A program made the translations under genes and the position numbers. Below the pieces are notes generated by a model. That model was not told where the DNA came from, made no database searches, and was given only the letters and a program-made list of their open reading frames with translations. From positions 124,001-188,000 of the forward strand of contig JAPLFQ010000022.1 of assembly GCA_026390595.1 (NCBI GenBank): a stretch of 64,000 bases of DNA, in the 5' to 3' direction. Positions 1 to 64,000 of this stretch are shown piece after piece. Every line of letters starts with the position of its first letter. Position 1 is the first letter of the stretch. This DNA comes from Ignavibacteriales bacterium (GTDB lineage Bacteria; Bacteroidota; Ignavibacteria; UBA10030).

Positions 1-588
1 TGTGCTCGAGAGGCTTATCCTGTTGGGCACCGGATAAGTCACCTTCACGTCGTCAAGCATACTGTAAATGATGAACAGAATCTGATCAAAAATCACTTTG
101 GTAAACTTTGAGTCGTCCTTTTCCTGAACCGTTCCCAACACTCCCACAAGTCTGTCCCAATCCACTTTGTTCTTCTGATTGGACCTGTTCTTGTCGGTGA
201 TTGAGTCGCAGCGCAATGGGTTGTTCACATATGGCTCAGTAGAGCCACCGAGGACTTTATGATTCCTGACGTCAAATGGAACGATCACTTCGTGCGCTAT
301 GCTTCTAGCATCAAAAGAGCCAGGCGAGTCAAACGATTTTTGGATTGAACGACAGTCAAGATTGGGATCCACACACTTGCAGAGGACCTGGGTTGGCAAA
401 ACGTATCGGTACGTTTTCGTGGAGCTTCTTAGACAAGCACTTATGTCTTCCTTCAGCTTCTGGTGTTCGCTTATTAACGGCTCTACTATACCTCCCTCGG
501 TCCGGAGAGCTTCCATTTCGGTCCACCGGAGATTCAAGAAGTCAACACACTCTTGTGAGAAAGATACGTATTCTACTTTTTTGGCCAT
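1..588 (-). CDS. SacI-family type II restriction endonuclease (partial, 3' end outside window)
   Basis: The frame is open from an ATG at 588 down to base 1, giving 196 codons with no stop, so the C-terminus lies outside the window. Residues about 64-150 contain YRYVLPTQVLCK, CVDPNLDCRS, FDARSIAHEVIVPFD and GSTEPYVNNPLR. I recognise these as the pattern of SacI-type endonucleases (Pfam RE_SacI), whose prototype cuts GAGCTC. The start codon lies inside the last 16 bases of the adjacent adenine methyltransferase gene, which fits a coupled restriction-modification pair. Base composition is low in G+C compared with the rest of the window, which suggests acquisition by transfer. The family call rests on remembered motifs. 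The recognition site of this enzyme is not known. Confidence 0.72.
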   Translation of the reverse strand, partial: MAKKVEYVSFSQECVDFLNLRWTEMEALRTEGGIVEPLISEHQKLKEDISACLRSSTKTYRYVLPTQVLCKCVDPNLDCRSIQKSFDSPGSFDARSIAHEVIVPFDVRNHKVLGGSTEPYVNNPLRCDSITDKNRSNQKNKVDWDRLVGVLGTVQEKDDSKFTKVIFDQILFIIYSMLDDVKVTYPVPNRISLSST

Positions 589-1436
589 CTGTAGTTTGTC
601 CACAACACTTCAGTTCGGTCAGCCTTAATAGACAGTGCCTTCTTCGTTCTAGCTGTATGAACATGCCAACCCTTGTATAGTCGATCCATCAATTCACACT
701 TGTATCCAGAGACCGCCACCTTTCCCTTGACCGTTTTCAGAAGAGCCGCTAGCCTTTCGTGGTCCCCATCTTTCATTTCGAAACCATAAGCCTTGGAATC
801 TCCCCTTGATTCGTGAGGATACGGGGGATCACAATAGAATAATGTCTCTTTGCTGTCGTATCGCCGAATGACATCGAGCGCATGATCGTTTTCAATCTGA
901 ACTCGGAGAAGCCTTGATGCGATATACTCCAAAGCTTCAACGCTGCCCAACCATCTGGACACTGCACCAGCCATCCCGGCCCGAGAAGTTGCGAGGCAAT
1001 TCGCCCATCTTCCAACGGACGCAGTCTGAGCAAGTCCAGTTCTGACTTGTCGGGCTCGTACGAAGAACCTCCTTGCTCTCTCGATCTCGGAGAGATCTCT
1101 CCCGTTGCCATTAGACTCTATCGCGATTTGAAACTCCTCGCGAGAAAACGGAGTCATTCCAATTGAATAAATAAGTTTCTCTTTTTCCTTCCGTAGGACC
1201 TTAAAGAAATTAACTACTTCTCCGTCAACGTCATTGTATGTTTCGACCGGTGAAGGCCTTTTATTAAGGAGAACAGCTGCCGACCCTCCAAATGGTTCAC
1301 AGTAGTGAACGGATTCGGGGAGAAGTGGCAGAAGCCAATCTAAGTGGCTGAATTTTCCTCCATACCAGCCAAATGCGATCAGTTTCTTTTGCCTACTTTG
1401 AATCGGCCTATCGCTTCTCAATACCAGTTGGGACAT
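573..1436 (-). CDS. D12-class DNA adenine N6-methyltransferase
   Basis: This 287-residue protein transfers a methyl group from S-adenosylmethionine to adenine in DNA. Near the N-terminus WYGGKFSHLDWLLPLLP and YCEPFGGSAAVLLNK form the SAM-binding motif I region of Dam-like (D12) enzymes. The catalytic motif IV appears as FYCDPPYPHESRG at about residue 200. The start at 1436 is preceded by AAGGAG at a good distance. The stop overlaps the start of the SacI-like endonuclease by 16 bases, so this is probably the protecting methylase of that system. It could also act as an orphan methylase. The gene is A/T-rich: 23 of 60 bases are G or C at 1141-1200. Confidence 0.9.
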   Translation of the reverse strand: MSQLVLRSDRPIQSRQKKLIAFGWYGGKFSHLDWLLPLLPESVHYCEPFGGSAAVLLNKRPSPVETYNDVDGEVVNFFKVLRKEKEKLIYSIGMTPFSREEFQIAIESNGNGRDLSEIERARRFFVRARQVRTGLAQTASVGRWANCLATSRAGMAGAVSRWLGSVEALEYIASRLLRVQIENDHALDVIRRYDSKETLFYCDPPYPHESRGDSKAYGFEMKDGDHERLAALLKTVKGKVAVSGYKCELMDRLYKGWHVHTARTKKALSIKADRTEVLWTNYRWPKK

Positions 1437-1751
1437 TGATTTCTCCTTCTGAATCCAATATATCGCATCTTCGCAAAGGTATCAAGAAGAGAGATAGAAT
1501 TCGCTTGGCAAACTCGGTTCTCAGTCCTTGGATCCTACACCTTGTTGTCCGCCCATCGTTTCTTGACTCTGGCTGATCTTTGGTGAACTGAGGATTATTC
1601 AAGCGAGGTTGGGAGATCTCCCGACGAGCATGGGGGCCTCGCTTCCTCCCTCACCATTCATTCCCGTTCATGAGCCCCGCCCAACCGTGTTGTTTGAACA
1701 GGGTGGTCTACTTATGAAGATTCACAAGCGGTATCGAAGCGTGTATGCGGA
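1437..1751. other. Intergenic region upstream of the restriction-modification pair
   Basis: No convincing gene is visible. The region holds the upstream sequence of the methyltransferase gene and the 3' flank of the oxidoreductase. A perfect 12-base palindrome, GGGAGATCTCCC, lies at 1611-1622. It is within a larger imperfect dyad of GCGAGG and cctcgc-like bases. It could be an operator or a remnant of an insertion boundary, but nothing decides this. Confidence 0.4.
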
Positions 1752-2864
1752 CTACAAGAGGAGTTTTTCAACATACCTCGCTATCGCAGCGGAAGCAGTC
1801 AGCGCAGGAGATTCCATACCGATCAGGTTAATGAAGCCCTCCAACCCCCTCTCCTTTTCATGCACGATGACCCAATCTTTCTCCGGCTCCCCTTTTCGCT
1901 GCAGCTTGGGTCTGATGCCGCTCATGTCGGGTACAATGTCCTCATCCGTAATGGAAGGAAGGATTTTTCGCACGGACTCTGCGAACACCGCTCGTTTCGA
2001 TTCCGCCACCGAATAGTCGGTGTTCAGCTCGTCCATGTAATCCGTGTCAGGACCCATGCGGAGGCGCCCGCCGGTATCGATGACAACGTGGACACCGAGC
2101 GTTTCCTTGTTGGGAACCGGGTATACGAGCCGTGAGACAAGTTTTGCCTTGGAGGAGACGACAGAGAAATACGACCCTTTCGCATACACCATGCGATACC
2201 CGGCTTTGTCGATATCGATGCCCGCCAGCGCTGCAACACGATCAGAATAAAGGCCCGCGGAATTGATCACCTTCTCACTCGTGAACGTGGATCGCTGCCC
2301 CCCTTCGCTCACCGTGATCGCATACTCTCCCCCACTCTTCTCAATTCCCACTACTTCGCAATGATGCTGCACTGTGACTCCATTGTTGACTGCGATTCGA
2401 TAGTAACAATCCATCAGCTCGTGTGCGCTAACAATACCAGTCGTCGGCGAAAAGATCGACCCGACCGTATTGATGTGTGGTTCAAGCTTCAACGTCTGTT
2501 CCTTCGTGAGCATCTCAAGGGGAACGCCGTTCTTCCTCCCGATCTGCAATGTCTCTTCGAGAATCTTCATCTCACGCTCATTCGTCGCCGTAATGAGCTT
2601 CGTGATCCGGTTATGCCCCACGTCGTGCTTCCTGCAGATCGCATAAAGCTCGTCCCGCCCCTCGACACAGAGCGTGGCTTTGAGCGAACCCGGATTGTAG
2701 TAAATGCCGGCGTGAATCACCTCGCTGTTCCGGCTGGAAGTCTCCATGCCGTACTTTTCGTTCTTCTCGAGGATGAGCAGGTTGGGATGTTTTTCCGAAA
2801 GCCGGGCGGCAACCGCCAGGCCAACAACTCCGGCACCGATTACAGCTACTTCAAAATCGGCCAT
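1752..2864 (-). CDS. FAD-dependent oxidoreductase, L-2-hydroxyglutarate dehydrogenase-like
   Basis: The 370-residue protein begins MADFEVAVIGAGVVGLAVA, a dinucleotide-binding fold for FAD. I place the start there because an upstream extension would precede the Rossmann fold with unrelated residues. RNSEVIHAGIYYNPGSLK (about residues 47-64) and TTGIVSAHELM match the DAO-fold group containing LhgO/L2HGDH, which oxidises L-2-hydroxyglutarate. The C-terminal LGVHVVIDTGG and MGPDTDYMDE differ from canonical LhgO, so the substrate is uncertain; it may oxidise another 2-hydroxy acid or amine. There is no signal peptide. It is transcribed away from the nitrilase-family gene across a 320-base spacer. 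Confidence 0.82.
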   Translation of the reverse strand: MADFEVAVIGAGVVGLAVAARLSEKHPNLLILEKNEKYGMETSSRNSEVIHAGIYYNPGSLKATLCVEGRDELYAICRKHDVGHNRITKLITATNEREMKILEETLQIGRKNGVPLEMLTKEQTLKLEPHINTVGSIFSPTTGIVSAHELMDCYYRIAVNNGVTVQHHCEVVGIEKSGGEYAITVSEGGQRSTFTSEKVINSAGLYSDRVAALAGIDIDKAGYRMVYAKGSYFSVVSSKAKLVSRLVYPVPNKETLGVHVVIDTGGRLRMGPDTDYMDELNTDYSVAESKRAVFAESVRKILPSITDEDIVPDMSGIRPKLQRKGEPEKDWVIVHEKERGLEGFINLIGMESPALTASAAIARYVEKLLL

Positions 2865-3184
2865 AGTGAGGGTCAAGTCTGGATTGTTCCACATTCGTTG
2901 ACAGCGTATGGAATAGTACCAAAAAACCAAACGAAACGACAGGACAAATCCGGCGTCACCACACATATCACGATCGTGAACATCCCGTGGTCCTTCCGCC
3001 TGCTGCTTACCGCCGGCTGCTTCCTGTCCTCGGTCGCGAACATTCCGAGATTAGTCTGCCTGCTGCCCGCTGCAGGCTGTTTTCTGTTTTACTCTTTCCT
3101 CATTCATTGCTACTATGGATTGCGACTGTATCTGGGAGCGAGTTTCCCAATTCACTCCCACAAAATCGGAATGAAAGGGACCTG
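2865..3184. repeat. Divergent intergenic spacer with a duplicated GC-rich phrase
   Basis: This spacer lies between two divergently transcribed genes and must contain both promoters; I cannot place either with confidence. At about 2998-3033 and 3057-3088 there are two diverged direct copies of a phrase of the form GCCTGCTGC...GGCTG..TTCTGT. Related CCTGCCGGCAGGCAGG text recurs at 4100-4115. AAAGGGA at 3174-3180 is the ribosome binding site of the downstream gene. Confidence 0.4.
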
Positions 3185-4003
3185 ATGAGAATAGCTTTGA
3201 TTCAGCAACGCGCAACCAACGACAAAGCAGCCAATGTCCGAAAGGGCCTGCAGGCAGCGGAAGAAGCCGCCAGGCAAGGTGCCCAACTTATTTGCTTTGC
3301 CGAGCTCGCCTTTGAGCCCTTCTATCCGCAGGAGATAGCATCCGGCAATGTCGCTGACCTGGCCGAGGCCATTCCCGGTCCGACAACTGAAGCCTTCCAA
3401 ACGCTCGCCCGGAAATACCGCACAGCGTTCGTTCTCAATCTTTTCGAGCGGGATGGAGAACGAACATACGATACGTCGCCGGTCATTGCGAGCGACGGAG
3501 CGTTACTGGGCAGAACGCGCATGATTCATGTGACCGACTACACATGCTTTCACGAGAAGGGATACTATGCGCCGGGTGACAGCGGAGCGCCGGTCTACGG
3601 CACGGAATTCGGCAGAGTTGGTGTCGCCATCTGCTATGACCGGCATTACCCGGAATACATGCGCGCACTGGCCCTCGCAGGCGCCCAGATTGTCGTTATT
3701 CCACAGGCAGGGGCTGTTGACGAGTGGCCCGAGGGACTGTACGAAGCCGAGATGCGTGTCGCGGCGTTCCAGAACGGATATTTCACCGCGCTCTGCAATC
3801 GTGTCGGCAAGGAGCCGAAGCTGGAATTCGGAGGCGAGTCGTTCGTCTGCGATCCCGACGGACGAGTCATTGCACGCGCAGGAAAGGGACGCGAGGAGAT
3901 ACTCTTCTGCGATCTCGACCTGAGTATGATCGAACGATCACATGCACAGAAACTTTTTCTGCGTGACCGACGACCGGAGCTGTACGGGAAATGGCTTAAG
4001 TGA
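3185..4003 (+). CDS. Nitrilase-family carbon-nitrogen hydrolase with Met at the usual catalytic Lys position
   Basis: This 272-residue cytoplasmic protein belongs to the carbon-nitrogen hydrolase family, nearest in feel to N-carbamoylputrescine amidase and beta-ureidopropionase. The active-site Glu lies in CFAELAFEPF (E40) and the nucleophile in GVAICYDRHYP (C150). The segment normally holding the catalytic Lys (GxYRKxHxPD) reads GRTRMIHVTDY here, putting Met113 where Lys is expected. The following CFHEKGYYAPGD aligns without a gap, so misalignment is unlikely. I chose the ATG at 3185 because AAAGGGA precedes it and the protein starts as the family does. The substrate is unknown. It may be an unusual amidase subgroup or a non-catalytic relative. 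Confidence 0.85.
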   Translation: MRIALIQQRATNDKAANVRKGLQAAEEAARQGAQLICFAELAFEPFYPQEIASGNVADLAEAIPGPTTEAFQTLARKYRTAFVLNLFERDGERTYDTSPVIASDGALLGRTRMIHVTDYTCFHEKGYYAPGDSGAPVYGTEFGRVGVAICYDRHYPEYMRALALAGAQIVVIPQAGAVDEWPEGLYEAEMRVAAFQNGYFTALCNRVGKEPKLEFGGESFVCDPDGRVIARAGKGREEILFCDLDLSMIERSHAQKLFLRDRRPELYGKWLK

Positions 4004-4326
4004 CTCCCGGGCCAAATCCTCCGCCGGAGGCGCCAGCCCGCCGCATTGAGTTCTTGAGGCCGGCAGGGATCCACCTTTGGCGGAGAAATCCGAATATCGC
4101 CTGCCGGCAGGCAGGAAACACGAAACAAATTCTAGATCCGAAAAACAAAGTTGACGCGGCGAAATGCGGGGCGGGCAGGCAGGTGAAGCCATGAACCTGC
4201 TGATCTATGATTTCGAGCATCGGATTTGTTTCGGATTTCGTTTTTCGTGCTTCGAGTTCAGCGCCTCGAATTTGATTGGGATTTAGCATTTCGTATTTCG
4301 GATTTTGAAATAGACTGAGCGCTACA
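4004..4326. repeat. Intergenic spacer with palindromic CCTGCCGGCAGG and ATTTCG-type degenerate repeats
   Basis: No gene is visible. Around 4100 there is CCTGCCGGCAGGCAGG, with a second GGGCAGGCAGG near 4170. From about 4210 to 4310 the text repeats variants of CGGATTT, CGTATTTCG and GCTTCGAGTTC. I looked for a yybP-ykoY manganese riboswitch before mntP and did not find one. Confidence 0.5.
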
Positions 4327-4884
4327 ATGAGCAATCTCGAAAGCCTCATCCTTGCGTTTTCACTGTCTCTTGACGCAATGGCCGTCGCGCTGGCGTTGAG
4401 CGCAGCAGGTCATCTCGGCAACACGCGTGCAAAGTTCCGTATCGCATTCCACTTCGGCCTCTTTCAGTTCCTGATGCCGGTTGCCGGCTGGGCCATTGGG
4501 ACCCGGATCGAGCCTTACATCAAGTTGTTCGATCACTGGATCGCTGCCGGCCTTCTTGCATTCGTGGCCATACGTATGATCCGATCCGCGAACGAGCCCC
4601 CCGACACGCGGTCGGCAAATGACCCCAGTCGCGGATGGACCCTCGTGACGCTTTCAACCGCCACAAGCATCGATGCACTCGCTGTCGGACTCGGACTCGC
4701 CGCACTCCGGATTTCCGTCTGGTATCCAAGCGTCGTTATCGGACTCATTACACTGGCGCTCTCGACACTCGCGATCTTGCTGGGCGAGCGGGCCGGAAGC
4801 AAGCTCGGCAAGCATGGTCAAATCCTGGGAGGAATCGTCCTTCTCCTGATAGCTCTCAAGATCGTTGTCACCCACAATCCCTAG
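4327..4884 (+). CDS. mntP: Manganese efflux pump MntP
   Basis: MntP exports Mn(II) across the inner membrane. The 185-residue protein has two homologous halves, each with three membrane helices. The first contains SLDAMAVALAL (about residues 14-24) and the second TSIDALAVGLGL (about 115-126); these Asp-containing repeats are the family hallmark. A polar loop, RSANEPPDTRSANDPS, links the halves. Length agrees with E. coli MntP (188 residues). The gene stands alone between two repeat-bearing spacers. Confidence 0.93.
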   Translation: MSNLESLILAFSLSLDAMAVALALSAAGHLGNTRAKFRIAFHFGLFQFLMPVAGWAIGTRIEPYIKLFDHWIAAGLLAFVAIRMIRSANEPPDTRSANDPSRGWTLVTLSTATSIDALAVGLGLAALRISVWYPSVVIGLITLALSTLAILLGERAGSKLGKHGQILGGIVLLLIALKIVVTHNP

Positions 4885-5245
4885 CTGCATCCTGAGGGGC
4901 GAGATCCTCTCGCGGTCATATCTCCCGACAGGTTGCACTTCCTCCCTTTCGCTCTAATCACCGTCCGGGCAACAATTTACCATTGGTGACGCCGCGACCT
5001 TTTTCCGTGAACAAGAGAAGCTGGCTCCGCACTACCAGCCTTGAGGTTTGATGAGGAAATAGTACATTTGGGAAGACCTTGGTGATGCGTTCAGAGTACT
5101 CGGAGGTCTGTCCTGCGGGTTCAAAAAGCAGGAACAGGAGTAATCCTACCAAGCGATTGAGAGGCCAACGCCCGGAAGAATAGACCTTCGTGGTAGTTTC
5201 ACTCTTTGTGTCTTCGTGGTTTATTTCAAGATCGAGGAGTACATC
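4885..5245. repeat. Intergenic spacer with CTTCGTGTCTTCGTGG-type repeat
   Basis: No gene is supported. At 5186-5222 the phrase CTTCGTGG is followed by CTTTGTGTCTTCGTGGTTT, a pair of near-identical units. The opposite strand reads as the familiar spurious peptide pattern NHEDTKS. GAGGA at 5235-5239 is the ribosome binding site of the following gene. Confidence 0.5.
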
Positions 5246-5722
5246 ATGACAGAGACCATCCAATTCAAACTCAACGGCAAATCCGTGCAACTGACCGCCG
5301 ACACAGATCGCATGCTTCTGTGGGTTCTCCGGACCGATTTGGGGTTGACGGGGACGAAATTCGGTTGCGGCGAGAGCTTCTGCGGGGCGTGCACTGTCCT
5401 CGTCAACGAGCTTGCAGTTCGATCATGCTCTACCCCCCTCAAGTACGTGCACAACACGGAGGTTGTCACCATCGAAGGACTCTCGAAGGACGGAAAACTC
5501 CACCCCTTGCAGAAAGCGTTTATGGACCACGACGCCCTTCAATGCGGCTACTGCACACCGGGCATGATCATGAACGCATACTCCCTGCTCAAGAAACATC
5601 CGCAGCCGTCGGATGCGGAGATCGTCGAAGGGATGGACGACAACTTCTGTCGCTGCGGAGCGCATCCTCGTATCGTGCAGGCGATTCACGCAGCCGCCAA
5701 AGACCTGAGAGGAGGGCTCTGA
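5246..5722 (+). CDS. 2Fe-2S subunit of a molybdenum hydroxylase (isoquinoline 1-oxidoreductase alpha-like)
   Basis: This 158-residue electron-transfer subunit carries two [2Fe-2S] clusters. The N-terminal plant-ferredoxin-like domain has GCGESFCGACTVLV with a further Cys in AVRSCSTPL. The C-terminal helical domain has QCGYCTPGMIM and NFCRCGAHPRI. This is the small subunit of the xanthine dehydrogenase family in the two-subunit form, such as IorA or aldehyde dehydrogenases. The start at 5246 follows GAGGAG; a start 30 bases upstream would add residues without a ribosome binding site. The large subunit follows one base after the stop, so the two are co-transcribed. Confidence 0.92.
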   Translation: MTETIQFKLNGKSVQLTADTDRMLLWVLRTDLGLTGTKFGCGESFCGACTVLVNELAVRSCSTPLKYVHNTEVVTIEGLSKDGKLHPLQKAFMDHDALQCGYCTPGMIMNAYSLLKKHPQPSDAEIVEGMDDNFCRCGAHPRIVQAIHAAAKDLRGGL

Positions 5723-5723
5723 G

Positions 5724-7883
5724 ATGAACAACGATGAACACACAGGCCTCGAGTTTCTCGAACAGCCATCCGGCAATGATCTCACCCGACGCGATTTCTT
5801 CAAATCGGCAGGAGGCGGCATCTTCCTCCTCTTCACCATTGGAGATTCACTGTTCGCAGGCCAGGAGAGACAAGGGAGACCACAACGTGGAGTTCCTACC
5901 GACTTCAATGCATTCCTGAAAATCGGTGAGGATGGACGCGTTTCATGTTATGTGGGAAAGATCGAAATGGGCCAGGGCGTCGTCACTTCGCTCGGACAAA
6001 TGCTCGCGGATGAACTTGATGTGCCGCTCGAGTCTGTGGACATGGTCATGGGCGACACAGACTTGTGTCCATGGGACATGGGGACGTTCGGCTCGTTGTC
6101 GACGCGCTCCTTCGGACCTTCGCTGCGTAAGGCCGGCGCAGAAGCGCGGCAAGTCATGCTGGAACTCGGCTCCGAACATCTCAAAGTCCCGATTGACCGC
6201 CTTACGGCGGAGAACGGTTTCGTGCTCGATGCGGCCGACAGGAAGAACAAAGTCTCGTACGCTCAGCTCGCCAAGGGAAAGAAGATCGAACGCCGCCCCA
6301 CCGGAACGGTGAGCGTCAAGAAACCCGGCGAATTCAAGATCATGAACAAGTCGCTGGTTCGGAGAGATGCGCAGGAGAAGGTGACCGGCAAGGCGAAATA
6401 CGCCGGCGACATCCAGCTCCCCGGTATGCTCCATGCCAGGATCCTCCGGCCGCCTGCCCACGACTCCAAACTTGTCAGCGCTGATATTTCCGAAGCGAAA
6501 CAGGTGGACGGCGTGCAGGTGATCAAAGAAGGGGACTTCATCGCCGTCCTGCATGCGCATCCTGATGTTGCCGATGCCGCACTCTCGAAAATTCAGGCGA
6601 AGTATGATACGCCGAAAACCGATCTCGACGACAAGAACATCTTCGACCACCTTCTGAAGGTCGCTCCTGCGGGAAAAGTGGTCGCGAAGGATGGAAACCT
6701 CCAGGCAGGAGAAAGCGGAGCAAAGACAGTTGTCGAAGCCACGTATTTCAATGACTACGTGGCGCATTCGCCGATGGAGCCGCACACGGCCGTTGCTCAG
6801 GTCGTAGGGGGCAAAGCAACCGTGTGGGCTTCGACCCAGAACCCTTTTACCGCAAAAGAGGAGATCGCAAAAGAGCTCGGCTTCCCGTCCGAAGACGTCA
6901 GAGTGATCACTCCGTTTGTTGGCGGCGGCTTTGGCGGGAAGACGCGCAACCTCCAGGCAGGCGAAGCCGCGCGGCTGTCGAAGCTGACGGGGAAACCGGT
7001 GCAGGTGGCGTACAACAGAAGAGAAGAGTTCTTCTACGATGCCTTCCGCCCGGCAGCGGTGGTGAAAATAAAATCGGGAATCACCGACAAGGGAAAGATC
7101 AGTCTTTGGGATTACCATGTTTATTTTGCGGGCGAGCGGGGATCGCAGATGTTCTACGACATTCCGAACCACAGCACGATTGCTTACAACTCGAGCTGGG
7201 TGGGAGCACCGGGATCGCATCCGTTCGTCACCGGCCCGTGGCGTGCGCCCGGGAACAATACAAACTCCTATGCGCGAGAAATGCAGATCGACATCATGGC
7301 GGAGAAGGCGGGAATGGATCCGGTTAAATTTCGCCTGCAGAACATGGCGAACAAGAAGATGCTCGGAGTCCTGAAGGCAGCCGCGGAGAAATTCGGATGG
7401 AAGCCAGCCAAGTCACCCAGCGGACGGGGATTCGGCGTGGCCTGCGGCGTGGACGCAGGGACGTTTGTGGCATCGATCGCCGAGGTTGAAGTGAACAAAT
7501 CGACAGGCGGCGTACGTGTCAAGAGAGTCGTCTGCGCTCAGGACATGGGATTGGTCATCAACCCCGAAGGTGCCACGATCCAGATGGAGGGGTGCATCAT
7601 GATGGGGCTCGGCTACGCGCTGACAGAGCGGGTGAAGTTCAAAGGTGCCGAGGTTCTTAATCACAACTTCGATTCGTACGAGATACCGAAATTCTCATGG
7701 CTGCCAAAGATAGAGACTGTCATTCTTGACGACAAGGGGGCCGATCCGCAGGGGGGCGGCGAACCTGCGATCGTCATCATGGGAGCCCTCATCGCCAACG
7801 CCATCCATGACGCGGTCGGAGTCCGGCTTTATCAGCTTCCCATGACTCCGGAGAGAATCAAAGAAGCTTTGAAAAAAGGCTAG
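5724..7883 (+). CDS. Molybdopterin-binding large subunit of a molybdenum hydroxylase (isoquinoline 1-oxidoreductase beta-like), Tat-exported
   Basis: The 719-residue catalytic subunit hydroxylates an aldehyde or N-heterocycle using the molybdenum cytosine dinucleotide cofactor. Residues about 24-50 form a twin-arginine signal: TRRDFFK, a hydrophobic stretch, then SLFAGQ. The molybdopterin-binding region includes GKIEMGQGVVTSLGQ, VGGGFGGKTR and GPWRAPGNNTNS. The C-terminal GGGEPAIVIMGALIANA carries the conserved Glu of the family. Length and absence of an FAD subunit fit the IorB type, which passes electrons to cytochromes at the periplasmic face. The small subunit has no signal of its own and probably travels with this one. 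The true substrate is unknown. Confidence 0.9.
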   Translation: MNNDEHTGLEFLEQPSGNDLTRRDFFKSAGGGIFLLFTIGDSLFAGQERQGRPQRGVPTDFNAFLKIGEDGRVSCYVGKIEMGQGVVTSLGQMLADELDVPLESVDMVMGDTDLCPWDMGTFGSLSTRSFGPSLRKAGAEARQVMLELGSEHLKVPIDRLTAENGFVLDAADRKNKVSYAQLAKGKKIERRPTGTVSVKKPGEFKIMNKSLVRRDAQEKVTGKAKYAGDIQLPGMLHARILRPPAHDSKLVSADISEAKQVDGVQVIKEGDFIAVLHAHPDVADAALSKIQAKYDTPKTDLDDKNIFDHLLKVAPAGKVVAKDGNLQAGESGAKTVVEATYFNDYVAHSPMEPHTAVAQVVGGKATVWASTQNPFTAKEEIAKELGFPSEDVRVITPFVGGGFGGKTRNLQAGEAARLSKLTGKPVQVAYNRREEFFYDAFRPAAVVKIKSGITDKGKISLWDYHVYFAGERGSQMFYDIPNHSTIAYNSSWVGAPGSHPFVTGPWRAPGNNTNSYAREMQIDIMAEKAGMDPVKFRLQNMANKKMLGVLKAAAEKFGWKPAKSPSGRGFGVACGVDAGTFVASIAEVEVNKSTGGVRVKRVVCAQDMGLVINPEGATIQMEGCIMMGLGYALTERVKFKGAEVLNHNFDSYEIPKFSWLPKIETVILDDKGADPQGGGEPAIVIMGALIANAIHDAVGVRLYQLPMTPERIKEALKKG

Positions 7884-8280
7884 GATCTCACGACTGCCCG
7901 AAAGGGAAAGAGGGGACTTGCCATAACCGTGTCATCTGAGTGTAAGGAAACGGCACACTGATAACACAGAAGAAATACGAGATAATCACAGTTTGAACAC
8001 TCAGTGGAAATCATTTAGCATCAGCGTCATCAGTGTGCAGTACAATGATGGAGTGCATCACTTTTAGGAACTCGAGAATCCCTACGCTGGTCAGCAATCT
8101 CCAATCTGCTCCCTCCAAATCTGCAAATTGACAATTTGAAGTCTGCAATTTCTTTCGTACAGTCGAGAGGGCTGGAGCGAGCGGCATCGACGTCCTCGGC
8201 CGCTTGCGTGACGGTAGCCCTTGGTGAATAATGAATCACAAACATTCGAATATTGAATATCGAAGGGGTTGGAGACAACG
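7884..8280. repeat. Intergenic spacer with CACTGAT-type inverted repeat and oligonucleotide-like phrases
   Basis: No gene is visible. A perfect 10-base inverted repeat, GCACACTGAT (7953-7962) and ATCAGTGTGC (8029-8038), encloses text rich in ATCA, CAGT and GATAA variants. From 8090 to 8150 there are variants of CAATCT, CAAATCTGC and AATTTGAAGTCTGCAATTT. From 8225 to 8265 there are ATTCGAATATTGAATATCG-type words. GGAG at 8271-8274 is the ribosome binding site for the next gene. Confidence 0.5.
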
Positions 8281-9279
8281 ATGACACACTATGCTCCATC
8301 AGAAACGCGATATGATTCAATGAAGTACAACAGATGTGGACGCAGCGGACTGAAGCTGCCGGCGATTTCGCTGGGACTGTGGCACAACTTTGGCGGCGTG
8401 GACACACTTGAGAACATGCGAGCAATACTCCGCCGCGCATTCGATCTCGGCATCACGCACTTCGATCTGGCAAACAACTACGGCCCTCCCCCCGGTTCCG
8501 CTGAAGAGAACTTCGGCAGAATATTGCGCGATGATCTGCGTCCCTTCCGCGACGAGATGATCATTTCAACGAAAGCCGGCTACCTCATGTGGCCTGGGCC
8601 GTACGGCGAATGGGGTTCACGAAAATACATGCTCGCAAGCCTCGACCAGAGCCTCAAGCGTATGGGGCTGGAGTATGTCGATATCTTCTACCATCATCGC
8701 ACCGATCCCGAAACCCCGCTCGAAGAATCCATGGGGGCGCTCGACACGGCCGTCCGGAGCGGCAAAGCACTCTATGCCGGGATATCCAACTATCCCCATG
8801 ACCTCACGCGAAAAGCGCATCAGATTCTGCAGGATCTCGGGACACCGTGCCTTATCCATCAGCCTGTCTACAACATGTTCAACCGTTGGGTCGAAAGCGA
8901 TTTGCTGCGCACTCTCGACGAGGACGGGATAGGGTGCATTCCCTTCTCCCCTCTCGCGCAAGGCCTGCTGACAAACAAGTACCTCAACGGAATCCCGCCC
9001 GACTCCAGGGCCGGCAAGCCGCATGGATTTCTCAGACCTCATCAGATCACGGATGACAAGGTCGCGAAGGTCCGTCGACTGGATGAACTCGCTCAGACCC
9101 GCGGTCAGACGCTGGCCCAGATGGCGCTTGCGTGGATACTCAGGCATCCTCAGATTACCTCCGCTCTTATTGGCGCGAGCAGCATTGCCCAGGTGGACGA
9201 CGCGGTTGGAGCGTTGAAGAAGCTGGCCTTCTCAAGCGATGATTTGCAGGTGATTGACAAAATTCTGGCAACCAGTTGA
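8281..9279 (+). CDS. yghZ: Aldo/keto reductase, YghZ/GPR-like (L-glyceraldehyde 3-phosphate reductase)
   Basis: This 332-residue NADPH-dependent reductase closely follows E. coli YghZ, which detoxifies methylglyoxal and reduces L-glyceraldehyde 3-phosphate. Shared stretches include ISLGLWHNFGG, GITHFDLANNYGPPPGSAEENFG (catalytic Asp and Tyr), STKAGYLMWPGPYG with the catalytic Lys, FYHHRTDPETP and FSPLAQGLLTNKYLNG. The C-terminal SALIGASSIAQVDD is the cofactor-binding segment. I chose the ATG at 8281, which follows GGAG; the TTG 12 bases upstream has no spacing for a ribosome binding site. Confidence 0.92.
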   Translation: MTHYAPSETRYDSMKYNRCGRSGLKLPAISLGLWHNFGGVDTLENMRAILRRAFDLGITHFDLANNYGPPPGSAEENFGRILRDDLRPFRDEMIISTKAGYLMWPGPYGEWGSRKYMLASLDQSLKRMGLEYVDIFYHHRTDPETPLEESMGALDTAVRSGKALYAGISNYPHDLTRKAHQILQDLGTPCLIHQPVYNMFNRWVESDLLRTLDEDGIGCIPFSPLAQGLLTNKYLNGIPPDSRAGKPHGFLRPHQITDDKVAKVRRLDELAQTRGQTLAQMALAWILRHPQITSALIGASSIAQVDDAVGALKKLAFSSDDLQVIDKILATS

Positions 9280-9869
9280 TTTTTGCCCAGACGCGATGTC
9301 TCGGGTGCCATCTTCAAAAAGATCTATCGTAGTAGTGATTGTCTTGGTTTCTAACGCAGAGACTATTTCCTGGTGAGAGCTTGAAAAGGGACAAACCACT
9401 CTCCCCAACACAAAAGCAGCCGCACTGAGGGGACTGTTCAATCTTCTGAAAGGATTCAGGCCAAGACTCCAGGAATCATGCGTCCCCTCTCGTGTGAAGG
9501 GACGCGGGGTGCGAGAGGGGAACGAGGGGTGTGTGCTCTTGACGAGTAAAATGGAAGATCATTGCACACACCCCTGACATCCCCTCTCCCTTGCGCACAA
9601 GCGATCGCACAGAGGGGACTGCTGAAACTCAGAGAAGGATTAGATCGACGCGCGAACCAAGGAATTGCGAGTCCTCTCGATGATGAGCACGCCGGTACGA
9701 CGAGCTCGTCAGGCGTTTGGCGTGAAATCCAGGCGGCGCTTTCTGGACTCCCGACAATAACGTTCGGGAGTGACAAGTTGTTTTTGAGATGAAATATGGC
9801 ATCTGGCTAACACGATCCTAACTGCGCACCGAAGCACATTCACAGAGCAAACAAACAGGGAGAAGCACA
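9280..9869. repeat. 590-base intergenic region with long imperfect inverted repeat and a ~50-base direct repeat
   Basis: No gene is supported. AGGGGTGTGTGC (9525-9536) and GCACACACCCCT (9564-9575) form a perfect 12-base inverted repeat, extended outward by GAGAGGGGA and its complement. Two direct copies of a phrase containing AGC..GCAC.GAGGGGACTG and ending AAGGATT occur at about 9408-9456 and 9594-9642. Near 9756-9770 CTCCCGACAATAACGTTCGGGAG is a small hairpin. The layout suggests a decayed mobile or REP-like element. Confidence 0.55.
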
Positions 9870-10367
9870 ATGACAACAACGATCGACAATTTAAAGGAAG
9901 CTTTCGCCGGCGAAAGCCAGGCGAACCAGAAATACCTCAGCTTTTCCAAGAAGGCCGAGCAGGATGGATTCAAGAACATCGCGAAACTCTTTCGCCTGAC
10001 CGCAGAGGCTGAGAAAATCCACGCTGAAGGACATTTCAAATCGCTTGATGGCGTTGGCTCCACGGCACAGAATCTTCAGGCAGCCATCGACGGCGAGACC
10101 TACGAATACACGAAGATGTACCCCCCGATGCTGCAGCAGGCGGAAACGGACGGACACAAAGCCAAGCGGATGTTTGCTTATGCAGTCGAAGCCGAGGCAG
10201 TTCACGCGAAACTGTACGCTATGGCACTCGAAGCGGTGAAACAGGGGAAGGATCTGACAAACGTGGAGTTCTATCTGTGCACCGTATGCGGTTACATCGA
10301 GATCGGGAAGCCCGCAAACGACTGCCCGATCTGCGGGGCAAAAGCGGAAAAGTTCATTACGCTATAG
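9870..10367 (+). CDS. rbr: Rubrerythrin
   Basis: Rubrerythrin is a cytoplasmic peroxide-reducing protein of anaerobes and microaerophiles. In this 165-residue copy the N-terminal four-helix diiron domain shows LKEAFAGESQANQKYLSF, AEAEKIHAEGHF and EAEAVHAKLYA, which supply Glu and His ligands. The C-terminal rubredoxin-like domain binds one Fe through YLCTVCGYIE and NDCPICGAK. The order is the standard one, not the reversed form. The gene is alone, preceded by a repeat-bearing spacer and followed by a strong hairpin. Confidence 0.95.
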   Translation: MTTTIDNLKEAFAGESQANQKYLSFSKKAEQDGFKNIAKLFRLTAEAEKIHAEGHFKSLDGVGSTAQNLQAAIDGETYEYTKMYPPMLQQAETDGHKAKRMFAYAVEAEAVHAKLYAMALEAVKQGKDLTNVEFYLCTVCGYIEIGKPANDCPICGAKAEKFITL

Positions 10368-10417
10368 ATCCTCGCTCATTATTGACTGCTCAGTTCGAAC
10401 TTCTGTAGCAAACGATA

Positions 10418-10456
10418 CCCCCGCCTGTAAATCTCAAGGAGATTGGCAGGCGGGGG
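10418..10456. terminator. Two-part hairpin between rubrerythrin and the cupin gene
   Basis: CCCCCGCCTG (10418-10427) pairs with CAGGCGGGGG (10447-10456). Inside it AATCTC (10430-10435) pairs with GAGATT (10439-10444) around an AAG loop. Only two opposed bases are unpaired. There is no proper T-run, so it may be a terminator of atypical form or an RNA-stability element for the rubrerythrin message. Confidence 0.65.
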
Positions 10457-10505
10457 TTCATATCAAAAAATCTCCGAACTTTCATTTCTTGCTCAGGAAA
10501 TAGAC

Positions 10506-10946
10506 ATGCGATTTCAGAAAATGACCCGGCTTCCTCAATTCCTCACACGTTTTGCCCTCCTCTTTGCCTGTGCCCTTGCAACTGCGGCCCAAACTGCGAT
10601 TGGTCAAACGGTGCCGGCAAAGCCAAGCCCCGTCGTCATCGACTTGAAAATGACTTCGTCCGAGTATCAGGAAGTCCTTGGCGGGCCGCCGAAAAGTGTA
10701 AGCATGGAATCCGGGCTCGTGACGCTAGCCCCATCAAAGTCGGGTCAGAAACACTCGACAAAGAAATACGAAGAAGTCCTGGTTGTTTTTTCCGGCACCG
10801 GCGAAATGCGAATTACGGGGAAACCGTCCTTGAACCTCAAGCCGAATGTCGTCGCGTACTGCCCGCCAATGACGGAACATTATATCGTCAGCACCGGCTC
10901 TGAACCACTGAGGTACCTTTACGTTGCATCGAAGGCACTGCAATAG
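10506..10946 (+). CDS. Secreted cupin-domain protein
   Basis: The 146-residue protein has an N-terminal signal peptide (FLTRFALLFACALATAAQTAIG) followed by a single cupin barrel. KHSTKKYEEVLVVFSGTGEMRI corresponds to cupin motif 1, with a metal-ligand His and Glu. PMTEHYIVSTGSEPLRYLYV corresponds to motif 2. The barrel probably sits in the periplasm. No reaction can be assigned; cupins range from dioxygenases to sugar isomerases. The start follows AGGAA seven bases upstream. The next gene, 84 bases downstream, is a secreted amidohydrolase. Confidence 0.8.
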   Translation: MRFQKMTRLPQFLTRFALLFACALATAAQTAIGQTVPAKPSPVVIDLKMTSSEYQEVLGGPPKSVSMESGLVTLAPSKSGQKHSTKKYEEVLVVFSGTGEMRITGKPSLNLKPNVVAYCPPMTEHYIVSTGSEPLRYLYVASKALQ

Positions 10947-11030
10947 GAATCAGGTATCGCGCTCTGACGCGGCGCGCTAACAGCTCATCAAACCAGGCCT
11001 TGGGGCTCCTTTTCTGTTGAGGGAATTCAG

Positions 11031-12752
11031 ATGAACTTGACTCTTGTTGTGACGCTCGCAATAATTCTGTTCCCAGAATTGTCCCCGGCGTTTCAACAGA
11101 ATCCGGCTTCACCCGTTGCAGACATTGTCTTGCGCAATGGGTACGTCTACACGGTTGACAATTCCCGATCCAATGGCACTGCCGTTGCAGTCAAGAACGG
11201 GAAGATCCAGTTTGTCGGGACGGATGACGGAGCGGCGGCGCTCACCGGCCCATCCACGAAAGTGATCGACCTCGCCGGAAAGATGATCCTCCCCGGGTTC
11301 ATCGACAGCCACTGCCATCCAACCGGCGCATACAAACATTTCTTCGAGATCAATCTCACAGGCCTGCCCACACTCCAGTACTACCTGAAAACGATCAGGG
11401 AGTTTGTCCAACAGCACCCGAATTCAAAATTCGTACGAGGCAGAGGATGGAGCAATACCCTTTTCCCAAAGACAGGGCCTGACAAAAAACTCCTCGATGA
11501 CATCGCGAGTGACATCCCGATGTCGTTCTCAGACGATGGCGGCCATGCCAAATGGGTGAATTCACGAGCCCTCAAGCTTGCCGGCATCACACGGGAAACG
11601 CCAAATCCTGCCGGAGGCGTAATCGAGCATGACCCTGTAACCGGAGAACCCACCGGAACACTCCGGGAAAGTGCCGAGGATCTGCTCGCGAAAGTGTTCC
11701 CCGACTACACCACCGAGGAAATGACCAAGGGACTCGAGGCGTATCAAACCATGGCGCTGGCGTTCGGCATCACCACAGCGCACGCCGCATCGCTCGACGT
11801 CGGGGGAAGTGACACTCAAGCCTACGAGAACCTCAGTCAGGCGTCGAGACTCTCGATGCGATTTTGTGGATCGCTCTATGTCAATCCAAAAGGAGGACCA
11901 GCGCAAGTTGCTGGTCTCGTGCAGGAAAGGGACAAACACAAGAACCCGCGGTTCCAGATCACCGGAGCGAAATTGTTCGTCGATGGAGTCGTCGAGGGGA
12001 GCACGGGGTACCTGAAAGAACCCTACCTGCACATCAAGGATTTCAGGGGCGAGCCTTTGTGGAAACCGGCCGACCTGAACACGATGTGCGCCGAGCTCGA
12101 TAGAAACGGATTCCAGATTCACGTACACGCCATCGGCGACGGCGCTACCACCATGACGCTGGACGCCATGGCGTTTGCAGCAAGCGTCAACGGGAAACAC
12201 GATTCGAGGGGCATGATCACACACCTGCAGCTCGTTGATCCGCTGGACATTGCCCGGTTCAAGAAACTCGGTGTCTGCGCAATTCCTCAGCCGTACTGGT
12301 TCATGAAAGACGACTACTATTACAAAATCCAGGTGCCCTACCTGGGTCTGAAGCGTGCCGACGAGGAATACCCGATGAAAAGTTTTTTCGATGCCGGTGT
12401 CGTCGTCGCGTCGTCGAGCGATTATTCCGTCACCATTCCGTGCACCCCACTCAATGCGATCCAGATCGGTATGACCCGATGCAAACTGGACCAGACAGAT
12501 CCGAACGAAGTCTTGTGGCCGGCCGAGCGGGTCACGCTCGACCAGATGATCGCCAGCTTCACGATCAATGGGGCCTATGCAAACTTCCTCGACCGAACAA
12601 CCGGATCGATCGAGGTGGGAAAAATGGCCGACCTCATCGTCCTCGACAGAAACCTCTTCGATATTCCGGTCACAGAGATCAGCAAGACAAAAGTCCTGCT
12701 CACCCTCTTCGAGGGGAAGGAAGTATTCAAGGACAAGTCATTCACATACTAA
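11031..12752 (+). CDS. Secreted YtcJ-like amidohydrolase
   Basis: The 573-residue protein belongs to the Amidohydro_3 branch of metal-dependent hydrolases. After a short signal peptide (residues 1-22), DIVLRNGYVYTVD begins the composite beta-sandwich. PGFIDSHCHP carries the first metal-binding HxH motif. FVDGVVEGSTGYLKEPY, HVHAIGDGA and ASSSDYSVT follow in family order and supply the later metal ligands. MADLIVLDRNLF ends the second half of the sandwich. These enzymes hydrolyse amide or ester bonds, but the substrates of YtcJ relatives are mostly unknown. A GH3 beta-glucosidase gene begins 16 bases after the stop, so the two are probably one transcript. Confidence 0.88.
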   Translation: MNLTLVVTLAIILFPELSPAFQQNPASPVADIVLRNGYVYTVDNSRSNGTAVAVKNGKIQFVGTDDGAAALTGPSTKVIDLAGKMILPGFIDSHCHPTGAYKHFFEINLTGLPTLQYYLKTIREFVQQHPNSKFVRGRGWSNTLFPKTGPDKKLLDDIASDIPMSFSDDGGHAKWVNSRALKLAGITRETPNPAGGVIEHDPVTGEPTGTLRESAEDLLAKVFPDYTTEEMTKGLEAYQTMALAFGITTAHAASLDVGGSDTQAYENLSQASRLSMRFCGSLYVNPKGGPAQVAGLVQERDKHKNPRFQITGAKLFVDGVVEGSTGYLKEPYLHIKDFRGEPLWKPADLNTMCAELDRNGFQIHVHAIGDGATTMTLDAMAFAASVNGKHDSRGMITHLQLVDPLDIARFKKLGVCAIPQPYWFMKDDYYYKIQVPYLGLKRADEEYPMKSFFDAGVVVASSSDYSVTIPCTPLNAIQIGMTRCKLDQTDPNEVLWPAERVTLDQMIASFTINGAYANFLDRTTGSIEVGKMADLIVLDRNLFDIPVTEISKTKVLLTLFEGKEVFKDKSFTY

Positions 12753-12768
12753 CTACGGGGCTCCCCCG

Positions 12769-14961
12769 ATGAAACTCGGTCCGATCCTGATCATCGCATC
12801 CGTATCACTCTCCCTGTTCACGCTCCGCGCTCAAACATCCGTCGATCACCGCACCGATTCCCTGATCGCCTTGATGACGCCCGATGAAAAAGTCGGACAA
12901 CTCGTTCAGTATAGCAGATCGTCCGCCGAGCGAGAAACGCTCCTGCGTCAGGGGAAGATCGGATCGTTCCTCAATATTACCGGCGCAAAGGCTACGCGCG
13001 AAGTGCAGCGCATCGCCGTGGAGGAAACGCGGCTGAAGATACCCCTCCTCTTCGGACTCGACGTCATTCACGGCTTCCGCACAACATTCCCGATTCCTCT
13101 GGCGACTTCCTGCAGTTGGGAACTTGAGCTCATAGAAAAATCAGAACGGGTCGCCGCCGTCGAAGCAACTGCGGCCGGCGTCAACTGGACTTTTTCTCCC
13201 ATGGTCGATATCGCACGTGATCCCCGCTGGGGCCGCATCGCCGAGGGGGGCGGTGAGGATCCGTATCTGGGGGCTGCGATCGCCGCCGCCCGGGTTCGGG
13301 GACTGCAAGGGAACGACCTGCGTTCCCCCACCTCGCTCCTTGCCTGCGCCAAACATTTTGCAGCGTACGGCGGCGCTGAAGGAGGGCGGGACTACAACAC
13401 AGTCGACATCTCTGAACGCACCCTTCGGGAGATCTATCTTCCTCCTTTCAAGGCGGCTGTGGATGCGGGAGCAGGTTCCTTTATGTGCTCATTCAACGAA
13501 ATCGCAGGAATGCCGAGCAGCGCGAACCGAAAACTCCTCACCGACATCCTGCGCGGTGAATGGAAGTTCAACGGTTTCGTCGTGAGCGACTGGAATTCGA
13601 TCGGCGAACTTGTCCCTCACGGGCTTGCCGCAACTCTCAAGGACGCCGCCGTACTCGGCCTCAAAGCCGGTATCGATATGGATATGGAGGCGAATGCGTA
13701 TCATGATCACCTCGCGACGTTGGTGAAAGAGGGACGTGTGAGCGAGACAGAACTGAACGAAGCTGTGCGGCGGGTTCTGCGCGCCAAGTTCCGGCTCGGA
13801 CTGTTTGACAATCCCTATAAGAATTGCGATGTCGACCGGGAAAAGAGAGACCTTCTTACAAGTTCCCATCGGGAAGCGGCCCGGGCAATGGCGCAACGCT
13901 CCATCGTCTTGCTGAAAAACACCGGCCGTCTCCTCCCCCTTTCCGGGTCCGTCAAGACAATCGCCGTCATCGGTCCGCTCGCCGACGACAAGAAGAATCC
14001 GCTCGGCTCCTGGCACGCAGCCGGCAGTCCGGACGATGTCGTGTCGGTGTTGGACGGAATCAAATTAAAGGCCGGGACAACTGCCCGCGTGGTCTTCGCC
14101 CGCGGGTGTGATTTGGAGAAACCGGCAACCGACGGATATGCTGAAGCACTGGCTGCCGCACGAGCAGCTGATGTCGTCATTGCAGTAGTCGGTGAAGCCG
14201 AGACGATGAGCGGCGAAGCTTCGAGCCGTTCTTCTCTTGGACTCCCCGGCAGCCAGGAAGAGCTTGTCCGCGCGTTGCTAGCAACCGGCAAGCCGCTGGT
14301 AGTGGCGCTCATGAACGGACGACCGCTGGCAATCGACTGGATTGCACAGCACGTTCCGGCGATCCTCGAAACCTGGTTCCTCGGTGTTGAAACGGGCAAT
14401 GCCATTGCGGATGTTATTTTCGGTGACTACAACCCCAGCGGCAAACTCACAACCTCATTTCCGCGTGCAACCGGTCAGGTTCCGATCTACTACAACCATA
14501 AGAACAGCGGACGACCGGCGAACGATACGGTGCATTACACTTCAAAGTACCTTGACCTTGAAAACACTCCGCTTTTTCCGTTCGGATACGGCCTCAGCTA
14601 TTCATCGTTTGTCTATTCACAGTTGGAGCTGAGTTCGAAGATTCTGAAGGAAGGCGGGAATCTACTTGTGCATGCCGTGGTGAAGAACACCGGAGATCGC
14701 GGTGGAGAAGAGATCGTTCAGTTGTACGTCCGTGACGAGGTCGCCAGTGTGACGCGTCCGGTCAAGGAACTCAGAGGGTTTCAGAAAGTCACCCTTGCTC
14801 CCGGCGAATCAAAGCGCGTCCAATTCACGCTGAATGCAGAGCAACTCAAGTTCTACGATCGCGACATGAAGTGGACGATCGAACCGGGAGCGTTCACAGT
14901 CTATGTTGGGCCGAGCAGCGCTGAAGGATTGGAGACCCGATTCGAGTATCAATCGCGATAG
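12769..14961 (+). CDS. bglX: Periplasmic beta-glucosidase, glycoside hydrolase family 3
   Basis: This 730-residue enzyme, BglX-like, removes terminal beta-glucosyl residues from oligosaccharides. A signal peptide occupies residues 1-21. The N-terminal barrel contains FGLDVIHGFRTTFP, DIARDPRWGRIAEG and LLACAKHFAAYGG. The nucleophile is in FVVSDWNS (D274). The second domain (about 375-560) contains GEAETMSGEASS with the likely acid/base Glu. PLFPFGYGLSYSSF leads into the C-terminal fibronectin-like domain, RPVKELRGFQKVTLAPGE. Start choice: the ATG at 12769 begins the signal peptide, while the earlier open frame overlaps the amidohydrolase. The giant PAS kinase starts 17 bases after the stop. 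Confidence 0.93.
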   Translation: MKLGPILIIASVSLSLFTLRAQTSVDHRTDSLIALMTPDEKVGQLVQYSRSSAERETLLRQGKIGSFLNITGAKATREVQRIAVEETRLKIPLLFGLDVIHGFRTTFPIPLATSCSWELELIEKSERVAAVEATAAGVNWTFSPMVDIARDPRWGRIAEGGGEDPYLGAAIAAARVRGLQGNDLRSPTSLLACAKHFAAYGGAEGGRDYNTVDISERTLREIYLPPFKAAVDAGAGSFMCSFNEIAGMPSSANRKLLTDILRGEWKFNGFVVSDWNSIGELVPHGLAATLKDAAVLGLKAGIDMDMEANAYHDHLATLVKEGRVSETELNEAVRRVLRAKFRLGLFDNPYKNCDVDREKRDLLTSSHREAARAMAQRSIVLLKNTGRLLPLSGSVKTIAVIGPLADDKKNPLGSWHAAGSPDDVVSVLDGIKLKAGTTARVVFARGCDLEKPATDGYAEALAAARAADVVIAVVGEAETMSGEASSRSSLGLPGSQEELVRALLATGKPLVVALMNGRPLAIDWIAQHVPAILETWFLGVETGNAIADVIFGDYNPSGKLTTSFPRATGQVPIYYNHKNSGRPANDTVHYTSKYLDLENTPLFPFGYGLSYSSFVYSQLELSSKILKEGGNLLVHAVVKNTGDRGGEEIVQLYVRDEVASVTRPVKELRGFQKVTLAPGESKRVQFTLNAEQLKFYDRDMKWTIEPGAFTVYVGPSSAEGLETRFEYQSR

Positions 14962-14978
14962 AGATCAAAGGAAATGCT

Positions 14979-17900
14979 ATGAAACCACGAGCCAGAAAAC
15001 AGGTCACGCCTCGCAAAGAGGCGAAACAAGCTCGGCACACCAGTCACACAACGTATCGCGGTTTTCTTGAGTCCGCCGGCGATGCCATCTTCCTCCTCAG
15101 CGGCGGCACAGGCAAGATCGTCGATGTGAACAAGGCGGCGTTGCGAATGTTCGGATTGCGTTCGAAGAAAGCTATCCTGGACGGGCAAATCGACGGATTG
15201 AATGCCGGAGGGACGCCATTCACGATCAAAGAGTTACATCGCCGGATGCGTCTCGCCTCGTCCGGGAAGCCGCAGAGGTTCGAGTGGTTGGTCAAAAAAC
15301 CGAATGGAACGAAGTTCTGGGTCGAAGCTTCGCTTTGCGCCACGGAGGTTGAAGGAGAAAAGCGCATCCTGGCCCTTGTGCATGACATCGATGAACGAAA
15401 ACAGACGGAACAGACGCTTCGCGAGAGCCGGGATCGATACCGCAATCTGATCAACCTCGCTGTTGATGGTGTGCTTGTCGGTTCATCCGAGGGGATTATC
15501 ATTGAGGCGAATTCATGCATGTGCGCCATGACAGGGCGGAGTCGCAAAGAACTCCTCGGCAAACACATAAGCAAAGCGTTCTTTGCGCCGGAAAGTCTGA
15601 AGCATACACCGCTGCGCTTTGATTTGCTTGAAAAAGGTGAAATGGTTGTCAGCGAAAGAACCATCGTGCGCCCGGACGGGACGGAAATCCCCGTCGAAAT
15701 GCGATCGAAGAAAATGCCTAACGGTACGTACCAATCGATATATCGCAACATCACTGAGCGCAAGCGGGCGGAGGAGACACTGCAGGAAAGTGAATCCGAA
15801 TTCCGCCAGTTATGGGGCGCCACAGTTGAGGGAATCGTGATCCATGACGGAGGTGTGATCCTGGAAGTGAATAATGCGATGTGCCAAATGTTCGGAATTG
15901 CCCGTGAACAAGTCCTTGGCAAATCGTTGTTTGCTTTTGCGCCACCTGAGTCCCGCGACGGCATCCGGGCACATGTTGCGTCAGAATCAGGGGAACGCTT
16001 TGAGACTCCTGCTCTGCGTGCCGACGGTACCCCGTTTACAGTCGAAGCATTTCCGAGTCAGATTTACTATCACGGCAAGATGGTGCGGATGGTAGCGTGC
16101 AGGGATATCACAGCGCGAAAACAATCCGAGCTTTCGCTCGCAAAACTGAAACAAGCGATCGACACCTCCGGCGAGGCGATATTCATAACTGACCGGGAAG
16201 GTGTTTTTACGTATGTCAATCCCGGCTTCAGTGACCTCTACGGGTATACAGGAGATGAGGTGATTGGAAAAGAGACGCCGCGCATTCTTAAGAGCGGCCT
16301 GCTGAACGAGAAGACATACGAACAATTTTGGAAAACGATATCTTCCGGCCAGGAAGTAAGAGGAGAACTTCTCAACAAGCACAAAGACGGCCGTGTGATC
16401 GAAATCGATGGATCGGCAACCCCTATCGTTGATGAGAACAAAAGAATTATCGGCTACCTGGGGATTCAGCGCAACATCACGGAACGCAAAAACGTCGAGA
16501 GGGCGCTGCGTGAAAGCGAAACACGTCTGCGCACCATCATCGATGCCGAGCCGGAATGCGTTAAAGTCCTCTCTCTCGACGGCAAGGTTCTCGAGATGAA
16601 TCAGGCGGGGCTTGCGATGCTTGAAGCAGAGTCGCTCGAAGAACTCCGCCGGCAGAGCCTGGCAGAGTATGTTGTTCCGTCTTGTCGTGACAACTTCCTC
16701 AAATACTTTCGCGATACTCTCCGCGGTCCGACCTCCCGGACCCTGGAATTTGAAGTCGTTGGCCTGCGGGGTACGCATCGGTGGCTCGAAACCAGTGCGG
16801 TCCCTCTGCTCGACGATCAGCAGCGGACAGCGGCAGTGCTTGGCATCACCCGCGACATCACCGAGCGTAAACGGGCAGACGAAGCACTCCGCGAGAATGA
16901 GGAGAAATTCCGCATCGCCTTCGATAATGCACCAACGGGCATGAGCATCATCCACCCCGACGGTACGTACGTCGAAGTGAATCCTTGCCTCTGTCAAATG
17001 TTTGGCTATACCAGGGAGGAACTCCTGTCTGGGACAATCAACAGGATCACCCACCCTGACGATGTCGAGCGCGGAAACCAGTGGATACAAAAGATGATTG
17101 CCGGCGATCTCAGTGAGCCTGAGTTCGAGAAACGATACATTCACAAGGACGGACACATCGTCTGGGGCCTCGTGCGGGCTCGGTGGACAATAAAGGCAGA
17201 CGGGACCGTGCTGATGTCCATCGCGCATATTCTGGACATCACCGAGCGCAAGAAGGCGGAAGAGGCGTTGCGTGACAGCGAATCACGATATCGATCCCTG
17301 ATCGAGGGCATCGCCGATATTGTTCTTGTGACAGACTTGTCGGGTACATTCTTGTTCTGTAATCCGGCATTCGAGTTGCAGACCGGATATGCGAGCCAAG
17401 ATTTTCATACACAGGAGATCACCCAGTCCCTCTATCACCCCGATGATGTTGACAAAATACGCACAATCATGGGCGACTTCATCCGGGCTCAGGATACAAG
17501 CACGGACATATTCGAATACCGCCTGCGACACAAGACGGGGAGTCTTTCCTGGCAGAGTGCCATCGCGAACCGGATCGTCTATCAGGGGAAACCAGCAATA
17601 CAAATTATCAGCCGCAACATATCCGAACGCAAGCGGGCGCAAGAGGCGTTGCGCGACAACGAAGAACGGATGCGCTCAATTATCGATCATGCTCCCTTTG
17701 GCGCACACTCGTACACACTGCAAGCGGACGGGCAGTTGATTCTTGACGGGGTGAACAATTCCGCAAACCGCATGCTCAACTTTGATCATTCCGCCGTCCT
17801 TGGAAAACGGATTGAAGATGCGTTTCCAGGACTCTCGGAGACCGTAGTTCCCGAAACGTATCGGCGCGTCGCTGCTTCGGGTGAGAGTTATTCAACCGAC

Positions 17901-20282
17901 CAGATCGCGTATCACGAGGGGACCATTCATGGGGCTTTTGAGATCCATGCGTTTCAAACTGCGCCCAACCGGATGACCGTCTTCTTCCGGGACATCACGG
18001 AGCGTAAGAAGGCGGAAGAGGCTCTGCGCGAAAGCGAAAACCGGATGAAGAGTATCTTTCGGGCTGCACCGGTGGGGATAGGATCAGTTACCAATCGCGT
18101 ATTGTCTGAGGCGAACGCGAAACTCTGCGAAATCACCGGATATCAGCGGGAAGAACTTCTTGGCAGGAGTTCAAGAATCCTCTATCCCACGGAGAAGGAC
18201 TTCGAATTCGTCGGAACGGAGAAGTACCGTCAAATCGCAGAGACGGGAACCGGTACGGTTGAAACCCGCTGGAAGCGAAAAGACGGGTCGGTCATCGACG
18301 TGCTGCTTTCCTCAACGCCCATTGATCCTTCGGATTTGTCTCATGGCGTAACATTCACCGCCCTTGATATTACGGAACGCAAACGGTCAGAAGAAGCCCT
18401 CAAACGGTATCAGCTTCTTTCACAGAACACGCGCGATATCATCCTGTTTGTTCGGGCGAGCGACGGGCAGATTCTGGAGGCCAACGATGCGGCTGTACAG
18501 GCCTATGGCTATGGTCGCGAAGACCTCATGATGAAGTCCATCCGCGATTTACGTGCTCAGGAATCGACGGCGGAGCTGGCGAAGCAGATAGATGAGGCGA
18601 ACCGGGCGGGCCTCTCATTTGAGACACTCCATCGTCGGCGGGATGGCACCACATTTCCCGTTGAAGTGAATGCTCGAGGCATGACCATGGGTGAGGATCG
18701 CATTCTCATGAGCATTGTTCGCGACATCACTGAACGCAAGCAGGCAGATGAAGCCCTCCGAAAGAGCGAGGCACAGTACCGCGATCTCATTGAGACCATG
18801 CCGGACGGCGTGTACCGAAGCTCGCACGACGGAAAGTTCCTCGAAGTCAATCCGGCGATGGTGAAGATACTCGGATACGACAGCAAGGAGGAGCTCCTCG
18901 CGATCGACATCAAGTCGCAACTGTATTTTGACGAAGAGGATCGTGACAGTGCCGCGCTGGAGGAGAAGAATGAAGAAATGGCCGTCTTTCGTCTGAGGAA
19001 GAAAGACGGATCAGAGGTGTGGGTTGAAGACCATGGAAGGCACGTGGTCGATGAGGCGGGTACCATCCTCTACCATGAAGGCATCCTGCGTGATATCACG
19101 GAGCGAAAACGCATGGAAGGGGATCGGGCGAGAATCGAGAATCAGATTCAGCAAACGCAGAAACTTGAATCGCTTGGTCTGCTCGCCGGCGGTATCGCCC
19201 ACGACTTCAACAATCTTCTGAGCGGCATCTTTGGGTACATCGAGCTGGCAAAAAAGAGCGCCGATGCCGGCCAGATTCAAATAGCCTCCGAGCGGCTTTC
19301 CAAAGCCATGAATGTCTTTGGCAGGGCACGAGACCTCTCACGCCAGCTCATCACGTTTGCCAAAGGAGGTGCTCCCGCCAAAACGGCCGGCGAAATCGGC
19401 CGAACCGTGTCGGAAACGGTCCAGTTCGCCCTGAGCGGCTCAAACGTGAAATGCGACTATTCAATCGCAGACGATCTCTGGCCGTGCATGTACGACCCGA
19501 ACCAGGTCGGCCAGGTCATCGACAACATCGTCATCAACGCAAAGCATGCAATGCCGAATGGCGGTTCGCTGGCGGTCTCGGCCTCCAATGTTCTCATCGA
19601 TGCCGGTTCGGGCATCGCACTTCCCAACGGCAGCTACATTCGGATCTCGATCAAAGATCACGGCATCGGCATTCCAAAGGAGTATCTCCAGAAAATATTC
19701 GATCCGTTCTTTACCACCAAACATACGGGGAGCGGCCTCGGGCTCGCCACTTGCTGGTCAATTGTGAAACGGCACGAAGGCACCATCGTAGTGGAATCAG
19801 AACCGGGGAAAGGCTCAACATTCCACGTCTTCTTCCCCGCGGAACACGGCGCTGTGTCCGCGGGCAGCACAGTATCTGTAACAGATTTCGTCGGACACGG
19901 ACGGGTCCTTGTCATGGACGACGAGGAACATATCCGTGAAATCCTGGAGGAGATGCTGACCGATCTTGGCTACGCCGTCCAAACCGCCCGCGACGGTGCG
20001 GAAGCGATCGAATACTTCTCGAGAGCAAGTACGGAAGGAAATCCGTTTGACATGGTCTTGGTCGACCTCACAATACCCGGAGGGATGGGGGGAAAAGAAA
20101 CATTGACCAGGCTTGTGGAATTGAAACAGAATGTCTGCGTGATCGCTTCAAGCGGGTACTCCGAAGATCCTGTCATCTCGGCGCCGCGCGACTTCGGATT
20201 CGCCGCGAGCATTCGCAAGCCGTACCGCAAAACGGATCTCATTGAAGCGATTGTGAATGCCCTTGCCACACGGACAGAGTAG
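14979..20282 (+). CDS. Hybrid histidine kinase with 11 tandem PAS units
   Basis: The 1767-residue protein has no visible membrane segment or signal peptide, so it probably senses in the cytoplasm. I count 11 PAS units. Each ends in an ITERK-type linker, at about residues 135, 255, 375, 497, 624, 752, 877, 1004, 1129, 1247 and 1370. The phospho-acceptor helix reads LGLLAGGIAHDFNNLLSG (H1408). The ATPase domain has DNIVINAKHAMPNGG (N box), DHGIGIPKEY and GSGLGLATCWSIV. A receiver domain follows, with VMDDEEH, phospho-acceptor LVDLTIP (D1696) and IRKPY. A phosphorelay partner is needed but none is adjacent. The start follows AAAGGAA. Its position 17 bases after bglX suggests co-transcription, though a role in sugar sensing is only inference. 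Confidence 0.93.
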   Translation: MKPRARKQVTPRKEAKQARHTSHTTYRGFLESAGDAIFLLSGGTGKIVDVNKAALRMFGLRSKKAILDGQIDGLNAGGTPFTIKELHRRMRLASSGKPQRFEWLVKKPNGTKFWVEASLCATEVEGEKRILALVHDIDERKQTEQTLRESRDRYRNLINLAVDGVLVGSSEGIIIEANSCMCAMTGRSRKELLGKHISKAFFAPESLKHTPLRFDLLEKGEMVVSERTIVRPDGTEIPVEMRSKKMPNGTYQSIYRNITERKRAEETLQESESEFRQLWGATVEGIVIHDGGVILEVNNAMCQMFGIAREQVLGKSLFAFAPPESRDGIRAHVASESGERFETPALRADGTPFTVEAFPSQIYYHGKMVRMVACRDITARKQSELSLAKLKQAIDTSGEAIFITDREGVFTYVNPGFSDLYGYTGDEVIGKETPRILKSGLLNEKTYEQFWKTISSGQEVRGELLNKHKDGRVIEIDGSATPIVDENKRIIGYLGIQRNITERKNVERALRESETRLRTIIDAEPECVKVLSLDGKVLEMNQAGLAMLEAESLEELRRQSLAEYVVPSCRDNFLKYFRDTLRGPTSRTLEFEVVGLRGTHRWLETSAVPLLDDQQRTAAVLGITRDITERKRADEALRENEEKFRIAFDNAPTGMSIIHPDGTYVEVNPCLCQMFGYTREELLSGTINRITHPDDVERGNQWIQKMIAGDLSEPEFEKRYIHKDGHIVWGLVRARWTIKADGTVLMSIAHILDITERKKAEEALRDSESRYRSLIEGIADIVLVTDLSGTFLFCNPAFELQTGYASQDFHTQEITQSLYHPDDVDKIRTIMGDFIRAQDTSTDIFEYRLRHKTGSLSWQSAIANRIVYQGKPAIQIISRNISERKRAQEALRDNEERMRSIIDHAPFGAHSYTLQADGQLILDGVNNSANRMLNFDHSAVLGKRIEDAFPGLSETVVPETYRRVAASGESYSTDQIAYHEGTIHGAFEIHAFQTAPNRMTVFFRDITERKKAEEALRESENRMKSIFRAAPVGIGSVTNRVLSEANAKLCEITGYQREELLGRSSRILYPTEKDFEFVGTEKYRQIAETGTGTVETRWKRKDGSVIDVLLSSTPIDPSDLSHGVTFTALDITERKRSEEALKRYQLLSQNTRDIILFVRASDGQILEANDAAVQAYGYGREDLMMKSIRDLRAQESTAELAKQIDEANRAGLSFETLHRRRDGTTFPVEVNARGMTMGEDRILMSIVRDITERKQADEALRKSEAQYRDLIETMPDGVYRSSHDGKFLEVNPAMVKILGYDSKEELLAIDIKSQLYFDEEDRDSAALEEKNEEMAVFRLRKKDGSEVWVEDHGRHVVDEAGTILYHEGILRDITERKRMEGDRARIENQIQQTQKLESLGLLAGGIAHDFNNLLSGIFGYIELAKKSADAGQIQIASERLSKAMNVFGRARDLSRQLITFAKGGAPAKTAGEIGRTVSETVQFALSGSNVKCDYSIADDLWPCMYDPNQVGQVIDNIVINAKHAMPNGGSLAVSASNVLIDAGSGIALPNGSYIRISIKDHGIGIPKEYLQKIFDPFFTTKHTGSGLGLATCWSIVKRHEGTIVVESEPGKGSTFHVFFPAEHGAVSAGSTVSVTDFVGHGRVLVMDDEEHIREILEEMLTDLGYAVQTARDGAEAIEYFSRASTEGNPFDMVLVDLTIPGGMGGKETLTRLVELKQNVCVIASSGYSEDPVISAPRDFGFAASIRKPYRKTDLIEAIVNALATRTE

Positions 20283-20303
20283 AGGTTGTCTCAACAACAA
20301 CTC

Positions 20304-20364
20304 ACGCAAAGCCGCAAAGACGGCAGAGAAACCTATTTTTCGCTGAGGATCAAAATCTTTGCGT
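20304..20364. repeat. Quasi-palindromic CGCAAAG/CTTTGCG element
   Basis: ACGCAAAG (20304-20311) and CTTTGCGT (20357-20364) are perfect complements. The left arm continues as CCGCAAAGACGG and the right as TTGCTGCG. The element lies in the 178-base gap between the PAS kinase and a small membrane protein. Related elements occur near 41590 and 46064. Confidence 0.6.
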
Positions 20365-20460
20365 TTGCTGCGTTCGCCCCCGATGTGGTTGACCGGGGTT
20401 TTGCGCGAAAGACATGGAGTGACATCGGTCTTTTAAATTGTCTTCTTTTTGGAGGAAGCG

Positions 20461-20853
20461 ATGCCAGGCATCAATTCAGAAAATGTGACCTATCGCGACC
20501 GCTGGACTGTCGCTACGGTCTTTGGGGGATTCATGGCGGGAGGACTGCCACTCTGGCCTGTTCCGTACGATAGTCTTGATCTGACGAGCCCGGGGTTTCT
20601 GGGACAATGGATGGTCGCGGGCATGATCGCCGGAGGATTGCCCGCATTGTTTAGCAGTCTGTCAAAGTACCGCACAGCTTGTTTCGTGGCGGCAGGTTTT
20701 GGATTGTCCGTTCTCGCGAGAGTGCTCGTAGAGACAATCCAGGATCCCACGAACCACAATCTGTGGCCTTTCGAGTTTGTGATTGGTGCCGCTGTCGGAC
20801 TGGTCTCCGGCTTCGCAGGGAGTTACCTGGTCTCCCTGGTAAGAATCAAGTAG
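20461..20853 (+). CDS. Small integral membrane protein of unknown function
   Basis: I do not recognise this 130-residue protein. Hydrophobic stretches at about residues 18-33, 48-65, 72-88 and 103-126 suggest four membrane helices, with glycine-rich segments such as FGGFMAGGLP and VAGMIAGGLPALF. The last helix (VIGAAVGLVSGFAGSYLVSLV) is followed by a short basic tail. GGAGGAA immediately upstream supports the start at 20461. The next gene, a Tat-exported amidase, starts 51 bases downstream. Confidence 0.7.
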   Translation: MPGINSENVTYRDRWTVATVFGGFMAGGLPLWPVPYDSLDLTSPGFLGQWMVAGMIAGGLPALFSSLSKYRTACFVAAGFGLSVLARVLVETIQDPTNHNLWPFEFVIGAAVGLVSGFAGSYLVSLVRIK

Positions 20854-20904
20854 AATTGAAAAAGGCCTGAACGCTTCTTCCCACTTCCCTGAGGAGGTCA
20901 AGTC

Positions 20905-22572
20905 ATGTTCCCTGACGAAAAAGTTAACTCCGGCTCCGGTTATCTGAATCGCCGAAACTTCCTCAAGACAGGCTTGACGGGCGGAATAGCCATCGCAGCG
21001 TTCCCGCAGGAGGCCGGAGCAAAGGAAATCTCCCCCTCTCCCCTCTCTTCTCCTGAAATCAAGTCCTTCGAATTGGACGAGGTCACAGTCGCAGAGCTGC
21101 AGAAAGGAATGAGTACCGGAAAATACACCGCCCACATAATCACGCAAAAATACCTGGCCCGCATCGCAGCAATCGACAAAAAGGGCCCCGCTCTCAACAG
21201 CATAATCGAGCTCAACCCCGATGCGCTGAAGATTGCCGATGAACTCGACAAGGAGCGAAAGGCAAAAGGACCGCGCGGACCGATGCACGGCATACCCGTC
21301 CTCATCAAGGATAACATCGACACTGCCGACCGGATGTCGACAACAGCCGGATCGCTCGCGCTGGTCGGCTCGAAACCTCCGGCTGACTCCTTTCTCGTCC
21401 AGCGACTGCGTGCGGCAGGCGCAATTATCCTCGGCAAAACAAACCTCAGCGAATGGGCAAACATACGGGCAAGCCGCTCCACCAGCGGATGGAGCGGACG
21501 TGGCGGCTTGACGAGGAACCCGTACGCTCTCGACCGCAATTGCTCCGGATCAAGTTCGGGAACCGGGGCGGCCGTTGCTGCAAACCTCTGTGCGGTGGGG
21601 ATCGGGACGGAAACAGATGGATCCGTCGTCAGTCCTTCGTCGATCAATGGTATCGTCGGTATCAAACCGACGGTCGGACTTGTGAGCAGGTCGGGCATCA
21701 TCCCCATCTCTCATACACAGGACACTGCAGGTCCGATGACACGAACTGTCAGTGACGCGGCGGCACTTCTGAGCGCAATGGCGGCCATTGATCCGCAGGA
21801 TAACGCGACGTCGGAGAGCCGGGGGAAATCGTTCGCGGACTATACACAATTCCTTGACTCAAAAGGGCTTCAAGGGGCGAGGCTCGGCGTCGTGAGACGG
21901 TACTTTGGATTCCACGATGATGTCGATGCGCTGATGAATGATGCCTTCGAGGCGATGAAAAAGAGCGGTGCGGTCATCATAGATCCGGCAGACATTGATG
22001 CTCTCGGACAGCTGGGTAAGGCAGAAGGAACCGTTCTTCAGTACGATCTCAAGGCCGATCTGAACGCGTATCTTGCACGCCTCGGCCCGAACGCTCCGGT
22101 GCATTCGCTCAAGGAGATCATCGAATTCAACGGGCGGAATAGGAAGACCGAACTTGCATACTTTGGTCAGGATACCTTCATAAAAGCAGAAGCACGCGGA
22201 CCGCTCACCGACAAGGAGTACATAGATGCTCGCGAAAAAAACCTCCGTCTGTCCAGGGCAGAAGGGATCGATGCAATCATGGACAAGTACAAACTCGATG
22301 CCCTGCTCGCGCCAACCGAGGGTCCGGCATGGGTCAGCGATCTTGTGACGGGCGATCATTTTCTGTGCAGCAGCTCAACGGCCGCCGCGGTAGCGGGGTA
22401 TCCGCACATCACAGTTCCCGCGGGGTTCGTATTCGGACTTCCCGTCGGGATTTCCTTCTTCGGGCGGGCGTGGAGCGAGCCTACACTGATCAAACTTGCC
22501 TACGCGTTCGAGCAGGCCACGAAGCATCGCAAGCCGCCCCGTTTTATGCCTACGGCCGATACACGTGTATGA
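20905..22572 (+). CDS. Tat-exported amidase (amidase signature family)
   Basis: The 555-residue protein hydrolyses an amide bond with a Ser-cisSer-Lys triad. A twin-arginine signal is visible at residues 15-40: LNRRNFLKTGLTGG, a hydrophobic run and FPQEAGA. The catalytic Lys lies in GIPVLIKDNIDTA. The glycine/serine-rich signature is split as SGSSSGTGAAVAANL, then GTETDGSVVSPSSINGIVGIKP, which contains the nucleophile. The C-terminal half includes APTEGPAWVSDL and PHITVPAGFVFGLPVG. It resembles peptide amidases and GatA-like enzymes found outside tRNA amidation. GAGGAGG lies upstream of the start. The substrate is unknown. Confidence 0.9.
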   Translation: MFPDEKVNSGSGYLNRRNFLKTGLTGGIAIAAFPQEAGAKEISPSPLSSPEIKSFELDEVTVAELQKGMSTGKYTAHIITQKYLARIAAIDKKGPALNSIIELNPDALKIADELDKERKAKGPRGPMHGIPVLIKDNIDTADRMSTTAGSLALVGSKPPADSFLVQRLRAAGAIILGKTNLSEWANIRASRSTSGWSGRGGLTRNPYALDRNCSGSSSGTGAAVAANLCAVGIGTETDGSVVSPSSINGIVGIKPTVGLVSRSGIIPISHTQDTAGPMTRTVSDAAALLSAMAAIDPQDNATSESRGKSFADYTQFLDSKGLQGARLGVVRRYFGFHDDVDALMNDAFEAMKKSGAVIIDPADIDALGQLGKAEGTVLQYDLKADLNAYLARLGPNAPVHSLKEIIEFNGRNRKTELAYFGQDTFIKAEARGPLTDKEYIDAREKNLRLSRAEGIDAIMDKYKLDALLAPTEGPAWVSDLVTGDHFLCSSSTAAAVAGYPHITVPAGFVFGLPVGISFFGRAWSEPTLIKLAYAFEQATKHRKPPRFMPTADTRV

Positions 22573-22614
22573 TCAGAATCCGACGATAATTCTTGGAGAG
22601 ATGTGAAGGTTGCT

Positions 22615-23781
22615 TCAGTCAGTCTGGTTCAACGACGGCCCGCGTGTCAGACTGATAGCCGACCGGAGCAAGGAAGGAGAGAGTGACAGCAGAGCGACCC
22701 CGAAGCGGCGGAGCGGAGTCGAAAGCACGATGCGCTGCAATGCGGCTGCGGCGCGTATGCGAGAATTGAACATGAGCTCCCATCGCCTGCGATACTCCGC
22801 CTCCAGAGCACGCTCATCGGGAGTTGAACTGCGGGCATCCAGAAAAAGCCGCCCCAGCATATGAGCACTTTGCATCGCCATGCTGATGCCATCACCTGCC
22901 AGCGGCGAAATCACCCTGCCTGCATCGCCTATCATGAAGATTCCGTTCTCAACGAGATTTCGCGCACCGAAAAAGATGTTGCCTGTCCCATAGACTTGTG
23001 CACGTTCTGCCGTCGCAATTCCAGACCCGCCCATGACATCAGCAAAGTGCGGGTTTGCCCTCATCAGTTCACGCAGGCGTGCCCGAGGCGGAACATCGTC
23101 GCCCGATCGCCGCTCAAGGAAACAAATCGTTGCGAATCCGTTTCCAACATGGTTGACTCCGCAATACATCCCGGGCCCGGCGAAAATCCGAATCTCGTCC
23201 TCATCTATTCCGACCAACGCTTCCGACGGCACGTGAAACTTCATGCCGTTCATCTGTGTGCGTGCTCCTGCACACTGTCGACCCAACCGCTTGTCAAGCG
23301 GAGAAGTCTTTCCGTACGCGCATATACACCACCGTGAGTAAAGTATCAATGGTGCGCCGTCCATTCGACAATGAATCTCGAAACCATCCGCACTCCGAAG
23401 AATGTCATCCGCTTCAGCCGGCTGTAGCAGCTTCACTCCGTTCCTGGCTGCCGTGTTCAACAGAAGCTCATCGAACGCCCCACGCTTCATGCCATATCCC
23501 GCAAAACCGAGCAGTTCGGAGAACATCGGTCCCCGATCTGGACATAGCGTGAACCTCGAGATCCGAGCCGGGCCGAGTGAAAGGAATTCACTCTCGATGC
23601 CAAGGTCGCGGGTTATGCCGACCACCTCGTGTGAGAGGAATTCGCCACAAAGGATCTCGCGTGGAAATGTCCGGCGTTCCACCAGGCAGACGGAATAGCC
23701 CGCTCGTGCCAACTGGAGTGCCACAGTTGCCCCGGCCGGCCCGCCTCCAATAACCACGCAGTCATACCTGTTTTCGGCCAT
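22615..23781 (-). CDS. FAD-dependent oxidoreductase, geranylgeranyl reductase/hydroxylase-like (polyketide operon)
   Basis: The 388-residue flavoprotein begins with an FAD-binding motif (CVVIGGGPAGATVALQLARAG). It also has the second FAD contact, FMIGDAGRVISPLAGDGISMAMQSA, near residue 300. This is the pattern of the geranylgeranyl-reductase/PHBH-like group. Its start overlaps the end of the methyltransferase gene by 20 bases, and it is the third gene of a type III polyketide synthase operon. By analogy with srsABC of Streptomyces, where a flavoprotein hydroxylates the resorcinol ring, it may oxidise the polyketide product. A reductase role on an isoprenoid or alkyl chain is the main alternative. 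Confidence 0.85.
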   Translation of the reverse strand: MAENRYDCVVIGGGPAGATVALQLARAGYSVCLVERRTFPREILCGEFLSHEVVGITRDLGIESEFLSLGPARISRFTLCPDRGPMFSELLGFAGYGMKRGAFDELLLNTAARNGVKLLQPAEADDILRSADGFEIHCRMDGAPLILYSRWCICAYGKTSPLDKRLGRQCAGARTQMNGMKFHVPSEALVGIDEDEIRIFAGPGMYCGVNHVGNGFATICFLERRSGDDVPPRARLRELMRANPHFADVMGGSGIATAERAQVYGTGNIFFGARNLVENGIFMIGDAGRVISPLAGDGISMAMQSAHMLGRLFLDARSSTPDERALEAEYRRRWELMFNSRIRAAAALQRIVLSTPLRRFGVALLSLSPSLLRSAISLTRGPSLNQTD

Positions 23782-24466
23782 GGCGATCTTCGGGGAATGA
23801 AATGGAAACCAGCCAGCGGAACGCCCAATGGCGCGTGATGGTCACCGATCCGTGTCTGGAAGCAATTTCGGATAGTTCCTTCTTCAAAAAGCCGCGTCGG
23901 ACGGATAGCGGCCCATCGTGTCGCACCATCGAACTGCGTGAAAACAGGGACGTCAGAAGCGTGATGCCGAGGAATGCCCAGACCGATCTTCGCAGATCAT
24001 TGATGACGATGCCCACTCGGGCCACTCGTGACCATTCGGCGAACAACCCGTCAAGTTCAGGCTCAGTAAAATGATGACAAAACAGAGCGGCGTGGACGAT
24101 ATCGAATGAACGATCGCAGAACGGCAGTCGGAGCGCCGACGCGTTAACCACGCTCATCGGCGAGATCCGTGGCCGGGAAGATTGGCAGGCGCGGAAATTC
24201 AGATCAAGGGCTGTAACGTGGAACGGTCGTCCGAGCTCGCGCAACGCGTGAACAAGGTCCGAGCCTCCCGCTCCACAGTCGAGGATTTGGAGCGGACGAT
24301 CAATCGGTATTGCCTCGGTTGCTCGTCTGATGCCCGACGTGGAAACCCGGTCGCCACCGAGCAAACGATTGATCACACTCAATTCCGCCAGGGCAGCGTC
24401 GATCCGTTCGTCGTTGATCGACATATCGTCCATGATTTCCCTGGACGTGCTGCGTGGACCCAGCAT
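23762..24466 (-). CDS. Class I SAM-dependent methyltransferase (polyketide operon)
   Basis: The 234-residue protein has a Rossmann-fold SAM site: motif I PLQILDCGAGGSDLVHAL at about residues 57-74. An acidic residue follows in VTALDLNF, and FDIVHAALFCHHF is motif post-II/III. The C-terminal part holds a hydrophobic segment, VWAFLGITLLTSLF, which may associate with the membrane. I chose the ATG at 24466 because it overlaps the polyketide synthase stop as TGATG, the usual form of translational coupling. The likely substrate is the type III polyketide product, for O- or C-methylation. Confidence 0.85.
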   Translation of the reverse strand: MLGPRSTSREIMDDMSINDERIDAALAELSVINRLLGGDRVSTSGIRRATEAIPIDRPLQILDCGAGGSDLVHALRELGRPFHVTALDLNFRACQSSRPRISPMSVVNASALRLPFCDRSFDIVHAALFCHHFTEPELDGLFAEWSRVARVGIVINDLRRSVWAFLGITLLTSLFSRSSMVRHDGPLSVRRGFLKKELSEIASRHGSVTITRHWAFRWLVSISFPEDRHGRKQV

Positions 24467-25554
24467 CAAATCCCTTTCAGGAAGGCCAGTTCCATGGACA
24501 GCCCGGGACCGAACGCAATCGCGCAGAGCCACTCATCCTTTTGCAGTCGCGTACGGGAAAAGAGTTCTTTCAGGACAAAGAGAATTGACGCGGACGACAT
24601 GTTGCCGTACCGACGAAGAACGGCACGGGACGGATCAGTTTGCTCATCGGTCAGACGAAGTCCGTTCTGAAGCGAGTCAATGATCGCACGCCCGCCGGGA
24701 TGCAGGGCCCAGTGACGGATACGCTCCGGCTCGAGCCCCATGCGCCCGATTACCTGTCTGGCTACCGGCACTGCTTGTTGGAGAATGATCTCCGGCAATT
24801 CCGAAGAGAGCATCATCTCAAATCCGGTATTCCCGATTTCCCATCCCATCAGTTGCGCTGATGCAGGGAATATGTGCGAAGAGGTTCCAACCAGGCGGGC
24901 TTTAGCCTGAACGTCGTGCGAGGCGGAAAACAGCGCAGCTCCGCAACCGTCAGCGAAAATCATGTTGGCCAAAATATTGTCGCGTGTCGGCTCTGTTTGC
25001 AGATGGAGCGAGCAAAGCTCGACGGAGACAAGCAGTGTTGTACGTTCCGCAGCGCCGGCCCCGCGCAATGACTCAAACACGGATGTAAAACCGACAAGCG
25101 CCGCGGCACACCCCATGAAACCGATATGCGTGCGTTGAACATCGGGCGGAAGACCAAGCGTTGTGATAAGATGATGATCGAAGTTCGGTGCAGAAAATCC
25201 GGTGCACGAAACCGTGATCAGCCGGCTGATCGACGATGGCGCATAGCCGGTCGATACAAGGAGATCAGTCACCGCGGCAACCGAAAGCGTATTTGCCCAT
25301 TGTTTGTACAGTTGCATGCGCTCCCTTGTACCCGGCGCTGGTGCGGCCGGATCCGTGGAATAGAAGCGGGTGGCGGCGGACGGATCTGCATCCGGAACGA
25401 CAACGGCGCGGGTTTCGATGCCCGAACGGGCAGCGGCAGCGTCGATCATGCGCGCGACCGCGGGCCGTTCGCCCATTCGGCGTTTTAGTTCTTCGGCGGC
25501 TCGTTGCTGGGAGACAATGTAGGGGGGTGAAGTTGTGGCAATCTGTATGAGCAC
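24466..25554 (-). CDS. Type III polyketide synthase (chalcone/stilbene synthase family)
   Basis: This 362-residue homodimeric enzyme condenses malonyl-CoA extenders onto an acyl-CoA starter. The catalytic triad is readable: Cys149 in HIGFMGCAAAL, His285 in HWALHPGG and Asn318 in RYGNMSSAS. SCTGFSAPNFDHHLI at about 116-130 is also characteristic. The start is probably the GTG at 25554, preceded by GGAGGG at five bases; the ATG 60 bases upstream has no such site and would add a non-family extension. With the methyltransferase and flavoprotein it forms an overlapping three-gene operon. Products of such bacterial operons are alkylresorcinols, alkylpyrones or quinones; which one is made here cannot be read from sequence. 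Confidence 0.93.
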   Translation of the reverse strand: MLIQIATTSPPYIVSQQRAAEELKRRMGERPAVARMIDAAAARSGIETRAVVVPDADPSAATRFYSTDPAAPAPGTRERMQLYKQWANTLSVAAVTDLLVSTGYAPSSISRLITVSCTGFSAPNFDHHLITTLGLPPDVQRTHIGFMGCAAALVGFTSVFESLRGAGAAERTTLLVSVELCSLHLQTEPTRDNILANMIFADGCGAALFSASHDVQAKARLVGTSSHIFPASAQLMGWEIGNTGFEMMLSSELPEIILQQAVPVARQVIGRMGLEPERIRHWALHPGGRAIIDSLQNGLRLTDEQTDPSRAVLRRYGNMSSASILFVLKELFSRTRLQKDEWLCAIAFGPGLSMELAFLKGI

Positions 25555-25729
25555 GCGGTCCCTCCGTCCTTTCTGACGATGGACCAATGTAAAGAATAGC
25601 GATGTGAGTCTCAAGCGGCTTGAGCGCTGCAGAGAATTTCCGTACTATTCTGCGTCATTGCCCGCCTGCTCAAAGGCGCAAGTTCGTTGTGGGCACAAAA
25701 TCCTTCAGCATCACAACACAGAATCGGTC

Positions 25730-26092
25730 ATGAAGAACCGTCTGAGTTTTCTACGAATCGTTTTTTGCGTCGCGATCCAGTTCGGAGCCTGCAACAAGTC
25801 AAACAACATCCTCCTGGGCCGCGTTGAGGAAAAACTCGGGAGCCACGTTATCATCGTAACAGACTGCTTCAAGACAAGCGTGCCACCCGCTCTACTCCTC
25901 AAGAGCGCAAGCGACAAGCCGTTCTATCGCTTCACTCCCTGTCTCGATGCTGATGTGGTTATTGACGGTGATGTACTCATCGTCAACGGAAGATCATACG
26001 GTGCCATCAAGCAGGCTGACACGGTGACCGTCGACCACGGAAAGGTCCTGGTCAACAACATCGTGACACCGGTCGCCAATGCGATACGCTAA
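25730..26092 (+). CDS. Small predicted lipoprotein of unknown function
   Basis: The 120-residue product starts with a signal peptide ending in a lipobox-like QFGACNKS, so Cys is the likely acylated residue. The mature part is beta-rich, with IIVTDCFKTSVPP and alternating hydrophobic strands. I do not recognise a family. It is transcribed divergently from the polyketide synthase operon across 175 bases. A longer open frame exists upstream, but the signal peptide fixes the start at 25730. Confidence 0.65.
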   Translation: MKNRLSFLRIVFCVAIQFGACNKSNNILLGRVEEKLGSHVIIVTDCFKTSVPPALLLKSASDKPFYRFTPCLDADVVIDGDVLIVNGRSYGAIKQADTVTVDHGKVLVNNIVTPVANAIR

Positions 26093-26229
26093 GACACGCC
26101 TGGCATCCTCACTGCACGGAGAAGATATGGGCGAGAAAAAGCTTGCCGCAAGACGTCGCCATCCGCGGTCTTTGGCAGGAGTGGTATTGGGGCAGGCTTT
26201 GACACTTCATAGAGGGATGAGAAGAAAAC

Positions 26230-26715
26230 ATGGAACAAGACAAGGACATTACGCCCGCCGAGATGCTTGCCCACCTCAAATCGAATCGCTTCATCGTCGG
26301 AATCCCATTCGCAGCGCTCATCCTTGATTTGCTGGGGCGCTCGCTGAGCGATTTCGACATGTCAGTGTTCCGGCCTCTTGAAGCCGGGATCTTCGTCGTC
26401 GCCGGACTTTCCCTCCTGGTTGCAGCACACTTCGACAGACAACACTCCCTGAAGTCACACCGCATCGAGATATGGCTCGCCCTGGCATTCGGTTTGGGCG
26501 CCCTTCGCAGCGGACTCTGGGCAGCCGGGATGGATATACAGGATGTCAACAACATCGACATGGCTTTCGGCGTGGCGGGAGCTGTGTGTGTCTATTTTTG
26601 GACGACCCGGTCTTCGCTTCAGGTTGCTGTCAAGCCAGTGCCCAAAATCCGGGTACCTACCCCTCCTGCCACCAAAATCGCTCAGAAGCCATCTGACGAG
26701 CGATATGTGAACTAA
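26230..26715 (+). CDS. Membrane protein of unknown function
   Basis: This 161-residue protein has about four hydrophobic segments: FIVGIPFAALILDLLG, AGIFVVAGLSLLVAA, IWLALAFGLGALRSGL and FGVAGAVCVYFW. The cytoplasmic or periplasmic tail is proline-rich (PVPKIRVPTPPATK). GAGAAGA precedes the start. No family is recognised. Confidence 0.65.
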   Translation: MEQDKDITPAEMLAHLKSNRFIVGIPFAALILDLLGRSLSDFDMSVFRPLEAGIFVVAGLSLLVAAHFDRQHSLKSHRIEIWLALAFGLGALRSGLWAAGMDIQDVNNIDMAFGVAGAVCVYFWTTRSSLQVAVKPVPKIRVPTPPATKIAQKPSDERYVN

Positions 26716-26822
26716 CGATCATCGTATGTGAAACACCTTACTCCGTTTCTGCCCGGCTTCGAGAACCGCACGGTCAGTGAGTTGCCGATTTCAGTCAATA
26801 CGCTAACCCAGGCATGATCATC

Positions 26823-27323
26823 ATGAAAACAATCAATCTCCTCAATATCGGCCATGCAACGCTTCGGTTGCTGCAGACTGACACCGAACAATTCTGCCGT
26901 TCCCACAATGTTCAGATGGGTCAGAATGCCGGCATCCTCCTCGACGTGGTCGCTCAAACAACGAAACTCATGACCACGGTCGGCGGAGATCCAAAGTGGT
27001 TCGGTTACCTCGCCATCGACACCAGCACCAGACAGATGGTCGGCACGTGCGCATTCAAGGGAGCACCGACAAAGGAAAGAAGCGTTGAGATTGCCTACTT
27101 CACATTCCCTGTATTCGAAGGAAAGGGCTATGCGACAGCGATGGCATCCATGCTCATTCACGCCGCACAGTCGTCTCCGGAAGTCGACTCCGTCATCGCT
27201 CATACTCTGCCTGAGACAAACGCATCGACGAGAATTCTCCAGAAGGTGGGTATGAAGTTCCTGGGAGAAGTCATCGATCTTGAAGACGGCCGTGTGTGGC
27301 GGTGGAGTCTGGATCCGGGCTGA
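26823..27323 (+). CDS. GNAT-family acetyltransferase
   Basis: The 166-residue protein has the GNAT acetyl-CoA fold of the RimJ/RimL type, which acetylates amines on proteins or small molecules. The signature is the segment MVGTCAFKGAP, SVEIAYFTFPVFEGKGYATAMASML (motif A, with the pyrophosphate-binding EGKGYA) and TLPETNASTRILQKVGMKFLGE (motif B). The ATG at 26823 has AGG nine bases before it; the ATG at 26814 is too close to that site. The substrate is unknown. Confidence 0.85.
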   Translation: MKTINLLNIGHATLRLLQTDTEQFCRSHNVQMGQNAGILLDVVAQTTKLMTTVGGDPKWFGYLAIDTSTRQMVGTCAFKGAPTKERSVEIAYFTFPVFEGKGYATAMASMLIHAAQSSPEVDSVIAHTLPETNASTRILQKVGMKFLGEVIDLEDGRVWRWSLDPG

Positions 27324-27421
27324 CAGTCTGCAATTTCGAAATTCTCCATTCCTTGTTCGTTATTCGAGATTCATCTTGAATTCTGAATAATGAACAAACG
27401 AATTTCGAATGCTGAAGTAAT
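27324..27421. repeat. Degenerate TTCGAA/TGAAT phrase repeat
   Basis: Downstream of the acetyltransferase gene the spacer consists of variants of CAATTTCGAAATTC, CGAGATTCA, TTGAATTCTGAATAATGAA and CGAATTTCGAATGCTGAA. The phrases are short, imperfect and overlapping. Similar text occurs at 4210-4310 and 8225-8265. Confidence 0.5.
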
Positions 27422-27464
27422 GTGAGTGCTCTGTACATTGGTGTTCATCGTCGCCCCCCTTTTG

Positions 27465-27495
27465 TTGACACTCCACGCAATTTGCGTTACCTTTG
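27465..27495 (+). promoter_or_regulatory. Bacteroidota-type promoter for the thioesterase gene
   Basis: TTG at 27465-27467 is followed after 20 bases by TACCTTTG at 27488-27495. This matches the -33 TTG / -7 TAnnTTTG consensus of the primary sigma factor of Bacteroidota. The expected start of transcription is about 60 bases before the TTG start codon at 27560. Confidence 0.6.
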
Positions 27496-27559
27496 CGGCA
27501 CAGAGCCCATCGTCGCACTACACACCATCAGCACCGACCTGACAAGAGGAGGCACGCTC

Positions 27560-28066
27560 TTGCTCCACCATGTAACCGGAAAGCAACAGAACAGCAAGAT
27601 GTGTTTTGTCTGCGGGTTGAAAAACCCCTTTGGATTGCACAGTTCCTTCTACGAGCTGGAGAGCAAGGAGCTCGTGTGCGTTTTCACCCCGTCAGATCAG
27701 CATCAGAGCTACCCGGGGCGACTCCACGGCGGAATCACCACAGCAATTCTCGATGAGACGATCGGTCGAGCCATCATGGTGCTGCACAAGGAGATGCTAT
27801 GGGGAGTGACGGTGGAGTTCGCGACGAAATTCAAAAAACCGATTCCTCTCGGCCAGGAGCTTCGCGTGGTTGGCAGAATTACGAGCGATACCAGCCGTTT
27901 TTTTGAAGGAACGGGAGAACTCCTCCTTCCTGACGGCGTGGTTGCTGCAACTGGCCACGGGAAGTACATCAAGATGCCGCTTGAGAAGATTGCGGACTTT
28001 GATGCAGCCGAGCAGGAATGGAGAATCGTGCACACAGAGCGGGATCCAAAGACCATCGAACTGTAA
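27560..28066 (+). CDS. PaaI/hotdog-fold thioesterase
   Basis: This 168-residue hotdog protein hydrolyses an acyl-CoA thioester. FVCGLKNPFGLH begins the domain. YPGRLHGGITTAILDETIGRAI carries the HGG catalytic/binding motif of the PaaI group. The later strands end with ATGHGKYIKMP. I place the start at the TTG at 27560 because GAGGAGG precedes it by seven bases; no ATG in frame gives a complete domain with a ribosome binding site. A Bacteroidota promoter lies about 65 bases upstream. A periplasmic MBL-fold gene follows. Confidence 0.82.
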   Translation: MLHHVTGKQQNSKMCFVCGLKNPFGLHSSFYELESKELVCVFTPSDQHQSYPGRLHGGITTAILDETIGRAIMVLHKEMLWGVTVEFATKFKKPIPLGQELRVVGRITSDTSRFFEGTGELLLPDGVVAATGHGKYIKMPLEKIADFDAAEQEWRIVHTERDPKTIEL

Positions 28067-28112
28067 TTGTTTTCACGGATGCAGTTTCTCTCATGTTCAA
28101 AGGAGTCGCCCC

Positions 28113-28850
28113 ATGAAACGAATCGCACTCATCACGGCGCTGCTGTTGGCCGTCGTAGCGTTGCCGCTCCTCGGCCAGCCGAAATACGAGAGTGACACGC
28201 TCAAGTCAGCTGAAGGAAACATCATCATCTCCTTTCTCGGCCACGGTTCGGTGATGTTCGGGTTCAAGAGTATGGTCATCTACATCGATCCTGTCAGCCG
28301 ATACGCCGATTTTGCGACAATGCCCAAGGCCGACCTGATTCTCGTCACGCATGAGCACGGTGATCACCTCGACAGTGCGGCAATCGAGGGACTCCGAAGT
28401 GATAAAACGAAGATCCTTTGCACCGAAGCCTGTCTTCCGAAGGTACGCGGTGGAAGCGTCATGAAAAACGGCGAAACTCAAACGATAAGCGGCATAAAAG
28501 TCGAAGCCGTGCCGGCATACAATATCGTTCATATGCGGAGCGAGGGTGTTCCCTACCATGCAAAGGGAGCCGGGAGCGGGTACATCCTGACTTTTGGCGG
28601 AAAAAGAATCTACACTGCCGGCGATACGGAGAATATTCCCGAGATGTCGAAGCTCGGTACAATTGATGTTGCCTTTCTCCCGATGAATCTTCCTTACACC
28701 ATGACGCCCGAAATGGTCGCCGAAGCCGCGAAGAGAATGCAACCGAAGATTCTGTATCCCTATCACTTTGGAAAGACCGACACTGCCCTTCTCATGAACC
28801 TGCTCAAAGACGAAAAAGGGATCGAAATACGAATCAGGAAAATGCAATAG
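28113..28850 (+). CDS. Secreted MBL-fold metal-dependent hydrolase (UlaG/UPF0173-like)
   Basis: After a cleavable signal peptide (residues 1-21) the 245-residue protein shows the metallo-beta-lactamase fold. LGHGSVMF is the first His-containing turn of the UlaG-like subgroup. VTHEHGDHLDS is the zinc-binding HxHxDH motif. YTAGDTENIPE carries the bridging Asp, and YPYHFGKTDT the last His. These proteins hydrolyse phosphoester or lactone bonds; the substrate here is unknown. AAGGAG precedes the start. The nucleoside hydrolase gene starts one base after the stop, so the two are translated together. Confidence 0.87.
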   Translation: MKRIALITALLLAVVALPLLGQPKYESDTLKSAEGNIIISFLGHGSVMFGFKSMVIYIDPVSRYADFATMPKADLILVTHEHGDHLDSAAIEGLRSDKTKILCTEACLPKVRGGSVMKNGETQTISGIKVEAVPAYNIVHMRSEGVPYHAKGAGSGYILTFGGKRIYTAGDTENIPEMSKLGTIDVAFLPMNLPYTMTPEMVAEAAKRMQPKILYPYHFGKTDTALLMNLLKDEKGIEIRIRKMQ

Positions 28851-28851
28851 T

Positions 28852-29919
28852 ATGGGCGCCGACGCACTCATAGGGGCCGTAACAATCCCGTTCGTCCATA
28901 TCACCGATCTCTATCATCCTCCGCAGGATCCGGACGACCACTTTGATCTTGCAACGGTGATGGCATTGCCGGAGCTCGACCTCAGGGGAGTCATCCTTGA
29001 TACAACGACGAGATTCCTGCACGCGGCCCCGCAGGGATTCGATATTCCCCGAGATCCCGGTTTTGTCCCCGTGGTCCAACTCAGTTACCTGCTTGGTCGG
29101 ACAATTCCAATCGCCGTTGGTCCTTCTGAGCCGCTGAAACATGAAGGGGACAATTGTCGCGATCGTGCGCCGTCAGAGCAGGCGGGCGTCGAACTGCTCC
29201 TGAGCATCCTGCGTTCAAGCTCCGAACCGGTGGTGATCTCGATGGTGGGTTCGGCACGCGTGGTCGCTGCGGCATTCCTGCGCGAGCCCGAGCTGATGCG
29301 CACACGGACGCGGGCCCTGCTACTCAATGCGGGAGCGACGGCAAAGACCAAGACCGAATGGAATGTTAATCTCGATCTCATCGCATACAAGGCACTGTGG
29401 AACTCCGGATTGCCGATTCATTGGTACCCTTGCGCGACAGAGCGTGGAGCGTTCGACGAGGACCACGAGTATGGCACCCACTGGAAGGCCTCTCATGAAT
29501 CCCTGCTGCATGACCTGTCTCCCGCCCTTCGGGCATGGTTTTGTTACTCACTCACTGGCAATGCACGCGGAGACATCATTCGCGCTCTCAGAGAAGAGGG
29601 TAAAGGTTCCGCGTGGGAGCATGTCTTGTCTGCGAAGCGCAACTTGTGGTCGACAGCATCACTCGTGATGGCTGCTGGCCGCACTCTGGCAAACACACCG
29701 CAGGGATGGCGTTTTGTGGCCGGCAACGGGTCTTCGATATCCGGATGGCCGATGTTTCTCGACCCGATTACTGCATCCGTTCGAGAGGACGGTCAGGTGG
29801 ACTGGCAATCGGATGCCGGGGCTTCAAGGTACAGGATTTTCCGGCGACAGCCCGGGCGGCAGTACGGGGCCGCGATGGCTGAAGCTCTTCACGCGTTGCT
29901 CCAATCAATGCAGTGCTGA
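28852..29919 (+). CDS. Nucleoside hydrolase-like protein
   Basis: The 355-residue protein resembles inosine-uridine-preferring nucleoside hydrolases, which split ribonucleosides into base and ribose. The N-terminal HPPQDPDDHFDLATVMALPELD resembles the calcium-binding DxDxxxDD motif. Further family-like segments are VVISMVGSARVVAAAFLREP and NVNLDLIAYKALWNSGLPI, the latter like the conserved E/N-x-N-xx-D region. It lacks a signal peptide. The start codon is one base after the preceding stop. The C-terminal 80 residues look divergent, so the substrate could be other than a nucleoside. Confidence 0.75.
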   Translation: MGADALIGAVTIPFVHITDLYHPPQDPDDHFDLATVMALPELDLRGVILDTTTRFLHAAPQGFDIPRDPGFVPVVQLSYLLGRTIPIAVGPSEPLKHEGDNCRDRAPSEQAGVELLLSILRSSSEPVVISMVGSARVVAAAFLREPELMRTRTRALLLNAGATAKTKTEWNVNLDLIAYKALWNSGLPIHWYPCATERGAFDEDHEYGTHWKASHESLLHDLSPALRAWFCYSLTGNARGDIIRALREEGKGSAWEHVLSAKRNLWSTASLVMAAGRTLANTPQGWRFVAGNGSSISGWPMFLDPITASVREDGQVDWQSDAGASRYRIFRRQPGRQYGAAMAEALHALLQSMQC

Positions 29920-29959
29920 GCATCGGTGTAAACGTTGTTGGTTTCTGCAGGAGACGGTC

Positions 29960-30340
29960 ATGAAACATCACGCTCTTATCCTGGCGTGTATTTTCGTCCT
30001 TGCCGCGTGGGATGGGTGCAAGGACTCGGGTTCCATACTCGATGACGATTCCGGCATCGAGGGACAGGTCTTTTTGATTTCCAAGCCCGGTCCCATCCCG
30101 ATCGGGTGGATCCCACCTCCGCTCGAGCAGGTAAACACCATACAGGTACTGGATGCTCAGCGGAAGATTGTGCGGGAGGCGGCCACGAGTGACAAAGGCA
30201 AATTCATCATCCCGGTTCAACCCGGGACCTACTATCTTAGAGTGAAAGAGTCTCCGATAACCGCCGAGACAGGCCCCTTTGTCATCGCAGCCGGGAGATA
30301 TCTGATTGTAGAAGCTCACTACGACAGCGGAATGCGCTAG
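29960..30340 (+). CDS. Small lipoprotein with a carboxypeptidase-regulatory-like domain
   Basis: This 126-residue protein has a short signal sequence ending WDGCKDSG, a plausible lipobox Cys. The rest reads as one beta-sandwich: GIEGQVFLISKPGP, then VLDAQRKIVREAATSDKGKF and PGTYYLRVKESP. That is the pattern of carboxypeptidase regulatory-like or peptidase-associated domains. It is probably anchored to a periplasm-facing membrane. GGAGACGG precedes the start. A role cannot be assigned. Confidence 0.7.
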   Translation: MKHHALILACIFVLAAWDGCKDSGSILDDDSGIEGQVFLISKPGPIPIGWIPPPLEQVNTIQVLDAQRKIVREAATSDKGKFIIPVQPGTYYLRVKESPITAETGPFVIAAGRYLIVEAHYDSGMR

Positions 30341-30392
30341 CACAAGATCATTCGCATCGCCACTCTCGTCACCATATCACAAGGAGAAGATT

Positions 30393-31154
30393 ATGACAGG
30401 TCGAATCAGCGCTCTCATAGGATCGTGCGCACTTATCTTCGCAGTCAGTACAGCCCAGGATGCCGGTCAGTACACGCGCGACGAAGTCGGAGCCGTCAAA
30501 AAGAAGATCGTAGCCGTGCTCGACGCCGTCGGACAAATGCCTGAGGGGTATTCGAAGGAACGAGAGAGTTTCAATCTTCCCACAGATGCAGGCAAGAACA
30601 GTTCGTCGGGTCTCTTCCATCCTGTGTACGCGAGCGGTGAACGCAGGTTCGGGAGTGAAAAAGCGGTCCAGAAAGACGCCAAAGAAATCCAGAAGGAATA
30701 TCAGAAGAAGATGGCTGAAGCGCAGGCAAAAGGCGATATCTCCGCCATCTCGAAAATGGCACAGGAGATGCAGCAGAAGGCAGCCCAGGTTCAGATGAAG
30801 GCTGTAACGTCTCAAAAAGTGCCGATCAATCTCCGGGTTCAGATCAACTCAAACCCGGGAGCGACGATCGATCCGGATGCTGTTGTGTTTGAGAAACCAG
30901 GTGTCATCGCGCTGAAAGAGAAGAAAGATGGGACTGAAGACGAAGGAAGCATCCACATTTTCTTCGATCCCGTCAGCCTCAAGAACACCAAGCAACTTTC
31001 ACGAATCGATACCAAGTTGCCGGAAAAGGGGACAAGCTCGAAAACTGCCGTTTTCAATGTTACCGTTGAATTCTCTGGTCCGATCGCCGAGATTGAAGCC
31101 TGGGCGAAACGAATGGATACGGCTAAGGTGCTTTCCCTGATCGATGGGAAGTAG
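30393..31154 (+). CDS. Secreted protein of unknown function with a charged helical middle
   Basis: The 253-residue protein has a signal peptide (residues 1-21, ending STAQ). The helical, strongly charged segment at about 85-135 (AVQKDAKEIQKEYQKKMAEAQ and on) probably forms a coiled coil. A beta-rich C-terminal region includes VPINLRVQINSNPGATI and FNVTVEFSGPIAEIEAW. AAGGAG precedes the start. No family is recognised. It is followed 18 bases later by another unknown gene, suggesting a transcription unit reaching to the broken methyltransferase gene. Confidence 0.65.
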   Translation: MTGRISALIGSCALIFAVSTAQDAGQYTRDEVGAVKKKIVAVLDAVGQMPEGYSKERESFNLPTDAGKNSSSGLFHPVYASGERRFGSEKAVQKDAKEIQKEYQKKMAEAQAKGDISAISKMAQEMQQKAAQVQMKAVTSQKVPINLRVQINSNPGATIDPDAVVFEKPGVIALKEKKDGTEDEGSIHIFFDPVSLKNTKQLSRIDTKLPEKGTSSKTAVFNVTVEFSGPIAEIEAWAKRMDTAKVLSLIDGK

Positions 31155-31172
31155 CGCGTACAGGAGAATCGT

Positions 31173-31583
31173 ATGCTTGCCAAAATGAAGAAATACGTTG
31201 TCGTCTGCCTGCACAATCAGACTCCGCTCTCTGAGAACGAGGCAAGGAGACTCAAAGAGCGAATCATCGCGTCGAAGCCGCATTACTGGGAGGAATACGA
31301 ACCCGGAGTCTATCTCGCATTCTTCCTCATCAAATGGGGCGGCAGAACGAAAAGCATCAAGTTGACCGCGAGCGCCAGAGTACTCAAAGGACCCGGGACA
31401 CCCTTTGAGAACATGGGTGTTGACAGAGCCATAGGCGAACTTGTCACTGAATCAACGTGGTACGGCAAAATCCTGACCTGCCCGTTCGGCGACGCCGTCA
31501 ACCAGGCGATCAAGAAGGCCCGTGAGGATGGAGCCAGATACACCACACCGGGCGATAGCAGGACCGGGGAGGAGAAGCAGTGA
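31173..31583 (+). CDS. Conserved-looking cytoplasmic protein of unknown function
   Basis: The product has 136 residues, no signal peptide and no membrane segment. It begins MLAKMKKYVVVCLHNQ and ends in a hydrophilic tail. GGAG upstream supports the start, though the internal Met five codons in is possible. The stop overlaps the GTG start of the next gene by four bases (GTGA). I do not recognise a family. Confidence 0.6.
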   Translation: MLAKMKKYVVVCLHNQTPLSENEARRLKERIIASKPHYWEEYEPGVYLAFFLIKWGGRTKSIKLTASARVLKGPGTPFENMGVDRAIGELVTESTWYGKILTCPFGDAVNQAIKKAREDGARYTTPGDSRTGEEKQ

Positions 31584-32026
31584 CCCGGGACCGAATGAAC
31601 ATCCTTTCTGTTTCAGGCTTTCTGATCATGGTCGCCGGACTGATGTTGTTGTATCTCAACCGCGGGCTTTTTTCGTTTTCACCTGTTGTGATTGCGCTCC
31701 AGGCAGCGGCGGTTTCTCTCATGGTCTGGGCACGCGTCACGTTCAAAGCGCGGAGCTTTCATCTCTCTGCAGCTCCGACGGAGGGAGGACTCGTTACCAC
31801 AGGTCCATACAAGTATATTCGCCATCCGATCTATGCGGCGGCTCTCCTGTTCGGTTGGTCGGGTGCCGCCGGCAACTGGTAGGCTGAGAATGCTCTTCTC
31901 GGGTGCCTCGTGTTCGCGGGTGCAATCACGCGGCTGATATGCGAAGAACAGCTGGTACGAGCACGGTATTCCGAATATCAGCAGTATGCAGAGAAGACAA
32001 AGAGGCTGATACCGTACGTGTTTTGA
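31580..32026 (+). pseudogene. Isoprenylcysteine carboxylmethyltransferase-family gene interrupted by an in-frame TAG
   Basis: The reading frame starts with GTG at 31580, after GGGGAGGAG, and reads 100 codons to a TAG at 31880-31882. The same frame then continues without another stop to TGA at 32026, 149 codons in all. The first part has two or three membrane helices and the SAM-binding VTTGPYKYIRHPIYAAALLFG. The part after the stop has RLICEEQLVRARYSEYQQYA and TKRLIPYVF. This is the conserved C-terminal end of ICMT/PEMT-type membrane methyltransferases, which should follow directly. A single base change, for example TGG or CAG to TAG, would explain the break. A sequencing error is possible. 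Confidence 0.82.
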
Positions 32027-32060
32027 ATTCATTGAAGCTTCTCCGGAAGGGAGGCGGCGT

Positions 32061-32693
32061 ATGCGTTCCAGTGAGGCCATTGTGGCAACTGTTCTGGGAA
32101 GATCATTGGTGTCGATCGCGTGTTGTTTCGTAGTCGGCTTGATTGTCTTTCAATCGCGCGTCTTTCACCCGTACTTCTGGACTTCGCAGCTTATCATGTT
32201 CGGCATCGCAGGTTCGCTGTTCTTTCACACGCTGCGGATCAATCGAAGAAACGCCTTCGCGGTGCTGCTGGTGGTGTTCGTCGTGACGATCGGGTTGCTC
32301 TTTCGGCATCTCCAGCCGGTGATGATACTGAGAGATTCCATCTTCTATGCGACTCTCGCCGGGGTTCTTTACGCCTTCTTCACCGTATTCTACGTGAAGA
32401 GTGTAAGACTAAGGAATCTCCAGCCCCTCGTGCTGGCAACGCTCTTCGCCATAGCGTTTTCGATCGCCACTGTTTTCCTTGGCTTCCTGGATGAGACGTT
32501 CTTCCGTCCCGTCGCTTCCAGCCTCTTTGAGGCAGTCCTGACAAATGCGAAGTATCAGTTCCTTGTGGGATTGGGAATTGGGCTCGGCATTCTCTTGCTG
32601 GACATTGGCTATGTCCACAGGGCCTGTGTGCTCATACAACGCCTGCTGGGCTCGCTCGGCGCGTCGTTTCGTGAATTTGGAGAGCGGCTATAA
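32061..32693 (+). CDS. Multi-pass membrane protein of unknown function
   Basis: This 210-residue protein has about six hydrophobic stretches, including LVSIACCFVVGLIVF, FAVLLVVFVVTIGLLF, LVLATLFAIAFSIATVFLG and FLVGLGIGLGILLLDIGY. A GGAGG lies at 32049-32053, close before the ATG. No family is recognised. It sits between the broken methyltransferase and the SpoIIE-type phosphatase. Confidence 0.65.
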   Translation: MRSSEAIVATVLGRSLVSIACCFVVGLIVFQSRVFHPYFWTSQLIMFGIAGSLFFHTLRINRRNAFAVLLVVFVVTIGLLFRHLQPVMILRDSIFYATLAGVLYAFFTVFYVKSVRLRNLQPLVLATLFAIAFSIATVFLGFLDETFFRPVASSLFEAVLTNAKYQFLVGLGIGLGILLLDIGYVHRACVLIQRLLGSLGASFREFGERL

Positions 32694-32757
32694 CTTTCTC
32701 GCACAAATGCCGTCCTCATGGTATCCATTGTTCCTTTTTCCCTGACACCGTAGACCT

Positions 32758-33864
32758 ATGACCTCTGGCAACCCCTCCTCTGATTCAAAACCTAACCTCG
32801 GCAGGACTATCATGGATGATTTTCGTCGCGGCGATTTTGAGCGGACGATGCGGCGCGACTTCAGCGAACTGAAAGATTTCATGCTGACCGAGGAACGCCA
32901 GAAACGGCTCAAAGAAATGAAACAGGTGAAACGTTGGCTATTCATCGCCTGGTGGTTCCTGGAGGGGCTCTTCCTGAAGTTGACGCCCGCACGGCGCATC
33001 CTGCTCCTTCTTGCGATCCTGTTGCTGATCTCCAACGTCAGCGTGAGAACCGACGGACAGGGATCGAGCTTCGAAGGATTTCATTTCATAGGTGCGCTCG
33101 TTCTGTTGTTCATCATCATGCTCGAGCTCAAAGACAAGCTTCTCGCGCACGAAGAGCTTGAAGCCGGCCACGCCGTGCAGAATGCGCTCATGCCGGAACG
33201 CACGCCTCAGGTTCCGGGGTGGAGCCTCTGGCTCTATACGCGGTCTGCCAACGAGGTCGGCGGCGACCTGGTGGACTTCATTCAAATCACCCCCCAGAGG
33301 ATCGGGATCACGCTCGGCGACATTGCGGGCAAGGGCCTGCGCGCCGCTCTGCTCACAGCGAAACTCCAGGCAACAATCCGGGCGCTCGTCCCGGACGTCA
33401 TATCTCTTGATGCACTCGCCTCAAAGCTCAACTTCATCTTTTGTCGTGACAGTCTCCCCAACCTGTTCGCCTCTGTCGTCTATGTCGAAATCCAGCCTGA
33501 CTCCGGCTCTGTCCGCATGGTAAACTCCGGACACTTTCCTCCGGTCATCCTGCGCGGCGGTCAGATCGAGAAGACAGAAAAAGGGGGCATCGCTCTGGGC
33601 CTCTCATCGCAGTCGACATTTCATGAACAATATATCGAACTCGGCAAGGGAGAAACGATGGTGATCTATTCCGACGGACTCACCGAAGCCCGGAACCTGG
33701 AGGGCGCGTTCCTCGGAGAACAACGTATTCTCGACCTTCTTCCCCAGCTCACGCCGTACTCGGCTGAACAAATCGGCGATCGACTGCTGCAAGAGGTTGA
33801 CCGCTTCATCGGCGAAGCGCGGGCATTCGACGATGTTTCGATCGCCATCCTCAAACGCATCTAA
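32758..33864 (+). CDS. Membrane-anchored SpoIIE/RsbU-type protein serine phosphatase
   Basis: The 368-residue protein has a charged N-terminal region, two membrane segments (about 80-98 and 108-124) and a C-terminal PP2C-type phosphatase domain. Metal-binding motifs are EVGGDLVDF, LGDIAGKGLRAALL, VIYSDGLTEA and FDDVSIAIL. Such enzymes dephosphorylate STAS-domain anti-anti-sigma proteins in partner switching. A STAS protein is encoded at 60936, but no anti-sigma kinase is adjacent. The first ATG lacks a clear ribosome binding site; a start at 32812 is the alternative. Confidence 0.87.
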   Translation: MTSGNPSSDSKPNLGRTIMDDFRRGDFERTMRRDFSELKDFMLTEERQKRLKEMKQVKRWLFIAWWFLEGLFLKLTPARRILLLLAILLLISNVSVRTDGQGSSFEGFHFIGALVLLFIIMLELKDKLLAHEELEAGHAVQNALMPERTPQVPGWSLWLYTRSANEVGGDLVDFIQITPQRIGITLGDIAGKGLRAALLTAKLQATIRALVPDVISLDALASKLNFIFCRDSLPNLFASVVYVEIQPDSGSVRMVNSGHFPPVILRGGQIEKTEKGGIALGLSSQSTFHEQYIELGKGETMVIYSDGLTEARNLEGAFLGEQRILDLLPQLTPYSAEQIGDRLLQEVDRFIGEARAFDDVSIAILKRI

Positions 33865-34096
33865 CCAGAATCCACAGAAGTGTGGTGCCTCCGCATCCTC
33901 GGCGACTCTGCGATGATCATCTTCTATCAAAGAAGAACACCCCCTTTTCCCGACGTGTTCGACCTTCTCCTCAAGAATCCGTACATTGCCCTGTAAGCAC
34001 CCGACCAGAGGTTCAGGTGTTCACCTCGCCGTGAAACTCTGAATCGTCTTCCTCTGTTATCTATTGAAGTCCACCTTGATGAGCGTAAGGCATCAT

Positions 34097-34594
34097 ATGA
34101 AACGCGCAATCTCGAAGTCTCAATCGCCCCGGCTGGATGATCTTGTTTTTCAGGTCGATCAGTCCTATCGCAGAAAGGCCTGGCACGGAACGAACCTGAG
34201 GGGTTCTTTGCGCGGACTGTCGGCGCGCGAGGCTGCCTGGCGTCCGGGCACCGGCAGGCACAACATCTGGGAAATCGTGGTGCACTGTGCCTATTGGAAG
34301 TATATCGTCCGCAGGCGGCTCCTTGGGGAAAAGAAGGGATCATTCCCTTTGAAGGGAAGTAATTGGTTCCTGCGATCAACCAATCTGACAGAAAAGGCGT
34401 GGACGCAAGATCTCAAACTGCTGGAAACATGCCACTCATCCCTGCTTGAAGCCGTCGCTCAGTTAAACGACCGGGATCTGGCCCTCAACCCGAAGGGAAT
34501 CAAAGTGAGTAATCTGGCCATTATCGTCGGCATCGCTTCGCACGACGTCTATCACGCCGGTCAAATACAAATCTTAAAGAGGCTTCAGCGTTGA
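34097..34594 (+). CDS. DinB-family putative metalloenzyme
   Basis: The product, 165 residues from the chosen start, is a four-helix-bundle protein of the DinB/YfiT family, often thiol-dependent transferases. The three expected metal-ligand His are visible: HNIWEIVVHCAYWK and SHDVYHAGQIQILKRL. The start is uncertain. I prefer 34097, with TAAGG six bases upstream; 34079 is also possible. The stop overlaps the start of the metallophosphoesterase gene by four bases. Confidence 0.78.
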   Translation: MKRAISKSQSPRLDDLVFQVDQSYRRKAWHGTNLRGSLRGLSAREAAWRPGTGRHNIWEIVVHCAYWKYIVRRRLLGEKKGSFPLKGSNWFLRSTNLTEKAWTQDLKLLETCHSSLLEAVAQLNDRDLALNPKGIKVSNLAIIVGIASHDVYHAGQIQILKRLQR

Positions 34595-35790
34595 ACTCAA
34601 CTGACAAACAGAAACACATGAACCGTATGAACTTCATCATATTCTTCTCGATTTTCCTTCTCCTCTACGGACTCATCAATTACTACATCTTTCTCCGGGG
34701 GTGGCAGGCAATACCCTCGGATTCGCCGCTGCGTCTCCCCTATGCGGCGATCTTCTGGGTCCTCGCGTTGTCATTTATTGCAGGTCGATTCCTGGAGCGA
34801 GTAGGCATCACACCGTTCAGTACAGCGTTCGTCTGGGTCGGAAGCTTCTGGTTTGCAGCCATTGCCTATTTCACCTTGTCGCTTCTGCTCATCGATATAC
34901 TGCGCCTGATCAACCACGTCGTACCCATATTCCCGTCATTCATAACGGCCAATATCGTTCGCACGAAAACTCTGACCGCCATCGGGCTCTGCTTCATCGT
35001 CACCCTCACCCTTGTCGCAGGATATTTCAACGCCCGTTCTCCGCGCGTGAAGGTGCTGGAGTTGAACATTCCGAAACAGGCCGGTTCTATCAAGTCCCTC
35101 GAGGTCGCTGTCGCATCCGACATTCATCTGGGAACGATTATCGGGCGCGAACGATTGAACACCATCGTGGAGAAGATCAACAGCCTCCACGCCGATCTCG
35201 TGCTCTTTCCGGGGGACATCGTAGATGAAGACCTCGCACCGGTGATCAAACAAAATCTCGGGGAGATGCTTCGCACCATCAAGGCGAAGTACGGGGTCTA
35301 CGCAACGACGGGAAACCATGAATACATCGGAGGGGTAGAAGAAGCCTGTACATACCTGACGGAACACGGCATCAGAATCCTGCGCGACGAGGTCGTGAAT
35401 GTCAACGGTGGCGTCGTTCTCGTCGGAAGAGAAGATCGGAGCATTTCGCAATTCAACGGCAAAAAGCGCAGACCGCTGGCTGAGCTCATGACCGGCGTCG
35501 ACAAGAAGTACCCGATCATCCTGATGGATCACCAGCCCTTCGGCCTGCACGAGGCAGTGGAACAGGGTGTTGACCTTCAACTCTCCGGCCACACCCATCA
35601 CGGCCAGCTCTGGCCCTTCAACGCAATCACGAACGCGATCTATGAGCTCAGCTGGGGGTATAAGAAAACGGACCAGACGCATTTTTACGTTTCCAGCGGT
35701 GTCGGCACCTGGGGCCCACCCGTGCGCCTCGGCAATACGCCGGAGATTATTCACCTCAAGCTCACATTTGGAACATTACCACCTTCGTAG
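34591..35790 (+). CDS. Membrane-bound metallophosphoesterase (YaeI-like)
   Basis: The 399-residue protein has four to five membrane helices in its first 155 residues, then a calcineurin-like phosphoesterase domain. Metal ligands appear in order: VASDIHLG, FPGDIVDED, TTGNHEYIGG, MDHQPFG and LSGHTHHGQLWPF. Relatives hydrolyse phospholipid-linked or other phosphodiesters near the membrane. The start is probably the TTG at 34591, which overlaps the DinB stop (TTGA) and follows AAAGAGG; the ATG at 34618 is the alternative. An ankyrin gene follows 19 bases downstream. Confidence 0.87.
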   Translation: MNSTDKQKHMNRMNFIIFFSIFLLLYGLINYYIFLRGWQAIPSDSPLRLPYAAIFWVLALSFIAGRFLERVGITPFSTAFVWVGSFWFAAIAYFTLSLLLIDILRLINHVVPIFPSFITANIVRTKTLTAIGLCFIVTLTLVAGYFNARSPRVKVLELNIPKQAGSIKSLEVAVASDIHLGTIIGRERLNTIVEKINSLHADLVLFPGDIVDEDLAPVIKQNLGEMLRTIKAKYGVYATTGNHEYIGGVEEACTYLTEHGIRILRDEVVNVNGGVVLVGREDRSISQFNGKKRRPLAELMTGVDKKYPIILMDHQPFGLHEAVEQGVDLQLSGHTHHGQLWPFNAITNAIYELSWGYKKTDQTHFYVSSGVGTWGPPVRLGNTPEIIHLKLTFGTLPPS

Positions 35791-35809
35791 CATCAGTGCT
35801 GAGCAACGC

Positions 35810-36457
35810 ATGACACCACAGCAACTCTTCGCCGCGATTGAGGCGGGCCAGACCGACACGCTTCTCGAACTGCTCTCTGCCGATCCCTCGCTCGTCGACG
35901 CACGCAACACATCAGGGCTTTCCGCAGTCCTCTATGCAACGTACATCGGACTGAATGAAATCGCGAGGACTCTGATCGATCGGGGAGCACGGCTCGACAT
36001 CTTCGAAGCGGCGGCCACCGGTACGCAAGAGCGGCTGGAACACCTCCTGCACGACAATCCGTCAAAGGTCAACGCGTATTCCGCCGACGGATGGACTCCA
36101 CTGCATCTCGCGGTGTTCTTCGGTCGGGCGAATACCACTCGCGTGCTTCTCTCAAATGGGGCCGATCTCAACGCTGTGTCCCGCACACAAGAACGCGTCA
36201 CACCCCTTCATTCCGCACTGGCGAATCCACACAATACGTCACTTGCTCTGATACTCGTCGAGGCCGGCGCAGACATCAATACCGCGCAAGCGCAGGGATA
36301 CACTCCGCTCCACTATGCAGCTGCGAACGGGCTTGAAACCATTCTGCGAACGCTGCTTGACAAGGGTGCAGACAAGTCGATGCGCGATAGTACCGGAAAG
36401 ACCGCAGCTGATCTCGCAAACGAAAAAGGCCACTGTTCCCTCGCAGATCTTCTTTAA
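35810..36457 (+). CDS. Ankyrin-repeat protein
   Basis: This 215-residue cytoplasmic protein consists of about six ankyrin repeats. The best preserved are DGWTPLHLAVFFGRANTTR, RVTPLHSALANPHNT and QGYTPLHYAAANGLETILR; the first two are degenerate. Ankyrin stacks bind proteins, but no partner is evident. The ATG at 35810 begins the first helix, and the longer upstream frame overlaps the metallophosphoesterase gene. A MOSC gene follows after 16 bases. Confidence 0.85.
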   Translation: MTPQQLFAAIEAGQTDTLLELLSADPSLVDARNTSGLSAVLYATYIGLNEIARTLIDRGARLDIFEAAATGTQERLEHLLHDNPSKVNAYSADGWTPLHLAVFFGRANTTRVLLSNGADLNAVSRTQERVTPLHSALANPHNTSLALILVEAGADINTAQAQGYTPLHYAAANGLETILRTLLDKGADKSMRDSTGKTAADLANEKGHCSLADLL

Positions 36458-36473
36458 CTAGCCATCGACCGCC

Positions 36474-37277
36474 ATGCCTTCTCTGCACCTGACTGAAATA
36501 CACATCTACCCCATCAAGTCCGCCCGGGGAATTTCCCTCTCCTCTGCCCGGCTTGATGACCGCGGCCTTGAACTCGACCGCAGGTGGATGGTGGTGGATG
36601 AAGACGGGCATTTTCTGACACAACGCACGCTTCCCAGGATGGCCCTCATTCATGTGACGCTGGGGGAAGATCATCTCTCTGTCACGAGTCGGGGATTGAG
36701 CGAACTGATCGTCCCCTTTCGGAGACCTTCGGGCGCAATGATTCGTGTCCGCGTGTGGGAGGATTCTCTCGATGTCATGGACGTTGGCCAAGATGCAGCG
36801 TCGTGGTTCACCGAACTCCTCGGCGTACGCTGCCGGCTCGTCCAGATGCCCGAGAAATCCGAACGATTCATCGACAGCAAGTACGCCCCGGTAAAATCTC
36901 CGGTCAGCTTCGCAGATGCGTTTCCTCTCCTCCTCATGTCAGAAACATCCCTCGACGATCTCAACACGCGCCTTGCAGAACCGGTACCCATGAACCGCTT
37001 TCGTCCAAACCTGGTGATCGCCGGATCGTCCGCATATGAGGAAGACACGTGGCGAATTCTACAGATCGGTTCAGTTTCCTTCCGCGTTGCGAAGCCATGC
37101 GCCCGATGCTCAGTCCCGACAGTCGACCAGGATACTGGCGAGGCGGGTAAGGAGCCGATTCGGACGCTCAGCACGTACCGGACTCGGGATTCGAAGGTGT
37201 ACTTCGGTCAGAACCTCATTCACGAGGGGCGCGGTATTGTCAATGTTGGCGACGCTGCACACGCGATGACCAGATGA
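36474..37277 (+). CDS. MOSC-domain protein, YcbX-like
   Basis: The 267-residue protein has the MOSC N-terminal beta-barrel (TEIHIYPIKSARGI, RGLELDRRWMVVDEDG) and the C-terminal MOSC domain. NRFRPNLVIAGS and the conserved-Cys segment AKPCARCSVPTVDQDTG mark it. YcbX-type proteins bind molybdenum cofactor and reduce N-hydroxylated compounds. Unlike E. coli YcbX it lacks the C-terminal ferredoxin domain. The window also encodes a molybdenum hydroxylase, 29 kb away, but no cofactor-synthesis genes. Confidence 0.9.
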   Translation: MPSLHLTEIHIYPIKSARGISLSSARLDDRGLELDRRWMVVDEDGHFLTQRTLPRMALIHVTLGEDHLSVTSRGLSELIVPFRRPSGAMIRVRVWEDSLDVMDVGQDAASWFTELLGVRCRLVQMPEKSERFIDSKYAPVKSPVSFADAFPLLLMSETSLDDLNTRLAEPVPMNRFRPNLVIAGSSAYEEDTWRILQIGSVSFRVAKPCARCSVPTVDQDTGEAGKEPIRTLSTYRTRDSKVYFGQNLIHEGRGIVNVGDAAHAMTR

Positions 37278-37414
37278 GCCCGCGGTTGTCCAATTCCCGG
37301 TTTGAGATTCTGGAAAAAAAGCTCTACTCTGCATTGGGTTGCTGCCCGCTTCGCCCCTCTTGAACAATGGTTCACATTTCTTCGGCGGTCACAACAACTC
37401 CATCAGGAGACCGC

Positions 37415-38107
37415 ATGAAACTGCTACGAATGTGCTCGTTCGTGCTCATTACCGCCGCCACACTCTCAGGCTGCTCAGGTGAAAAAATGACTCTGCGACA
37501 GGGAGATCGGATCGTCTTTTTCGGTGACTCGATCACCGAACAGGGCGTGAAACCCGGAGGATATGTCTCACTCATCCGGGAAGAACTCACAGCCCGCAAT
37601 CCGGATCTCGGTATCGAGGTCATCGGCGCCGGCATCAGCGGCAACAAGGTTCCCGACCTTCAGAATCGTCTTGTGCGTGACGTACTCGAGAAGAAGCCCA
37701 CCGGGGTCGTGATCTACATCGGCATCAATGATGTCTGGCATTGGAATCTGAAAGATCTGAAAGGAACGACGAAGGAGAAGTTCGAAAGCGGACTCCGGGA
37801 GATCATCGCGAGGATTCAATACTACGGTTCAGCTGTGATTCTGTGCACGCCCACAGTCATCGGCGAGAAGCGTGACTCGCTGAACGCTCAGGATCCGATG
37901 CTGAAGGAGTATTCCGATATCAGCAGGAAAATCGCGAAAGATCGAAACGTTCAACTCTGTGATCTCCACAAGGCATTTCAGGACTATCTCGCCGTTCACA
38001 ACACCGGCAACAGGGAACATGGAATCCTGACGACCGACGGTGTGCACCTGAACGACGAAGGAAACAAGCTCGTCGCGAAGGAACTGCTCAAGTACTTCGT
38101 GAGGTGA
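37415..38107 (+). CDS. SGNH/GDSL-family hydrolase, lipoprotein
   Basis: The 230-residue protein has a lipoprotein signal (lipobox LSGCSGE). The SGNH hydrolase domain follows, with catalytic Ser in VFFGDSITEQG, oxyanion residues Gly in GAGISGNK and Asn in YIGINDVWH, and Asp/His in TTDGVHLND. Relatives deacetylate polysaccharides or hydrolyse lipid esters in the periplasm. CAGGAGA precedes the start. A strong terminator lies 50 bases after the stop. Confidence 0.9.
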   Translation: MKLLRMCSFVLITAATLSGCSGEKMTLRQGDRIVFFGDSITEQGVKPGGYVSLIREELTARNPDLGIEVIGAGISGNKVPDLQNRLVRDVLEKKPTGVVIYIGINDVWHWNLKDLKGTTKEKFESGLREIIARIQYYGSAVILCTPTVIGEKRDSLNAQDPMLKEYSDISRKIAKDRNVQLCDLHKAFQDYLAVHNTGNREHGILTTDGVHLNDEGNKLVAKELLKYFVR

Positions 38108-38157
38108 CCATCACCTTCCCGGTGCCAACTTGGGTGCCGGTCACCTTCCATAGAAAC

Positions 38158-38193
38158 GAAAAAGCCCGACCGTTCGACGATCGGGCTTTTTTC
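38158..38193. terminator. Bidirectional intrinsic terminator
   Basis: AAAAGCCCGA and TCGGGCTTTTTT flank a short loop, giving a stem with an A-run on one side and a T-run on the other. It separates the converging GDSL hydrolase (plus) and ferritin (minus) genes and can serve both. Confidence 0.9.
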
Positions 38194-38215
38194 CTGTACT
38201 CGGATTGCTGATGAC

Positions 38216-38710
38216 TCAGCCTTTTGCTCTCGCGCCAACTCTCGAGTCGAGCATCGCCATGCCTGCCGGCGATTCACCGATAGTCTTGAGCATCTCAATG
38301 ATATCCGTGGCATTCTTCTCCTCTTCGACCTGCTCCTTGATGAACCAGTGGAGCATGACCTGCGCCGCATAGTCCTTTTCCTTCAGCGCCAGCTCATACA
38401 ACGCCTCGATCGTCCCCGTCACTTTCTTCTCGTGCTCGAGCACTTTCTTCATCACTTCGAGCGGTGTCTTGTAATCCGTCTGCGGTTTCGCAATCGCTTC
38501 AAGGACCACCTTGCCGCCCCGCTCGTACACGTAATGGAAGAACTTCATACCGTGCTCGCCTTCCTCTTCGCTCTGGAGTTTCATCCAGCGCGCGAAGCCA
38601 GGAAGGTTGACGGATTCAAAATGAGCAGACATCGCCAGGTAGAGATAGGACGAGTAAAGCTCGTGATTGATCTGTTGGTTTAAAGCGTCCTGCAGTTTCT
38701 TTGATAGCAT
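38216..38710 (-). CDS. ftnA: Ferritin
   Basis: This 164-residue iron-storage protein assembles as a 24-mer shell. Ferroxidase-centre residues are visible: Glu in NHELYSSYLYL, Glu and His in QSEEEGEHGMKFF, Glu in EHEKKVT and Gln/Glu in IKEQVEEEKNA. No heme-binding Met of bacterioferritin type is evident. AAGGAG precedes the start. It lies between the terminator at 38158 and the TRAP transporter genes but is separated from them by 63 bases. Confidence 0.94.
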   Translation of the reverse strand: MLSKKLQDALNQQINHELYSSYLYLAMSAHFESVNLPGFARWMKLQSEEEGEHGMKFFHYVYERGGKVVLEAIAKPQTDYKTPLEVMKKVLEHEKKVTGTIEALYELALKEKDYAAQVMLHWFIKEQVEEEKNATDIIEMLKTIGESPAGMAMLDSRVGARAKG

Positions 38711-38773
38711 GATGGTTCTCCTTATGATAGCACAAATGGAATCAGCCTAGGATATGTTAAACCACGATTTTCG

Positions 38774-40051
38774 TCATCGGGTTCCCAGGTACCTGGGAAG
38801 CCAGAGGCTGAGCTCCGGAACATACGTGATAATGAGCAGCGCGACTACTTCCATGAGTATGAAGCCGATAACTGCTTTGGAAAGATGGTAGATCGATTTC
38901 TCAAATCTGAGACTTGAAAGGAACAGGTTGAGTCCCATCGGAGGCATCAGATACCCCAGCTCGAGATTCGTCAGGAATATGATGCCGAGGTGAACCGGAT
39001 CGATGTTGAACTGTGCGGCGATGGGGAGGATCAGTGGAACAGCGACAATGGCCGAGAAGATCTCCATCATCATCCCGATGATGATCAGAAAGCCGTTCAG
39101 GATCAGCAGGAACATGACGCGGCTTGAGACATGCGCCTTCACGATCTCAAACAGCTGCTGCGGAACTTGTTGATCGATGAGATAGTTCATCAGTCCCAGG
39201 GCCGATCCGAGGATCATCAATATGGCACCGACGAGCACCATGCTCTTTTTCATGACCCGCGGAACATCCCGGACGAAATGCAGGTCCTTGTAGATGAATA
39301 CCTCGACAACAAACGCATAGAACGCCGTAATCGCCGCCGCTTCTGTTGCTGTGAAGGCCCCCCCATAGATTCCCCCGATGACCACGAACGGCAACGGGAG
39401 TTCCCAGGCAGCCGCTCTCAGTGTTGATGCCACTTTGTCCCAATGGAATGGAATCTTCGGCACTTTGGCCTTGATGCTTACGCGCAGGCTGTACACAGAC
39501 AGGAAGGCAATCAGCAGTACGCCCGGGATCAGGCCGGCGACAAAAAGCTTGTCGATGCTGACTCCAGCCACGAAGCCATAGAGGATGATCGGGAGACTGG
39601 GCGGGAACAACAGGCCGATGCTTCCTGACGCCGTGACAAGCCCAAGGGAGAATTGCTCCGGGTAGTTTTCTTTGAGGAGGATCGGATAGAGCAGACCTCC
39701 TAGGGCGACGATCGTGACACCTGAGGCTCCGGTGAACGCAGTAAACAATGCACACGTGAATAGTGCGACGATCGCCAGTCCCGCAGGCATCCATCCGAAG
39801 AGTGCTTGGGCGAGATCGACGAGACGCTTTGGCGCTTTGCTCTCCGCGAGGAGATAACCGGCGAACGTAAAGAGAGGCACTGCAAGGAGCGTCGGCGTGT
39901 CGGCGATTTTGTAGAGATCGATGATGAGAGCGGACGTGTCGATGTCCGCTGAGGTGAAGGCATACAACCCTATGGCACCAAGGATCGTAAAGAGCGGTGC
40001 ACCAAAAAACGCGAGCACCAGGATGGCGATGATGAAGAACCAGACGCTCAT
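38774..40051 (-). CDS. dctM: TRAP transporter large permease (DctM)
   Basis: The 425-residue integral membrane protein has about 11-12 helices and is the ion-coupled translocation subunit of a TRAP transporter. Typical family segments are FFGAPLFTILGAIGLY, LLAVPLFTFAGYLL, TGASGVTIVALGGLLYP, FPPSLPIILYG and GGAFTATEAAAITAFYAF. The ATG at 40051 overlaps the DctQ stop as ATGA, so the longer upstream frame is not used. The substrate is unknown; TatT-linked TRAP systems have been proposed to carry hydrophobic ligands. Confidence 0.94.
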   Translation of the reverse strand: MSVWFFIIAILVLAFFGAPLFTILGAIGLYAFTSADIDTSALIIDLYKIADTPTLLAVPLFTFAGYLLAESKAPKRLVDLAQALFGWMPAGLAIVALFTCALFTAFTGASGVTIVALGGLLYPILLKENYPEQFSLGLVTASGSIGLLFPPSLPIILYGFVAGVSIDKLFVAGLIPGVLLIAFLSVYSLRVSIKAKVPKIPFHWDKVASTLRAAAWELPLPFVVIGGIYGGAFTATEAAAITAFYAFVVEVFIYKDLHFVRDVPRVMKKSMVLVGAILMILGSALGLMNYLIDQQVPQQLFEIVKAHVSSRVMFLLILNGFLIIIGMMMEIFSAIVAVPLILPIAAQFNIDPVHLGIIFLTNLELGYLMPPMGLNLFLSSLRFEKSIYHLSKAVIGFILMEVVALLIITYVPELSLWLPRYLGTR

Positions 40052-40545
40052 AGCCTCTCCCCCTCTTTCGCCGCCCCCCCTGCACGAAGGAGTGCCCGGA
40101 TAAGAAAGTGCACCATCAACAATCCGAAACCGACTGGTATGATGATTTGAGCGTACCACGAAGGAATATCCGCAAAGACAGTCCGGTGGTCCGCTATCTC
40201 GCCATGCACGAAAGTCCATGATGCGCGCGCAAGCAGGTAGCAGATTCCTGCCGCGAACAAATCAGTCAGAACCTCCACAACTGACCGGATACGGGGAGGA
40301 AGGAATCGGCGTAACGCGTCGATGTTGATGTGGCGGTTCTCGCTCGTCGCAATCGCGGCACCCAGGAACCCGAGCCATAGAAGCAGGTGACGCAGCAGGA
40401 TATCGGCCCAGAAAATTCCGGAGGAGAACAAATTGCGCAACACCACCTGAAGAAAGGCCATCACAACCATGACCGAGAGCAAAGTGATCAGCACCGCTTC
40501 TTCGGCCCTCGTAAGTGCCTTGTCAATACTCTTGAGTATGTTCAT
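40048..40545 (-). CDS. dctQ: TRAP transporter small permease (DctQ)
   Basis: This 165-residue protein has four membrane helices, as expected of DctQ, which pairs with DctM. Typical parts are VLITLLSVMVVMAFLQVVLRN, the conserved ADILLRHLLLWLGFLGAAIATSENRHI-like region at about 47-73, and WYAQIIIPVGFGLLMVHFLIR. It overlaps DctP upstream and DctM downstream by four bases each. Confidence 0.92.
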   Translation of the reverse strand: MNILKSIDKALTRAEEAVLITLLSVMVVMAFLQVVLRNLFSSGIFWADILLRHLLLWLGFLGAAIATSENRHINIDALRRFLPPRIRSVVEVLTDLFAAGICYLLARASWTFVHGEIADHRTVFADIPSWYAQIIIPVGFGLLMVHFLIRALLRAGGAAKEGERL

Positions 40546-41549
40546 TTTGACCCGCGGCGAGTCTTCCGGAAATCAGTGACGGCCTTCTCCACCTTGTTCA
40601 GGAAGTCCTCCGTGTAGAGTTTTCCGACAAGCGCACGGCGCGAGCGATTTCCCACTTCGACATATTCCTGGATGTCCTTCTCGGTCGCAGGAAGAACCGC
40701 AATTCCCCGCTTCTTCAGCTCGGCAAGCGCGTCTTTATTGTCCTTCCTGCTCATCTGTGTGAGTTTCGAGAGGTAGAGGCGACCGTTCCTCAAGAGAATT
40801 TCCTGCAGGTCTGGCGGGAGCTGATCGTAGAATTTCTTTGAAACGAGAACAGAGCCGGATGCGTCTGCCAGCGGGACATCCACCATATATTTCACTCTGG
40901 CATACCATTGCAGTGCGATGGCCGCGTACGGAGTGGTATAGAATGCGTCGATCAATCCGGTCTGGAGCGACGTCATGACGTCGACAACGGACAATGGAAT
41001 GGGGTTGATACCGAGGGTCCGGAACGCGGTCTCTGCAATCGGATCGCCCTCCCACGTCCACATCTTGATTCCTTTCAAGTCCTCTCTCTTCCGGATCGGC
41101 GAAGAGGTGAAGACGTGGACGAATCCGACTTCGGCCCAGCCGAGAAGGACGTATCCCCCCTCTTCAAATGCCTGTTCGAAATCCTTTCCGAATTCCTTGT
41201 ACAGCATGTCAATTTCGTCGTCGCTGCGGATGAGGAAGGGTGAGTCGAGAATTCGGACTTTGGGGGCAATCTCGCCCATGCCAACCCCGGTAAATCCGCC
41301 GCTGTGGAGCTGCCCCACGCGGATCTTCCGCAGGACGGATTTTTCGTCCCCCTGCACACCTCCGGCATAGATCTTAAAACCAAGACGTCCGCCGCTTTCC
41401 TTGCGTATGGCCGCGTCATACTCCTTCATCACGTTCATCCATGTGCTTCCATCGGGCGCGATGGTCGCGAACTTGATGCTATACTGTTGGGCACAGACCG
41501 TCAGCGATGCAAACAAAGCGCAGGCGAGTATTGAGGCAAGTCGTTTCAC
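40542..41549 (-). CDS. dctP: TRAP transporter substrate-binding protein (DctP)
   Basis: The 335-residue periplasmic protein has a signal peptide (LASILACALFASLTVCA). The DctP fold begins with YSIKFATIAPDGSTWMN. GGVQGDEKSVLRKIRVGQL, ILDSPFLIRSDDEID, KGIKMWTWEGDPI and VVDVMTSLQTGLIDAFYT follow in family order. The ligand-contacting Arg expected after the ILDSPF segment is not obvious, which fits the TatT-associated subgroup. The start is the GTG at 41549 with AGGAG at five bases. The stop overlaps the DctQ start. Confidence 0.92.
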   Translation of the reverse strand: MKRLASILACALFASLTVCAQQYSIKFATIAPDGSTWMNVMKEYDAAIRKESGGRLGFKIYAGGVQGDEKSVLRKIRVGQLHSGGFTGVGMGEIAPKVRILDSPFLIRSDDEIDMLYKEFGKDFEQAFEEGGYVLLGWAEVGFVHVFTSSPIRKREDLKGIKMWTWEGDPIAETAFRTLGINPIPLSVVDVMTSLQTGLIDAFYTTPYAAIALQWYARVKYMVDVPLADASGSVLVSKKFYDQLPPDLQEILLRNGRLYLSKLTQMSRKDNKDALAELKKRGIAVLPATEKDIQEYVEVGNRSRRALVGKLYTEDFLNKVEKAVTDFRKTRRGSK

Positions 41550-41589
41550 TGGTACTCCTGATGAAGTGGCTAGAACTAGGAAAAGCAAA

Positions 41590-41672
41590 CCGCCAAGCAC
41601 GCGAAGAACCGCATAGGAATAATCGAGATGTTCTGATTATTCAAAATCTCAAACATTTGGCGCTCTTGGCGG
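41590..41672. repeat. Quasi-palindromic CCGCCAAG/CTTGGCGG element
   Basis: CCGCCAAG (41590-41597) and CTTGGCGG (41665-41672) are perfect complements, and the left arm continues as CACGCGAAGAACCGC. It lies in the 197-base gap between tatT and dctP, inside what should be one transcript, and could act as an RNA hairpin. It resembles elements at 20304 and 46064. Confidence 0.6.
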
Positions 41673-41746
41673 CCTTGCTTGCCCCGAACGATGTTGGTTC
41701 GGGGGCGGTTCATCTTTGTTTCTGAAAATAGATTTTCACCATGATG

Positions 41747-42601
41747 CTAAAAGAAGTCGTTCATATGTTCACGGAGAAGTCTGGCCTTCTTCTTGGCGAT
41801 CGCATTGGTGAGTCGGGCTTCCGGCAAGATATCGAGCGAGGCGTCATCCACTTTTTTCAGCAGGCTTTCAAAAAGCTCCTGGTCCTGTTTCGGGACAGCA
41901 TACATCTTTGCATAGTACACATACGTCAACAGAAATTTCCCGCCGTTGACAGTGAGCGCACGCTCGAAGTACTCCTTGGCTTTTTCAGGTTTCCCCCCAA
42001 GCACTTGCGGGACGCTTCCTTCGATGCTGCCAAGGATCAGATACGGGCCGCCATAGAAGTACGTCGGATCAGTCTGGCGAACAAACTCCATCATCGCCAG
42101 GACCTTGGGCAGGTCAGCAACAACTCCGACATCCGAGCGGGTGATATTGATGTAGCTTCCCCATCCGAATGCAGTCCAAAAAACCGCGGGCACGTCGTCC
42201 TTTGTGAGAGTTGCGAGCGCCGCCTGGAATGCGGGAAGGTCCTTGTCGAATGCTTCCCTGATCTTCTGGTTCTGCAACAGTACCCTCATTGCATAGTCAC
42301 GGCCCCGGACGTAGAATACCCGGGCGCGTTCGATACTGTCATCTTCGGCGAATGCGAGTGAGTACGCATTGAATCCCTGCGCAGCCATGAGGAGGAGCTT
42401 GGAATTCTGGGGATCTCCTTTGATGAGAGCTTCGACGAGCTTGAGGTTGGAACCGAGAGCCCCCTCCGCAAGTTTCAGGTCTCCCTCTTCGTTGAACGAT
42501 TCGAGCCCGAAGTCCATGATCCCTCCCATCGTTCTGATGGCCATAGTCTGGATACAACCCTGCAGAAGGAGGGCTGAGAGGAGAAGCGCGAGTTTTTTCA
42601 T
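41747..42601 (-). CDS. tatT: TatT: TPR lipoprotein associated with a TRAP transporter
   Basis: The 284-residue protein has a lipoprotein signal (LLLQGCIQ) and a helical, TPR-like body. NSKLLLMAAQGFNAYSLAF, AVFWTAFGWGSYIN, LPKVLAMMEFV and PEKAKEYFERALTVNGGKFLLTYVYYAKMYA-type segments match the TRAP-associated TatT family. Its prototype is Tp0956 of Treponema pallidum, which forms a trimer binding the DctP partner. It is the first gene of tatT-dctP-dctQ-dctM, with a 197-base gap before dctP. Its role is probably to hand ligand to DctP. Confidence 0.88.
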   Translation of the reverse strand: MKKLALLLSALLLQGCIQTMAIRTMGGIMDFGLESFNEEGDLKLAEGALGSNLKLVEALIKGDPQNSKLLLMAAQGFNAYSLAFAEDDSIERARVFYVRGRDYAMRVLLQNQKIREAFDKDLPAFQAALATLTKDDVPAVFWTAFGWGSYINITRSDVGVVADLPKVLAMMEFVRQTDPTYFYGGPYLILGSIEGSVPQVLGGKPEKAKEYFERALTVNGGKFLLTYVYYAKMYAVPKQDQELFESLLKKVDDASLDILPEARLTNAIAKKKARLLREHMNDFF

Positions 42602-42915
42602 ACGGGATTCGAGTGTTTTAGCGGACCAGGGCAGCTTGATGCGGCAACGACAGGGCGATGGTTTACCCCCGTGTCCCTTCTCACAAAGAATGATCTTCAA
42701 AGGACTGATAATACCACCGAAAATATAGTCAAAAAAGGCCCGAGTTTCAAACCCGCAACTTTTGCGAATGTCCGGCGCCGCCGGCCGGCATGCGAACAAA
42801 AACCGAATTGATACTGTTTAGAATATGAGCTACTTTGAGATCGGTTTTTCAAACCACAGTTGCGTGTGCAGCGACCCTTCCAAAACGCGTGACTTCCAAT
42901 CACTCAAGTTTCTCC
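42602..42915. other. Divergent intergenic region between tatT and a two-component system
   Basis: The region contains the promoters of tatT (minus) and the response regulator (plus). A plus-strand promoter is proposed at 42808-42837. An A/T-rich stretch at 42705-42740 probably serves tatT. CCGGCGCCGCCGGCCGG at 42771-42787 is a GC-rich near-palindrome between them. No gene is visible. Confidence 0.5.
42808..42837 (+). promoter_or_regulatory. Putative promoter of the response regulator-kinase operon
   Basis: TTGATA (42808-42813) and TACTTT (42831-42836) are spaced by 17 bases, and a G follows, giving partial agreement also with TAnnTTTG. It lies 78 bases before the ATG. Confidence 0.5.
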
Positions 42916-43608
42916 ATGCATATACTCCTCGTCGAGGATGAAGCAAAAGTTGCTCGCTTCATCAAAGAAGGCCTCACGGCAGAAGGATACGAAGTCGACA
43001 CAGCCCCCGACGGATCGATCGGTGAAAAGAAGGCGCTGTCCGGCGATTTCGATCTGATACTGCTGGACGTTCTGCTTCCGAAGAAGAACGGCTTCGAAGT
43101 CCTGCATGCACTCCGGAGCAGCGGACTTCGTACACCGGTCATGATGCTTACCGCACGGAGCGCGACCGAGGACGTTGTGCAGGGGCTCGATCGTGGAGCA
43201 GAAGACTACCTGACGAAACCATTCGCATTCAACGAGCTCCTCGCCAGGATCAGAGCTCTCCTTCGCCGTGAACGCCAGAGTCCGACCGTCTACAGGCTTG
43301 CAGACCTCCAGTTGAATACGATGACCCGGAAAGCGAAGCGCGGAAACACCATCATCGACCTGACGGCCCGGGAGTTCGCGTTGCTGGAGTACCTCATGCG
43401 GCATCCGCGAGAACTGATCACCCGACAGCAGCTTGCGAAGGAGATCTGGGGATTCAACTTCGATCCCGGAACGAATATCATCGACGTCTACATCAATCAC
43501 CTTCGCAAGAAGATCGACCTGGGTTTTGAAAAGAAGCTCCTCCACACCGAGCGCGGCAAGGGGTACTATGTGTCGGATAAGAACCTCGTCAACGGTCCGA
43601 AGAAATGA
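42916..43608 (+). CDS. OmpR/CusR-family response regulator
   Basis: The 230-residue transcription factor has a receiver domain with acidic pocket LLVEDE (E7, D8), phospho-acceptor D51 in LILLDVLLP and Lys in YLTKPF. A winged-helix DNA-binding domain follows, with LTAREFALLEYLMRHP and IDVYINHLRKKID. It is closest in style to CusR/CopR-like regulators. The stop overlaps the kinase start as ATGA. The TatT-TRAP operon is transcribed divergently and is a natural candidate target, though this is inference. Confidence 0.93.
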   Translation: MHILLVEDEAKVARFIKEGLTAEGYEVDTAPDGSIGEKKALSGDFDLILLDVLLPKKNGFEVLHALRSSGLRTPVMMLTARSATEDVVQGLDRGAEDYLTKPFAFNELLARIRALLRRERQSPTVYRLADLQLNTMTRKAKRGNTIIDLTAREFALLEYLMRHPRELITRQQLAKEIWGFNFDPGTNIIDVYINHLRKKIDLGFEKKLLHTERGKGYYVSDKNLVNGPKK

Positions 43609-45074
43609 AGTTTCTTCACTCCATCCGTTCCAAGCTTACTCTCTGGTATACTGCGCTCCTTGCGGCAACGCTCGTCGGCTTCGGGGGAATTTCCTACCTC
43701 TTCACTCGTTCGACGCTTTCGAACAACCTCGACCTTTCCCTCCACAGCGAAGTCAAGTGGGTGAACGAGTTCATCGAGCCCCGGGCAAAGAAGGTCCGCC
43801 TCAAGCGGTCTGCGCTCCTGGAGCTCCAGCAGCTGAAAAAGACGACGCCTTTGCCGGCAGAGGTCGGTCAGGACAATACCGATACAACCGGCACCGATGA
43901 AATCTGGAACCAGATCTACCAGCAGACGATCCTCAGTCCGCGGAGGCAGTACATCCAGATCCTTGACCGGAACGGGGACCTTTTGTACCGCTCCCCGAGC
44001 CTCGGCAAACAGAAACTGGACTACACCGAGATTCCGTACGGATGGGTGAACATTGTCACCATCCGCGATGAACAGGCACGCGATCTCCGCCTCGCCATCA
44101 CACAGAACGACTACGTCAAGATCTTTGTTGCTTACCCTCTGGAAGAGCTGAATGAGGCGCTTGACGGGATCTTCATGATTTTCCGTATCCTCGCCCCCAT
44201 TGCGCTGCTCATTTCCGTCATCGGCGGATGGTTTCTGGCGCACCGATCGCTGAAACCCGTCGATGCGATCACACGCACCGCGCAAATGATCAGCGCGCAG
44301 AACCTGAACCAGCGGCTCCCTGCCAAGGGAGTCGATGACGAACTCGGCAGATTGACGGCAACATTCAATGATATGATAGGGCGGCTGCAGGAATCGTTCG
44401 CCGAGATCCAGCGTTTCTCCGGCGACGCATCCCATGAATTGCGCACTCCCCTCACGATCATGCGCGGTGAAATAGAGGTTGCGCTCCGCAAGAAGCGTTT
44501 GCCGGTCCACACGCGCGAGCTGCTTACGAGCATTCACGACGAACTCGTGCGGCTCTCGTCGATCGTCGAAAGCCTCATGACGCTCATCAAATCCGAATCG
44601 GGACGGCTGACGTTTCAGTTCGATGAGGTTTCGCTCGACAGCCTGGTGCGGGAAATCGCGGAAGACACACTCGTTCTCGCTTCTGCCAGGAAGATCAAAG
44701 TCAGCGTGCGCGAGGTGGAATCCGTCACCGTCCGGGGCGATGCGGCGCGTCTTCGACAACTTCTGCTGAACCTGGTCGAGAACGCGGTCAAGTACACGCC
44801 TGACCGCGGTACAGTCACGCTGGCTCTGACAAAAGTGGGAAGCAACGCTTCGATACTTGTCAGCGATACCGGCATCGGAATCCCCAAGAAGGATCTTCCG
44901 AAAGTGTTCGATCGATTCTACCGTGTGAAGGCGGACGGAACCGGCAGCGGTCTCGGTCTCGCAATCGCGAAATGGATCGCGGAAGCGCACCATGGATCAA
45001 TCCAGGTGACCAGCCGCGAGAAGAAAGGGAGCACCTTCACCGTATTGCTGCCGCTTGTGAAGAGCACAACGTAG
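43605..45074 (+). CDS. Sensor histidine kinase of the CusS/CopS type
   Basis: The 489-residue kinase has one membrane helix at about 11-30, a periplasmic sensor of about 150 residues, and a second helix at about 190-210. A HAMP domain ends near residue 262. H277 lies in SHELRTPLTIMRGE. The ATPase domain shows NLVENAVKYTPD, DTGIGIPKKD and GSGLGLAIAKWIAEAHHG. It is coupled by a four-base overlap to the response regulator. The periplasmic domain reads RRQYIQILDRNGDLLYRSPS and carries no obvious metal-binding cluster, so the signal is unknown. Confidence 0.93.
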   Translation: MKFLHSIRSKLTLWYTALLAATLVGFGGISYLFTRSTLSNNLDLSLHSEVKWVNEFIEPRAKKVRLKRSALLELQQLKKTTPLPAEVGQDNTDTTGTDEIWNQIYQQTILSPRRQYIQILDRNGDLLYRSPSLGKQKLDYTEIPYGWVNIVTIRDEQARDLRLAITQNDYVKIFVAYPLEELNEALDGIFMIFRILAPIALLISVIGGWFLAHRSLKPVDAITRTAQMISAQNLNQRLPAKGVDDELGRLTATFNDMIGRLQESFAEIQRFSGDASHELRTPLTIMRGEIEVALRKKRLPVHTRELLTSIHDELVRLSSIVESLMTLIKSESGRLTFQFDEVSLDSLVREIAEDTLVLASARKIKVSVREVESVTVRGDAARLRQLLLNLVENAVKYTPDRGTVTLALTKVGSNASILVSDTGIGIPKKDLPKVFDRFYRVKADGTGSGLGLAIAKWIAEAHHGSIQVTSREKKGSTFTVLLPLVKSTT

Positions 45075-45133
45075 AACGTCTGCAGTGCCGCTCATTCCTG
45101 CTCCGCTATGTCCGTGCCTCCCCATCCGTTACC

Positions 45134-45162
45134 TTGATTTTCGCCCCATTTTTCGCTAAGTA
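45134..45162 (+). promoter_or_regulatory. Possible promoter upstream of lpxH
   Basis: TTGATT (45134-45139) and TAAGTA (45157-45162) are spaced by 17 bases in the 183-base gap before lpxH. The match to the -10 box is moderate. Confidence 0.35.
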
Positions 45163-45257
45163 TTGTGTGCACACCACGCGACGGAACGCTGCGAAAGCAC
45201 AGGATCTTCCGTCGGCCGAACGTCCATTGTAGTCAGAGGCCTCCAGTCTGCGACCGT

Positions 45258-45989
45258 ATGCGAAAATCTTATTTCTTCTCTGACGTCCACCTCGGGGTCG
45301 GTTCAAAAGAAGATGATCGTCGAAAAGAGAGCGCACTGATTCAATTCCTGGAGCAGGTGCGCATCGACGGGGAACAGCTTTTTATCGTCGGCGACCTGTT
45401 TGATTTCTGGTTTGAATATCGGACCGTCGTCCCAAAAGGATATGTCCGCCTCTTTTCCAGGCTTGCCGATCTTTCAGACGCCGGTGTCAAGCTGACCTAC
45501 CTGGCCGGTAATCACGATTTCTGGTTGCGTGATTATTTTGAGGAAGAACTGGGAATGAAGATCGAGCGGGATCCCGTCGAACGCGTGATCCAGGGAAAAC
45601 GATTCTACCTCCACCATGGCGACGGTCTCCTGAAGAACGATACCGGATACAGGATTTTGAAGCGTGTCCTGAGAAACAAGTTGAACATCGCACTTTTTTC
45701 CCTCATCCCGCCCGATCTGGCAGCCAACATCGCACACTGGTCCTCGCACAAAAGCCGCCAGTACACGTCTAAACGTCAGTATGAAGGGGATGACATGGCG
45801 AAGTTCGCCGAACAGAAAATCGCAGATGGATTCGATTTCGTCGTGATGGGACACAACCATATTCCGTGCAGGCGGAACATCGGTTCGGGTGTCTACGTCA
45901 ACCTGGGGGACTGGATCGGCGAGCGGACCTATGCGGTGTTTGACGGTGTTTCGCTCGACCTCAAGAAATGGGAGTCAATCAAGTCCTGA
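45258..45989 (+). CDS. lpxH: UDP-2,3-diacylglucosamine pyrophosphohydrolase LpxH
   Basis: LpxH cleaves UDP-2,3-diacylglucosamine to lipid X in lipid A synthesis, at the inner face of the membrane. The 243-residue protein has the calcineurin-type metal sites in order: YFFSDVHLG, VGDLFDFWFEY, LAGNHDFWLRDYF, LHHGDGLL and VMGHNHIP. The DFWFEY and IGDW-type signature separates it from generic phosphodiesterases. No strong ribosome binding site precedes the ATG at 45258, but the protein begins exactly as the family does. Confidence 0.9.
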   Translation: MRKSYFFSDVHLGVGSKEDDRRKESALIQFLEQVRIDGEQLFIVGDLFDFWFEYRTVVPKGYVRLFSRLADLSDAGVKLTYLAGNHDFWLRDYFEEELGMKIERDPVERVIQGKRFYLHHGDGLLKNDTGYRILKRVLRNKLNIALFSLIPPDLAANIAHWSSHKSRQYTSKRQYEGDDMAKFAEQKIADGFDFVVMGHNHIPCRRNIGSGVYVNLGDWIGERTYAVFDGVSLDLKKWESIKS

Positions 45990-46063
45990 TACCGAAATCC
46001 TAGACAAACACAAATGTCGAAACAGAAGATGAACGGTGTTGTTCGATCCTTTGGATTTTGGAA

Positions 46064-46113
46064 AAGACGCCAAGGCGCAATGCAAGGGAAGAGATAACTA
46101 TTCTTGGTGTCTT
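46064..46113. repeat. Quasi-palindromic AAGACGCCAAG/CTTGGTGTCTT element
   Basis: AAGACGCCAAG (46064-46074) and CTTGGTGTCTT (46103-46113) pair with one G-T position. The flanks GCGCAATGCAAGGG and CTTTGCAGC extend the pattern. It lies in the 181-base gap between lpxH and the PBP1A gene and resembles elements at 20304 and 41590. Confidence 0.6.
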
Positions 46114-46170
46114 TGCAGCTTTACGTGAGACTCTTTTCCCTGCAAATTGTGTTTTTGAGACTGAGAACCG

Positions 46171-48468
46171 ATGACCAAGAGAACCTACAGTTCCGAGGAT
46201 ATGGATCGCTACTTCAACGATACCTCCTACCGCCATTCATTTCTGAATCGGGGCAAAGGGTTTCTGAAGCGCAACTGGAAAATCCTCTCCATCGTCACAG
46301 TAGTCGTTCTCAGCCTCCTGACCTGGTACGGGCGGTACATCCTCCAGGGGCTCCCCTCCCTTGAAGCGATCGAAAATCCCCGGCCTGCGCTGGCATCCAA
46401 AGTCTACGGCGAGGACGGCGCTGTGCTCGATCAGTTTGCAGAGCAGAATCGTACGCGCATTTCCCTCTCAAAGATTCCCCAGGGCCTCATTGACGCACTG
46501 ATCGCGACAGAAGACAAGGACTTCTACACTCACTGGGGTGTCAACCTCCACCGCTTCGCCCGCCAGATGGTAATCAATGTTTTTACCTTCCGGGCCTACG
46601 GCGCAAGCACGTTGACGCAGCAACTTGCGCGTAACCTGTACAAATTGCAGGGAAGGGAAGAATCGCTGTTCGATAAGATCACGAGAAAGATCCGCGAGTT
46701 CATCACGTCTGTTCAGATCGAACGGAACTTCACGAAACAGGAAATTCTCGAGTTGTACCTCAATGATTCCTTCTTTGGGCGCAACGCGTACGGCATCGAA
46801 TCGGCCGCCCAGCGGTACTTCAACAAGTCAGCGTCCGAACTAGCTGCTCCGGAATACACACTCCTCGTCGGCATGTTGCAGGGGCCAAACTACTACGATC
46901 CAATCAAGAACATCGAGCGGGCCCTTCGCCGCCGCAACATTGTCATCAGCGCGATGGTCCACGACGGGCGCATCGATGTGGCACAGGCCGACAAGATCAA
47001 AGCCGACAGCCTGAACTTCAGAACACTTGAAGCTGATTACCGTGTCGGCATCGCACCACACTTCGTGGAATGGATCCGGCAACAGATGATGCAGAAGGCG
47101 GAGGCCTATGGATTCAACCTCGAGCGCGATGGATTGCGCATCTACACCACGCTTGACAGCCGCATGCAACGGTACGCCAACAAGGCGGTCGATGATCATC
47201 TGACCGGATTCCAGGAGAAATTCGACAAATCATGGGACTGGAGTAAGAACACGGAGATCCTCCAAAGCAACGTCGACAAGATGATTCGCGACCTCGACGT
47301 CTACAAGAAAGCCCGGAATGCATCGATTCGCGACAGCATTCTCGCATCGCTGCGGACAAATGTCCCATTCGTTGATTCGGTCAAAAAGGCCGCCCGGCAG
47401 ATCGAAGTTGGCATGGTCGTCCTTGATCCCCACAACGGACATATCAAGTCCATGGTGGGTGGAAGAAACTTCCGCGTCTTCCGGTACGGACTGAACCACG
47501 TGACGCAGATCCATCGCCAACCGGGATCTGCTTTCAAGCCGTTCGTGTACACCGTTGCCATCGATAATGGCTGGCCGGTGTGCTACGAAATCATGAATCA
47601 GCCGGTGACTGTGCCGATGCCTGACGGAACCCGTTGGACGCCGCAGAACTTCGAAGGAAATTTCGGGGGCAAGTACACTCTGCGCGAAGCTCTCAAGCGT
47701 TCTGTGAACCTTGTCGCTGTCCGCCTGATGCTTGAGATGCAGCCCACACAAGTCGTCGACTATGCACATCGGATGGGAATCAAATCGAACGTACCCCCCT
47801 ATGCATCGATCGCGCTGGGGACCGCTGAAGTTTCTCCGTTGGAGCTTACGTCAGCATATGGAGTGTTCCCGAACGAGGGGGTGCTTGTTGACCCGATCGC
47901 CATCCTGAGGATCGAAGACAAAGATGGGAATGTGATCGAAGAAAACGTGCCTGAGAAAAAGGAAGTCCTGAGCAAAGAAACAGCGTTTCTGATGACGAAC
48001 CTGATGGAAGGGGGCGTGAACGACGAAGGGGGTACGGGGCGTGTAATCCGGACGTTTTTCTCCCAGCCCGCAGCAGGCAAGACCGGCACCACAAACGATT
48101 ATGGGGATGCGTGGTTTGAAGGGTTCACCCCCCACCTGGCGGCAGGAGTCTGGGTCGGGTTCGATGACAACAGGATTAAGTTTGGAAGTTCCGACGGCCA
48201 GGGCGGGCGTGCAGCCGCTCCCATATTCGGCCGGTTCATGCGGGACGCCTACGAAGACCCGGACATCGGTTTGGGATTTGACTACTTCCATCAACCCGAC
48301 GGAATCATCACCGACACTATTTGCGTTCTGACAAAAAAGAGGGCGCGCTCTTTCTGTCCGGAAGATACCACGGAGATCTTCAATTCGAAGTACCCCATCG
48401 CTCCGTGCGACGTGCACACGAGCGCCCACTGGCGGGAAGAGAAAAGCGGAAACAAGATAAACTGGTAG
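46171..48468 (+). CDS. mrcA: Penicillin-binding protein 1A (bifunctional transglycosylase/transpeptidase)
   Basis: The 765-residue class A PBP polymerises and cross-links peptidoglycan. A membrane anchor lies at residues 42-60. The GT51 domain has ATEDKDFYTHWG with the catalytic Glu, GASTLTQQLARNLY and FFGRNAYGIESAAQRYF. The transpeptidase domain has Ser453 in GSAFKPF, SVN in KRSVNLVAVR and KTG at K637 (AAGKTGTTNDYGDAW). The order and length agree with PBP1A. The gene stands alone between repeat-bearing spacers. Confidence 0.95.
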   Translation: MTKRTYSSEDMDRYFNDTSYRHSFLNRGKGFLKRNWKILSIVTVVVLSLLTWYGRYILQGLPSLEAIENPRPALASKVYGEDGAVLDQFAEQNRTRISLSKIPQGLIDALIATEDKDFYTHWGVNLHRFARQMVINVFTFRAYGASTLTQQLARNLYKLQGREESLFDKITRKIREFITSVQIERNFTKQEILELYLNDSFFGRNAYGIESAAQRYFNKSASELAAPEYTLLVGMLQGPNYYDPIKNIERALRRRNIVISAMVHDGRIDVAQADKIKADSLNFRTLEADYRVGIAPHFVEWIRQQMMQKAEAYGFNLERDGLRIYTTLDSRMQRYANKAVDDHLTGFQEKFDKSWDWSKNTEILQSNVDKMIRDLDVYKKARNASIRDSILASLRTNVPFVDSVKKAARQIEVGMVVLDPHNGHIKSMVGGRNFRVFRYGLNHVTQIHRQPGSAFKPFVYTVAIDNGWPVCYEIMNQPVTVPMPDGTRWTPQNFEGNFGGKYTLREALKRSVNLVAVRLMLEMQPTQVVDYAHRMGIKSNVPPYASIALGTAEVSPLELTSAYGVFPNEGVLVDPIAILRIEDKDGNVIEENVPEKKEVLSKETAFLMTNLMEGGVNDEGGTGRVIRTFFSQPAAGKTGTTNDYGDAWFEGFTPHLAAGVWVGFDDNRIKFGSSDGQGGRAAAPIFGRFMRDAYEDPDIGLGFDYFHQPDGIITDTICVLTKKRARSFCPEDTTEIFNSKYPIAPCDVHTSAHWREEKSGNKINW

Positions 48469-48683
48469 GTAGCCGTAAACAGCAAACTGTGAACGGTGAA
48501 CAGTTGATCGTGTATTCGTCTGTGCGCTGTTATCTGCTTTCTGCAATCTTCTAACTGCTTGCTGCGTTTCGTCGCCCCAAACTCTCCGCAGCTCCGATTC
48601 TCCAAATCTCCATTACTCCATTACTTCACTACTTAATACCTACTACTTGCTACTTTGTACTTGATACTTCTCTCCTCCACTCC
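48469..48683. repeat. Low-complexity phrase repeat (GTGAACAGTT, CTCCAAATCTCC, TACTTGCTACTT)
   Basis: The spacer between two converging genes changes through three kinds of near-repetitive text. First come AACAGCAAACTGTGAACGGTGAACAG words, then TCTCCGCAG, CGATTCTCCAAATCTCC and ATTACTCCATTACTTCAC. Last are CTACTACTTGCTACTTTG and TACTTGATACTT. No perfect long repeat, hairpin with T-run or gene is visible. Confidence 0.55.
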
Positions 48684-50474
48684 CTACTTCACCAATTGCA
48701 TCTTCCTGCTCTCCACGTTCTCACCGGCAACGATTCTGTAGATGTAGAGCCCCGAGGCGAGCCCGGATCCGTCGAACTGAATGCTGTGCGTGCCGGCACG
48801 CAGAACCCCCTCTGTGAGAATCCGGATTTCACGACCGAGAACATCGTAGACCCTGAGCGAGATACTCTGCTCCGATGGCAGCTGGAAGCTGATAACAGTG
48901 ACGGGATTGAAAGGATTGGGATAGTTCTGGTGCAACGAGAATCCGAAAGCGACGGCTGGATGGTCTTGCACACCAACGACGCCGCCCGAATTGAGTCCCA
49001 TGATATTACTCAGCCGGCTCTCGTTTTGCATATGATCCAACGCCGTAACCCCGTAGTAGTAGGTTACCCCTGCCGCCGGCAAAGACGTTTCCGAAAAGCT
49101 CGTCGTGGTTTGAATGGAGGCAATAGTGCGCGGATCATCGACGAGGATCGGAAGTGATGGAGAGCGATACACAACATATTGTTCAGCAGCCCCTCCGTCA
49201 ATCGCCGCCGGCGGGGCAGACCACGTGACAGTTGCGGAGGACGCAAGTTTCGTCACCACCAATGCTGAAGGAGTGGCTGGTGGAATTGTGTCCTTCCACG
49301 ACATGATCGGCCTGAGCGCCGGATACCTGTACAAATCATTGCGCATGGAATCCACCAAACCCTTGGGATTATCGGTGACGCCCAACCTCGCTCTGAAGAA
49401 AATGCTCCCCTGCGCATAGGAATTTGTGCGGTTCAATCGGATCTGATTTGGAATCTCAGATGCTCCCCAATTGCTGCCGTCGACGATTCGATAGGAAGCT
49501 TGGCCGACATACAGGTGACGGCCGTTCCTCTGCGATGACCACCATGGCATCAGTTTGCCGTAGTCCTGGTTTCCGCCGAAGGGCCAGTACAATTGCGGTG
49601 CGATGTAGTCGATGTATTTTCCCTGAAGCCACGCAACCGCATCACAGAATATCGCGCTGTAGTTATCTGAGCCGATGATCCCGGAAGGGACGCCGTTCTT
49701 CCAAATTCCCCTTGGACTGATACCCCACTTCACGTTCGGTTTGATTGCCTGGATACTATCATTGATCTGTTTGAGCAGCGAGTTGACGTTGTCCCTTCTC
49801 CAATCACCGATGTTCGCAAAGCCTCTCGATTCTGTTCGAAAGGCCGCAGTGTCCTGCATCGTCACGCCGTCCTGATAAAAATAATCGTCCATATGCGCCC
49901 CCTCGATGTCGTACCGTCGGACAACATCAGAGATGACACTGGCGACGTAGTCGCGGACAGCCTTCATGCCCGGATTCAGGAAGCGGTACGTCCCCATCTG
50001 GATAACCCAATCGGGATGCAGCACTGTGACGTGCCTGGGATCAAGCGGGTAGTTGCCGGCAGCTCGCTCGGCTCTGTACGGATTGAACCAGGCATGGAGT
50101 TCCATGCCGCGCTTGTGTGCTTCGTCGAGGGCGAACTGAAGGGGGTCAAACGGTGAGGTCGGGGCCCTCCCCTGTCGTCCGGTAAGCCAGTAAGACCACG
50201 GCTCAAGCAAGGAAGGATAGAATGCGTCGCATTCTGGTCGGATTTGAAAAACGACGGCATTGATTCCGGCCGATTTCAGTCCGTCGAGGATTACAACCAG
50301 CTGAGCGCGTTGAGTATTTGGGTCAGCGGTGTTTGACGTGGGCCAATCCAGATTCACAACAGTTGCTATCCAGGCTGCCCTGAATTCGCGCTTCGGTGGG
50401 ATCTGAGATTCGGCGATGGTGGACAAACAACTCAGCAGCACAACTACACGGATGAAAGGGACAACAATTCTCAT
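48684..50474 (-). CDS. Secreted GHL10-family glycoside hydrolase-like protein with type IX sorting domain (shorter paralogue)
   Basis: The 596-residue protein has a signal peptide (about 1-23), then a GHL10/YngK-like TIM barrel. REFRAAWIATVVNLDWP, NAVVFQIRPECDAFYPS, EAHKRGMELHAWFNPYR, RRYDIEGAHMDDYFYQDG and YIDYIAPQLYWPFGG mark it. One fibronectin-like module follows at about 410-500. The C-terminal type IX sorting domain has QNYPNPFNPVTVISFQLP and ends KMQLVK. It is probably secreted and attached to the cell surface. The start at 50474 follows GGAGAG. The neighbouring gene at 50646 is a longer paralogue, so these are a tandem duplication. Confidence 0.9.
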   Translation of the reverse strand: MRIVVPFIRVVVLLSCLSTIAESQIPPKREFRAAWIATVVNLDWPTSNTADPNTQRAQLVVILDGLKSAGINAVVFQIRPECDAFYPSLLEPWSYWLTGRQGRAPTSPFDPLQFALDEAHKRGMELHAWFNPYRAERAAGNYPLDPRHVTVLHPDWVIQMGTYRFLNPGMKAVRDYVASVISDVVRRYDIEGAHMDDYFYQDGVTMQDTAAFRTESRGFANIGDWRRDNVNSLLKQINDSIQAIKPNVKWGISPRGIWKNGVPSGIIGSDNYSAIFCDAVAWLQGKYIDYIAPQLYWPFGGNQDYGKLMPWWSSQRNGRHLYVGQASYRIVDGSNWGASEIPNQIRLNRTNSYAQGSIFFRARLGVTDNPKGLVDSMRNDLYRYPALRPIMSWKDTIPPATPSALVVTKLASSATVTWSAPPAAIDGGAAEQYVVYRSPSLPILVDDPRTIASIQTTTSFSETSLPAAGVTYYYGVTALDHMQNESRLSNIMGLNSGGVVGVQDHPAVAFGFSLHQNYPNPFNPVTVISFQLPSEQSISLRVYDVLGREIRILTEGVLRAGTHSIQFDGSGLASGLYIYRIVAGENVESRKMQLVK

Positions 50475-50645
50475 TCTGCTCTCCATGACACGCCGGGCGG
50501 GATCGACACCCTTGCTGCAATATTCGGGGATCGCTTCCGCCATGCAAACTTCTTTCTATAGAAATAAAAGCGAAGCCTGCCTACTTACATCTGAGTGCTT
50601 CCCATTCAAGCACTCCCATACTCCCATACTCATCTACTCCACTCC

Positions 50646-53015
50646 TTACTTCACCAGCTGCATTTTCCTCGTCTCCACGAACCCGGGTGCTGCCAATCGA
50701 TAGAAGTATATTCCGCTCGACAAATTATGCCCATCGAATTGAGCGGCGTAGTAGCCCGGTGCGAGGAAACCGTCGAGAAGCACAGAAAGTTCGCGGCCCA
50801 GCAGATCATACACGCGGAGAGACACCGGGCCCGACTGCGGAACAGCAAACCGAATTGTCGTCGAGGGATTGAAAGGATTCGGATAGTTCTGGCTCAAATC
50901 GAACACGTTCGGCATCGATCCGCCATGCTCCACAAGCGTGATTTCCTGGCCGGTCTGGAACCTTGCTTCTGTGGACCAGTCGCTTGCTCCATAGGCATTC
51001 GACGCAGAGACGATCCAGGAATAATTCGTGCCCGCGGTCAGAATCGCCGAGCTCAGGAATGTCGTGTCGATGGTCGTCTGATCTATGACAAGGACATTTG
51101 GTGTATGGGTAACCTCGGTCACCCGAATTCGAAATGAAGTGGCAGATCCTTTCCGCCATACGAAAGTTGGAGTCCGAGAGACATTCCGCAGGCCGGAAGG
51201 AGGTGACACCAACGTGGGAGCTATCGGCCAACCCGTCCTGAAGCTCCAGGGACTGGAATACACTCCTGAGCCCCCCTGGTTGCCCCCCAGAACTCGCCAG
51301 TAATAAGTGGTCTGCGCAACAAGCCCGCCGATGGAGGCAGAGGTGTCTGCCGTGTTGACCGTCGAGATCAGGGACGATGGATTGAAGTCTCCGCTCAACG
51401 CCACCTGGAGTCTGTAGAAGAGTGAGGTCGCGTCACGGCGCCAAGTCACATTTCCACCCTTCGCGTAGTTTGGCTCAAGGTTGTTCGGTGCCAGAAGCAT
51501 GGGAGTTGCCACAGTCGCTGCAATCGGAACAACATTACTGAGCGTACTTTCGTTGTTGTTCTTGTCGAGCGCTGAAACCGCGAAATAATACTGTTGATTG
51601 ACGCTATCAAGGCGTGCTGATGGAACGACGGTCGGCTGACCCGTGAGTGCAAGCAAGTTCGACGACACATCGAGATCGGCAGGTTGATAGGTCGGCTTCA
51701 TGAACCGGTACAACAAATATCGTCGTGCAGTATCGCCGTCGGCAGCCGCAAACGGCGGGACCCATGTTAGTGCGTAGAGTCCGGTAACGGGATTGAATGT
51801 CGCTTTGATATTTGTCGGTGCTTTGGGCGCGATCGTGTCTTTCCAGGGCATCACCGGGATGGCGGCCGCTGACGCGTAGTATTTGAATTTCAGGGAATCT
51901 AACAGCGATCCGGAGATGCCGCGCGCTGAAAACACGACGGTTCCCTGGGCATTGGTAACACGATTGAACGCGATCTGCAGTCCCATCTGAGCGGTACCCA
52001 CGGAAGTGATGATTCCCGGGTAAAGATGCCGTCCATTTGTCTGCGACAACCACCATGGCTCAAGTTTCGCGTAGTCCTGTCCGCCACCGAAGGCCCAGTA
52101 GAGCTGCGGTGTGATGTAATCGATATATTTTCCACTCAACCATGCGACCGCATCGCAGTACAATGCGTCGAAGCCGCTCGTCCCTGATGTCCCGGCGGGA
52201 ATACCATTCTTCCAGATTCCAAACGGACTCATTCCCACTTTGACAACCGGCTTGATCACCTGGACGCTGTCATACATTTGTTTGATAAGGAGATTCACAT
52301 TGTTCCGGCGCCATGGGGCAAGGCTGTCGGGATACTTGAAACCGTTCGGGTTCAGGCGAAAAGTCTCCAGATCCTCATTGGTGAACCCATGTTCGGCGTA
52401 TGGATAGAAATAGTCGTCCATATGCACGCCGTCAATATCATACCGCCGCACGACGTCAGAGATCACTTTGGCAACGTGGTTCCGCACCTGGGGAAGTCCT
52501 GGATTCAGAAACGTATAGCCGTCGGCGGGACAGACAATGCCCCAATCCTTATGCTCGACAACGACATTGTTTGCGGCGAGCTGAGAGGGTGAATTGCTTC
52601 CGAGCTTCACCCTATAGGGATTAAACCATGCATGAATTTCCATTCCGCGCTTGTGTGCTTCCTCTGCAGCAAAAACCAGCGGATCATAGTAATCGTTGCT
52701 GGGGGCCAGTCCTTGAACGCCCGTAAGCCACGAAGACCATGGCTCGTACGGCGATGCATAGAATGCGTCACAGGCAGGGCGGATCTGGAAAATGACCGCG
52801 TTGACCCCTGCGGCAGCAAGCCTGTCGAGGAGGGTTGTAAGTTGGGCCCGCTGGACCGCTGAACTGATTCCGGGGCCGGACGGCCAGTCAATGTTCGTCA
52901 CAGTCGCAACCCACGCTCCGCGAAATTCGCGTTTCGGCGCAGTTTGCGCTTCCATGGTGGATAGAGCAGTTGTGAACAGAAACGCGAACAGGAACACCTT
53001 GTGCCAAGATTTCAT
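50646..53015 (-). CDS. Secreted GHL10-family glycoside hydrolase-like protein with type IX sorting domain (longer paralogue)
   Basis: The 789-residue protein repeats the architecture of its neighbour: signal peptide (1-23), and a barrel with REFRGAWVATVTNIDWP, NAVIFQIRPACDAFYAS, EAHKRGMEIHAWFNPYR and RRYDIDGVHMDDYFYPY. YIDYITPQLYWAFGG is also present. It then has an extra region of about 190 residues with two further beta-sandwich modules: LLAPNNLEPNYAKGGNVTW, and SPPSGLRNVSRTPTFVWRKG. The type IX sorting domain is QNYPNPFNPSTTIRFAVP and ends KMQLVK. A polysaccharide substrate is likely but unknown. Confidence 0.9.
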   Translation of the reverse strand: MKSWHKVFLFAFLFTTALSTMEAQTAPKREFRGAWVATVTNIDWPSGPGISSAVQRAQLTTLLDRLAAAGVNAVIFQIRPACDAFYASPYEPWSSWLTGVQGLAPSNDYYDPLVFAAEEAHKRGMEIHAWFNPYRVKLGSNSPSQLAANNVVVEHKDWGIVCPADGYTFLNPGLPQVRNHVAKVISDVVRRYDIDGVHMDDYFYPYAEHGFTNEDLETFRLNPNGFKYPDSLAPWRRNNVNLLIKQMYDSVQVIKPVVKVGMSPFGIWKNGIPAGTSGTSGFDALYCDAVAWLSGKYIDYITPQLYWAFGGGQDYAKLEPWWLSQTNGRHLYPGIITSVGTAQMGLQIAFNRVTNAQGTVVFSARGISGSLLDSLKFKYYASAAAIPVMPWKDTIAPKAPTNIKATFNPVTGLYALTWVPPFAAADGDTARRYLLYRFMKPTYQPADLDVSSNLLALTGQPTVVPSARLDSVNQQYYFAVSALDKNNNESTLSNVVPIAATVATPMLLAPNNLEPNYAKGGNVTWRRDATSLFYRLQVALSGDFNPSSLISTVNTADTSASIGGLVAQTTYYWRVLGGNQGGSGVYSSPWSFRTGWPIAPTLVSPPSGLRNVSRTPTFVWRKGSATSFRIRVTEVTHTPNVLVIDQTTIDTTFLSSAILTAGTNYSWIVSASNAYGASDWSTEARFQTGQEITLVEHGGSMPNVFDLSQNYPNPFNPSTTIRFAVPQSGPVSLRVYDLLGRELSVLLDGFLAPGYYAAQFDGHNLSSGIYFYRLAAPGFVETRKMQLVK

Positions 53016-53054
53016 GCAAATCTCCTATCGTAGCGGTGTGTGCCGGAGAGTTTA

Positions 53055-54173
53055 TTACGATCGATGTCCCGCCTTCTCCGGAAGTCCGAGCACATACCGG
53101 AGGGAGGACTGAACAAGCGCAGCATCAACTTCATCCACAACCTGGACTTCTCCGAGGCGGATCGGCAGGACGAAACGCGGCTTGCCATCGACTGATTTTT
53201 TGTCGAGCGCCATGGCCTTCACAACACGGGCTGGTGAGACTGCGGTTTTGTTGAACTTCACAGGGAGGCGGAGGATCATCTCCACGATTCGCTGGTGAAC
53301 GTCCGGGGCCAGCAATCCCATCTCCCGGGCGATGAAACTTTCTGCGATCATGCCCAACAGCACGGCCTCACCGTGTTTCAGAGCGCGATAATGGCCGGCG
53401 GCTTCGAGAGCATGGCCAACAGTATGGCCGAAATTCAATACGAGACGCAACCCCTGTTCACGCTCGTCCTCCGAGACCACATGAGCCTTGAGTTCGCAGC
53501 ATCGCGCCTGGACGTGAAGCACGGACTCGGGTTCTAGGCTCACGACCTGATCAAGACTTGATTCCAAATACGCGAAGAAGTCAGCATCGAACACAATACC
53601 GTACTTCACAACCTCTCCCAGACCGCACACGATCTCACGCGGGGGGAGCGTCCGGAGAGTCTCGGCATCAACCCACACAAATCTTGGCTGATAGAACGCT
53701 CCGATCATGTTCTTGCCAAGGGAATGATTGACGGCGACCTTCCCCCCTACTGAGCTGTCAACCTGCGAAAGGAGCGTCGTGGGTACTTGAACGAGGAGAA
53801 CACCGCGCTGGTACGTGGCGGCCACAAATCCAGCCAAGTCTCCAATGACCCCTCCTCCCAACGCGACGATGGCTGATGCGCGTCCCACCCCTTGTTTCAG
53901 AAGCGCCGTGAACAGAGCGTTGGAGCGTTGAAGGCTTTTTTGATTTTCCCCCGGTGGGATGACAATGGAGGAAACGACAAAATCGAAATGCTTGAGGTTG
54001 TTTTCCAGCGCGCTCAGATAGTGGTGCGCAACATTTGTGTCCGTCACGATGATAACACGCCGCGGAATACCATGCTGCTGGCATGTAGGAGCGAAAGACG
54101 CCGTGAGACCGCTGCCGAAATAGATCGGATAACTGCGGTCACCAAGGGATACGTCAATTTGTCGTTTGATCAC
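53055..54173 (-). CDS. aroB: 3-dehydroquinate synthase
   Basis: AroB converts DAHP to 3-dehydroquinate, the second step of the shikimate pathway, using NAD and a divalent metal. The 372-residue protein has ALGGGVIGDLAGFVAATYQRG (NAD binding), QVPTTLLSQVDSSVGGKVAVNH, GLGEVVKYGIV with a metal-ligand Glu, and NFGHTVGHALEA with His ligands. The start is GTG at 54173, with GAGGAGG just upstream. It follows the aroK stop by nine bases, so the two form an operon. Confidence 0.95.
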   Translation of the reverse strand: MIKRQIDVSLGDRSYPIYFGSGLTASFAPTCQQHGIPRRVIIVTDTNVAHHYLSALENNLKHFDFVVSSIVIPPGENQKSLQRSNALFTALLKQGVGRASAIVALGGGVIGDLAGFVAATYQRGVLLVQVPTTLLSQVDSSVGGKVAVNHSLGKNMIGAFYQPRFVWVDAETLRTLPPREIVCGLGEVVKYGIVFDADFFAYLESSLDQVVSLEPESVLHVQARCCELKAHVVSEDEREQGLRLVLNFGHTVGHALEAAGHYRALKHGEAVLLGMIAESFIAREMGLLAPDVHQRIVEMILRLPVKFNKTAVSPARVVKAMALDKKSVDGKPRFVLPIRLGEVQVVDEVDAALVQSSLRYVLGLPEKAGHRS

Positions 54174-54182
54174 TGCACCTCC

Positions 54183-54749
54183 TCAGGCATCGACAAGGCC
54201 GCGAAGCTTGCGGACAATTTCGTCGACGGTCGCGCCGACGCGTTTCCTGTCGGTTTGAATGACGACATCGGCCCGGCCATAGAACTCTTCGCGCCGTCGA
54301 AGAAGATCCTGCACACGCTGCTGGATTTCTTCCCGGGGGAGTTTTGTCCCGTCGACGCTGGTAAGCAACGGGCGGTCGGTGCGATGGTGAACGCGCTGCA
54401 GGATCTCTTCAGGAGAAAGCTGCAGATAGACGATGATGCCGCTCTCCCGAATCAATTGAAAATTCTCCTCATTCGCAATGGTACCGCCGCCGAGGGAAAT
54501 GACGCAATGATCGCGGGCGGCGATTTCTTTGAGTGAATTACGCTCAAGAGCCCGGAACGCCTGTTCCCCTTCGCTGGCGAAAATGTCCACGATTCTCTTC
54601 CCCGCCTGCTTCTCGACGAACTTGTCTACATCTACAAATTCGAAACCGAGCGTGTTGGCGAGAATCGGCCCGATCGTACTCTTGCCGCTTCCCATAAAAC
54701 CGGCAATGTAGACGAGGCTCTTCTTGTGTGGATGATCACGGTTGAACAT
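54183..54749 (-). CDS. aroK: Shikimate kinase
   Basis: This 188-residue P-loop kinase phosphorylates shikimate. The Walker A motif is GFMGSGKSTIG. FVDVDKFVEKQAGKRIVDIFASEGEQAFR contains the shikimate-binding Asp and Arg region, ISLGGGTI is the Walker B-like segment, and RTDRPLL is the lid arginine region. It precedes aroB in the operon. An AGGAG lies 11 bases before the ATG. Confidence 0.94.
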   Translation of the reverse strand: MFNRDHPHKKSLVYIAGFMGSGKSTIGPILANTLGFEFVDVDKFVEKQAGKRIVDIFASEGEQAFRALERNSLKEIAARDHCVISLGGGTIANEENFQLIRESGIIVYLQLSPEEILQRVHHRTDRPLLTSVDGTKLPREEIQQRVQDLLRRREEFYGRADVVIQTDRKRVGATVDEIVRKLRGLVDA

Positions 54750-54805
54750 GCGTCGATGTCACTCCTGCATCTGTGTCGCGACGGCGGCATTCGAGCCGTT
54801 GGTCG

Positions 54806-55525
54806 CTAGAACAACTCGAACCCTGCACCCAGTCCAAAATTCATGCCGTTGACGTTGATTTTTGCGCGGAATGGATCCAACGGGAGGCGGATCAACACAC
54901 CGCCATATTGCGTTGCCTCCTGCTGAAACCTGCTCTCCGTGATGTACTCGGGATCCCTGAACCGCATGTCCAACCGCGCAAATATTCTCGGCGTGATCCG
55001 ATAGTCAAAACTCGTTTCCACATGAATGCCGTACGAGATTGGCTTGTTCTGTTGCGGTGCTTCGACACCGGCGATGGTAAGATACCTGTGTCCGACGTAC
55101 ATTCCGACCCCTCCCCCCAGCGTGAGCCGCACACGATCACCGCCGAGAGGAACAAAGATGATCGCCCCAAGTTCGATCGGAATCAGGCGAAGTCCTTCCT
55201 TCACCGGCAAGGCACGCGGTGGATTCAGAAAGCCGACGAGCTGAATTTGTTCATCTGACCTCGAGAGATATTCCGCTGCAAGCGAGATCGCGACCGGCTG
55301 TCCCGGGATCAACCATCGGAGTTCAAATCCGGGAGAATAGATATTGTCGATAGCTGTGTATTGCCCGCGTACATCGGGCGAAGGAGAATCGGGATTCGTG
55401 AATATCTTGGAGGTTGTGGTGTACCCACCACGAAAAGCGAGGGAAAACTGGTGCTCCTGGGCTCTTGCACAGAACTGACCGAGGAGAGCGAGAACGGCAG
55501 CAATCGATGCGATCGAACGCCTCAT
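54806..55525 (-). CDS. Outer-membrane beta-barrel protein
   Basis: The 239-residue protein has a signal peptide ending CARAQ and repeated amphipathic strands, such as FSLAFRGGYTTTSK, FELRWLIP and VRLTLGGGVGMYVGHRYL. It ends in an aromatic-terminated strand, GMNFGLGAGFELF, the usual signal for barrel insertion. It resembles small porin-like or PorT-like barrels, but no specific function can be named. GAGGA lies five bases before the ATG at 55525. It sits between aroK and the ppiD-like gene on the same strand. Confidence 0.8.
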   Translation of the reverse strand: MRRSIASIAAVLALLGQFCARAQEHQFSLAFRGGYTTTSKIFTNPDSPSPDVRGQYTAIDNIYSPGFELRWLIPGQPVAISLAAEYLSRSDEQIQLVGFLNPPRALPVKEGLRLIPIELGAIIFVPLGGDRVRLTLGGGVGMYVGHRYLTIAGVEAPQQNKPISYGIHVETSFDYRITPRIFARLDMRFRDPEYITESRFQQEATQYGGVLIRLPLDPFRAKINVNGMNFGLGAGFELF

Positions 55526-55611
55526 CAAAGTCCTCAGGATCAGTCAGGTAGTGGAAGCCTTTCGACGCCCTGTGTGGCCGCCCCAGAAGCAGCATCGATG
55601 GCCGGGGCACA

Positions 55612-55638
55612 GGGCTCTCCGACGAAGTCGGAGAGCCC
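55612..55638. terminator. Perfect 12-base-pair hairpin
   Basis: GGGCTCTCCGAC (55612-55623) and GTCGGAGAGCCC (55627-55638) pair perfectly around a GAA loop. It is 19 bases after the stop of the ppiD-like gene and 87 bases before the barrel gene. There is no clear T-run on either strand, so it may be a rho-independent terminator of weak type or an RNA-stabilising structure. Confidence 0.6.
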
Positions 55639-55656
55639 CTCAGGCACCCACAAAGC

Positions 55657-57765
55657 TTACCGGTAAAACTTGTCTCGAAGGTCCTCGATGTCAGCCTTGT
55701 CACGCAGAGCGGTCAACCAGTCCGAAAACATGCGATTACGCTTTTCCTGAAGGATCTGTTCCCGCAGCGTGTTTTTGGTGCTGGCAAATTGTGTCGAATC
55801 AAATGCGGACTTTGAAAGCAGTTTGACGATGTAGTAGCCCCGGGCTCCTTCGAAAGGTTTCGAGATCTCATTGGGCTTCAGCGCTATGACATGGCCGACG
55901 AATGCAAGGTCGCGTCCCACATTCGGCGGTGCGTCCTGGGCTTTGAACGGACCAGTCTTCTGATCGACAACATTCCTGATGGAGCGGGCAGCCACGGCGA
56001 GATCGCCGTTCGCACCCAGGTTCTTGGCGAACGAATCGACCTGTTCCTTGAGCTGCTGCATCTTCTTCTCGCGGAGCACCTTGAACCGAATCATCGCTTT
56101 CACCTCGTCCAGCGGACGCACTCCTTCTTCACGTACACCCGAGATCTTGAAGACGGCAAGACCGCCCGTCATAGCCGTCGGTTCGCTGAGTGCGTTCAGT
56201 TTTTTCGAGAACGCGAATGTCATGGCGGCGTCATTCATGCCAACCCCGGGAATCACCGAACCCTTGACAAACTCCGGAGTCTCTTTCACCTGGTATGCGC
56301 TTGTCTCGGCCGCTTTTTCGAAACCCTCTTCCTTCGCGAGATAGGCGAAATCCTGTGCACGTGCACCGGCTGCATCGGTGCTCTGCGACGTTGCTTTTAC
56401 TTTCATGGTCAGCGTCGCGACCTTCAACTGACGGCTGTCGCGTCCTGTCACCTTGATGATGTGCCATCCGAACTGCGTTCGGATCGGCCCGACAATGTCG
56501 CCGACTTTTGCGCCAAAGGCCGCTTGCTCAAAAGGCTTCACCCATCCGCCGCGCCCGTACCAGCCAAGGTCGCCATCCATCACCTTCGAACCGTAATCGT
56601 CGCTGTTCTCGCGTGCGAGGGCGCCGAAGTTCTCGCCTCCTCGTACACGTTTCAACAGAGTTTTTGCTCTTTCAATTTGCTTGACACTGTCCGGTCCGGT
56701 GACAGCATTCAGGAGGATGTGGCTGGCACGCACGAATTCAGCCGTCCCCTTCTTCTCGTCCAGGATCTTCATCAAATGGATGCCAGCGTAGTCGGCAATC
56801 GGACCGACAACTTCGCCTTTGCGTGCCGAGAATGCAATTGTCTCACGCTGACGCCCAAGATCGCCATGTTTGAAAAACGTTGTGTCGTTTACAGGAACTT
56901 CCGAATACGTCTTCGCGAGGTCAACAAAATCTGATCCGGCTTTGGCTTGCTCAGCAAAACGGGTCATCTCCGTCAGCACAGCAGCGGAATCATCCTTGGA
57001 AGGAGCAAGACTGAAGAACACGTATTTCAATTTCCGGGCAGGGCGGAGCTTATACTCTTCCTGGTTGGCATTGTAGTACTTCTTGAGATCGTCGTCGCTG
57101 ATCTGAACTGCGGAATCAGGGACGAACAGATTCGGGTCAAAAAGAACGTATTCCGCATCCATGGTGATCGATTGATCTTCAAACCGCTCTCTCGCCTCCC
57201 CCTCCGTCACACGGGTCGCAGCCGAAAGCAGGCTCTGGAGTTTTTCCAGACGGCGCTGACGGCGCACTTGTTCTTCAACCTGGATTACTGCAGCGCGGTT
57301 CTGTGGATTCATCACGGCCTGCTCGTACGCCGACCGGTTGAACGTCCCGGTAGAATCCCTGAACTGCCCTGCGATCATCTCTGGCGGATTGGAGCCGAGA
57401 AGAATCTCGCGTATCTCGTCGTCGGTGACTGAAATACCAAGCCGGACGAGTTCCTTGTCCACGAGCGCCTGCTGCACGAGCATGTTCCACACTTGCGTAC
57501 GGAGTTGACGCTCAGTTTCATCGTCTGGATCGGCACTGGTCTGCTTCTTATATGATTCGGTTTGCTGTTTTAGCAGCTCGCTGAATTCCCGAAAACTGAT
57601 CTTCGCTCCATTGACCGTCCCGATGTGGTCTTTTTCGGTGAGTCCCTTTCCCTTCCTACCGGTAATGTCCATTCCCCAGTCAAGGACGATGTAAACGATG
57701 AAGAAAACGGCGAAGACGGCGAACGCCTTTGTCAAATTGTCTCGGATCTTGGTCATCAACGGCAT
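55657..57765 (-). CDS. ppiD: PpiD/SurA-type peptidyl-prolyl isomerase, membrane-anchored
   Basis: The 702-residue periplasmic folding factor has an N-terminal membrane anchor (AFAVFAVFFIVYIVLDWGM). A SurA-like chaperone domain (about 45-220) follows, then two parvulin domains. In the first (about 235-340) only part of the motif is kept. The second has VRASHILLN, GDLGWYGRGGWVKPFEQAAFG and GPIRTQFGWHIIKV. A third parvulin-like repeat may lie near 540-640. It acts at the periplasmic side of the Sec translocon. It is transcribed divergently from secD, separated by 232 bases, which fits a shared export role. Confidence 0.9.
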   Translation of the reverse strand: MPLMTKIRDNLTKAFAVFAVFFIVYIVLDWGMDITGRKGKGLTEKDHIGTVNGAKISFREFSELLKQQTESYKKQTSADPDDETERQLRTQVWNMLVQQALVDKELVRLGISVTDDEIREILLGSNPPEMIAGQFRDSTGTFNRSAYEQAVMNPQNRAAVIQVEEQVRRQRRLEKLQSLLSAATRVTEGEARERFEDQSITMDAEYVLFDPNLFVPDSAVQISDDDLKKYYNANQEEYKLRPARKLKYVFFSLAPSKDDSAAVLTEMTRFAEQAKAGSDFVDLAKTYSEVPVNDTTFFKHGDLGRQRETIAFSARKGEVVGPIADYAGIHLMKILDEKKGTAEFVRASHILLNAVTGPDSVKQIERAKTLLKRVRGGENFGALARENSDDYGSKVMDGDLGWYGRGGWVKPFEQAAFGAKVGDIVGPIRTQFGWHIIKVTGRDSRQLKVATLTMKVKATSQSTDAAGARAQDFAYLAKEEGFEKAAETSAYQVKETPEFVKGSVIPGVGMNDAAMTFAFSKKLNALSEPTAMTGGLAVFKISGVREEGVRPLDEVKAMIRFKVLREKKMQQLKEQVDSFAKNLGANGDLAVAARSIRNVVDQKTGPFKAQDAPPNVGRDLAFVGHVIALKPNEISKPFEGARGYYIVKLLSKSAFDSTQFASTKNTLREQILQEKRNRMFSDWLTALRDKADIEDLRDKFYR

Positions 57766-57855
57766 AACGTCTACATCTCCATAGTTGAATGCGAAAAGTT
57801 GGAACGCGGATTGTAAATATAGCCGTGAAACCCTTGAAATGCAACGATTTTCTTA

Positions 57856-57884
57856 TTGACTTTACAGGCACATTGGTTTATATT
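57856..57884 (+). promoter_or_regulatory. Promoter of secD-secF
   Basis: TTGACT (57856-57861) and TATATT (57879-57884) are spaced by exactly 17 bases, a good sigma-70-like promoter. The -10 is followed by TTG, also near the Bacteroidota TAnnTTTG form. The start codon is 114 bases beyond the -10 box. Confidence 0.7.
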
Positions 57885-57997
57885 TTGATTCGCTTTTCAA
57901 ACCTTTTCACCTCCAGTTCGCATTCGATGTGAGTTGATTATTCCTCCCACAACGGTGCCTGAGAGATTGATTATCGATTTAGCTCGGAGAACGATTT

Positions 57998-59872
57998 GTG
58001 AGAAACCAATTATCGAGAATCTTTTTGATTCTTGCGGCTGTCGTTGTGTCGCTGATTTTTCTGTATCCAACCTACCAGGATTACAGCTACCGCAAGAAGC
58101 TTTCCGCGCTGTCAGGGCAGGATAGCATCGCCTACCTTGACCAGAATCAGGAAGGCATCCTTGCTGCAAAACTGAAACGTATCAAGCTAGGACTTGACCT
58201 CCAGGGAGGCATGCGTGTCGTCCTGGAAGTAGACGTCATTCAGTTAATCGATGACCTGGCGAAAAACAAAGACGACAATTTCCGCGCGATCGTCAAGGAA
58301 GTGCGCGACCAGTCGGTTAACAACGATGAATCGGTCATTCCTGTGTTCGGGAAGAAATTCCAGGAACGCGGCATCCGCATGAGCCGATACTTCGGCAACA
58401 TCCGTGATGCCGATAACACGATTCTTGCTCAACTCGACGGTGAGACGGGCAAAGCAATTGATCGTGCAATTGAAATTGTCCGGAACCGCGTCGACCAGTA
58501 CCGAGTGTCCGAACCGAATATTCAGAAACAGGGAACGCGACGAATTATCGTTGAGCTCCCAGGCGTGAAGGACGAACGGGAAGTACAAAGCCTCCTCCAG
58601 GGAACGGCGCTGCTCGAGTTCCGCCTTCTCCGCGACCCCCAGGTGTCTTACAAGGTCATGGAGTCTATTGATAACTACCTCTCGGGAAAGATACCCGGAG
58701 ATACCACCAGTGCTGCAAAAACAGCGCAAAAAGAGGAAAAACCCAAGGACGCGCTCGATGAACTGCTGGGAAACAACAAGCCTTCCTCCACCGATACAAC
58801 GCAGGAAGCCAGGTTCATCCGCGAACATCCGTTCTTCGCCTATGTTACGCCCGATCAAAGAAGTACAGGAGAGGGTTTTGTCCTCGACATCAACCGCGAT
58901 CGCGTCAGACGGCTGCTCGATCGCCCCGACGTTCAACGGTTGATCCCCCCCGATTTCGAGTTCCTCTGGTCGAATAAGACAGACCCCACACCGGAAGGTA
59001 AGAAGTTCTACCATCTCTATGCAGTCAAGAAAGCGGCAGAATTGACAGGCAAAGTCATCGTGGATGCCAGGGCTAGCGTAGATCAGGAAACCAACCGTCC
59101 GATCGTGAACATGGAAATGAATTCGGAAGGTTCTCGTGATTGGGCCCGGATTACAGGCGCCAACGTGAACAAGCGCATTGCGATCGTTCTTGATAAGGCT
59201 GTGTTTTCCGCACCGAATGTGATCAACAAGATTACAGGCGGGCATTCCCAGATCACCGGCATGGAAAGTCCGAATGAAGCCCGGCTGCTGGAAATCGTCC
59301 TCAAGGCTGGCGCTCTTCCAGCTCCCGTTGCCATCATCCAACATGGTTTAGTCGGATCGTCGCTCGGCGAAGATTCGATCCGTTCAGGGTTGACGGCAGT
59401 CGTGCTTGCGACTATCCTCACGGTACTGTTCATGGTCGTATATTACCATACGTCAGGAGCAGTCGCAGACATCGCGCTGCTTTTCAATCTGCTGTTCATT
59501 CTGGGCGTGATGGCCGGCTTCTCGGCGACTCTCACGTTGCCAGGGATTGCAGGCATCCTGATTACGATTGGTGTCGCCGTCGACGCGAACGTACTGATCA
59601 ATGAGCGCGTGCGCGAGGAACTCGCAGGGGGAAAAACGCTGAGGGCATCGATCGATGCCGGTTACAAGCGTGCATGGACGGCTATCATTGATGCTCACGT
59701 GACCTCGTTCCTAACCGGTGTCATTTTGTATCAGTTCGGCACAGGCGCCGTGCAGGGATTTGCCATGACCTTGATGATCGGAATCGCGGCAAGTCTGTTC
59801 AGCTCAATCGTAATCACTCACGTGATCATTAATATCATGCTCGACAAAGGTGTCCACCCGAACTTTGGGTAG
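57998..59872 (+). CDS. secD: Protein translocase subunit SecD
   Basis: SecD works with SecF to complete protein export using the proton gradient. The 624-residue protein has an N-terminal helix, then LKLGLDLQGGMRVVLEVDV-type sequence (LGLDLQGG motif near residue 66). The periplasmic P1 domain is large, with a low-complexity insert at about 235-275 (TTSAAKTAQKEEKP). The C-terminal six-helix RND block has DVALLFN-like VADIALLFNLLFI, TLPGIAGILITIGVAVDANVLI and NERVREEL. The start is GTG with GGAGAA upstream. secF follows after 68 bases. Confidence 0.95.
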   Translation: MRNQLSRIFLILAAVVVSLIFLYPTYQDYSYRKKLSALSGQDSIAYLDQNQEGILAAKLKRIKLGLDLQGGMRVVLEVDVIQLIDDLAKNKDDNFRAIVKEVRDQSVNNDESVIPVFGKKFQERGIRMSRYFGNIRDADNTILAQLDGETGKAIDRAIEIVRNRVDQYRVSEPNIQKQGTRRIIVELPGVKDEREVQSLLQGTALLEFRLLRDPQVSYKVMESIDNYLSGKIPGDTTSAAKTAQKEEKPKDALDELLGNNKPSSTDTTQEARFIREHPFFAYVTPDQRSTGEGFVLDINRDRVRRLLDRPDVQRLIPPDFEFLWSNKTDPTPEGKKFYHLYAVKKAAELTGKVIVDARASVDQETNRPIVNMEMNSEGSRDWARITGANVNKRIAIVLDKAVFSAPNVINKITGGHSQITGMESPNEARLLEIVLKAGALPAPVAIIQHGLVGSSLGEDSIRSGLTAVVLATILTVLFMVVYYHTSGAVADIALLFNLLFILGVMAGFSATLTLPGIAGILITIGVAVDANVLINERVREELAGGKTLRASIDAGYKRAWTAIIDAHVTSFLTGVILYQFGTGAVQGFAMTLMIGIAASLFSSIVITHVIINIMLDKGVHPNFG

Positions 59873-59940
59873 ACGACCAAGACCCGACCTGCAGACAGTA
59901 TTTTGTCACAATTGATTCTCCAGAAGGAGTTTGAAACTCA

Positions 59941-60855
59941 ATGCGGCTTTTCAAGAAAACAAATATCGATTTCATGGGGATTCGCGGAAAGATGTACATC
60001 CTCTCTTCCACGATCATTCTGCTCGGCATGATTTCTCTCTTCGTCAAAGGCGTCAATTACGGCATAGATTTCCGCGGCGGAACCGAGCTTGTGCTTTCCT
60101 TCAATGCCACTCCTGACTACGGCGTCCTGCGCTCGGCGCTCATGAAAGCGGGCCTTCCTGACTGCGAGATCAAATCTTTCGGCAGTGATCAAACGATCCT
60201 GATCCGAACCTCCAAGCAGGAAGAAGGCTTAGCGGTCGCCAACAGGATCAAGGAATCGATCCAGACCGATCTCTCCAACCTCAAATTCTCGGTCCTTCGC
60301 CAGGATAAAATCGGACCCAAGGTCGGCAAAGAACTCCGCACCAGCGCTATCTATTCGGTGCTGGCAACACTGGCAGTGATCCTTTGCTACATTGCTATTC
60401 GGTACAAGTTCATCTACGGCTTTGGAGCGGTCCTCTCACTCTATCACGATGTTCTGCTGACACTGGGCATCATTTCTGTGCTTGACGGTGTGATCCCTCA
60501 CCTCAACCTTGAAATCACACAGGAGATTATCGCCGCCTTTCTGACGCTCATCGGCCTCTCCGTGAACGATACAGTCGTTGTTTTTGATCGTATCCGGGAG
60601 AATTCGAAGATCTATCGCAGCTTGTCGCTCGGCGAAGTGATGAATAGGAGCCTCAACGATACACTGAGTCGAACCATTATCACGTCCGGCACCATACTCG
60701 TGGCACTCCTTGTTCTCCTCTTTGTCGGCGGCGAGGTCACCCGGGGGTTTGCTTTCACGCTGACGATCGGCATCATCACCGGCACCTATTCATCGATCTA
60801 TATCGCCAGCGCAATCGTGCTCGACTACACGCTCAGCAGGAAGAAGTCGCAATAG
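59941..60855 (+). CDS. secF: Protein translocase subunit SecF
   Basis: This 304-residue partner of SecD has the conserved GVNYGIDFRGGTELVLSF near the N-terminus. The C-terminal membrane block has FGAVLSLYHDVLLTLGI, FLTLIGLSVNDTVVVFDRIRENS and SLNDTLSRTIITSGT. A hydrophilic periplasmic domain occupies about 40-125. AAGGAG precedes the start by 11 bases. The gene is co-transcribed with secD. Confidence 0.95.
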   Translation: MRLFKKTNIDFMGIRGKMYILSSTIILLGMISLFVKGVNYGIDFRGGTELVLSFNATPDYGVLRSALMKAGLPDCEIKSFGSDQTILIRTSKQEEGLAVANRIKESIQTDLSNLKFSVLRQDKIGPKVGKELRTSAIYSVLATLAVILCYIAIRYKFIYGFGAVLSLYHDVLLTLGIISVLDGVIPHLNLEITQEIIAAFLTLIGLSVNDTVVVFDRIRENSKIYRSLSLGEVMNRSLNDTLSRTIITSGTILVALLVLLFVGGEVTRGFAFTLTIGIITGTYSSIYIASAIVLDYTLSRKKSQ

Positions 60856-60935
60856 TCAGGATATCGGATTTTCGAAGCATTGCCTGTTATGTAGCGCCAT
60901 AATAAAGACATCCGGAACAACCAAAGGATCAGCGA

Positions 60936-61274
60936 ATGAAACTCAAGATCAAAGAAGTCAAAGGAGTCGTGCTTATCGAATTGAAGGGCAATGTGATGGG
61001 TGGACCCGATGCGTCATCTTTGAACGAGGAGCTGCACAAGCTGATTGATGCGGGAAAAAGCAAGGTGGTAGTTGATCTTGGAGAAGTGAAGTTCATGAAC
61101 AGCTCCGGTCTCGGCATGCTGATCGGCGCACTGACGACGGTCCGGAATGCCGGCGGCAACCTGAAACTTGCACGCGCTTCAGACAAGATCGAGCAACTGT
61201 TGATTGTGACAAAACTCGTGACGGTCTTCGAGCACTTCGATGCCGTTGATGAGGCGCTCGCTTCCTTCAAGTAA
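60936..61274 (+). CDS. STAS-domain anti-sigma factor antagonist
   Basis: The 112-residue protein is a single STAS domain of the SpoIIAA/RsbV type. The phosphorylatable Ser lies in KFMNSSGLGMLIGAL. In known partner-switching systems the dephosphorylated form binds an anti-sigma kinase. A SpoIIE-type phosphatase at 32758 could act on it, but the two genes are 27 kb apart and no kinase is adjacent. AGGA precedes the start, and an intrinsic terminator follows. Confidence 0.92.
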   Translation: MKLKIKEVKGVVLIELKGNVMGGPDASSLNEELHKLIDAGKSKVVVDLGEVKFMNSSGLGMLIGALTTVRNAGGNLKLARASDKIEQLLIVTKLVTVFEHFDAVDEALASFK

Positions 61275-61299
61275 GGAGTTCGTCTTCGACACTTTCATC

Positions 61300-61328
61300 A
61301 AGAGCGGATCACTGTGATTCGCTCTTTT
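61300..61328 (+). terminator. Intrinsic terminator after the STAS gene
   Basis: AAGAGCG (61300-61306) pairs with CGCTCTT (61320-61326). GATCAC and GTGATT inside extend the stem, and TTTT overlaps the 3' arm. It ends the transcript 26 bases after the STAS stop codon. Confidence 0.85.
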
Positions 61329-61345
61329 AGTTTCGCCTTCACTGT

Positions 61346-62239
61346 ATGAAACTCCGCATTCTCATTCTGACGGCTGCAATACTCCTCGCATCGTGCTCGC
61401 GGGAAAACAAGCAGGAAACGCGCGGACCCATCACCAGAATAGATGATGTTGGCCACTCCGTCTCGCTGCAGCGCACCCCCCGACGCATAGTCTCGCTCGC
61501 ACCCAGCATCACGGAAACGCTGTTTGCTCTCGGACTTGATTCTTCTATCGTCGGTGTCACCGATTACTGCGATTCTCCGCCTGCCGCAAAGCTGAAAACC
61601 AGCATCGGAGGCATGATGAATCCCGACGTCGAACGCATCCTCGCTCTCCATCCCGATCTTGTGCTGATGTCCGGCTCGGGCAACACAAAATCAGATTACG
61701 AGAAGCTCGCCTCCGCCGGCGTCACGGTGTTTGTTTCGTATCCACGAACTCTCGAGGGCATCTTCAAGTCCATCAGCGACGCCGGATATCTGACCTCCAG
61801 CACGGCACATGCGGATTCACTTCTCCGGCTTCTTCGCCAACGCACAGAAGATCTCGTCTGCAGGGCGGCCACTCAGCCAAAGAAGTCGGTCCTGATGCTC
61901 CTCTCCCTGAGCCCGATTGTCGCGATAGGCCCGGGGACCTTTCTCGACGAAATGCTCACTCTGGCAAACAGCGACAACATCGCACACAACGCCGCGACGG
62001 CATATCCGCTGCTCAGCCGGGAGGAAATTCTGCGACGCCAGCCGGACGTCATCATTGCCACGAATGACATCGTGCACTCCACCGACGACATCCTGTCTTT
62101 CTACCCGGAATGGAAATCCCTTCCAGCAATCCGCCAAAAGAGAGTGGGCATTGTCGATGCGAGCATCGTCAGCAGGCCAGGACCCCGCATCGTGAACGGG
62201 CTTGAGGCGCTCGTGCATGTGCTTCACCCTTCCCGCTAA
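61346..62239 (+). CDS. BtuF-like ABC transporter substrate-binding lipoprotein
   Basis: The 297-residue protein has a lipoprotein signal (lipobox LLASCSR) and the two-lobed periplasmic-binding fold of the helical-backbone type. RIVSLAPSITETLFALGL, VGVTDYCDSPP, VERILALHPDLVLM and LPAIRQKRVGIVDASIVSRPGPRIVNGLE follow BtuF and relatives that bind cobalamin or iron complexes. No permease or ATPase gene is adjacent, which leaves the ligand open: cobamide, heme or siderophore. Confidence 0.87.
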   Translation: MKLRILILTAAILLASCSRENKQETRGPITRIDDVGHSVSLQRTPRRIVSLAPSITETLFALGLDSSIVGVTDYCDSPPAAKLKTSIGGMMNPDVERILALHPDLVLMSGSGNTKSDYEKLASAGVTVFVSYPRTLEGIFKSISDAGYLTSSTAHADSLLRLLRQRTEDLVCRAATQPKKSVLMLLSLSPIVAIGPGTFLDEMLTLANSDNIAHNAATAYPLLSREEILRRQPDVIIATNDIVHSTDDILSFYPEWKSLPAIRQKRVGIVDASIVSRPGPRIVNGLEALVHVLHPSR

Positions 62240-62340
62240 TCCGCAAAAGCTCTGAATTCTTGCTTTTCTTCAATGATAAGAATACATTCAACGTGCCCGT
62301 GGCATACATACCAACCAATGATCTCTAAGCACTGACAACT

Positions 62341-62979
62341 ATGACAGACTCTTCAAAATCACTCTTCGTGGCTGTGGCGGGAAATATCGGCGCCGGAAAG
62401 TCCTCTCTGACCCGGCTCCTCGCCGGCCGATTCGGCTGGAAGCCGTATTTCGAATCAGTGGATGACAATCCGTATCTTCCCGATTTCTATGCGGATATGT
62501 CGCGCTGGTCGTTCCATCTTCAGATCTACTTCCTTGCGAACCGTTTCAAACATCACAAGCGGATGACAGAATCTGGCGATCCGGTCATCCAGGACCGTTC
62601 AATCTACGAGGATGCTGAGATCTTCGCGCGCAACCTCCATGATATCGGTAAGATGGATGATCGCGATTACAGCAACTATGTGTCGCTGTTCGAAGTCATG
62701 ACCGATTATCTCAAATCCCCCGACCTGATGATCTACCTCCGGGCCTCCATCGACACGTTGGTCCAGCAGATTTCACGCCGGGGACGCTCATTTGAACAGA
62801 GCATCCCGCGAGAGTATCTCGAGCAGTTGAACAACCATTACGAGCGTTGGATCGCCAATTATCACCGCGGCCCGCTGCTCATCATCGAAAGCGACAATCT
62901 GGATTTTGTGAACAGAGACGGGGATCTGGAACAGATCTGTCGATCGGTGAAGGGAAAGCTGGATTCGATCCGCACGTGA
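62341..62979 (+). CDS. Deoxynucleoside kinase
   Basis: This 212-residue enzyme phosphorylates deoxynucleosides (deoxyadenosine/deoxyguanosine kinase type). The P-loop is VAGNIGAGKSSLTRLLA. FESVDDNPYLPDFYADMSRW contains the base-binding Glu. VIQDRSIYEDAEIFA is the DRS motif, and ISRRGRSFEQSIPREYLEQLN is the LID arginine region. It is alone between the BtuF-like gene and a terminator. Confidence 0.93.
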   Translation: MTDSSKSLFVAVAGNIGAGKSSLTRLLAGRFGWKPYFESVDDNPYLPDFYADMSRWSFHLQIYFLANRFKHHKRMTESGDPVIQDRSIYEDAEIFARNLHDIGKMDDRDYSNYVSLFEVMTDYLKSPDLMIYLRASIDTLVQQISRRGRSFEQSIPREYLEQLNNHYERWIANYHRGPLLIIESDNLDFVNRDGDLEQICRSVKGKLDSIRT

Positions 62980-63007
62980 GCTGCGCGGGTCAACCTGGCA
63001 ACAACAG

Positions 63008-63045
63008 AAAAGGCATCTTCACGCGAAGTCGAGGATGCCTTTTTC
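63008..63045. terminator. Intrinsic terminator between the kinase and CtpA genes
   Basis: AAAAGGCATC and GATGCCTTTTTC form a stem with A-rich and T-rich sides. It lies 29 bases after the deoxynucleoside kinase stop and converges on the CtpA gene, so it can serve both strands. Confidence 0.85.
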
Positions 63046-63078
63046 TTTGTCGCTCGTTGAGGCGGTGTGCCGGTACCG

Positions 63079-64000
63079 CTACTTCTTCTCACCCGCAAGA
63101 AGTCTGGCGTATGCACCTTTGCTCTTGAGGAGTGTGGCTGCAACCTGAAGCTGGCGATCGTCTTTGAACGACGCCTGGATCGCTGTCTTTTCCCCCTTGA
63201 ATCGCTCAATGATCTCCAGTTTCAATGCTCTGCGTACCTCTTTGTCATATCGCTCAAAAGCCCGGCCTTTCTCTTCGAGAATGATCTTCGCAAGCCGGTC
63301 GACCTCCTCATAGAACTGTTTTCCGTACCGCGCCTTTCCTGCTGACTCACGGAGCGCCTTGAGTTGAACCTCCGAGTCTTCTTCGTACTGGAAATCCTTC
63401 TCTTTGAGGAATGCGTCGAATTCGAGAACCAATGCATCCGTCACCTCAAGGTTCTCATGGAGATTTCTCTTCTCGGTTGCGAGATGGTTCGCGAACTTGA
63501 AGAGCATTGCCTTGCGTGCTAGTTCATCGAGGAGCTTACTCGACGGTTCATCGGCCACCGTTGTATCAGGCACAATTCCTTCGCCATCGAGCACAACCCG
63601 ATTATGGGCTGTCCTGAATTTCTTCCGTGCGCTGTCCGGTTTCACAGTGAAGACACCATCTTTGGTCCGGTGGAAGTAGTCGACTTCCTGGATGCTCCGC
63701 CCGCTCGGTGTGTAGTACCGGCCAGACGTGATCTTGAGCGAGCTGTTTTCAGTAATCCGGGTGATTGTTTGCACCAGACCTTTTCCAAACGACCGCGTAC
63801 CAACGATAACACCCCGGTCTACATCCTGTATGGCGGCCGCGACTATTTCGCTTGCGCTCGCACTCCCTCGATCAACCAGGACTGCAAGAGGGACATCCCC
63901 CAGCATCGGAGTTTCTGTTGAGTAGTATTTCCGTTCGGAATCAATCCTCCGCCCTTTCGTCGAAACGACAAGTGTGCTCTCAGGAAGGAACTTGGAAACC
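63079..64000 (-). CDS. C-terminal processing protease CtpA, S41 family (partial, 5' end outside window)
   Basis: The frame is open from the right edge to the stop at 63079, so the N-terminus and PDZ domain lie outside. Visible are the end of the protease core: LVVSTKGRRIDSERKYYS, then VDRGSASASEIVAAAIQD with the nucleophile Ser, and GTRSFGKGLVQTI with the catalytic Lys. A long helical C-terminal region of about 140 residues follows, rich in Glu and Lys. S41 proteases of this type trim or degrade periplasmic proteins. An internal ATG at 63906 is not the real start, since the frame continues upstream with family sequence. Confidence 0.93.
   Translation of the reverse strand, partial: VSKFLPESTLVVSTKGRRIDSERKYYSTETPMLGDVPLAVLVDRGSASASEIVAAAIQDVDRGVIVGTRSFGKGLVQTITRITENSSLKITSGRYYTPSGRSIQEVDYFHRTKDGVFTVKPDSARKKFRTAHNRVVLDGEGIVPDTTVADEPSSKLLDELARKAMLFKFANHLATEKRNLHENLEVTDALVLEFDAFLKEKDFQYEEDSEVQLKALRESAGKARYGKQFYEEVDRLAKIILEEKGRAFERYDKEVRRALKLEIIERFKGEKTAIQASFKDDRQLQVAATLLKSKGAYARLLAGEKK

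Follow-up and report, generated by a model that had tools for sequence, protein, structure and literature searches.

Operons that combine a type III polyketide synthase (PKS), a methyltransferase and an FAD-dependent oxidoreductase have been described in planctomycetes and cyanobacteria. For planctomycetes, the available text of Milke et al. 2024 (PMC10896814) reports that 58 of 96 type III PKS genes sit in such operons and that the tested synthases yielded pentadecyl- and heptadecylresorcinols. A single methyl group, probably on carbon, was introduced when the G. maris partners were co-expressed; the role of the flavoprotein was left undecided and, in that text, no oxidised product is described upon its co-expression. 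For cyanobacteria, the accessible part of PMC8086630 counts 47 hierridin-like clusters, whose genes are arranged in either of two ways (synthase-methyltransferase-oxidoreductase being one), and words the HidA and HidB steps that follow the synthase as reduction and methylation; hierridin B is hydroxylated at position 4 according to the available text of PMC10896814. Actinomycete operons of like logic produce alkylquinones for which a role in respiration is proposed, and srsABC and pkqABC share with the locus described here the combination of type III PKS, methyltransferase and hydroxylase/oxidoreductase (PMC9927152, in the part accessible).

The present locus lies in a stretch of 64,000 nucleotides (the window) from an Ignavibacteriales bacterium and is a new branch of the operon type known from cyanobacteria and planctomycetes. 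Among the papers listed for Ignavibacteria together with type III PKS terms, none names such an operon in its title or the opening of its abstract.

Gene arrangement and conservation among relatives

The features of the locus are the following (window coordinates):

24466-25554, minus strand: type III polyketide synthase, 362 aa, GTG start at 25554, TGA stop ending at 24466
23762-24466, minus strand: class I SAM-dependent methyltransferase, 234 aa, ATG start, stop ending at 23762
22615-23781, minus strand: FAD flavoprotein, 388 aa, ATG at 23781, with a halogenase/hydroxylase/geranylgeranyl-reductase fold, DG-less ("type A", see below)
25561-25570, minus strand: likely ribosome-binding site AGGACGGAGG, 6 bases ahead of the synthase GTG, read from the sequence

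The genes are read in the order synthase, methyltransferase, flavoprotein. The synthase stop and the methyltransferase ATG overlap by 1 base, and the 3' end of the methyltransferase gene overlaps the 5' end of the flavoprotein gene by 20 bases, with the methyltransferase stop lying inside the latter. The coordinates, strand, order and overlaps given by a first-pass annotation were all confirmed in the sequence. The synthase is the one type III PKS found in the whole genome. An amidase gene (PF01425; 20905-22572, plus strand) is convergent with the operon and has a homologue in the loci of three close relatives (L050, L051 and L052); a 1767-aa hybrid histidine kinase, which combines about ten tandem PAS domains with a HATPase and a receiver domain, is encoded at 14979-20282 on the plus strand.

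Among the 43 named relatives, 38 carry the full set in the window order, and in the remaining five (L054, L067, L079, L082 and L091) the contig stops at most 248 bases from the last gene found. In the 34 loci with complete genes, the gene starts being picked by script, the synthase-methyltransferase distance ranged from -8 to +2 (29 overlaps of 1-8 bases, five gaps of 0-2) and the methyltransferase-flavoprotein distance from -70 to +504. The order kept in 38 of 43 loci, the contig ends in the other five and the preserved spacing of the first two genes together show that the arrangement is not due to chance. The operon has no general fourth gene: when the 262 other open reading frames of the 43 loci and the window stretch were clustered, the widest family reached 15 loci. 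A homologous gene, a possible glycosyltransferase by its start, recurs in 15 of the 43 Ignavibacteria loci (L049-L091), namely L059, L063, L067, L072, L076, L077 and nine others; in the six named loci it is encoded on the other strand, upstream of the synthase.

A synthase of the window clade (at least 55% identity) occurs in 14 of 61 genomes of the genus, family and order (genus 5/6, own genome included; family 5/26; order 4/29), and the methyltransferase and flavoprotein genes adjoin it in all 14 loci, so that the operon is patchy in distribution yet kept as a unit. Seven more of the 61 genomes gave a weak synthase match (28-33% identity, one interrupted by stops); within the short loci available around these, no match to the methyltransferase or the flavoprotein was found. 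Across a sample of the phylum, 175 of 395 genomes had a synthase match at E <= 1e-20. The genes, their linkage, their conservation and their families are directly established. The proposal of a single operon for a phenolic-lipid type of pathway is supported, the genes staying together in relatives, and the window operon is real and conserved, and is probably a functional one of alkylresorcinol type.

Synthase and methyltransferase compared with described systems

The window synthase is a type III PKS by its chalcone synthase domains (Chal_sti_synt_C, E 3.1e-24; PF02797 and PF00195 both above cut-off) and by its catalytic triad Cys149, His285 and Asn318, numbered from the GTG; the triad, already read as intact in the first pass, proved invariant across 16 aligned synthases. 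The methyltransferase matches Methyltransf_25 (E 2.1e-13). Its best NCBIfam model, NF004851 (148.6 of 243 bits), also ranks first for the Paludisphaera (232.4) and Deinococcus (334.5) operon enzymes. Its predicted structure (pLDDT 88.2) retrieved generic class I folds; as these include both C- and O-methyltransferases, they fit C- and O-methylation alike.

The three gene families of the window are those of the hid and planctomycetal operons (type III PKS, methyltransferase, FAD oxidoreductase). The Paludisphaera copy has the same best methyltransferase and flavoprotein models, and all three of its proteins are homologous to those of the window (E 7e-70, 4e-17 and 2e-16), the flavoprotein part being weak; identity is 39% for the synthase, 27% for the flavoprotein and 29% for the methyltransferase. 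The planctomycetal order is methyltransferase-oxidoreductase-PKS in the available description, whereas that of the window is PKS-methyltransferase-flavoprotein. The hidABC operon, likened here from the accessible part of its description, has the gene content of the window and, in one of its two arrangements, the same order, but belongs to a different phylum. A Deinococcus radiodurans plasmid and many Bacteroidia have the PKS-methyltransferase-flavoprotein order with window-like gene overlaps, the Deinococcus synthase being 37% identical to that of the window. Sixteen plasmid records were examined (14 of the 187 with a matching synthase, and two found via the flavoprotein). Seven, from other phyla, carry the three-gene set, in the window order in Deinococcus radiodurans, Falsirhodobacter, Mesorhizobium and Paracoccus, as methyltransferase-flavoprotein-PKS in Paludisphaera, and rearranged in Psychrobacter and Sphingobium; two of the 16 have no annotation at the place. 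On Lysinibacillus and Nitrobacter plasmids, the synthase lies beside an isoprenylcysteine-type methyltransferase.

A 56-row synthase tree, in which several branches are long and the deep order is unsure, places the 25 Ignavibacteria synthases (the window and 24 others) in a single clade (support 100/99). This clade groups with synthases linked to class I methyltransferases and flavoproteins, with Bacteroidia synthases, and with PKS18 and EsPKS1 (95/97), DpgA standing apart. A 95/90 branch separates the Ignavibacteria group from PKS11, a PhlD-like row, a pair linked to isoprenylcysteine-type methyltransferases and two Streptomyces rows. The first-pass annotation had drawn a parallel with srsABC, which holds for the general logic of the pathway but not for closer kinship. 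SrsB is an isoprenylcysteine-type methyltransferase, of another family than the class I enzyme of the window, and the window protein gave no significant match to two enzymes of the isoprenylcysteine type (best E 0.98). Kinship with srsABC was rejected on this difference, with support from the separate position of the isoprenylcysteine-linked synthases in the tree, SrsA and PkqA themselves lying outside the row set.

Residue C181 of the window synthase aligns with Cys205, one of the tunnel residues of PKS18, a pyrone synthase by the available text of PMC6274091; the 1tee chain, with Phe at this site, marked the place. His184 sits where PKS18 has Asn. This comparison agrees with a long acyl tunnel, which the aligned residues would permit without proving. 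The position of PKS18 in the same large tree group also bears on the chemistry, since the window synthase could, like PKS18, form alkyl-alpha-pyrones by lactonisation, the partner enzymes then methylating and oxidising the pyrone. Trp282, three residues ahead of the catalytic His, was considered as a resorcinol marker and dropped, as pyrone makers share it and the site of ArsB Trp281 could not be located in the alignment; being common to PKS18 and PKS11, it gives no argument for resorcinols over pyrones. We nevertheless consider pyrone formation unlikely: the tested planctomycetal synthases of the same operon type and HidC gave resorcinols, as stated in the accessible parts of PMC10896814 and PMC8086630.

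The flavoprotein and its exchange

The flavoprotein (FAD_binding_3, E 3.4e-20) had been assigned to the geranylgeranyl-reductase group. The corresponding model, TIGR02032, is indeed its best NCBIfam match, the monooxygenase QhpG coming next, but the score of 116.6 bits falls below the curated cut-off of 158.8. Moreover, geranylgeranyl reductases typically carry the motif YxWxFP, in whose place all 24 rows have YCG[VLIM]N; the family label was rejected on the absence of this motif. Among eight other flavoproteins scanned, seven share the best model of the window protein: five come from operons of other bacteria and likewise score below the cut-off, and two are lone proteins of Hymenobacter and Bernardetia, whereas the best model of the Deinococcus operon flavoprotein is of hydroxylase type. 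With the low score, the altered motif and the five operon flavoproteins elsewhere that have this best model too, the earlier step from the reductase label to a possible new product is weak; novelty of the product is conceivable, though the evidence does not point to it. The lone proteins are DG-less flavoproteins without an adjoining synthase, on plasmids of Hymenobacter (L106:3456-4640), where the gene comes after an isonitrile synthase and a TauD-type dioxygenase, and of Bernardetia (L107:3435-4652).

The predicted structure of the window flavoprotein (pLDDT 87.6) retrieved halogenases in the top eleven Foldseek rows (PltA, ChlB4, FasV, Bmp2, Mpy16 and CndH) and, at rank 12, 3oz2, a digeranylgeranylglycerophospholipid reductase; in VIA-align, the nearest structures were FasV, Bmp2, PltA, ChlB4 and 3-hydroxybenzoate 6-hydroxylase (Z 35 to 38). 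These matches raise the idea of a halogenase chlorinating the ring to a hierridin C-like product, and the xG[KR] motif is similar to the halogenase A-S-G and A-T-G in alignments. However, the column opposite the FasV lysine, which we take to be the halogenase catalytic lysine, is occupied by I, L or V in all 24 rows. The label of flavin-dependent halogenase was rejected for want of this lysine, and ring chlorination appears highly improbable.

The DG motif is a mark of class A NADPH-dependent flavin hydroxylases. Of 43 distinct flavoproteins compared, 35 are without its Asp (type A) and eight have it (type B); the window protein lacks it, and the class A label was accordingly rejected there. 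Type A is a motif label, not one demonstrated family, since a profile of the Ignavibacteria flavoproteins scores the halogenase PltA (102.3 bits) above the Sphingobium (98.6), Paludisphaera (97.6) and Psychrobacter (38.6) proteins; some DG-bearing flavoproteins (59.6) outscore the DG-less Psychrobacter one. The one type B protein that was scanned, that of Deinococcus, is similar to UbiH/PHBH hydroxylases and in this respect unlike the window protein; the other type B proteins match the Deinococcus one.

On a 38-row synthase tree, which carries long-branch warnings, the 20 type A and 8 type B operons are explained by one change, the type B operons forming one side of a branch with support 99/98; this count skips eight Bacteroidota loci without flavoprotein and two reference rows. 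Eighteen Bacteroidota loci taken at greater length comprise seven with a DG-bearing flavoprotein, three with a DG-less one, three with a methyltransferase only and five with the synthase alone. No flavoprotein was found beside the methyltransferase at L118, L121 and L125, L121 ending with its contig, and four Bacteroidota synthases with neither partner nearby (L113, L116, L123 and L124) form their own clade (100/100). The same place in the operon, the homologous partners and the single change on the synthase tree favour one common reaction, and suggest that type A and type B both perform ring hydroxylation, two separate reactions being possible. Of the new points of the analysis, we hold this exchange to be the most useful, since a swap of flavoprotein class at one operon position makes the role of the operon FAD protein testable.

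The exchange also weighs on a further idea, that the flavoprotein is a true reductase saturating the alkyl chain or reducing a ring intermediate. The best NCBIfam model, the presence of 3oz2 among the fold matches and the description of the HidA and HidB steps as reduction and methylation (PMC8086630, in the text available) speak for it; the score below cut-off, the altered motif and the classical hydroxylase occupying the same place in the sister clade speak against it, and we judge it distinctly unlikely.

Proposed pathway

For the operon, we infer the following substrate, step order and product, and a cellular role. The synthase would use Cys149 to take up a long-chain fatty acyl thioester and extend it with three malonyl units, an aldol condensation then closing the ring to a 5-alkylresorcinol. 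The methyltransferase would methylate the ring, at carbon or oxygen, and the flavoprotein may hydroxylate it to a methylated alkyl-hydroquinone, oxidisable to a benzoquinone. The locus is best explained as an alkylresorcinol-type operon akin to the hid and planctomycetal ones, a reading to which we give about an even chance. It is supported by the hid-like gene content and order, by the resorcinols obtained from planctomycetal synthases, by the synthase grouping, by C181 at the PKS18 tunnel site and by the methyltransferase model common to Paludisphaera and Deinococcus. Ring hydroxylation is supported by the one-change flavoprotein swap and by a fold near that of halogenases and 3-hydroxybenzoate 6-hydroxylase; the COX1-type oxidases of the genome, which make the use of oxygen likely, count in favour as well. 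Against these readings stand the 39% synthase identity to Paludisphaera, the absent DG motif, the scattered profile scores of the DG-less proteins and, in the published texts as available, the lack of an oxidised product with the G. maris flavoprotein and the pyrones made by PKS18 of the same large group.

Taken together, these results add Ignavibacteria to the groups that carry a published type of lipid operon. With three COX1-type and four UbiA-type matches in its genome, the organism likely uses oxygen and has an ordinary prenyl quinone; a polyketide quinone, if made, would come in addition to the latter. More speculatively, and with only a small chance in our estimation, the DG-less flavoproteins could be an uncharacterised ring-oxidising class that receives reduced flavin from elsewhere, and the fatty-acid-derived quinone of the operon could serve Ignavibacteria as an additional respiratory carrier.
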